Of a DNA stretch of 29,374 bases, positions 1-29,374 are shown piece after piece. The stretch spans positions 1 to 29,374 of IMG/VR virus record IMGVR_UViG_3300001473_000008. One strand, written 5' to 3'. A program made the translations under genes and the position numbers. Every line of letters starts with the position of its first letter. The stretch's first letter is position 1. Source of the DNA: a virus. Under the pieces are notes generated by a model. That model was not told the DNA's origin. It made no database searches and saw only the letters and a list, made by a program, of their open reading frames with translations.

Positions 1-329
1 GTACTTCAGTGTCCGACATCAGCGCGCTTGCTGGTCTGACGTCTCTTCAGCAGCTTTCTCTAGTCGGTACTTCAGTGTCCGACATCAGCGCGCTTTCTGG
101 TCTGACGTCTCTTCAGCAGCTTTCTCTCCGCGATACTTCAGTGTCCGACTTCAGCGCGCTTGGTGGTTTGACGTCCTTGACTTGGCTCGATCTCCAGAAC
201 ACGTCAGTGTCGGACGTAAGCGCGCTTGGCGGACTGGCGTCTCTTCAGAAGCTCAATATCAACGGTACTTCAGTGTCCGACATCACGCCGGTCAAACACA
301 TCAAAGGTTTAACCGTGATTCAATATTGA
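1..329 (+). CDS. Leucine-rich-repeat protein, C-terminal fragment (5' end outside window)
   Basis: The reading frame is open from the window edge to TGA at 327-329, so only the C-terminal ~108 residues are present. They form four 22-residue leucine-rich repeats starting TSVSD and carrying the pattern SALxGLTSLQxLxL, followed by a degenerate capping repeat (TSVSDITPVKHIKGLTVIQY). This is the internalin/LRR_4-type solenoid, usually a protein-protein or surface-binding scaffold. No signal peptide or other domain can be seen because the N-terminus is missing. GTG codons inside the repeats are not believable starts. It is unclear whether this is a phage accessory gene or a host gene. It lies on the same strand as the late operon but is separated from it by 283 bp of non-coding DNA. 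Confidence 0.8.
   Translation, partial: TSVSDISALAGLTSLQQLSLVGTSVSDISALSGLTSLQQLSLRDTSVSDFSALGGLTSLTWLDLQNTSVSDVSALGGLASLQKLNINGTSVSDITPVKHIKGLTVIQY
3..326 (+). repeat. 66-bp tandem repeat encoding the LRR units
   Basis: Units begin at 3, 69, 135, 201 and 267 (the last is partial and degenerate), each starting ACTTCAGTGTCCGAC or a close variant. Units 1 and 2 are nearly identical at DNA level and later units diverge. This fits recent in-frame duplication of a 22-codon repeat. Confidence 0.9.
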
Positions 330-488
330 CAATCGTGCTTCACGGGTTCGACTTCTGTCAACGATGTTCACGGTCAAGCGAATGTCTCAATTATCCAGAT
401 AGCTCAGATTTGAAACTAAAAGCCTTCGGACTGCAGCGATGCGGACCTTTTTCACGTCCGCCATTTAGGGACCGTATCCCGCCAAAAG

Positions 489-515
489 ACAAAACGGGGG
501 GACTGAGCGTTTTGT
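489..515. repeat. 8-bp inverted repeat, G-rich spacer
   Basis: ACAAAACG at 489-496 is perfectly mirrored by CGTTTTGT at 508-515, with an 11-base spacer that opens with a G run. It is AT-rich in the arms and has no T-tract of its own, so it does not look like a normal terminator. It could be a protein-binding or nicking site near the packaging genes. Confidence 0.5.
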
Positions 516-529
516 GTCGCCAGTCTGAC

Positions 530-588
530 CCTAAAATCAAAGCCTAAAGTCGGCTAAAGTCCTAAAGTGGCCCCTAAACTCCTAAAGT
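530..588 (+). repeat. CCTAAAGT iteron cluster upstream of small terminase
   Basis: Six same-strand copies of an octamer: CCTAAAAT (530), CCTAAAGT (543), GCTAAAGT (553), CCTAAAGT (561), CCTAAACT (573) and CCTAAAGT (581). Start-to-start spacings are 13, 10, 8, 12 and 8. The copies at 543/553/573 and at 561/581 form two sets spaced by 10 or 20 bp, which would place each set on one helical face. The cluster ends 24 bp before the small terminase start. Terminase small subunits of this class bind short repeats next to cos, so these are candidate TerS sites (inference). Confidence 0.6.
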
Positions 589-612
589 TGAGAAGAATGC
601 CGGAGCGAACCT

Positions 613-1293
613 GTGACAACAAGCGCGGGTGAAAACGCCGTTGTCACCAAGGGCGAATTCGCCAACATCCTCAACGTCAGTCCTGGCCGGGTCTCTCAAT
701 ACATCGCCGAAGGCAAGATTTCCGGTGATGCGCTGGTTGGGGCAGGGCGAAGGTCAAAGATCAATGTCGCCGTTGCGCGCGAGCAGCTGCGTCGTCACCT
801 CGATATTGGCCAGATGCTCGGCAACGGCTTGGAGACACAGCTCACCGGCCAAGAGCAACCGGCCGAACCGACCTTCGACCAGGCACCGCGGCTTGATCCG
901 GAGTCGAAACCTGATCTGCCGGACCCGCGGGTCCAGACGATCGAGGACAAGCTCAAACAGGAGCGGCTCTTTCAGGAGCAGATCAGAAGCCGCAAGGCAG
1001 CTGAAGACGAAGAAGCCCGCAAGGGCCGGTTCACTCCAACCGAGGAAGTCCGAGCCAGCAATACACGGATCGCGGTTCAAATGATCCAGACATTTGAAGG
1101 TGCTTTGCCCACTATGGCCGCCAAGATCGCGTCCAAATTCGAATTGCCCGTTCGTGATGTACTGCATGAGCTGCGCTCCGAGTTCATGGAGATGCGCAGC
1201 CGAGCAGCTGAAGCGTCAAGGGCAAAGGCAGAAACCCTGCCGGCCACTGTCGACACGGAGATCGGCGAGACGATGATGGAAGCGGCCGAGTGA
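613..1293 (+). CDS. Terminase small subunit (Nu1-like)
   Basis: This 226-aa protein is the probable DNA-recognition subunit of the packaging terminase. Residues ~10-62 form a helix-turn-helix/MerR-like winged-helix region (VTKGEFANILNVSPGRVSQY, then a positively charged GAGRRSKINV segment), as in lambda Nu1. A charged helical, probably coiled-coil stretch follows at ~107-140, and the C-terminal part is helical and likely contacts the large subunit. The start is GTG at 613 with GGAG at 602-605 as ribosome binding site; no better ATG lies upstream. It overlaps the large terminase gene by 3 bases (GTGA). Identity rests on the HTH and on position directly before an unmistakable GpA-type large subunit. 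Confidence 0.85.
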   Translation: MTTSAGENAVVTKGEFANILNVSPGRVSQYIAEGKISGDALVGAGRRSKINVAVAREQLRRHLDIGQMLGNGLETQLTGQEQPAEPTFDQAPRLDPESKPDLPDPRVQTIEDKLKQERLFQEQIRSRKAAEDEEARKGRFTPTEEVRASNTRIAVQMIQTFEGALPTMAAKIASKFELPVRDVLHELRSEFMEMRSRAAEASRAKAETLPATVDTEIGETMMEAAE

Positions 1294-3245
1294 ACTGCCA
1301 CGTTACGAACACGGCAAACCCGGAGCGGCTAGCGTATGACGCCATGGCCGATGCCTGGACGCCGCCGCCGAAGGTCAATTATCTGAAATGGGCGGAGGAC
1401 AACATTGTCCTCTCAGAACGCGAAAGCCCGTATCCGGGTCCGTACAACCGGGACCTTTTCGGCTATTTCGATGAGGTTTTGCGGGCTATGTCGCCGGAAG
1501 ATCCTTGCCGGATCGTGACGCTGAAGAAAAGCGCGCAGCTTGGCGGGACTGTCCTGGCGAACATTTTCTGCTGCGGCTCGCTTGAGATGGTTCCGGGTGA
1601 TTTCCTGTACGTTCATCCAACGGAAGGCAACGCGCAGCGCTGGTCGAAACAGAAACTCGCGCCGATGCTGAAGAACACCGCCTCTTTGCGGGCGCTGTTT
1701 TCCCAAAAGAGCCGGGATGGCGGCGACTCGATCCTCTACAAGGAACGGCTAGACGGTCGCGGTGCCATCCAGATATCGGGCGCGAATTCGCCGGCGTCGC
1801 TGTCGATGGTTACGATGAAGAACCAGGTCCAGGACGATCTGGCCAAATGGGAGACCAACTCGGCAGGCGATCCGGAGGCGCAGGCAGATTCGCGAAGCCA
1901 GGCGCATGAATTCGCCAAGATCGCAAAGATATCAACTCCGCTCGTATTGCCCGGATGCCGGATCTCACGCAACTACGAGGATGGCAGTCAAGAGCGGCCC
2001 TACGTCCCGTGTCCTCACTGCGGTCACATGCAGGTCCTGGAGTGGGACAATATGCTGGCCAATCTGGAAGAAGAGCACCCGGAGCGCGCGCATTTTACGT
2101 GCACCGATCCTGACTGCGGTGGAGTGATCGAAGAGCACCACCGTCCCGCTATGCTCAAAAAGCTGGAATGGCGCGCGGGCAACGAAAAAGCGAAGCGCCA
2201 GCACCGGTCTTTCTGGATCTGGTCTGCCTATTCGGTTCTGCAGACGTTCGAGCGCATTGCGCGGGCCTGGCTGAAAGCAAAAGGCGACCCGGCCAGCGAA
2301 CAGACGTTTATGAACGATGTTGTCGGCCTCGCATATGAAGCTGCCGGCGATGCGCCGCCGTGGGAGGACCTGCGCGATCGTGCTGCCCTCTCGGAGTATT
2401 CCAAGGGGCAGGTCCCGGCAGGTGCCGTGTTCATCACGCTCGGGATCGACGTACAGGGCGACCGGCTGGAATGGCAGCTTGTCGGTTGGGATCGCAACCT
2501 ACGCCGTTTCGTGATCGATTACGGAACTGTGCCTGGTTACATCGGCGAGAAGTCAAGCAGAGGCTTGCTCGACGCGCTGGTCAACAATGAGTGGCCGAAT
2601 GCCTATGGTCATCGGTTAAAGCCCGATATGACCGCGATCGACGGCAACGCCTATACGACCGACGTTTGGGGATGGGCAAAGCGTTTCCCGGCCTCACGCG
2701 TGATCATGGTTCGCGGCGCACGGTCAGAAACGGCACCGCGCCTGCAGCGGGTCAAGCAAGAGTACAACGAGAAAACCGGCAAGGTGAAAAAATACTCACG
2801 CCGGTTCTACAACTTCAACAGCTCGATCATGAAACTCGGGCTCTATAAGAACATCCGCAAGACTGACCCGCTTGAGCCCGGGTTCGTTTCTTTCCCGCGC
2901 GGTCTTGATGACGAATATTTCCGCGGGCTGACGGCAGAGCGTCGGGTCGCCGAAAAGAACAAGGACGGGTTTGAAGTCTGGCGTTGGAAGAAAGACCCGC
3001 TCCAGGCCAATGAGCCGCTCGATACGATGAACCAGGCGGAAGCCGCGGCAACCAAACTCGGTTTGCGCTCCATGCCTGGAGCCGTGTGGGACGGTCTGGA
3101 AGCTGAGCGCTGCACTCAATCAACAGAAGTTCAGCTCGACATGGAAGATCTTCCTCTCGCGCCAAAACCGGCCGCAGCAGCAGACGCGACCGAGAAGCCG
3201 AAGGAAAATCCCTTTGAACGTCTCGCCAAATCCTTGAACGGGTGA
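1290..3245 (+). CDS. Terminase large subunit, lambda GpA family
   Basis: This 651-aa ATPase/nuclease packages phage DNA into the prohead. The N-terminal ATPase has the family's deviant Walker A, K80-S-A-Q-L-G-G-T87, and an acidic Walker-B-like stretch near 180-183. A four-cysteine zinc-knuckle insert follows (C241-x2-C244, C271-x4-C276), as in many GpA relatives. The C-terminal endonuclease begins near residue 381, with acidic residues D387 (GIDVQGDRLEWQ) and D451 (TAIDGN) as likely metal ligands. Length matches lambda GpA (641 aa). The GTG start at 1290 overlaps the TerS stop, implying translational coupling. GpA-type terminases usually make cohesive ends, so packaging is probably cos-type. 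Confidence 0.96.
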   Translation: MNCHVTNTANPERLAYDAMADAWTPPPKVNYLKWAEDNIVLSERESPYPGPYNRDLFGYFDEVLRAMSPEDPCRIVTLKKSAQLGGTVLANIFCCGSLEMVPGDFLYVHPTEGNAQRWSKQKLAPMLKNTASLRALFSQKSRDGGDSILYKERLDGRGAIQISGANSPASLSMVTMKNQVQDDLAKWETNSAGDPEAQADSRSQAHEFAKIAKISTPLVLPGCRISRNYEDGSQERPYVPCPHCGHMQVLEWDNMLANLEEEHPERAHFTCTDPDCGGVIEEHHRPAMLKKLEWRAGNEKAKRQHRSFWIWSAYSVLQTFERIARAWLKAKGDPASEQTFMNDVVGLAYEAAGDAPPWEDLRDRAALSEYSKGQVPAGAVFITLGIDVQGDRLEWQLVGWDRNLRRFVIDYGTVPGYIGEKSSRGLLDALVNNEWPNAYGHRLKPDMTAIDGNAYTTDVWGWAKRFPASRVIMVRGARSETAPRLQRVKQEYNEKTGKVKKYSRRFYNFNSSIMKLGLYKNIRKTDPLEPGFVSFPRGLDDEYFRGLTAERRVAEKNKDGFEVWRWKKDPLQANEPLDTMNQAEAAATKLGLRSMPGAVWDGLEAERCTQSTEVQLDMEDLPLAPKPAAAADATEKPKENPFERLAKSLNG

Positions 3246-3247
3246 TC

Positions 3248-4876
3248 ATGCGAACATCAGTACCTTCAATTCCGCGCTCGGAAGTGCTTCCGGGGCAAGC
3301 GCAGCCGTCTGCGCAATACCTGCGGCCGGACCGCAGCGGATTTCTCGCCGGTTGGCCGCGTCCGAGCCTGCGCGAGGCGTCGAAAGATGTTCGCGAGGCT
3401 TGGGGATCGGTTGCATCCCGTGCGATTGAGTCGATCCACAATTCGGGTTGGATGAAAGGTGCGGTCGATCAGGCTGTCGGCGATACCATCGGCAATGGCC
3501 TGAAACTCACACCGAAACCTGACTGGCAGGTGTGCGGGTTCGCTAGTCAGGAAGAAGCGGGTGAATGGGCGCGCAATGCGGCGATGCGGTTTCGTTCCTA
3601 TGCCAACAACCCGATGGAATGCGATGCGCGCGGCAAGATGACCATCGCCAAAATGGCACGAACGCAGCTCAAATCCCACTATGCCTTTGGGGAGAGCGTC
3701 GCGCGGATCGTCCTGCGGCAACGTCCAAATTCTCTCACGCGCACGAAAGTGCAGCTTTTGAGCCCGCTGCGGATCACGCAGGAGACGCGTGAAGAGGTCC
3801 GTTTGCATCAAGGCGTCTATCAGGACGTTGATGGTATGGCGATCGGATATCGTGTCCGAGCTCGGCAAAACGGTTTTGACAAGACAGTCGATATGCTCGC
3901 GCGCGATAAAGACGGGCGGCCATTGATCATCCATACGTTTGACGGCGATGCTGATCAGACACGCGGAATTTCTCCGTTCGCAGCCATCCTGAAAGTTTTC
4001 CGGCAGGTTGATCAGCTTGCCGATGCCACACTCGTTGCGGCGCTTTTGCAGACTGTTTTCGCGGCGACGATCAAATCGAATGCCCTGTCCGAAGAGGTTT
4101 TTGAAGGTCTGAGCACCAAGGGCGAGGGCGAAGGACAGCCGCAAGTCTCAAGCGAACTTGAGACGTTTCTCGGCCTGAAAGAGGCATGGGCAAAGAACAC
4201 GAAACTCGATTTAGGCGCGCACGGTAAGATCGCGCACCTGTTCTTCGGTGAAGAGCTTGAGTTCCATAACACCAATCACCCACACAACAATTACCTGCCG
4301 TTTATGCGCAACTTATTGCGCGAGATCGCCCGGGCAATTGGTGTCTCTTATGAGGCTCTCGCCTTTGACTATGAGGGCGCGACTTACTCAAGCGTCCGTA
4401 TGGGTATTGCCTCACTCTGGCCGCAGGTTGTGAGCCGGCGTGAGGACCTGGTCGCACCTTTTTATCAAGCTGTTTACGACGCCTGGCTCGAAGAGCAGAT
4501 TTTCAATGGTTGGATACGGTTTCCCGGAGGGTTTCGGAATTTCCTGCGCGTTCGCGCCGCGGCAACGCAAGCCGACTGGAACGGTCCGGCCAAGCCGACC
4601 GCTGATGATTTGAAGTCTGCCAAATCCATGGGTGAACGTCTGGAGCGTGGTGTCACCAACCTTTCGATCGAGTGCGGTGAGCTTGGTTACGAGTGGGAAA
4701 GTGTTGCTGAACAGCGCGCCCGCGAAACCAAGCGATACGAGGATCTCGGCTTGTCCGACCCACACGCCTCGAAAGGATCACCGCTCGCCGGCGCGGATGA
4801 AAACGACGGTGAAGACGATGACGACGATAATGACGGCAACGATGAAGCCGGCGACAAGAACAAGGAGGACCAGTGA
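3248..4876 (+). CDS. Phage portal protein, lambda GpB family
   Basis: This ~542-aa protein forms the dodecameric DNA-entry ring at one capsid vertex. The chain has the GpB-type layout: an N-terminal helical segment, a central mixed domain (SPLRITQETREEVRLHQGVY, then RGISPFAAILKVFRQVDQLADA), and a conserved IGVSYEALAFDYEGATYSS stretch near 370-390. That last motif, the length and the position straight after the large terminase support the call. The C-terminal ~25 residues are almost all Asp/Glu/Asn/Gly, an unstructured acidic tail. ATG 3248 is preferred; an in-frame GTG at 3242 overlapping the terminase stop is the alternative. The stop overlaps the gpW start (TGATG). Confidence 0.95.
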   Translation: MRTSVPSIPRSEVLPGQAQPSAQYLRPDRSGFLAGWPRPSLREASKDVREAWGSVASRAIESIHNSGWMKGAVDQAVGDTIGNGLKLTPKPDWQVCGFASQEEAGEWARNAAMRFRSYANNPMECDARGKMTIAKMARTQLKSHYAFGESVARIVLRQRPNSLTRTKVQLLSPLRITQETREEVRLHQGVYQDVDGMAIGYRVRARQNGFDKTVDMLARDKDGRPLIIHTFDGDADQTRGISPFAAILKVFRQVDQLADATLVAALLQTVFAATIKSNALSEEVFEGLSTKGEGEGQPQVSSELETFLGLKEAWAKNTKLDLGAHGKIAHLFFGEELEFHNTNHPHNNYLPFMRNLLREIARAIGVSYEALAFDYEGATYSSVRMGIASLWPQVVSRREDLVAPFYQAVYDAWLEEQIFNGWIRFPGGFRNFLRVRAAATQADWNGPAKPTADDLKSAKSMGERLERGVTNLSIECGELGYEWESVAEQRARETKRYEDLGLSDPHASKGSPLAGADENDGEDDDDDNDGNDEAGDKNKEDQ

Positions 4877-5118
4877 TGGCGAGCATCTTTGACGGTATCG
4901 ACACGACTGATCCGTGCCTTGTCTGGCCAGTTCTGCAGACCGCCTATTACAAGCTCGTCGCCGGCGAAACCGAAGTCCGTGTGAAGTACCAGGAATTCGA
5001 CGTCACTGTGCAACCTGCCAGCATTCAAGAGCTTGAGGTTTTGATTACCCGCCTCAAAGGCGAGTGCAACCGCAAGCAAGGCATCCGTACTCGCTTTGCC
5101 ATGCGCGGCGGATTTTAG
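4876..5118 (+). CDS. Head-tail joining protein, gpW family
   Basis: This 80-aa protein is of gpW size and position. In lambda, gpW sits under the portal and stabilises packaged DNA before the tail attaches. The sequence shows a short N-terminal helix, a beta-like strand pair around EVRVKYQEFDVTVQ, a helix (SIQELEVLITRLKGECNRKQG) and the basic-hydrophobic end RTRFAMRGGF, matching the small alpha+beta gpW fold. A strong AAGGAGG at 4862-4868 serves ATG 4876; an in-frame GTG at 4873 is less well spaced. It lies between portal and protease genes, whereas lambda encodes W before B. Confidence 0.85.
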   Translation: MASIFDGIDTTDPCLVWPVLQTAYYKLVAGETEVRVKYQEFDVTVQPASIQELEVLITRLKGECNRKQGIRTRFAMRGGF

Positions 5119-5130
5119 GAAAGCGATCCA

Positions 5131-6429
5131 ATGCCGGAAATCAATGAATTGAGCTACCTGCGGGCCGCCTCGCAGGTGTTTGACACGCCTTTGCTCCTGT
5201 CACAGAGCCAAGGGCTTCTGATCGGCGAGTACCTTGCCGCGAGGATGCTTGGTCAGTCGACGCCGGAGCCGCAGGGCAATCGTTTTCGAGGCGAAGAGGT
5301 CATCGAGCAGGGAGTCAACGGTCCCGAATGGCAGGGATATGCCCGCGAAGGCAATGTCGCGCGCATCCAGCTCATGGGCGAGTTGGTCAATCGCGGTGCC
5401 TGGATGGGTTCATACTCCGGAATGACCTCCTATGAGGGCTTTACCGAGCAGCTGACCCGGGCTGCCGCTGATCCGGAAGTTTCGACAATTCTGCTCGACG
5501 TCAACTCACCAGGTGGCCAGGCAGCGGGCATGATGGAAACCGCACGTCTTGTGCGCTCGGTTTCGGAGCAAAAGCCGGTTGTGGCCGTCGTCAACTCACT
5601 GGCCGCGTCGGCAGGTTATGGCCTTGTCAGCGGCGCATCCAAAATCGTCATGACCGAAAGCTCCGAAGTCGGATCTATCGGTGTTCTCTGGCTGCACTTT
5701 GATCGTAGCAAACAGATGGAAAATCGCGGCGTCAAAGCAACCATCATCCATGCTGGCGCCCGGAAGGTTGACGGTCATCCGTTCAGCCCGCTCGAAGGCG
5801 AGGCGCTCTCAAACATCGAAGGTCGGATCAACGCGATCATGTCGCGCTTCGTTTCTCTCGTCTCCGAACATCGGGGGGTTGATGAGGAGGCGATCCGGGG
5901 CCTTGAGGCAAATACCTTGTTTTCCGACGAAGCGCTCTCGGCGGGGCTCGCCGATGAGGTCGGCACGTTCGATGAGGTTTTGGAAGATCTATCCCGCGCC
6001 CGCGTCGGGCGCTCACTCTCGCAGCAAAGGGGACTATCCATGAGCGGGAATAACCAGCAGCCCGATGCATCTGCTTCGGGCTTTACTCAGGAACAGCTTG
6101 ACCAGGCTGTTGAACTGGCTGTTGCAGATGCCATCGCTTCGGCAACCGGTGCCGAACGGACCCGCATCAAGGCCATTCTGGATGGCGAGGAGGCAAAGGG
6201 CCGGGAAGACCTGGCCCGTCATTTTGCCTTCGACACGGACCAGACCCCGGAAGCGGCGAATGCCGCGCTCGGCAAATCGCCGAAGGCCAAGGTCGAGACC
6301 GATGATGAAGACTTCGGCAAACGCAAGGAAAGCGCCTCTGCCGATGCCGCGGTTGAACTCGGCGGGCCGCTTAAGGCCAAAAAAGAGCGCTCCAGCCTGT
6401 CCAAGGCCGTCGACCGCTACGCCAACTAA
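5131..6429 (+). CDS. Capsid maturation protease/scaffold, S49 (SppA/ClpP-like, lambda gpC type)
   Basis: This 432-aa protein has residues ~75-290 forming an S49 serine protease. It contains DVNSPGGQ (124-130), the nucleophile region NSLAASAGYG with probable catalytic Ser160, the EVGSIGVL strand, and probable general base Lys212 in GARKVDGHPFSPL. This is the Ser-Lys dyad arrangement of SppA and lambda gpC, which cleaves portal and itself during prohead assembly. Residues 304-432 are charged and helical, like the lambda Nu3 scaffold, and appear to be made separately from an internal start (see 6040-6429). GGAAAG precedes ATG 5131. The gene lies between gpW and the decoration and capsid genes, as expected. 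Confidence 0.95.
   Translation: MPEINELSYLRAASQVFDTPLLLSQSQGLLIGEYLAARMLGQSTPEPQGNRFRGEEVIEQGVNGPEWQGYAREGNVARIQLMGELVNRGAWMGSYSGMTSYEGFTEQLTRAAADPEVSTILLDVNSPGGQAAGMMETARLVRSVSEQKPVVAVVNSLAASAGYGLVSGASKIVMTESSEVGSIGVLWLHFDRSKQMENRGVKATIIHAGARKVDGHPFSPLEGEALSNIEGRINAIMSRFVSLVSEHRGVDEEAIRGLEANTLFSDEALSAGLADEVGTFDEVLEDLSRARVGRSLSQQRGLSMSGNNQQPDASASGFTQEQLDQAVELAVADAIASATGAERTRIKAILDGEEAKGREDLARHFAFDTDQTPEAANAALGKSPKAKVETDDEDFGKRKESASADAAVELGGPLKAKKERSSLSKAVDRYAN
6040..6429 (+). CDS. Nested in-frame scaffold protein (Nu3-like), internal start in protease gene
   Basis: Inside the protease gene, AAAGGGGA at 6026-6033 precedes an in-frame ATG at 6040 with good spacing, exactly where the protease domain ends (Met304). 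The resulting 129-aa product begins MSGNNQQPDASASGFTQEQ and is rich in Ala, Glu, Lys and Asp, with helical stretches around ELAVADAIASATGAERTRIK and a basic end (RSSLSKAVDRYAN). Lambda makes its Nu3 scaffold from the 3' part of gene C in the same way. Expression as a separate protein is inferred from the ribosome binding site and this precedent. Confidence 0.75.
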   Translation: MSGNNQQPDASASGFTQEQLDQAVELAVADAIASATGAERTRIKAILDGEEAKGREDLARHFAFDTDQTPEAANAALGKSPKAKVETDDEDFGKRKESASADAAVELGGPLKAKKERSSLSKAVDRYAN

Positions 6430-6518
6430 CTCAGCAGACACCGTTTCACGAAATCTGACCTCGACCCGTTTCAGGGCCGGGGAACGCTTTTACTCGGCCG
6501 ATTGAAAGGATTTTCAAC

Positions 6519-7226
6519 ATGTTGCCGCACTACTCCATGACCCAGCCGAAGGGTCTGACTTCGGTTCTGAAATGGGAGGCCAATCCGGATTTCTCCCGCG
6601 AAAGCGTTGTGCTGCTCGCTGGGAACGGCTCTGTTCGCACCGTTGCTGTCGGCATGATTCTGGCAATGCTTGCAACAACCGCAAACATCTCTGCTGCCGT
6701 TTCAGTTGATGCCAGCAACACAGGCAATGGCGTTCTCACGATGGCAGCGCCGGCCGTTACCGGCAAAGCCAAAGAGGGTGTCTATACCGTTGTCTGCACC
6801 GAACCGGCGGCCAATGGCGGCACGTTTGAGGTAAGCGACCCGAACGGGGAGTCCATCGGTACCGCACAGGTCGGTGCTGCTTTCACCAAGCAGGTCCGCT
6901 TCACCATTGCGGACGGCAGCAATGACTTTGCTGCAGGTGATCGCTTTGAGATTACGGTCTCAGGCGCGGACATCAACCCCAATGCCGGCAAGGTGGTTGC
7001 GTGGGACCCGACGGCATCGGACGGGTCTGAGGTTCCCTGGGGAATCGCCGCGACAGATGCTGAGGCACCGGACGGTATTGACCTCTCGATCGGTCTTATC
7101 GCGCTGCGCCGCGATGTTCTGTGTTTCGCCAACGGTATCGTCTGGCCAGACGGGGTCACCGACGCGCAGAAGGCACTTGCCCTTGAGGACCTTGAAAAAC
7201 AGGGGATCGTGGTCCGTACCGCGTAA
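6519..7226 (+). CDS. Head decoration protein, gpD family with inserted beta domain
   Basis: This 235-aa protein is about twice the length of lambda gpD (110 aa). The gpD core is split. The N-terminal part (LKWEANPDFSRESVVLLAGN, residues ~17-50) and C-terminal part (GIDLSIGLIALRRDVLCFAN and the conserved WPDGVTDAQKALALEDLEKQGIVVR end) flank an insert at ~52-155. The insert is rich in Gly, Thr, Val and Ala and shows a beta pattern (NTGNGVLTM, KEGVYTVVCTEP, GGTFEVSDPNG, FAAGDRFEITVSG). gpD trimers cement the expanded capsid, so the insert would be exposed on the capsid surface. AAAGGA at 6505-6510 serves ATG 6519. Confidence 0.9.
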   Translation: MLPHYSMTQPKGLTSVLKWEANPDFSRESVVLLAGNGSVRTVAVGMILAMLATTANISAAVSVDASNTGNGVLTMAAPAVTGKAKEGVYTVVCTEPAANGGTFEVSDPNGESIGTAQVGAAFTKQVRFTIADGSNDFAAGDRFEITVSGADINPNAGKVVAWDPTASDGSEVPWGIAATDAEAPDGIDLSIGLIALRRDVLCFANGIVWPDGVTDAQKALALEDLEKQGIVVRTA

Positions 7227-7242
7227 CCCAGCAACCTAACGG

Positions 7243-7267
7243 GGCCGGCATTGCCGGCCTTTTTCTT
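7243..7267 (+). terminator. Rho-independent-type terminator between decoration and capsid genes
   Basis: A perfect 7-bp GC stem, GGCCGGC (7243-7249) and GCCGGCC (7253-7259), with a 3-base ATT loop is followed directly by TTTTTCTT (7260-7267). It lies 17 bases after the decoration gene stop and 40 bases before the capsid start. Inside a late operon it may act as a partial terminator or as an mRNA 3'-end/5'-stabilising hairpin. Confidence 0.8.
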
Positions 7268-7306
7268 ATCTCCGGCAGAGCCGGACATCATCAGGAGTGA
7301 AAGGCT

Positions 7307-8356
7307 ATGCCGGAAATTCTCTTTCCTTACTCGAATGTCGAGCTGACCGAGGAGGTCAACCGCATTCCAAACAACTTCGGGATGCTCAACGCACTGAACC
7401 TGGCTCCGGATGAGCCGATGGCATCACGCTATGTGCGCCTCGACTTCCGCGACGGTCAACTGGTCGTTCTGGCTGCGTCAGAAGCAGGTGCACCAGGTCA
7501 AATGTCCGAGCAGGACGAGGTTGGCGGAACGATTCTCTTGATCCCACATTTTCCGCATCTGGAAACGATCAAGACCGAAGACCTCGTCGGCGGTGTTGAA
7601 GTCATCAATGGGATGATGAGCGCACGGAATCTAAATACGGAAACCGCACGTCGACTGAACACGATCCGTGGCCATCACGCGATCACGCTGGAATACATCC
7701 GCATGGGCATGTTGCGCGGCCTTATCAAGGATGGTCGCGGTGTCACGCTTTATGACCTTTACAGTGTTTTCAATCTCTCGAAGAAAACCATCGACTTCGT
7801 TCTCGGCACTGCGGGCACCAATGTGTATGAGAAATGCGAAGAGGTGATCGACCACATTCAGAGCAATCTGAAAGGTGAGACCTCCACGCAGGTTGAAGTG
7901 ATTGTTTCGCCGAGCTTCTTCAACAAGCTGGTGTCACATCCAAACGTCGAGAAGTTCTGGATTCAAACTCAGCAGGCGTCGAGGTTGCAGGATATCGAGC
8001 GCCAGAACCTCGGTGGGAACTGGGGTCGGGTGTTCGAATTCGGGCAGATCCTGTTCCGTGAGTACAAGGGAACGTTCCCGGTTCGTAACTCTTCGGGCGT
8101 GATCACATCAGAAGCGATTGTCGAAGCGGGCAAAGGTCATGCATATCCCGCAGGTACGCAAAACCTGTTCCGCACCTATCAAGGACCGGTTCACCACGTT
8201 GATATGGTCAATATCGCGCCTGACGCATCCGATCCGATCTATGTGTCTAGCAAGGTCCTCGATCATGGAGCTGGTGTGGAGATGAAGTCGCAGTCCAACC
8301 GGATTGCGGTCTGCAAGCAGCCGAACCTCCTAGTCGAAGTCATCACTTCGAACTGA
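7307..8356 (+). CDS. Major capsid protein, lambda gpE family
   Basis: This 349-aa protein is the HK97-fold shell subunit; lambda gpE is 341 aa. Family features include the N-terminal ELTEEVNRIPNNFGMLNALNL arm, the IPHFPHLETIKTEDLVGG stretch, a helical region around ARRLNTIRGHHAITLEYIRMG (the spine helix), and the C-terminal beta-rich segment ending in KQPNLLVEVITS. AGGAG at 7293-7297 and an AAAGG closer in precede ATG 7307. It is followed by connector genes. It has its own strong leader after the 7243-7267 hairpin, which fits a need for high expression. Confidence 0.96.
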   Translation: MPEILFPYSNVELTEEVNRIPNNFGMLNALNLAPDEPMASRYVRLDFRDGQLVVLAASEAGAPGQMSEQDEVGGTILLIPHFPHLETIKTEDLVGGVEVINGMMSARNLNTETARRLNTIRGHHAITLEYIRMGMLRGLIKDGRGVTLYDLYSVFNLSKKTIDFVLGTAGTNVYEKCEEVIDHIQSNLKGETSTQVEVIVSPSFFNKLVSHPNVEKFWIQTQQASRLQDIERQNLGGNWGRVFEFGQILFREYKGTFPVRNSSGVITSEAIVEAGKGHAYPAGTQNLFRTYQGPVHHVDMVNIAPDASDPIYVSSKVLDHGAGVEMKSQSNRIAVCKQPNLLVEVITSN

Positions 8357-8366
8357 TCGGACGCAG

Positions 8367-8678
8367 ATGCGCTCTGACATTGCAACCAAAGCTGTCGACG
8401 CCGCCTTTGTACGGCTTGGCGTCGACAGCCTTTATAGTGCCGCACCGTGCAAGCTCATGTTTGAGAGCGATGACGATGTCGGCGTCGACATGGGCGATTT
8501 CGTCTCTCGGCCGGTGGGGCGGGAAACGATTTTCCTTGTGCGCAAAAGCGAAGTCACCCCGGTCGAGGGCGGCGTTTTTACAGTCAACGGCGAAACGCAC
8601 AAGATCGTCGCCAAGCCAATTCTCAAAGATGACGCCAGGCTTGTCTGGCGTTGCCGCGTGGTTCTCCAAAGTGCCTGA
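8367..8678 (+). CDS. Head-tail connector protein, gpFII-like (tentative)
   Basis: This 103-aa protein begins ten bases after the capsid gene stop. The sequence is mostly beta-strand-like (KLMFESDDD, ETIFLVRKSEV, GGVFTVNGETHKIVAKP, RLVWRCRVVL), the pattern of short head-completion or neck proteins such as lambda gpFII. Those join head and tail after packaging. Assignment relies on size, strand pattern and position between capsid and DUF6441 genes; sequence similarity to gpFII was not tested. Codons 9-21 carry a perfect 12-bp inverted repeat. The stop overlaps the GTG start of the next gene by eight bases. Confidence 0.65.
   Translation: MRSDIATKAVDAAFVRLGVDSLYSAAPCKLMFESDDDVGVDMGDFVSRPVGRETIFLVRKSEVTPVEGGVFTVNGETHKIVAKPILKDDARLVWRCRVVLQSA
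8391..8429. repeat. 12-bp perfect inverted repeat inside the connector gene
   Basis: GCTGTCGACGCC (8391-8402) and GGCGTCGACAGC (8418-8429) are perfect complements separated by 15 bases. In RNA this would be a strong hairpin about 24 bases after the connector start codon and 35 bases after the capsid stop. Part of the match comes from GTCGAC being self-complementary, so the independent evidence is six flanking base pairs. Confidence 0.75.
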
Positions 8679-9348
8679 TATTCAACTCGCAGCTTTCGGC
8701 AACCTGCAAAAGGAGCTGAACCGGCAATCCGACGAAGTCGCGCGCGCCATTTTCGAGGCGACCGATGATGTCGCGGTGGCCGTCAAGAAACGGTTCCGGC
8801 AACAAATCAATTCCGCAGGTCTGGGAAACCGGCTTGCAAAGACATGGCGTCACAGAACCTTCCCGAGCCGCAATGTCCTGACACTGGAACCGGCCGCGCT
8901 CATCTGGTCGAAGGCACCGCACATCGTTTCTGCGTTTTCGTCTGCCGATCCAATCCGGTCGACCAGGTCTGCCGGGTTTCTGGCTATTCCAACGGATTTT
9001 GCGCCGGCAAGCCGCAAACGAGGCGCTCGCCGTCGGCGAATGTCGATGGAGGACTTTCTGGAGACTTTCGGCCTGGACAGTTTGAAGGTCTTTCCAAAAC
9101 CGGGCAGCGGCAACCGGGTTTTCTACGCCGTTGCCGAAAAGGGCTTCAGGCGATCGGGCGGCAAGAAGCGCCGGTCGCGAGTTGTAAAGGAAGGTGGCCG
9201 GATCAAGTCGCAACCGGTCTTGATGTACGTGCTTGTCAAACAGGTCCGGCTTGCCAAGCGCTTTGACATTGATTCCGTTGCTGCCGTCGCAGAACGGCTG
9301 TTCGTCCAACGGGTCACGGCTGGAATTTCAAGGAAGCTTGGTCAATGA
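8671..9348 (+). CDS. DUF6441-type phage minor tail/neck protein
   Basis: This 225-aa protein, read from GTG 8671, overlaps the upstream stop; an open frame extends further upstream but only shadows the connector gene. The stretch GLGNRLAKTWRHRTFPS, then ALIWSKAPHIVSAFSSADPIRS and GFLAIPTDFAP, is characteristic of the DUF6441 family in alphaproteobacterial phages. A very basic middle (RKRGARRRR) and a second basic patch (GGKKRRSRVV) follow. Position matches lambda gpZ, which completes the tail end for head joining; equivalence to gpZ is inferred from order only. Its stop overlaps the next ATG (ATGA). Confidence 0.8.
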   Translation: MPDIQLAAFGNLQKELNRQSDEVARAIFEATDDVAVAVKKRFRQQINSAGLGNRLAKTWRHRTFPSRNVLTLEPAALIWSKAPHIVSAFSSADPIRSTRSAGFLAIPTDFAPASRKRGARRRRMSMEDFLETFGLDSLKVFPKPGSGNRVFYAVAEKGFRRSGGKKRRSRVVKEGGRIKSQPVLMYVLVKQVRLAKRFDIDSVAAVAERLFVQRVTAGISRKLGQ

Positions 9349-9800
9349 ACTCTGACATCGCGCTAACTGCACTGCAGAGCGTTCTAACGACGCTCGCCAC
9401 GTCTGAAACCTCCGTGCCGTCGTTTCACAGAAACGAACCACTGGAGAAGATGCTGGAAGCGCTCGAAGACGGCGCAAAGGGTTTTGCTAATCTGATCGAC
9501 GGGGACGTTCGTGTCGACAATGTCCTAATCGGCGATGGCGCTGTTTATGAGCTGACCCTATTGCCGGACCTCGAAGTCATCGTCCAGGGCGACGCCGATG
9601 CGGACCGCCGCGCGTCCCTGTCTGCGATCGTTGGTGCCGTTGCGGTGGCCGTCGATGCCGATCCAACCCTCGGAGGGGCGTGTGCGCATTCTCGCCTTGC
9701 CGGGATCACACGATCAGGCCTTGCGACGGACGGTGTTCCAAATCTCTCCGGTCTGATCGTCGGCCTGGAGATCGAGCTGACCTCCGACCAACCCTTCTGA
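9345..9800 (+). CDS. Tail terminator-like protein (gpU position)
   Basis: This 151-aa protein has an N-terminal helix (IALTALQSVLTTLATSE) and alternating strands (GAVYELTLLPDLEVIVQGD). The segment RASLSAIVGAVAVAVDADPTL resembles the helix seen in phage tail terminators, and the end SGLIVGLEIELTSDQ is a long terminal strand. Tail terminators cap the growing tail tube and bind the head. The assignment depends on fold-like pattern and on placement between DUF6441 and tail tube genes. Start ATG 9345 overlaps the previous stop, so it is probably translationally coupled. Confidence 0.65.
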   Translation: MNSDIALTALQSVLTTLATSETSVPSFHRNEPLEKMLEALEDGAKGFANLIDGDVRVDNVLIGDGAVYELTLLPDLEVIVQGDADADRRASLSAIVGAVAVAVDADPTLGGACAHSRLAGITRSGLATDGVPNLSGLIVGLEIELTSDQPF

Positions 9801-9818
9801 CGATCCAACAGGTGAAAC

Positions 9819-9998
9819 ATGAGCGAGAAGCGAACCGCCGCCTCTTCGAAGGCTGGCTATTTCATTTTGCTTGAGGACTGCGGCGGCAACCGCCGCGGCA
9901 AGGTTCTCTGGCTTGAGCCGGACGCGATCAAGAAGCTCGACGGGAAAATCCGCCGGGCAACCGATCTTGAAAAATCCATTGCCGCGATTGGCGGCTGA
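9819..9998 (+). CDS. Small phage protein between tail terminator and tail tube genes
   Basis: A 59-aa protein begins MSEKRTAASSKAGYFILLED and ends DLEKSIAAIGG. AGGTG at 9810-9814 gives a well-placed ribosome binding site for ATG 9819, and the next gene has its own SD after an 18-base gap. The sequence is basic with one compact beta/alpha region (GYFILLED, then GKVLWLEPDAIKKLDGKIRRATDLEKS). No family was recognised. A conserved position between terminator and tube suggests a structural or assembly role, but that is inference. Confidence 0.75.
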   Translation: MSEKRTAASSKAGYFILLEDCGGNRRGKVLWLEPDAIKKLDGKIRRATDLEKSIAAIGG

Positions 9999-10015
9999 TC
10001 CAAAGGAGCTTTCCC

Positions 10016-10990
10016 ATGGCAACGAGCGCAAAGCCGCGCGGCAAGACCGCAAACCTTCTGTTTGGCACGCAGACACAGTTCGACCAGGCGGCAACCGGGA
10101 ACTACCTGTCGACATTCTTCTATTCGGAGAACCTCGGCGAAACCGAGCCTTTCGAGGAAAACCCGCTGATCGGCCTTTCGCGGAACAACAACCGCGATGC
10201 GACCGAGCCGCAGCCGGGACTGTTGAGCGCTGCCGGCGACATCGTCGTGCCGCTTGACGCCAACCATTTCCCGTATTGGCTGACCATGCTCTTCGGTCAG
10301 CCCAATACGACCGGGGCAGGGCCGTACACCCATGTCTGGACGTCTGGCAGCGAAGTCTTGCCGTGGCGCACCATTGAGGTCGAAAAGCGCGCCGGGTTGG
10401 CTTTTTACCAGACCCTCGGTGTCGTCGCGAACGGCATGTCGCTTGACGCAACCCGAGGCGGCGGCTTCAGGCAGGTGACCTTGAACTGCCTCGCCCGAAA
10501 CCAGGTCAAGCTCACCACTTCGGGCGGCGGCACGCCTCCTGCCATGGTGCCAACCTCGCTGCTCCCGGCATCGCAGGGGCTGCTCCGCGTGAACGGCGCC
10601 CTCGCGGGCAACTTCCTCGGCGCGTCGATCAACTACCAAAACGGCTTTGCCGATGATGAGTCGATTAATGGCACAAAGTTTGTGTCCGGATATGATCTCG
10701 ACACGGAGGCGCAGCTCACCGGAAACGGGCGAGTGCGTTATACCGATGACACCTACTACGACATCATGAATGCAGGAGCACCGGTCGCACTGGAGCTTGA
10801 ATTCGGTGAAGCGGCCGATGCGCGGATCAACTTTGCAATGCCCGCGGTTCGCTTTGACCGTGCACCGTTTGCGCCGATCAATGGTCCTGGCCGGCTGGAG
10901 TCGGAATTCGGTTTCCGCGCCGAGCAAACGACAGGCGCTCCGATGCTGACCGTGACCGTCACCAACAACGTTGACGCCTATGTCCTTTAA
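10016..10990 (+). CDS. Major tail tube protein
   Basis: This 324-aa protein is the repeating subunit of the non-contractile tail tube. The sequence is beta-rich throughout, with Gly/Asn turns, for example AAGDIVVPLDANHFPYWLTMLFG near 70-92, IEVEKRAGLAFYQTLGVVANGMSL near 122-143 and a terminal PMLTVTVTNNVDAYVL strand. The PYWLTMLFG region and overall length fit the tail tube family common in alphaproteobacterial siphoviruses, and it sits just before the G/GT chaperones. AAGGAG at about 10002-10007 gives ATG 10016 a strong ribosome binding site. It overlaps the next gene by 11 bases. Confidence 0.85.
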   Translation: MATSAKPRGKTANLLFGTQTQFDQAATGNYLSTFFYSENLGETEPFEENPLIGLSRNNNRDATEPQPGLLSAAGDIVVPLDANHFPYWLTMLFGQPNTTGAGPYTHVWTSGSEVLPWRTIEVEKRAGLAFYQTLGVVANGMSLDATRGGGFRQVTLNCLARNQVKLTTSGGGTPPAMVPTSLLPASQGLLRVNGALAGNFLGASINYQNGFADDESINGTKFVSGYDLDTEAQLTGNGRVRYTDDTYYDIMNAGAPVALELEFGEAADARINFAMPAVRFDRAPFAPINGPGRLESEFGFRAEQTTGAPMLTVTVTNNVDAYVL

Positions 10991-11528
10991 TCCTTCGGAA
11001 TTTTCCTTCGAGGACCGCGCCGTTCCGTTTCCTTACGGCGTGGTCCTCACCATGCGTCCGGCAAACTCGATCGATGTTGACCAGGCGCAAGCTGAGGCCT
11101 CGACCTCTATTCGGGACATGGTCATGTCCCGCAACGCGCTGACGGTTTATGGAGTGCCGCAGAGCTTGATCGAGCACGACCTGCGGCTCGGACAGTCGGG
11201 CGACGATTGCGAGAATGAAGATGATGAAGAGTTCGTTGCTGATCGTTTGCGCAACTTTCTTGGCCTCTCCTCGTTCATTTCGAGCGTGCTCTTATTTGAG
11301 CAGATCGTGACGAATTGGGAAAACGTCACTGGTGACGACGATGATGTGCTTCCGATCAATCGCACCACCATTGGCCGCTTTCTGCTCCATCCCGACATGA
11401 AACGAGCCTTCGACAAGGTCGCGTATTCTGTCCAGGTCGCGGTTCGAGAAGAGGGAAACGGATCGACCGTCTCGCAGCCTGGTTCGGGCGAGGCGGAGGA
11501 CGATACTGCGAAGGCTGCAGAGAGCTGA
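10980..11528 (+). CDS. Tail assembly chaperone, gpG-like (zero-frame product)
   Basis: This 182-aa protein starts at ATG 10980, inside the end of the tail tube gene, with no clear Shine-Dalgarno, so translation is likely coupled. It has an acidic patch (GDDCENEDDEEF), a helical core (RLRNFLGLSSFISSVLLFEQIV, then TTIGRFLLHPDMKRAFDKV) and a low-complexity acidic end (GSGEAEDDTAKAAES). Tail assembly chaperones of this class coat the tape measure protein while the tube polymerises. Near the end it carries the slippery heptamer GGGAAAC in the correct phase for a -1 shift into the overlapping frame (see the GT entry). Confidence 0.8.
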   Translation: MSFNPSEFSFEDRAVPFPYGVVLTMRPANSIDVDQAQAEASTSIRDMVMSRNALTVYGVPQSLIEHDLRLGQSGDDCENEDDEEFVADRLRNFLGLSSFISSVLLFEQIVTNWENVTGDDDDVLPINRTTIGRFLLHPDMKRAFDKVAYSVQVAVREEGNGSTVSQPGSGEAEDDTAKAAES

Positions 11529-11800
11529 ACCAGAATTGCGGACAGAAGTGTCCGATGGATCGGAACCAGCCGCAAACGGGGCTCGGCCATTTGGCCGTGC
11601 GGTTGGCGACGGGGGCAGGGGTGTGGCGCGTGTCCGACCAGGATGGACGTCGCACCGGTCTCCTCATAAGTGAGGCGCTTGCGCGAGCAGGCGACCTAAC
11701 CGCCGCACAAACGGCCATCGTTTCAGGATTCCTTGTCCGTTACGAGGCCGCCTTCTTGAAGTCATTCCAGGAACATCACGGAGCTGCCCATGCGAGGTAG
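10980..11800 (+). CDS. Tail assembly chaperone frameshift fusion, gpGT-like
   Basis: Predicted -1 frameshift product, join(10980..11459, 11459..11800), about 273 aa; lambda gpGT is 279. Zero frame reads GAG GGA AAC at 11451-11459; slippage on G GGA AAC enters the frame open from 11345 to TAG at 11798-11800. The T part has a C-x2-C-x6-C-x3-C cluster (YCEGCRELNQNCGQKC), then a globular domain (LGHLAVRLATGAGVW, EALARAGDLTAAQTAIVSGF). The Cys cluster lies before the only ATG in that frame (11555), which argues against independent initiation there. gpGT would bridge the tape measure and tube proteins. Confidence 0.8.
11453..11494 (+). promoter_or_regulatory. Programmed -1 frameshift signal
   Basis: GGGAAAC (11453-11459) is in phase as G GGA AAC, differing from the lambda G/T site (GGGAAAG) only in the last base. 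After a 9-base spacer a hairpin can form: 11469-11475 (GTCTCGC) pairs with 11488-11494 (GCGAGGC), including one G-U. Two further C-G pairs are possible above a small bulge. Heptamer, spacer and stem fit a standard frameshift stimulator. Confidence 0.8.
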
Positions 11801-14800
11801 GATGCCTCAGGTTGGCATTCGGCTTGCTGCTGTCGACGGAAAAGTCGTTCAGCGCGAGTTGCGTAAATTCGGCGTTGAGGGCGAACAGGCTCTCCAGCGG
11901 ATTGAACGCGCAAGCAAGCCCGCCAGGCGTAGTCTGAAAGCCGTTGACGCTGCCGTTGACGATTTGAAGACAAGCGCGTCCGGCATGTCGAGCAATCTCG
12001 GTGCAGCCGGTGCTGGATTACGAGCGATGGGACCGGCTGGGGCAGCTGCCGCAATTGGCATTGGTGCATTGTCGCTCGGCTTTGCAAAAATTGTGACCTC
12101 GTCCCGTGATGCAGCACGCTCGGTGGCTGAGATCGGAGATGCAGCTCGCCGCGCGGGCCTAGATTTTGTGCCGTTTCAGGAACTGCAGCTATTTGCTGAG
12201 CGGAATCGGATTGCCGTCGACGCATTGACCGACGGAATGAAAGAACTGAACCTTCGTGCGGACGAGTTCATCCTTACCGGAGCCGGATCTGCGGCCGAGG
12301 CATTCCAGCGGCTTGGTTTCAGCGCGGCGGAACTGAAAAGGGAGCTCGAAAACCCATCCGACCTGCTCGTTGAAATTATTGAGCGCCTTGAGAAATTCGA
12401 TCGCGCTGCTCAAATCCGGATCGCCGATGAAATTTTCGGTGGCACCGCCGGCGAACGCTTTGTCGAGCTGATCGACCGCGGCTCAGACAACTTGCGTCGC
12501 ATGATCCAGGAGTCGCGTGATCTCGGCTTGATCTTTGATGCGGATGTCATCAAGCGGGCTGAAGAGCTGGATAGTGAACTGACTAAAGCATCGCAGACAA
12601 TAAATCGCAGTTTGACTAGGGCACTGCTTGATGCGGCGCCAGCAATGCAAGCGCTCACCGAATTTCTCGCAACAGCGTTGGATGGTTTTAGCTCTCTGAT
12701 TGATTTAACGCGTGACGTTGAAGACCAATCGACGCTGCGTGTTCAAGAGCGTTACATTAAGCTCGTCAATGAAGGCATACTTCTCCGAGAGTCGATTGCA
12801 GGTCTCGAAAGGCGCGACGATTCTATTGCAGCTGCGCGATTGAAAGTTCAAAGGGAACGCCTCGCTCTGATTGAAGCAGAGGCAGCCGCTCTTCGCGAGC
12901 TGCTTGACGTCCGCAATGGTAAACCTCCGGAAGGTGCTGCTACGACGCCTTCAACGACCGGCCAGGAAGCCAATTTCCAGGCTGAAGAAGAACGCAAGCG
13001 TCTCGAAAAAATTGCTGATACCTGGATCGAACGGATCACTCCGGCGGCGGATGAATATCAGGCAACACTCAAAGATATTGCTGACGCCGAAAAACAAGGC
13101 CTGCTGACAGCAACGCAGGCGGCAGATGCCCGTGCCAAGGCGACCGAGGATTACGAAAAGGTCGTCGACAAGCTCAATGCCACTGGCAACAAAGAGCTCG
13201 AAAAACGTCTGGCCGAAGTCAAGAAGCTGATTGAGGCGAGCCGCACGCCAGCTGAAGAGTTGGCAGAACGGCTCCGGCGCATCGCCGAACTGGAAAGTGA
13301 AGGTCTGTTCTCACGTGCCGGCGGCAGCGCCGACGACGCCCGTGCCAAGGCAATGCGGGACTATGCTGCGGCAACAGATGACGCTGCCGCGGCTCTGGAG
13401 CGTCTTGAAGAGATCGCCTCCGGCAATGGTCCGAGTGCATATGCGGCTCAGCTGGTTGTTGCCGAGCGCCGCACGAATGATCTCAGAGAAGCAACGGTAC
13501 CTCTGCGTGAAGAGCTTGCCGACGGTCTGGCCGACGCCATCGTCAACGGCGAGGAACTCTCAGACGTTCTTGAAAATCTTGCCAAGCAGATCCTGCGAGA
13601 CTTCATCTCCGGGCAGCTCAATTTCCTCTTTGGTGGACCAGCGCCGACCGATTTCCTGTCGCGTCTCTTCGGGGCGATCACTGGCGGTCGTCTCGGCGGT
13701 GGCAGGGTTGCGGGAACGACGTCGGTTTCAAGTTACAGCCCGCCTGTTGCTGCTGCTGCGTCTCTTCCGGCAACCGCGGCGGCCTCGGCGATCGCGCCGT
13801 CAACCGGTGGATCGGTTGCATCTCAGGTGTGGCGTTACTTCCTCGGCAAGGGGCTGCAGCCGCACCAGGTGGCAGGGATCGTCGGCAATGTATCTGCTGA
13901 AAGCGCATTCAATCCGTTTGCGATCGGGGATGGTGGAAATGCCTTTGGGCTGTTTCAGCACAATAATCGGCGTTTCGACCTGTTTGATTTTATCGGCGGC
14001 CGGCAGAACCTCGGCAATGTGCGCGGTCAGCTGGACTTCGCCTGGCACGAACTCCAGACCACCGAAAACCGGGCGTTCCGCGATCTTCTTTCGAGCCGGA
14101 ATGTGCGGGAGGCAACTGCGGCCTTCGGCGGTTTCGAGCGTCCTTCCGGATTTTCCTATGCTAATCCGGAGGCCATGCACAACTGGACCGGCCGATTGCA
14201 AGCGGCTGAAGAAGCTCTCAACGTCTTTGGTGGTGATCTTCAAACCGCATCGACAGGCCTGACCCGCTTCGATGGCGGGATCAGCAAGGCGATTGGATCG
14301 CTTGCCGATGGCAGCAACTCGCTTGCCAACACTGCAACGTCCTTTGCGGGCCAGTCTCAGGAGCTGGCCGGGTCCATGACGGAAGGCCTTCAGAACATTG
14401 TCGGTGGGCTCGGAGAAGGTGGAAGCGCCGCTGGTGGTGGCGGTTTCGGAGGTCTCTTTTCCGGTATTTTCAAAGCGATCGGCGGCCTGTTCGGGTTCAA
14501 CCGGGGTGGAGCGACTGGACCTGGCGCTGATAGCGATGTCGCAGGGTTTGTTCATGCGAACGAATATGTATTCAGCGCGCCTGCGACACGTCGCATTGGT
14601 GTCGGTGTCCTTGATGCGCTGCACAGCAATTCACTGAGGGGCTTTCGTTCCGGCGGCTACGTGACGCCATATGCTTCGACCGGTGGCGGTCAACAGATGC
14701 GCTCCAGGGCGGCAAATGACGATCAGCTCAAGATCGAAATGCACAACTATTCCGGTGCGCAGGTCGATGTTGAAGAGGAGCGTGACGACCGCGGCGGCCG

Positions 14801-14918
14801 AAGCATCAAGTTTATCCTTTCAGAGCAAGTCGCAGATGCCTTGAACACACCAGGCGGCGCCGCGCAGCGCACGCTTGGGCGTACCTATGGCGTCAAGAAG
14901 CAAAGGGCTAAGCGATGA
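11790..14918 (+). CDS. Tape measure protein with internal tail-lysozyme domain
   Basis: This 1042-aa protein has the length and position (after the G/GT chaperones) of a tape measure. The N-terminal half is helical with charged heptad-like segments and a hydrophobic Gly/Ala stretch near 75-105. Residues ~675-815 look like a phage tail lysozyme domain: GNVSAESAFNPF with candidate catalytic Glu704, then AFGLFQHNNRRF and later LDFAWHEL and FGGFERPSG. Gly/Ser-rich linkers and hydrophobic FNRGG-type motifs follow. The tape measure sets tail length, and an embedded muramidase would open peptidoglycan during DNA entry. Start ATG 11790 has GGAG at 11779-11782; ATG 11802 is the weaker alternative. The stop overlaps the next ATG. 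Confidence 0.93.
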   Translation: MRGRMPQVGIRLAAVDGKVVQRELRKFGVEGEQALQRIERASKPARRSLKAVDAAVDDLKTSASGMSSNLGAAGAGLRAMGPAGAAAAIGIGALSLGFAKIVTSSRDAARSVAEIGDAARRAGLDFVPFQELQLFAERNRIAVDALTDGMKELNLRADEFILTGAGSAAEAFQRLGFSAAELKRELENPSDLLVEIIERLEKFDRAAQIRIADEIFGGTAGERFVELIDRGSDNLRRMIQESRDLGLIFDADVIKRAEELDSELTKASQTINRSLTRALLDAAPAMQALTEFLATALDGFSSLIDLTRDVEDQSTLRVQERYIKLVNEGILLRESIAGLERRDDSIAAARLKVQRERLALIEAEAAALRELLDVRNGKPPEGAATTPSTTGQEANFQAEEERKRLEKIADTWIERITPAADEYQATLKDIADAEKQGLLTATQAADARAKATEDYEKVVDKLNATGNKELEKRLAEVKKLIEASRTPAEELAERLRRIAELESEGLFSRAGGSADDARAKAMRDYAAATDDAAAALERLEEIASGNGPSAYAAQLVVAERRTNDLREATVPLREELADGLADAIVNGEELSDVLENLAKQILRDFISGQLNFLFGGPAPTDFLSRLFGAITGGRLGGGRVAGTTSVSSYSPPVAAAASLPATAAASAIAPSTGGSVASQVWRYFLGKGLQPHQVAGIVGNVSAESAFNPFAIGDGGNAFGLFQHNNRRFDLFDFIGGRQNLGNVRGQLDFAWHELQTTENRAFRDLLSSRNVREATAAFGGFERPSGFSYANPEAMHNWTGRLQAAEEALNVFGGDLQTASTGLTRFDGGISKAIGSLADGSNSLANTATSFAGQSQELAGSMTEGLQNIVGGLGEGGSAAGGGGFGGLFSGIFKAIGGLFGFNRGGATGPGADSDVAGFVHANEYVFSAPATRRIGVGVLDALHSNSLRGFRSGGYVTPYASTGGGQQMRSRAANDDQLKIEMHNYSGAQVDVEEERDDRGGRSIKFILSEQVADALNTPGGAAQRTLGRTYGVKKQRAKR

Positions 14919-15334
14919 TTCCAGTTTGGCCTGCGGAGCTTCCCAAGCCGCAGAGATCCGGGTTCCAGAAACAACTTCAAGACCCGCGCGTTCGCAAGCG
15001 CGCTGAAACCGGAACGCCGGGATATAAGCGCCGTTTTTCCTCTGTCGGTGAGCTGGTGTCGTTGAGCATCAAGATCTCGCGCGAAGAGCTCGCCATCTTT
15101 GAGAAGTTCCATCGGGAAGAGACGCAGTTCGGAGCTTTGCCGTTCCTCATGCCGGATCCCGTTACCGATGGGTGGCCGTTGCTTGCGCCAGACGGGAACG
15201 CGCTTCTCACACCAGACGATGAGCCGCTCTTGATAGCTGCGCATTGGCTGGTTCTTTTTGGAGACAATATGCCGGTGACGAGCAAACCTGGTCTCCAGTT
15301 TGTTGTCACCTTTCCTGTGACGGTGATGCCTTGA
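14915..15334 (+). CDS. Minor tail protein, gpM position
   Basis: A 139-aa protein begins MIPVWPAELPKPQRSGFQ and starts with ATGA overlapping the tape measure stop. The IPxWPxxLP opening and the later LAIFEKFHREE segment followed by a beta-rich end (LQFVVTFPVTVMP) are typical of short tail tip proteins encoded straight after the tape measure in lambda-like phages, where lambda has gene M. The middle LAPDGNALLTPDDEPLL repeats a short theme. It probably forms part of the distal tail hub. Specific family membership was not established. Confidence 0.7.
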   Translation: MIPVWPAELPKPQRSGFQKQLQDPRVRKRAETGTPGYKRRFSSVGELVSLSIKISREELAIFEKFHREETQFGALPFLMPDPVTDGWPLLAPDGNALLTPDDEPLLIAAHWLVLFGDNMPVTSKPGLQFVVTFPVTVMP

Positions 15335-15855
15335 GACGGGTTTCTTTGAACCAGCGACTTTCGCAGGAAGAAAACTCGACCAACGAGATTGAAGTTGCGT
15401 TGTTTCATATCGAGCATACGGCTCTGTCGGAGCCCATTCGGCTTTCAACTGACAATACCGAACGACTTTCCGTTGAACCGCTGGCCTATGGAACACGGTC
15501 ATCGTTCAATGGTGCCAACCCGGTCAGCGAGCCCTTTCAATTCGTGCTCGTCTCTGCCGACTTGCCGAGTGACCTTGAAGAAGCACCTGCAGAAGCGGTC
15601 CTCATTCTTGAGAACGTGACAAAGGGCATCGCCGATCTCCTGCAGATGATCACCACGCAGGCGACGGTCGACATGGCGGTCGTGCTCGCCTCATCGCCCG
15701 ATCAGCTTGAAGCTGAATATCGTGATTTGCGTCTCGTGCGCGCCGAAGGCGACGCATCCGAAATCTCGCTCTTTTTGAGCCGTCAACCGATCGAAGAAGA
15801 GAGTTTTCCCTCCGTGCGCATGACAAAACAGCGATTTCCGGGGCTTCACAGATGA
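15331..15855 (+). CDS. DUF1833-type minor tail protein (gpL position)
   Basis: This 174-aa protein is read from TTG 15331, which overlaps the previous stop (TTGA). The opening LRRVSLNQRLSQEENSTNEI and the following EVALFHIEHTALSEPIRLS match the usual start of DUF1833 tail proteins, so the open frame upstream to 15244 is not coding. Later strands include AYGTRSSFNGANPVSEPFQF. In lambda order this place belongs to gpL, a distal tail tip component that contacts the hub. The stop overlaps the next ATG by four bases. The TTG start is the least certain point; TTG 15346 is an alternative. Confidence 0.8.
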   Translation: MRRVSLNQRLSQEENSTNEIEVALFHIEHTALSEPIRLSTDNTERLSVEPLAYGTRSSFNGANPVSEPFQFVLVSADLPSDLEEAPAEAVLILENVTKGIADLLQMITTQATVDMAVVLASSPDQLEAEYRDLRLVRAEGDASEISLFLSRQPIEEESFPSVRMTKQRFPGLHR

Positions 15856-16274
15856 GTTGGAGCAACAAATACGTCGGCATTCCATTCAAGGAATTCGGCC
15901 GCGAGAGCAAGGGCTGCGATTGCTACGGCCTTGCAGTTCTCGTTTATGCAGAAGAGCTTGGCATGCAGCTCCTTTCTTACGCAGGCGACTATGTCAGCTG
16001 CGATGAGCGCAGCGAACTCAACGTTCTCTTTTCAAACGCGATTGACTTCGGCCCCTGGCGTAAAATCGAGGGCGCTGCCAAGCCTTTCGATATCGCGCTG
16101 TTTCGCATAGGCAATCTGGCTGCGCATTGCGGCGTCGTCGTTAAAAGTGGTGTGATGCTCCACGTCCAAGGCGAAGACCAGGTCAAGGTAGAGAGCTATC
16201 AAAGCGGTGCCTGGAAGCCGCGGCTGCTCGGTCACTACCGCCATGCTGATCTAGTGGAGCGTTCCTTTGACTGA
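15852..16274 (+). CDS. NlpC/P60-family tail tip peptidase (gpK-like)
   Basis: This 140-aa protein shows an NlpC/P60 cysteine peptidase pattern: the nucleophile region GCDCYGLAVLVY with Cys24 (GCDC-Y-G) the likely active residue, His in NLAAHCGVVV, and a further His in MLHVQGED. The family cleaves peptidoglycan peptides. Lambda gpK carries a related domain and acts in tail tip assembly and cell-wall crossing. This protein is the bare peptidase, without the JAB/Mov34 part present in lambda gpK. ATGA overlap at 15852 couples it to the DUF1833 gene. Confidence 0.88.
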   Translation: MSWSNKYVGIPFKEFGRESKGCDCYGLAVLVYAEELGMQLLSYAGDYVSCDERSELNVLFSNAIDFGPWRKIEGAAKPFDIALFRIGNLAAHCGVVVKSGVMLHVQGEDQVKVESYQSGAWKPRLLGHYRHADLVERSFD

Positions 16275-19263
16275 GACCGTCCCCGTCATTGCTGCGCCGC
16301 TGTTCGACCCGGGTATTGGCCGGATCGATCTGACGCTACCGCAAGGGCTGTCGCTTGCAGAAATCGTTGCGACTGCTTTGCCTGAAGCGGTCGGTGAGGA
16401 CCTGCCGATCCGCGTTGCTCTCGTGACCGATAAAGGCGCAGAGATCATTCAGCGCAAGAACTGGCAGTTCGTCAGACCGCGTCCGGGCGTTCGGGTTGTC
16501 ATCAGGGTGTTGCCGGGAAAGAACGCCCTGCGGTCGATCCTCCAGGTCGTGGTCGCCATCGCGGCGATCGCAATTGGTGCCTTCTTTGCGCCGGTTCTTG
16601 CTGGTGCTTTCGGAATTTCCGTTGGCCTGGCGCAAGCAGGTTTGTCACTTGGTGTCACCGCCCTCGGCAATCTCCTGATCAATGCGCTCGTCCCGCCTGC
16701 GAGTCCCGACACGTCAGCTGCGACTTCGGACAGTGAAGTGAAGCAGTCTTTCACCGTCAGTGGCTGGAAAAATCGCTTGGCGCCAGACGCGCCGCTTCCG
16801 GTTCCATTTGGTGAGCACCGCTATGCGCCGCCCTTTGCAGCCCGGCCATACACCGAGATTGTCGGAGACATTCAGTACATTCGCGCACTGTTCGTTTTCG
16901 GTCCAGGTCCGATCGATCTTTCAGAATTCAAGATCGGCACTACCGATATCGACGAGTACGACGAGGTCGAGATGGAAATTAGGGAAGGGCGCCCTGATGA
17001 CGAGCCGGTCACGTTGTTCCCAAGACAAGTATTGGAAGACCCCGCCGGTACCGATCTCACGCGGCCATTGCCGCGCAACGATGCAGGCAATGTGATTTCC
17101 GGACCGTCGACCGAGGAGCCGGTCGTTCGCTATTCGGCGGCAAACGGAACCGGCGCATCGGTGATTGTCTCTTTCCCGGGCGGACTGTTCCAGTACGACA
17201 ACAATGGCAATCTACAATCTCTCAGTGTTTCAGTTCGCATTCGCTATCGGGCGCAGGATAGTGAAGATCCCTGGATCGATGTCACGACGCTGAACGTTGC
17301 CGCGGCAAAGCGTGAAGCCTTTTATAGACAGCACACTTGGGACTTCCCGGCGCGCGGCCGCTACGAGATCGAAGTCACCCGAATGACCGACGAGCGGACC
17401 AGTGCGCGCGTTCAGGACAGGTCCGTGCTGGTTGCCGTTCAAACCATACGGCCAGAGTATCCGATCAACTACGAGGAGCCGCTTGCAATTGTCGCCGTGC
17501 GGGTGAAGGCAACCTATCAGCTGAACGGAGCGCTCGACGATCTGAATGGCATTGCCAAGCGCGTTTGTCCCGATTGGGACAGCAGCTCTGGTACCTGGAT
17601 CGAACGCGCGACGACCAACCCAGCCTCGCTCTATAGGTGGTTGCTCCAGTCGACGGTCAATGCGTATCCGGTGCCTGACAGCGCAATAGATCTCGATCAG
17701 CTTGCCGCGTGGCATGATTTCTGCGCGTTGAAAGGCCTGGAATTCAACTTCGTTCTCGATACCGATCTGTCTCTTTTGGAGGTCCTGCAGCTGATCGCCG
17801 GAGCAGGACGGGCCTCACCCCGTCATGATGGCGTCAAATGGAGCGTTGTGGTCGACAAGCCTCAGGATCTCGTCATCGACCATATCAACCCACGCAACTC
17901 AGAAAACTTCCGGTGGCAACGGATCTATCTTGACCCGCCTGATGCGTTTCGCGTGCCGTTCTTCGATAAAACCAACGACTATGAGCCCGCAGAACGGATT
18001 GTGCCGTGGCCGGGTTTTTCCGGCGAGGTCACGCTCACGGAAGAAATTGAGCTGCCCGGGAAGACCGATCCGGACGAAATCTGGATTGAAGCGCGCCGAC
18101 GTCAGTATGAGCTGATCCATCGACCGAACATTTATAGCGCGCTTCAAGATGGCGCTGCGCGCGTTGCAACACGTGGCGACTTGGTCATGGGTTCGTTTGA
18201 TGAGCTTGAGCAGACCCAGATCGCAGCACGCGTTGCCAGAGTTGAAGACCAGATCGTCGTCCTGGACGAAGAGATTACGATGATAGCTGGTGAAACCTAC
18301 GCGATCCGGTTCCGCTCTGGTCTTTCCGAGGATGACACGGTCGGAGTTTCCACTGTGCGAGGCGTTAAAACCATCGAAGGTGTTTCGAATGCGGTTACTC
18401 TGGAAGGTGGCGGTGTCCTGCCGACGGAAGGTGCCGTCGTTCATTTCGGGAAGGCAGTCTCAGAAAGCAAGGCACTGATCATCAAGGGTGTTGAGTCCGG
18501 CGAGGCATTCACAAGCCACGTTACGATGATCGATGCATCTCCGGTCGTCGATACACTCACCGACGCAGAAACACCGCCAACATGGTCTGGCGTTGTCGGA
18601 AGCGAACTCAATGATCCTTTGCTGGTCCCAGCCGCGCCGGTCTTCACTTCGGTTCGAACTGGCTTTGCAGGAACCGGTGACCCGGATGGTCTGGATGTTC
18701 TCATCAGCCAGGGAACTGGAAGCGCCGCGTCCGTGGCGACTTTCGAAATTGACCACCGCCTTACCGGTACGGCGATATGGACCACAATCGTCATTTCGTC
18801 GGGGGATGGCGGCTCACCAATCTCGGGATACGTCAACGGCGACGACGTTGACTTGCGTGCGCGCGCCCTGACCCCGAACGGCACGCCAGGTCCTTACAAC
18901 ACAATCGCGATCGTTACGATCGGCGATACAGACGCCGGGTTGCCGATGGCGCTTGGAGCCGGCAGCGGAGTTGTCGGCGATGTCGCGCACGCGGATATCA
19001 CCATCGTCACTCAGAATGACGACAACGTTGTTTCGGTGGTCATCTATAGGCTGGCGGCTGGCGGTACGCTCGATAGGGCATTGCACGGCATCGGGAGCCA
19101 TCTGGTTTCCAAATCTGCCACCCTCGTTGTCACGGACGGTGATGCGACCGGCCAGGACACCAGTCTTCTGCCTGCCGGCGATTACGACTACTACCTCGAA
19201 CCTTTGAACCAAGATGACCAGGCGGGACCGCTCGCCGGACCGTTCACGGTGACCGTTACTTAA
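16267..19263 (+). CDS. Tail tip/host-specificity protein, gpJ (TipJ) family with gpI-like N-terminus
   Basis: This 998-aa central tail fibre/tip protein reads from TTG 16267, preceded by GGAG, and overlaps the peptidase gene by eight bases. Residues ~1-90 form a small beta-grasp-like region followed by two hydrophobic stretches (~95-150, VVVAIAAIAIGAFFAPVLAG and on), the arrangement of gpI-like sequences joined to gpJ. The middle holds hub-like domains (~165-700; for example FTVSGWKNRLAPDAPLPVPFG and WDFPARGRYEIEVTRMTDERT). The C-terminal ~200 residues are beta-sandwich, fibronectin-III-like (TFEIDHRLTGTAIWTT). gpJ contacts the host receptor at the tail tip. No separate gpI gene is present, consistent with fusion. 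Confidence 0.9.
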   Translation: MTETVPVIAAPLFDPGIGRIDLTLPQGLSLAEIVATALPEAVGEDLPIRVALVTDKGAEIIQRKNWQFVRPRPGVRVVIRVLPGKNALRSILQVVVAIAAIAIGAFFAPVLAGAFGISVGLAQAGLSLGVTALGNLLINALVPPASPDTSAATSDSEVKQSFTVSGWKNRLAPDAPLPVPFGEHRYAPPFAARPYTEIVGDIQYIRALFVFGPGPIDLSEFKIGTTDIDEYDEVEMEIREGRPDDEPVTLFPRQVLEDPAGTDLTRPLPRNDAGNVISGPSTEEPVVRYSAANGTGASVIVSFPGGLFQYDNNGNLQSLSVSVRIRYRAQDSEDPWIDVTTLNVAAAKREAFYRQHTWDFPARGRYEIEVTRMTDERTSARVQDRSVLVAVQTIRPEYPINYEEPLAIVAVRVKATYQLNGALDDLNGIAKRVCPDWDSSSGTWIERATTNPASLYRWLLQSTVNAYPVPDSAIDLDQLAAWHDFCALKGLEFNFVLDTDLSLLEVLQLIAGAGRASPRHDGVKWSVVVDKPQDLVIDHINPRNSENFRWQRIYLDPPDAFRVPFFDKTNDYEPAERIVPWPGFSGEVTLTEEIELPGKTDPDEIWIEARRRQYELIHRPNIYSALQDGAARVATRGDLVMGSFDELEQTQIAARVARVEDQIVVLDEEITMIAGETYAIRFRSGLSEDDTVGVSTVRGVKTIEGVSNAVTLEGGGVLPTEGAVVHFGKAVSESKALIIKGVESGEAFTSHVTMIDASPVVDTLTDAETPPTWSGVVGSELNDPLLVPAAPVFTSVRTGFAGTGDPDGLDVLISQGTGSAASVATFEIDHRLTGTAIWTTIVISSGDGGSPISGYVNGDDVDLRARALTPNGTPGPYNTIAIVTIGDTDAGLPMALGAGSGVVGDVAHADITIVTQNDDNVVSVVIYRLAAGGTLDRALHGIGSHLVSKSATLVVTDGDATGQDTSLLPAGDYDYYLEPLNQDDQAGPLAGPFTVTVT

Positions 19264-19274
19264 GGAGTGCCTTC

Positions 19275-20561
19275 ATGGGCGTTAGAACAGACAGCTTTAA
19301 CTCGGTGTCGGTGATCAGCGAACTGATGGGTCATGTTGAAGTCGGGGGGCAAAAAACGACCGCCGTGATCCCGGTGGCGCAATTGGCGACACAACTCGAA
19401 GCTTCTCGCGGGGACGACTATTCAACGCTCGCTGAACTTCAAGCAGATCTGAGCTGGATAGCAGGAGCTTTGGCGCGCGTCTGGGGCGATCCGGTTATCG
19501 GAAACCGGGGAGTTTATCAGAAGTCTGGAGATGTTGGTGCCGGTGATTGGACGCGGATCGGGCCATTGCCTGAGACCGATCTTTCGCGATCGCTTCGTGT
19601 TCCGGTCGGAGAATCGATCAACCCGTTTCCCGATGCTGCGACACGCGCTGGAACCGTGGTCATGTTTGACGGGGACGGCCAGCCCATTCCAGGGCCGGAT
19701 GCTTCCGACATCGCCAACGCGCAGACCGCAGCTGCCCTTGCTGCAGCTGCCAAGACGGACTCGGAAGCAGCGCGCGATGCAGCCGTTGCTGCTGCTGCTT
19801 CGCTGGATACATCGAATTTCGTCCGCAACGATGTTCCGACCGATATTGATGCGGCCACGAAATGGCTCGATAACCGCGCCGCGTCATTCGGTACCGGTGG
19901 CGATTTCAACGTCATGCATGATGGCACCAACACGACACTTTGGAACATCACCGGAAACATCATCATCGAGAGCCGGGCAGCAGGCGCAACCTTCGGCCTG
20001 TCATCGGCAAAGGCGAATGGCGTTGTCCGTCGCGGTGTTGAGCTGATTGCGGGACTTCAAACCGTCCTTCTCTATGACGGTGTGCAGAAGCTTGCGACCG
20101 ACAACGAAGGTGCAACCATCAGCGGCCGTCTTCTCGCTGAGGATGGCTACTACATCGGCAAGGAAGCCGGTGGCTCTTCTTTCGGTCGCTATTGGGACGA
20201 TACGGCAGACGTTCACCGGTCCTTTGGCTGGAATGACGCCAACCAGCGCTTTGAATACGAGGACAGCGCCGGGGCCATGCACCGGCTCGATGGCATTGGC
20301 ATTGGCCAGACCTGGTCTGAGCCGAGCCGTGCCCTCAACGTTTGGCATCAGAACACAACCGGCAAGCCGATCATGGTCGTCATCAGGGGCGGTAACAACG
20401 GCTCGGGAACCATCGATATCTCGCAAGATGGTGTCACTGCCGATGTCACGATGGACAACAACTCGGTTGCCGGCGCGAACCAGATGAACAGCGTCATCGT
20501 TCCACCAGGCCACTACTACCGCGCCCGCAGTCTTGTGACCAACATTTACGAACTCGCCTAA
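19275..20561 (+). CDS. Tail fibre protein
   Basis: This 428-aa protein has a fibre-like plan. The N-terminal ~100 residues probably attach to the tail (VISELMGHVEVGGQKTTAVIPVAQLATQ, then a GVYQKSGDVGAGDWTRIG module frequent in phage fibres). An Ala-rich coiled-coil shaft lies at ~160-195 (AAALAAAAKTDSEAARDAAVAA). The beta-rich C-terminal receptor-binding head is Asn/Gly-rich and ends VPPGHYYRARSLVTNIYELA. AAGGAG directly follows the gpJ stop and gives ATG 19275 a strong ribosome binding site. The following small gene may encode a partner or chaperone. Confidence 0.82.
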   Translation: MGVRTDSFNSVSVISELMGHVEVGGQKTTAVIPVAQLATQLEASRGDDYSTLAELQADLSWIAGALARVWGDPVIGNRGVYQKSGDVGAGDWTRIGPLPETDLSRSLRVPVGESINPFPDAATRAGTVVMFDGDGQPIPGPDASDIANAQTAAALAAAAKTDSEAARDAAVAAAASLDTSNFVRNDVPTDIDAATKWLDNRAASFGTGGDFNVMHDGTNTTLWNITGNIIIESRAAGATFGLSSAKANGVVRRGVELIAGLQTVLLYDGVQKLATDNEGATISGRLLAEDGYYIGKEAGGSSFGRYWDDTADVHRSFGWNDANQRFEYEDSAGAMHRLDGIGIGQTWSEPSRALNVWHQNTTGKPIMVVIRGGNNGSGTIDISQDGVTADVTMDNNSVAGANQMNSVIVPPGHYYRARSLVTNIYELA

Positions 20562-20571
20562 GGGGACGCTC

Positions 20572-21165
20572 ATGCAAACCGGCTTTTATCATCCCGATCG
20601 TTTCGGCGGTCAGCCCTGGTTTCCGATTTCAGAACCGACCCCTGAAATCCTTGCCAGCTATCCTGACGGTTATGTTTCAGGTGTTCCCGTGCCTCCCGGC
20701 GAGGACTACGACTATGACCCTGTATTGAATGATTGGGTATTCAGCCCCAAGGCCAAGTACACGCTGGAAAGCGCAATGGCGATGATTGTTGCGTATGCCG
20801 AGGCTTTTGAGGCCCATGTAGCCGGCAATGTTTCCATCGGTGAGAAGCTCTCCTGGACCGTGAAGGAAGCGGCGGCCGAGGCACATATCGCAGGCAACGC
20901 GACGGCCGATCAGATCGCGATGTTGCAGGCGGAAGCCGACCAGACCGGTGAAAGCCTCTCGGATCTGTCAAATGCAATCCTCTCCAACGCGACCTCGTTT
21001 CGGCAGATCGCCGGCTCGATCGCAGGGCTTCGGCGCGCGACACGGGTCGCATTGGAGGCCGAAAGCGATCCGGTGAACTACGCCAGCATTCTTCAAACCG
21101 CGCAGGCAAACGCAAACGCACTCGCCGTCTCGCTCGGTCTGTCCCCGATGACTTGGGACGTTTGA
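20572..21165 (+). CDS. Fibre-associated protein, possibly tail fibre assembly protein
   Basis: This 197-aa protein has a short N-terminal beta part (MQTGFYHPDRFGGQPWFPIS, YDPVLNDWVFSPKAKYT). The long helical C-terminal region (~65-190) carries two similar segments, EAFEAHVAGNVSIGEKLSWT and AAAEAHIAGNATADQIAML, suggesting an internal duplication. The small N-domain plus helical C-domain directly after a fibre gene is the common layout of fibre assembly chaperones, but no family was recognised. AAGGGGA gives ATG 20572 a good ribosome binding site. It is the last gene before a hairpin terminator. Confidence 0.6.
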   Translation: MQTGFYHPDRFGGQPWFPISEPTPEILASYPDGYVSGVPVPPGEDYDYDPVLNDWVFSPKAKYTLESAMAMIVAYAEAFEAHVAGNVSIGEKLSWTVKEAAAEAHIAGNATADQIAMLQAEADQTGESLSDLSNAILSNATSFRQIAGSIAGLRRATRVALEAESDPVNYASILQTAQANANALAVSLGLSPMTWDV

Positions 21166-21200
21166 CGGATCGAAAGCTTCAATTTTGCAAACTTTTCCAG

Positions 21201-21221
21201 CCGCCTTCAGGGCGGTTTTTT
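21201..21221 (+). terminator. Rho-independent-type terminator before the lysis cassette
   Basis: CCGCC (21201-21205) pairs with GGCGG (21211-21215) around a TTCAG loop and is followed by six T residues (21216-21221). It sits 36 bases after the fibre-associated gene stop and just upstream of the endolysin start, so the lysis genes may be partly uncoupled from tail gene transcription. Confidence 0.75.
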
Positions 21222-21241
21222 CGTGTCTGAAAGGAAATCAC

Positions 21242-22144
21242 ATGGATACCAGTGAAAGGGGTGTTGCCTTCGTTGAGGCGCACGAAGGGTTCGTGTCGAG
21301 GGCTTATCTCGACCCGGTCGGCGTCTTGACTATCGGAACCGGGTTCACGAACCGCAGTGCTGTGTTCCGCAAGATGTGGGATGGAAAACTCAAGCCTGGC
21401 GACACGATCACCCGGGAGCAGAACCAACGCATCTTGAAAGAAGCGTTGGCTGAGGAGTACGAGCCGCCTGTCGAAGCTGGCATGCCTGACGATGCCACGC
21501 AGAACGAGTTCGATGCGGCAGTATCTGCAACATTCAATCTCGGTCCCCGGTTCATGGGCTGGAAGGCGGCGCAGCTCTGGAAGGCTGGCGAGCGGGTAGC
21601 CGCGGCACAGCATTGGGCTGAAAACTACAATAAAGCCGGTGGGCGAAAGCTGCCCGGCCTGGTTCGACGCCGGCGTGAGGAGGCGGACCTTTTCCTGACT
21701 GGCAATTATGCGGGTATTTATGACCGCAAGCAGCACGTTGCGGCCGATCATGCGCCTGCAGAGCCGGATCCAGAGGTCAAGGAAGCGCAAGAAGCTTTGA
21801 AGCGCTTCGGGTTCGACCCGGGGGAAATTGATGGCTGGATGGGCAAGAACACGAAAGCGGCTGTTCTCGCGTACCAGAAGACACATCCGCACCTGAACAA
21901 TGACGGCATCATCGGCCCGGCAACGATGGCGCAGCTGCGCCGCGATGCTGTTGCCGTCAAAGACAGCGTTCAAACGGGTGGGGGCGTGACGGCGGTGTCG
22001 ACCATCGGGGCGTTCTTCTCCGGTCTTCCTTGGGGTTGGATCGCCGCCGGCGTTGCTGTCGTCGCGGTGGCCTATTTCGCCTGGCGCTATCGGGATGTGA
22101 TCCAGCGTCGCATCAACACAATGTTCGGGCGCGAGGTGGACTGA
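21242..22144 (+). CDS. Endolysin: GH24 lysozyme with PG-binding domain and C-terminal membrane segment
   Basis: This 300-aa protein cuts peptidoglycan at lysis. The N-terminal GH24 domain has the T4 lysozyme triad spacing: Glu15 (AHEGF), Asp24 (YLDP) and Thr30 (LTIGTGF). A PG_binding_1 domain spans ~180-240 (AQEALKRFGFDPGEIDGWMG, then GIIGPATMAQLRR). Residues ~262-282 (WGWIAAGVAVVAVAYFAW) form one transmembrane helix followed by a short basic tail. Start ATG 21242 is chosen because AAAGGAAA lies just upstream; the longer frame from 21185 runs through the terminator. The stop overlaps the holin start. There is no N-terminal SAR or signal sequence, so the C-terminal anchor is notable. Confidence 0.93.
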   Translation: MDTSERGVAFVEAHEGFVSRAYLDPVGVLTIGTGFTNRSAVFRKMWDGKLKPGDTITREQNQRILKEALAEEYEPPVEAGMPDDATQNEFDAAVSATFNLGPRFMGWKAAQLWKAGERVAAAQHWAENYNKAGGRKLPGLVRRRREEADLFLTGNYAGIYDRKQHVAADHAPAEPDPEVKEAQEALKRFGFDPGEIDGWMGKNTKAAVLAYQKTHPHLNNDGIIGPATMAQLRRDAVAVKDSVQTGGGVTAVSTIGAFFSGLPWGWIAAGVAVVAVAYFAWRYRDVIQRRINTMFGREVD

Positions 22145-22626
22145 TGGGGCCGCTTTCGTTTGTCGGGCCGGTCCTCAAGATCGTGTCGTCGATACTGGTC
22201 GGCGATTTCGTTGGCGGAATCAAATCGCTGCTCAAAGACGTCGCTGATGGGAAGGTGACCGTGGCAGAAGCCGAAGCGAAGGTTGATGTCGCCTGGGTGG
22301 ACGCGCAGGCGCGGATGACCGAAGCTCTTGCGGCAAATGCCGCTGATGTCTTCGGTGAAGCGCAAAAAACAATCCAGGCCAGTTTCCAGTCTGAGGACCC
22401 GATGGTTCGGCGTGCTTGGGCATTTGTGGTCTGGTCGCAGACCCTTGTTTTGCTTTGGTACCAGATCGGCATCCCGGTCTACGTCAAATTTTTCGGAGGC
22501 GGCTTCCCCCGAACAGGCGACGACCTGTTGCAGTGGGCATATGCACTCGTTGGCGGTGCGCTCGGCCTTGGGCTGATGGGAGGCGCAAAGCAGGCAGTTT
22601 CGAGCGCGATCAGGGGGCGCCGATGA
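22144..22626 (+). CDS. Holin, GTA-type three-transmembrane family (GTA_holin_3TM-like)
   Basis: This 160-aa protein reads from ATG 22144, overlapping the endolysin stop, with GAGGTGG upstream. The N-terminus has a hydrophobic segment (PVLKIVSSILVGDFVGGI), then an amphipathic helix (ADGKVTVAEAEAKVDVAWVDAQAR). The conserved FQSEDPMVRRAWAFVVWSQT region leads to two more hydrophobic stretches (LVLLWYQIGIPVYVKFF, YALVGGALGLGLMGG). This matches the 3TM holin family known from gene transfer agents and related alphaproteobacterial phages. It would time lysis by perforating the inner membrane. The longer open frame from 22030 shadows the endolysin end. Confidence 0.88.
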   Translation: MGPLSFVGPVLKIVSSILVGDFVGGIKSLLKDVADGKVTVAEAEAKVDVAWVDAQARMTEALAANAADVFGEAQKTIQASFQSEDPMVRRAWAFVVWSQTLVLLWYQIGIPVYVKFFGGGFPRTGDDLLQWAYALVGGALGLGLMGGAKQAVSSAIRGRR

Positions 22627-23015
22627 GCACTCCTGATGGAGGCGATCTTTGGGTAATCGGGACCGGAATCACCCTTATTGCGCTTTTTGCAACGGTTCTC
22701 GGCGGGGTTGTTGCAAGAGATCGCGCCTTGCAGCGCCAGCTGCGCGAGTCCGACGACAAGGCGCAAGACGGCGACAACAAACTGCATGATCGACTGAGCC
22801 GCGTACGGGAAGAATTCTCTCGCGAACTGTCAAAGCTGAGAAACGATTTCAGCGAGTACCAGCTCTTGGCGCAGCGCGAGTATGCCTCCGTTGATCACCT
22901 GAAGGAAGTCGAAACGCGCCTGGCGCAGGCCATCGAGCGTCTCGATTCAAGGTTAGAGGCGATGCCAGGGCAACTCGCCCAGGAACTCAAACAAGTTTTC
23001 AAACCATCTGACTGA
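22623..23015 (+). CDS. Membrane-anchored coiled-coil protein, spanin-like (Rz position)
   Basis: This 130-aa protein starts at ATGA overlapping the holin stop. Residues ~9-31 form one hydrophobic helix (WVIGTGITLIALFATVLGGV). The remainder is highly charged and helical with heptad character (LSRVREEFSRELSKLRNDFS, then HLKEVETRLAQAIERLDSRL). That is the plan of inner-membrane spanins such as Rz, which act after endolysin to disrupt the outer membrane. Only position and architecture support this. No nested Rz1-type lipoprotein with a lipobox was seen in the other frames, so it may be a unimolecular variant or an unrelated lysis accessory protein. Confidence 0.65.
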   Translation: MSTPDGGDLWVIGTGITLIALFATVLGGVVARDRALQRQLRESDDKAQDGDNKLHDRLSRVREEFSRELSKLRNDFSEYQLLAQREYASVDHLKEVETRLAQAIERLDSRLEAMPGQLAQELKQVFKPSD

Positions 23016-23041
23016 CACGCCCGTCGGCGTACGAGGAGAGA

Positions 23042-23311
23042 ATGATGCCTGAACAACTACCCTTTGATGCTCCAAGTGATGCGTGGCTCGAGATTTCTGA
23101 CGGCCATTCTTCTGTTCTCGTCGAGTCTGAGAGCACCGATGATTTCTGGGTTTTCATGGGAACCGCAGAGCCCGCAGACCCAGTGGAAAATGTTCCGAAA
23201 CGCCGCGGTCGTGCCTGGTTTCCCGTCTCATACAACGGCTTGACGGCCACGCAGAAGGTTTACGTGCGCGCCGTAAATCACACCCATCAGGTGACGGTCA
23301 CGCGCGGCTAA
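23042..23311 (+). CDS. Small protein of unknown function between lysis and tailspike genes
   Basis: This 89-aa protein has start ATG 23042 or 23045, both served by GGAGAGA a few bases upstream. It is strand-rich (AWLEISDGHSSVLVESESTD, FWVFMGT, RAWFPVSYNGL, QKVYVRAVNHTHQVTVTRG), suggesting a small beta-sandwich with an acidic first half. There is no signal peptide or membrane segment. It lies between the lysis cassette and the large tailspike-like gene on the same strand. A role as an accessory virion or fibre-tip protein is possible, but no family was recognised. Confidence 0.65.
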   Translation: MMPEQLPFDAPSDAWLEISDGHSSVLVESESTDDFWVFMGTAEPADPVENVPKRRGRAWFPVSYNGLTATQKVYVRAVNHTHQVTVTRG

Positions 23312-23369
23312 TTCGTTCGGCTACGCGCTCTTCGCTTCCTGATCTCTCTATCTTTCAAGGCTCAAAATC

Positions 23370-26300
23370 ATGAGTGGTTCTCACTTTGGCGCGGGATTCG
23401 GCGGCGGGTCCCATTTCGGCGTTGGTCAACTGCTGTCTGGCACATCTTTGTCTTCCAATCCGCTGGGGCAGCCGCCGAGTTACTTCAACTTGTCAGAGGT
23501 CTCGATCACTGACGACCTATCGGTCGGTTCGAGAGTTGCAACGATCAGCGGAAACGGCGACGCGCCAGTCACTTATTCTATAACCAGCGACCCGGACAAT
23601 AAGTTTGTCATGGCAGCAAACGGTACGGACATCCTGCTTAGTTCAGCCGTTGACGGTGCTGTTGCGGCGTTCCACGATTTGCAGATCCGCGCGGAAAATG
23701 CTGCCGGTTTTTGTGGCTCTACTGTGCGGATTTCGGTGGAAGAAGCGGCCCCGGCGCACGATGTTGTTGCCCCGACAATCGACGCATCAGTCCCCGTTGC
23801 CGGGACGACAAACTTGCCAGTAAATCAGGAGTTCGTGTTCTCCTTTCCTGAGCCGGTGCAGTGGGGCGGAGGTAGCGCGGTCAAACTCCAAGAAGATACT
23901 GGAGGCGGATTTGCTGATGTTGAAAACTTCACTGGCGCGTCTGGCGCTTCCGCTGTCATCAGCGGCGACGGGCTCACATTGACGATCACCCCAACGGCAG
24001 ATCTCACACTTGGTGCGGCTGTTAACTTCCGGTTCCTGACTGACAGTCTTCAGGATCTCGCGGGCAATCCCATCCAGCTTGTCAATTACGGAAACTTCAC
24101 GGTTGCTGCTTCGTCAAGCTCCAATTCTATCACACAGACATTGGGCATCACGACACCTGTTGGGTTTCCCTTCGCTACAGCGCAACCTAACGGGAACTAC
24201 GAGGACGGCCCTGGGTACTTCGTGGCTGGTGCGGGACAGGTAACCGCATATGAGCCCACGCCTGCACAAACTGTCGATGCCTTTGAGAGCAAAATCACGC
24301 ACGGTGCGGAAATCAATCCGCAGATGAACGATCAGCAGGGTTACGACGAACGAATGATGCATTGGAACGCATCGAGAAACGCGTCTTTCCCTGCCGTGGT
24401 GCAGGCTGGGGATGTCATTTTGAAGGCTGTAGGTCGCCCCACGGTGCTCATCAACTCGGATAGTTTGAAGCGGCAGGGAGTTCCGGAAGGCTATGCGGCT
24501 TGCTACATCGTTGCCGAGGCACCGCCAGCAAACTCGTTTTCTCCCGCTGCTGTCGGCTGGCCGTCCAGGGGCACACCAGAGCATTCAGTGATTGATGTTG
24601 ATGCTCGTCTGGCTGCATCCCCAGCGCCGCTTGATACATCAGCGCATACCGGTATTCCCTCTTTTGAAAGTATCATGTCGCGCGTCGGTCATTTCACGCC
24701 GATTTTTGCCCAAACATCCGCTGCGTTTGATTGGTACCGCCAGTCCTTCCCGCACGATACAGCTGCCGGAGAAAACTATGGCTTGTACATCAACCAGCAG
24801 ATGGTCGATCCGGCCATCATGGCGCTGATGTCAAGCAGCTTTACCACTGCCCAGAAACGTCAGATTGCAGTTGCAATGATCTCCAAGGGTAAGCAGTGGT
24901 GGGATGCATTCGAAGGCAACGGGTCGTTCAATCCTCGCAACGGCGGCCATTTCCAGTTCCATTGGTTCAAAGTCGCCCTCTTTCTTTCGTGGTCCGGGCA
25001 GGAAGCTGAACTTGCCAATCTGTTTACGGTTATGGCGGGTAACTACTCCCAGGCGTTCGAAGTCACGGCCGATCATGTCAGCCGCATGGTTCCGCACTCC
25101 AATGGCACCGACCCGTATCCATATAGGCAACGCAGAATTCTGGCCGTTGACACTGGTGCGAACACCATCACAGTTGAGGTTACGCGGACGGGCCAGCAGT
25201 TCGACCCCCCGCAGATCTCCTTTACCGGTTTTACGCTGACGGATGGAACAAACACTGCGCTCGTGATCTCCCAGAACAAGACCGATTGGAGCGGTTCAAG
25301 TGACAGCATCATTCTGACCGTTGATGATGCTACGGGCTTTGCCGTATCCGGTACTGAAGACACCTATTGCATTGCGCCGTTCACGCCCGCAGTTGGCGAT
25401 GCGCAGTGGGGCATTTCCGGTGTGAGTGAGTTCAACAAGTTCAGCCAGTCACCGCACGCCGTCTATCGAGCGCTCAACGCATGGGCCAGCCACATAATGG
25501 GGCTCAAATTCTTCGGCATCTGGCACCCAAGCTGGAATGCTGCGCTCCGCATGGTGGAATACAGCATGCTGGAAAATACGCCTTCAGCGACATGGGACTA
25601 CGCCCCGCATGCTTCGACACCTTGGACGCAACAGGTCTGGGCTGACTATTGGCCTCAGCTCAATCCGCCTTCCAGCGACACAACAGCACCTGTTCTGTCG
25701 GTCCCAACGGCTGCCGCAAATGGATCAGAAGGTGCAACAGGCCTTTCGGTGGTGACTGATGAGGACAACGTAACCCTTTATTGGGGTGTCTATCCGACTT
25801 CAGACACTCCGGACGGACCGGCAATCATTGATGGTACAGGCGCAGTTATCAACGGCAACCAGCCTGTCAACGGAACAGGCCTGCAAAACGTGCCTGATCA
25901 AGCAGGGCTCAATCCGAATACGGCGTTCCGTGTGCACTACGTCCAGCTGGATGCAGTCGGCAATCGATCCAATGTCGTCACTTCCGCTGAATTCACAACG
26001 GAAGCCGGTCCGCCGGTCGTGGTCTTCAGCGATGATTTTGAGACGGACACAACCGGCAACTACGCTTCAGTTTCGGGCGGGGTCGACACGATCGTCGCTG
26101 GTCGCCTTCGTGTCACAAACTCAGATTCGAAAACCGGTTTCGTCAATCAGCGGATGCCGGATCTCGTGGTCGGTCAGCAGTATCGACTTGACTACACAGC
26201 CTTCGTGGGAACGGCGAGCGGCCCATATGTCCGTCTAGGAACTGGCGTAAACAACGGTGCGTACCTTTCCAGCACGGCGTCAGGCGTGCGGTCCGTCACC

Positions 26301-26402
26301 TTCACAGCAACTTCCACGGTTTGCTACCTGACCTTGAGAGCTGGTAGCGCCACGTTGGGGCAGTACTCAGAGTATGACGATATCTCGCTGAGTGCGGTTT
26401 AA
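23370..26402 (+). CDS. Large tailspike-like receptor-binding protein, possible polysaccharide depolymerase
   Basis: This 1010-aa protein is modular. Residues ~1-30 are Gly/Ser/Phe-rich. Residues ~38-130 resemble a cadherin-like domain (DLSVGSRVATISGNGDAPVT). Residues ~135-250 resemble an Ig-like bacterial domain (APTIDASVPVAGTTNLPVNQ). Residues ~255-770 form a long core with helical hairpins and aromatic/His patches (SFNPRNGGHFQFHWFKVALF, WDAFEGNG, FGIWHPSW), reminiscent of alpha/alpha-toroid polysaccharide lyases. A ~775-880 fibronectin-like segment precedes a ~885-1010 jelly-roll, carbohydrate-binding-like end (DDFETDTTGN, EYDDISLS). Catalysis is a hypothesis with no verified active site. 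AAGG precedes ATG 23370. Confidence 0.7.
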   Translation: MSGSHFGAGFGGGSHFGVGQLLSGTSLSSNPLGQPPSYFNLSEVSITDDLSVGSRVATISGNGDAPVTYSITSDPDNKFVMAANGTDILLSSAVDGAVAAFHDLQIRAENAAGFCGSTVRISVEEAAPAHDVVAPTIDASVPVAGTTNLPVNQEFVFSFPEPVQWGGGSAVKLQEDTGGGFADVENFTGASGASAVISGDGLTLTITPTADLTLGAAVNFRFLTDSLQDLAGNPIQLVNYGNFTVAASSSSNSITQTLGITTPVGFPFATAQPNGNYEDGPGYFVAGAGQVTAYEPTPAQTVDAFESKITHGAEINPQMNDQQGYDERMMHWNASRNASFPAVVQAGDVILKAVGRPTVLINSDSLKRQGVPEGYAACYIVAEAPPANSFSPAAVGWPSRGTPEHSVIDVDARLAASPAPLDTSAHTGIPSFESIMSRVGHFTPIFAQTSAAFDWYRQSFPHDTAAGENYGLYINQQMVDPAIMALMSSSFTTAQKRQIAVAMISKGKQWWDAFEGNGSFNPRNGGHFQFHWFKVALFLSWSGQEAELANLFTVMAGNYSQAFEVTADHVSRMVPHSNGTDPYPYRQRRILAVDTGANTITVEVTRTGQQFDPPQISFTGFTLTDGTNTALVISQNKTDWSGSSDSIILTVDDATGFAVSGTEDTYCIAPFTPAVGDAQWGISGVSEFNKFSQSPHAVYRALNAWASHIMGLKFFGIWHPSWNAALRMVEYSMLENTPSATWDYAPHASTPWTQQVWADYWPQLNPPSSDTTAPVLSVPTAAANGSEGATGLSVVTDEDNVTLYWGVYPTSDTPDGPAIIDGTGAVINGNQPVNGTGLQNVPDQAGLNPNTAFRVHYVQLDAVGNRSNVVTSAEFTTEAGPPVVVFSDDFETDTTGNYASVSGGVDTIVAGRLRVTNSDSKTGFVNQRMPDLVVGQQYRLDYTAFVGTASGPYVRLGTGVNNGAYLSSTASGVRSVTFTATSTVCYLTLRAGSATLGQYSEYDDISLSAV

Positions 26403-26452
26403 CTCGCCTGGCCAATTGTCGTCATGTTGGCTGCGGCACGAACATCCGTGGC

Positions 26453-27328
26453 CTACACGATTTCCGGCACCAAACGCTTGAGAACAGCTGCGATCAGGAT
26501 CGAGCCGATCAAAACGATTGGAAACAAAAGTGATCCGTCTCTAGGGATCGCATGCAGCGTGAGCGCAATAACGGCTGGATGGACAAGGTACATTCCGAGC
26601 GATAGTCCGGACAAGGTTTCGACAAGTTTTGTTTGAGGCAACTGGATTGCCATTGCAATCAGTACGACTAGTCCGGAAATCGCTAGCTGGGGTGTCATCA
26701 TCTCCATGCCGCCATAGAGAGCAGCTATGCCGCCACACGCCAGAGCCATCGGGGCAACTGTCTTGGTCGCGGCGCGTTGCATCAATAGTCCGGCGCATGC
26801 GGCTGGAATGACCGAAAACCATTGCGCAAATGGGATTGGCAGCTCTGCTGAATTGAAAATCCAAAGGGCAGTGACTGATAGCAGCACACAAACTATTGAA
26901 AGCAAGGGCAGGGGTGCCCGCGCCGGTATCGCTGCGCAAATCAGCAAGAACAGAAACGAGAACGGTAAGAACCATAGGTGCAAGGCTGTTCCAGTCAGCA
27001 CCATCCAGGGCGCGAACTCGCCAGAAAGGGATGTGCCGCTGACGATGCTCTGCGTAAGCTTGAGGGCGCCATAAATCGCGCTCCAAACAAGCCAGGGCAA
27101 GAGCAGCCTCTTCGCCTGCTGTTCGATCGGCTTGGCCGCTCCGAAATACACAAGCAGCATGACAAACATCGGCAAGGCGGCAAGGCCGATCCAACCACCA
27201 GGCGCGGCGCAATGGAACTGAATGATGCCGATAGCGCCAACGAACCGAAGCAGGTCGACACTCCCGTTTCTTGTTTTTTGATTGGGTTGCGCTCTCGGAA
27301 AGGTCTGAGCGGCAGTAAAAGCAAGCAT
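26453..27328 (-). CDS. Acyltransferase 3 (AT3/OafA-like) membrane protein
   Basis: This ~291-aa inner-membrane protein has about nine to ten hydrophobic helices. Near the N-terminus the AT3-type R-x10-H motif is intact (DLLRFVGAIGIIQFHCAAPG), followed by typical AT3 stretches (LPWLVWSAIYGALKL, LHLWFLPFSFLFLL, LSGLSLGMYLVHPAVIAL). The family transfers acyl groups, often acetyl, to O-antigen or other surface glycans. In a prophage this suggests receptor modification and lysogenic conversion. It is convergent with the tailspike gene. The start is uncertain: ATG 27328 is preferred, but an in-frame TTG at 27355 adds nine residues. It is short compared with 340-400 aa relatives. The 17-bp inverted repeat lies just upstream. 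Confidence 0.85.
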   Translation of the reverse strand: MLAFTAAQTFPRAQPNQKTRNGSVDLLRFVGAIGIIQFHCAAPGGWIGLAALPMFVMLLVYFGAAKPIEQQAKRLLLPWLVWSAIYGALKLTQSIVSGTSLSGEFAPWMVLTGTALHLWFLPFSFLFLLICAAIPARAPLPLLSIVCVLLSVTALWIFNSAELPIPFAQWFSVIPAACAGLLMQRAATKTVAPMALACGGIAALYGGMEMMTPQLAISGLVVLIAMAIQLPQTKLVETLSGLSLGMYLVHPAVIALTLHAIPRDGSLLFPIVLIGSILIAAVLKRLVPEIV

Positions 27329-27370
27329 TGAAAAGGTCTTTCTCGACGCTCTCAATGCTCATAAAACAGA

Positions 27371-27506
27371 ATTGGTTATAGTGTTTCGATGGACGGTGCA
27401 TTTGGAAACTGTAATTGACAACTAATTCTTGGTTGCGTAGCGTTCAACTTGAAACGCTTGAGTATTTTTACGCAACCCTCAGTGCTTGTGAAACACTATA
27501 ACCAAT
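27371..27506. repeat. 17-bp perfect inverted repeat flanking a 102-bp intergenic segment
   Basis: ATTGGTTATAGTGTTTC (27371-27387) and its exact complement (27490-27506) bracket the region between the divergent acyltransferase and recombinase genes. Inside are GGTTGCGTA/TACGCAACC (27431-27439/27469-27477) and AGCGTT/AACGCT (27439-27444/27453-27458). CGCAACCCT (27471-27479) also pairs with AGGGTTGCG (27507-27515). Each 17-mer contains TATAAC pointing toward its neighbouring gene. Candidate functions are recombinase target sites (inversion), divergent promoter/operator halves, or an attachment site. Confidence 0.9.
27415..27443 (+). promoter_or_regulatory. Candidate sigma70-type promoter inside the inverted-repeat segment
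   Basis: TTGACA (27415-27420), a 17-base spacer and TAGCGT (27438-27443) form a promoter-like pair pointing toward the recombinase gene. The -35 is perfect and the -10 is weak (3 of 6). If the 27371-27506 segment inverted, it would point at the acyltransferase. Confidence 0.4.
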
Positions 27507-27517
27507 AGGGTTGCGAC

Positions 27518-28075
27518 GTGGACGGCGGTCTCCAACTTTACGCGCCTGATGGCAGGCGCCTTTATCTCAATGGCAGCGAAAGGCATGCATTCCTTGAGGC
27601 TGCGCAGCGGTCTCCGGACCAGACCCGGCTGCTGTGTGAGGTGATGGCATATTCCGGGTGCCGGATCTCAGAAGCGCTTTCGTTGTCAGCGCAAAGCTTC
27701 CAGACGCAAACCGGTGTGGTGTCCATTCAGTCGCTCAAGAAGCGGAACAAGATCGTGTTTCGTGAGATCCCGCTTCCGCCGTCTCTGGTCGCGGACATAG
27801 GCACGACGTTTGCGAAAGGTCCTTCGCCGTTCTGGCCTATCTCCCGGCAAACGGCTTGGCGGCATTTGAAACACGTCATGATGATCGCCGGGATCGACGG
27901 GCCGCAGGCTAATCCGAAGGGGCTGCGACATGCCTTCGGCATTCACGCGATCGCGTCAAATGTTCCGCTTCACATGCTCCAACGTTGGCTTGGGCACGCG
28001 GACATGAAGACGACGGCGATCTACGCGCAGGCGGTTGGCCCTGAAGAGCGGTTGATTGCTGCGCGCATGTGGTGA
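27518..28075 (+). CDS. Short tyrosine recombinase (catalytic core only)
   Basis: This 185-aa site-specific recombinase has catalytic residues Arg49 (SGCRISEAL), Lys74/75 (SLKKRNK), Arg137 (PKGLRHAFG), His160 (WLGHADMKTT) and nucleophile Tyr169 (AIYAQ). The box II position usually His (HxxR) is Lys134 here. It lacks the N-terminal SAM-like and arm-binding domains of typical 350-400 aa phage integrases and is close in size to FimB/FimE (about 200 aa). GTG 27518 has AGGG at 27507-27510 as ribosome binding site. The adjacent 17-bp inverted repeat may be its substrate. Whether it integrates the phage, inverts the adjacent segment or resolves multimers cannot be decided here. Confidence 0.9.
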   Translation: MDGGLQLYAPDGRRLYLNGSERHAFLEAAQRSPDQTRLLCEVMAYSGCRISEALSLSAQSFQTQTGVVSIQSLKKRNKIVFREIPLPPSLVADIGTTFAKGPSPFWPISRQTAWRHLKHVMMIAGIDGPQANPKGLRHAFGIHAIASNVPLHMLQRWLGHADMKTTAIYAQAVGPEERLIAARMW

Positions 28076-28256
28076 AGGTTGCCCAATTGGTGACGTGCCC
28101 AAAATTGCCAAGGCCAAGCAAGATGCCCCCCATTGGGCGGTGGGCTACATAGTTCTGGGACGCGCAACGTGATGTGGCTAACGGATGCCAGGAGATGTGG
28201 CATTTGAGTCATTGTGCCGCGTCCTTGTTGTTCTCGTTGTAGTAGGCGGCCAAAGA

Positions 28257-28460
28257 TCAGTCCCGCGCGTTCGGCGGCAGCTGATCAATGACCTCTTTCG
28301 CTTCGTCGCCAGACACGCCTGCAACGTCCAGAGCCATGCCGATTGACGGGCACATGCGCGGGTCGCCGCTGCCGTAGACGTCATAAACGCCGAACTCGAA
28401 AACGCCGTCTGAGTAGAAGCCCCAGATTTCGGTTTTGCCGTTTTTGTAAAGCTGTTTCAT
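28257..28460 (-). CDS. Small phage protein; frame continues after UGA
   Basis: A 67-aa protein starts MKQLYKNGKTEIWGFYSDGV from ATG at 28460 with AGGAAAGG upstream; the longer open frame to 28508 overlaps the previous gene and is unlikely. It is strand-rich at first (IWGFYSDGVFEFGVYDVYG), then helical (GDEAKEVIDQLPP). No family was recognised. After the TGA at 28257-28259 the same frame continues with SLAAYYNENNKDAAQ to a second TGA at 28209-28211. That tail reads like protein, so the first TGA may be a recent TGG-to-TGA change or a read-through site. It is the last gene of the minus-strand cluster. Confidence 0.75.
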   Translation of the reverse strand: MKQLYKNGKTEIWGFYSDGVFEFGVYDVYGSGDPRMCPSIGMALDVAGVSGDEAKEVIDQLPPNARD

Positions 28461-28473
28461 TGCCGGGCCTTTC

Positions 28474-28662
28474 CTATACGACTTCGTTGTTGACGGTGGG
28501 CGGTTCAAAATCCTCGTGATCTTCGGTCACTTCGAAGTCGAGATGCTTATTGCAGCAAAGGGTCATGCCACCGCGCACCATGTCCGCCGTTCGTGCCAAT
28601 AAATCGGCGATTTCTTCGCGGCTCTTTGCTGAGCCTTCCAGGTGAATTGCATAGGTCGCCAT
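28474..28662 (-). CDS. Small phage protein of unknown function
   Basis: This 62-aa protein has ATG 28662 preceded by AGAAAGGCCCGGCT, nearly identical to the leader of the gene after it. The sequence has a strand start (MATYAIHLEGSAKS), a helix (REEIADLLARTADMVRGGM), a CC pair and an acidic end (VTEDHEDFEPPTVNNEVV). No domain was recognised. It is 13 bases from the next gene, in a closely packed minus-strand cluster. Confidence 0.7.
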   Translation of the reverse strand: MATYAIHLEGSAKSREEIADLLARTADMVRGGMTLCCNKHLDFEVTEDHEDFEPPTVNNEVV

Positions 28663-28686
28663 AGCCGGGCCTTTCTGAGCAATGGT

Positions 28687-29025
28687 TTAGAGGTATTCGA
28701 ATTCGATGCGGTTGACTGTCTTGGTCGGCTCGCATTTGTAGTGCGATGTCAACATGCCGACGAAGTCTGACGGTTCGAATTCCGGGAAGCCTTCGCGCTT
28801 GCAATCTTCCTTTGTGATCGCGTTCAGCGGTTCGGGTCGAGCGTCGATGACGCGTATCTGACAGATCCGGACAATCTTCTCGCCCGGCTTCAATCCCATC
28901 GCTTTTTCCACTGCGTTGACGACGTCGCCCGGCTTCAGAAACCACCAACCAAAGCGCCGAGTGACATCCTTCTCGCGCCGATAGACTTGGCTGGTCGTCA
29001 TCGCAAAAGACATGTTTCTAGGCAT
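28687..29025 (-). CDS. ASCH-domain-like phage protein
   Basis: This 112-aa protein is read from ATG 29025 with CGAAAGGCCC upstream; the longer frame to 29229 runs through the previous gene. It has the compact ASCH/PUA-like pattern seen in small phage proteins: MSFAMTTSQVYRREKDVTRR, then FGWWFLKPGDVVNAVEKAMG, LKPGEKIVRICQIRVIDARPEPLNAI as strand-rich core, and EFEPSDFVGMLTSHYKC before TVNRIEFEYL. ASCH domains are thought to bind RNA or modified nucleotides, and related proteins occur in many phages. The specific substrate is unknown. Confidence 0.8.
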   Translation of the reverse strand: MPRNMSFAMTTSQVYRREKDVTRRFGWWFLKPGDVVNAVEKAMGLKPGEKIVRICQIRVIDARPEPLNAITKEDCKREGFPEFEPSDFVGMLTSHYKCEPTKTVNRIEFEYL

Positions 29026-29041
29026 GAGGGGCCTTTCGAGT

Positions 29042-29278
29042 CTATGTTTCGGAATAGGTGAATGCGTCGTCGATTGACTGCTGCAAGGCGGGGTCAGCCG
29101 CGTTCGCCATCCTGATGCGGTCGCCGTAAATGCAGACCACTTTCCGCAAGCGCTCAATTTCATCGGCAGCAAAAGCCATATCGGCCTGTGCAGTCGGCAC
29201 ATCAAACAGTTCAATGCCGTGTTGCTCACCCTCCTTGAGAGGGCCTTCGCGCAGTGTTTTCACGATGTCGTCGGACAT
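29042..29278 (-). CDS. Small phage protein of unknown function
   Basis: A 78-aa protein begins MSDDIVKTLREGPLKEGEQ from ATG 29278, with AGAGGCCCC directly upstream. It contains a helix typical of small phage early proteins (ADMAFAADEIERLRKVV) and an acidic helical end (DPALQQSIDDAFTYSET). It starts eight bases after the stop of the partial gene upstream and ends 16 bases before the ASCH-like gene. No family was recognised. Confidence 0.7.
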   Translation of the reverse strand: MSDDIVKTLREGPLKEGEQHGIELFDVPTAQADMAFAADEIERLRKVVCIYGDRIRMANAADPALQQSIDDAFTYSET

Positions 29279-29285
29279 GGGGCCT

Positions 29286-29374
29286 CTATTTTCTGTTCGC
29301 GGCGCTGATCATCGCGCGCCATAAATCGGTGAAGTCTGCGAAGACGGTTTTCGCTTCCGCATGCGCTTTGAAAT
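29286..29374 (-). CDS. Partial gene, C-terminal end only (5' end outside window)
   Basis: On the minus strand a frame is open from the window edge to TAG at 29286-29288, giving 28 residues that end FADFTDLWRAMISAANRK. The composition looks protein-like, and the stop lies eight bases before the next gene's ATG, so it fits the packed minus-strand cluster. It is too short to assign a function. Confidence 0.55.
   Translation of the reverse strand, partial: FKAHAEAKTVFADFTDLWRAMISAANRK

Follow-up and report, generated by a model that had tools for sequence, protein, structure and literature searches.

A candidate phage-borne inversion switch beside a glycan-modifying gene, with paired recombination sites that recur across its recombinase family

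In the fim switch of Escherichia coli (FimB/FimE, fimS), a core-only recombinase of about 200 aa is combined with a short invertible segment bounded by inverted repeats, and the trait concerned is a surface trait. The Xer/dif system serves chromosome dimer resolution, and in this it differs from the system described below. In excerpts of a study of bifidobacterial prophages, the Rin shufflon is predicted to rearrange the ends of a tail receptor-binding gene at 11-bp rix sites, and Rin is presented as an XerD-like enzyme that has a core-binding domain (PMC6109161). Excerpts of another report present the pdcB/pdcC switches of Clostridioides difficile, where site-specific inversion takes place upstream of c-di-GMP phosphodiesterase genes (PMC9286219), and excerpts of a read-based inversion survey give none of four alphaproteobacterial samples as positive (PMC5903667). 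Within the open literature, a scope that leaves out most subscription papers, the matches listed included neither the recombinase family considered here nor an invertible segment that is carried by a phage and adjoins a host-modification gene.

The window analysed here is the whole of a 29,374-base virus record (IMGVR_UViG_3300001473_000008) which encodes terminase, portal and tail genes; its virus infects marine bacteria. As in fim, a short segment bounded by inverted repeats adjoins a core-only recombinase of about 200 aa, and a surface trait is proposed. Unlike fim, the switch is phage-borne and its partner gene is glycan-modifying. Unlike the Rin shufflon, it has an intergenic segment beside a host-modification gene and a core-only enzyme. 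The features of the locus are as follows:

26453-27328, minus strand: AT3 acyltransferase gene, the proposed switched gene (PF01757, E 3.1e-15)
27324-27359: imperfect inverted repeat (15-nt arms, 80% complementary, 6 nt between them) spanning the AT3 start codon and leader
27363-27387: left recombination site (outer half AAAACAGAAT, spacer TGGTT, inner half ATAGTGTTTC), fitting the family site model
27388-27489: 102-bp segment proposed to invert; the site-to-site distance is 127 bp
27415-27443, plus strand: promoter-like TTGACA-17-TAGCGT, aimed at the recombinase gene
27439-27458, plus strand: palindrome AGCGTTcaacttgaAACGCT, overlapping the -10 hexamer and followed by a T-rich run
27490-27514: right recombination site (inner half GAAACACTAT, spacer AACCA, outer half ATAGGGTTGC), fitting the family site model
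27518-28075, plus strand: core-only tyrosine recombinase gene, the proposed invertase (185 aa, PF00589)

We consider it probable that this arrangement works as a self-contained inversion switch, encoded by the phage and adjacent to a glycan-modifying gene. The 185-aa recombinase would bind the two inverted 25-bp sites, 127 bp apart, and strand exchange within their complementary 5-bp spacers would flip the 102-bp segment between the AT3 and recombinase genes. Since the segment has promoter-like sequence, a flip should redirect transcription toward the AT3 gene or toward the recombinase gene, and surface-glycan modification would then be phase-variable in a lysogen. If so, the phage carries its own random switch altering the host surface, and surface glycans, and perhaps sensitivity to other phages, could vary among lysogens of a single clone.

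The locus was originally singled out for a perfect 17-bp inverted repeat around 102 bp between the divergent AT3 and recombinase genes. The coordinates of this repeat (27371-27387 and 27490-27506) are exact; it is the sole perfect 17-mer with an inverted copy at most 300 bp away in the whole window, and no comparable 17-mer inverted pair arose in 30 dinucleotide-preserving shuffles of the window. The repeat is a portion of two 25-bp sites, each made of two half-sites around a 5-bp spacer, a motif first read from the regions upstream of recombinase relatives; the spacer length of 5 bp is read from sequence, and the true overlap, set by the cleavage positions, may differ from it. The spacers of the window, TGGTT on the left and AACCA on the right, are exact reverse complements, so that the window holds two whole recombination sites inverted around a short segment, as in an invertible promoter switch. 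The unit is one 25-bp site at each end rather than the 17-mer. The two inner half-sites are identical, which means that a flip would leave both sites unchanged. Among phage relatives, 14-15 perfect bases of the repeat are kept rather than all 17, and both inverted 25-bp sites are kept. Matching spacers are retained at both sites in all six phage sequences, and the exact 17-mer is also present, perhaps by chance, in other viral contigs (L025 and L027-L030).

The genes lie close to the sites. The AT3 start codon common to relatives is at 27328, 34 bp outside the left site, and the recombinase GTG start is 3 bp past the right site. As in FimB/FimE-like core-only enzymes of about 200 aa, the catalytic domain takes up most of the 185-aa recombinase (PF00589 at residues 18-171, E 1.1e-20). 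R49, K74, R137, H160 and Y169, which we take to be the catalytic residues of a tyrosine recombinase, are invariant in 22 aligned recombinases, that of the window included; the intact R-K-R-H-Y set claimed for this short protein is thus borne out. However, its scores are far below the cut-offs of two models of tyrosine-type DNA invertases, presumably FimE and FimB, respectively: 39.4 bits for NF007371 (cut-off 222) and 21.8 bits for NF007370 (cut-off 221). The proposed switch of the window resembles fim in its workings, but its recombinase falls short of the cut-offs for the FimB/FimE family. An AlphaFold2 model of the recombinase has a pLDDT of 85.4, with low values in the last 11 residues. 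The solved folds nearest to this model are XerA and XerH, and the nearest solved sequences and folds taken together are XerA, XerC-like, XerD and XerH. Two half-sites around a short spacer are a further likeness to Xer/dif; unlike Xer/dif, the window recombinase is without a core-binding domain and its sites are paired, inverted and next to its own gene.

The sites were then followed across the recombinase family, viral relatives being represented by the best 80 of 152. In the more independent of two tests, a matrix built from phage half-sites alone was run on 44 non-phage rows, and the best two upstream windows had reverse-complementary spacers in 16 of them (2/1040 in single-base shuffles). 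Rows L091-L112, which were unseen when the idea arose, gave 10/22. In the second test, all loci were scored uniformly with a consensus set after the loci had been viewed; an inverted pair scoring at least 50 was found in 53 of 78 non-redundant loci, the remaining 25 scoring at most 42. None of 237 shuffles, which preserve base content only, had an inverted pair (maximum 42), and same-orientation pairs reached at most 44. The 78 loci exclude L002 and L007 (copies of the window and of L003), the fragments L009, L010 and L022, the repeats L113-L117, L201, L203, L206, L207, L209 and L213, the distant viral-scan matches L125-L192, L204 and L205 (both copies seen in L011) and L221 (second copy in G863); L011 was scored on its second recombinase copy, and an inverted pair is present at the first.

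Two designs emerged. In the short type (29 loci), both sites are upstream of the recombinase and 122-154 bp apart; in the long type (24 loci), they flank the recombinase gene and are 690-967 bp apart. Among 19 short-type loci there are 17 different spacers, with a mean identity of 39% between loci; these loci were picked for matching spacers, and the 100% match within a locus is by construction. On a recombinase tree of 71 rows, the architecture labels cluster (10 changes, against a mean of 33.9 when shuffled). The phage recombinases and that of L008 form a supported clade (100/99), which groups with L086, L087, L088, L090 and L096 with moderate support (93/75). The partner gene of the short type is an AT3 gene in five of the six phage sequences and a TylF-type methyltransferase gene in G006 (L006). 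It is a Porin_2 porin gene in L086, with L087 and L090 similar by eye, and an NTP transferase-like gene in L096; the partners of L091, L092, L109 and L121 have starts that by eye resemble signal peptides, and no Pfam hit. AT3, TylF-type methyltransferase and Porin_2 porin partners fit a surface switch. Taking the two designs together, we lean slightly towards a family not described before: core-only tyrosine invertases, mostly of Alphaproteobacteria, each having an inverted pair of 25-bp sites and a co-evolving 5-bp spacer of its own, with either a short segment between recombinase and partner or a longer one that contains the recombinase; the short design would have been captured by phages from a host envelope switch, making glycan-modifying genes phase-variable in lysogens. 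Capture is suggested by the moderately supported grouping of the phage clade with the Roseibium porin switches. The site rule (half-sites plus a reverse-matching spacer) offers a simple way to find more switches in Alphaproteobacteria.

Several loci of the family depart from these designs or add to them. At six plasmid loci (L031, L032, L033, L196, L198 and L199) a single near-palindromic site stands without a partner, which would suit dimer resolution; WGR-domain genes adjoin three of them (L031, L196 and L198). In L193, from a Sphingomonas parapaucimobilis plasmid, the site pair flanks a recombinase whose neighbours are an EAL gene and two genes with spore coat protein U domains. L212 and L222 are two recombinase copies with the same site pair that run in opposite directions less than 2 kb apart in one genome.

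An inverted state was found among the long-type loci. In four Sphingosinicella loci (L012, L014, L015 and L016) an EAL-domain gene is divergent to the recombinase (EAL shown for L012 and L016); in G674 (L208/L226) the EAL gene is downstream of the recombinase, and the L208 recombinase is 90% identical to that of L014. When G674 and L014 are compared, the inner 877-bp segment aligns directly, whereas the flanks (about 4.4 kb on the left, 3.1 kb on the right) match the opposite side of L014 as reverse complements. In G674 the outer half-sites are swapped, one of them perfectly and the second with a single mismatch, and the inner half-sites are not, which confines the crossover to roughly 10 bp around the spacer; the pieces compared were cut at the sites, and the crossover is placed by the letters of the half-sites, not by alignment ends. 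L012 and L015 agree with the flip, as does L016 except for most of one flank. Overall, of 16 long-type loci that have an EAL gene nearby (two of them with identical recombinases), 13 have it divergent to the recombinase; in the other 3, namely L013, L208 and the first L011 copy, it lies downstream. The G674 comparison supports inversion in the recombinase family, not in the phage itself. EAL partner genes in long-type relatives are also a likeness, by description, to pdcB/pdcC, whose host and locus are unrelated to those of the window. In L012, L014, L015, L016 and L226 the recombinase reading frame continues through the far site, so inversion would change the predicted C-terminal end of the recombinase.

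The sites might also be of the kind that recombines as a single-stranded hairpin (integron attC or CTX-phage type), with the two sites pairing with each other. The predicted single-strand fold of the site region is strong (z -4.5), and outer half-sites resemble each other more within a locus than from one locus to another (0.75 vs 0.64, 0/5000 permutations); both points favour this reading. However, for inner half-sites the gain in likeness within a locus is slight (0.66 vs 0.62, 314/5000 permutations), a gene separates the sites of the 24 long-type loci, and the segment is flipped in G674. We attach hardly any weight to hairpin recombination.

The 17-mers were also open to a reading without recombination, raised in the original prediction, in which each is the -10 or the regulator half-site of divergent promoters or operators. 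A TATAGT hexamer occurs in each 17-bp arm, and the palindrome within the segment, which with its T-rich run is terminator-like or operator-like, would also suit control of this kind. Nevertheless, operators need no match such as that seen between spacers, which vary from locus to locus and yet are reverse-complementary within each, and G674 has its segment flipped at such sites. This reading, which leaves the matched but divergent spacers unexplained, is in our opinion very unlikely.

Returning to the inversion switch, the promoter proposed to point at the recombinase is present as described: TTGACA (27415-27420) and TAGCGT (27438-27443) are 17 nt apart, and both hexamers are unchanged in 6/6 phage sequences. 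However, TAGCGT matches TATAAT at 3 of 6 positions, and a consensus promoter scan rejects the pair, its sole listing being a weak site on the opposite strand; the promoter is thus a putative one with a weak -10. TTGACA is directed toward the recombinase in the six phage sequences and toward the partner gene in L086, L087, L088 and L090. G004 (L004, around 4701-4750) has a different upstream stretch with a second TTGACA-17-TAGCGT, on the other strand and aimed at the AT3 gene.

Both segment orientations were found only in long-type relatives. In the six phage sequences (the window, L003/L007, L004, L005, L006 and L020), where orientation was judged from the flanks because a search pattern joining arm and interior also fits the unflipped junction on the opposite strand, there is no flipped copy of the segment. 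Among 300 pairs of short-type interiors, the 12 with z of at least 4.5 are all in the same orientation, and inverted pairs reach z 4.2 at most under a two-strand null, which is unconvincing given the number of pairs. Inverted interior matches of up to z 5.3 (L108/L121 and L087/L095) had been obtained with a weaker, one-strand null. Searches for flips among close relatives of short-type loci gave too few sequences for a verdict: a single plasmid record, which was the query; a single genome of the genus; two of six genomes, both already in the comparison; and one viral contig, which was again the query. The original prediction held that one orientation in deep reads and in all homologous loci would speak against it, and this is in part what was found, as the six phages and the strongly alignable short-type interiors each show a single orientation. 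Such uniformity means that the switch is strongly biased, that sampling is too thin or that the switch is locked.

A locked or vestigial switch would consist of sites left by a once-active inverter, with the segment now fixed or one-way as a divergent control region. Besides the single orientation, two disrupted genes point in that direction: the AT3 frame, open in the window, L005 and L020, is split over two frames in L003 (and altered at its front end in L004), and L020 has its recombinase match broken between two frames. These disruptions are counterpoints to a working switch, as are the weak promoter match, the 25/78 loci without an inverted pair and the fact that the flipped relative is long-type, not short-type. 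Against locking, however, the sites and matching spacers are kept in the six phages and the catalytic residues are kept in the aligned phage recombinases (window, L003 and L006). Moreover, active switches such as fim can be strongly biased to one orientation. We regard a locked switch as unlikely, and the core of the original prediction, a FimB-like invertible switch, is well supported by the full inverted sites, the spacers that match within a locus and vary between loci, the flipped relative and a separate integrase on two phage records, though no flipped phage copy was found.

The separate integrase bears on a further possibility, namely that the two sites make up the phage attachment site, with the small recombinase acting as the integrase. 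A tyrosine recombinase on a temperate-type phage would be in keeping with it, as would the end of the L003 virus record at the recombinase stop codon, where most homology between phage pairs also stops (L004 and L005 share more), and the presence of recombinase copies and fragments near tRNA-Leu genes in Roseibium/Labrenzia. However, both phage records examined (G003 and G005) carry a separate arm-type integrase (PF13356 + PF00589), so the small recombinase is not their sole integrase; the sites are inverted, no host junction was seen at either of them, and the same pair is found in chromosomal and plasmid loci. The attachment-site reading was rejected on these grounds as extremely unlikely.

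Homology between phage pairs mostly stops near the partner start codon (27328 in the window) and the recombinase stop (28075), for example in L006, L020 and L007. The phage module, from the start of the partner gene to the recombinase stop, behaves, on these alignments, as if exchanged as a unit. At L008 (4960-5573), close to a tRNA-Leu gene, a recombinase with the right site only is joined to what is left of another integrase, its truncated front half; a comparison against related genes of G042 and G044 did not locate the junction. Truncated copies of the recombinase gene are found downstream of tRNA-Leu(GAG), three in L009 and one in L010. The last 95 bases of the window (29280-29374) recur as a direct repeat shortly downstream in a longer phage record (L002, 6969-7063).
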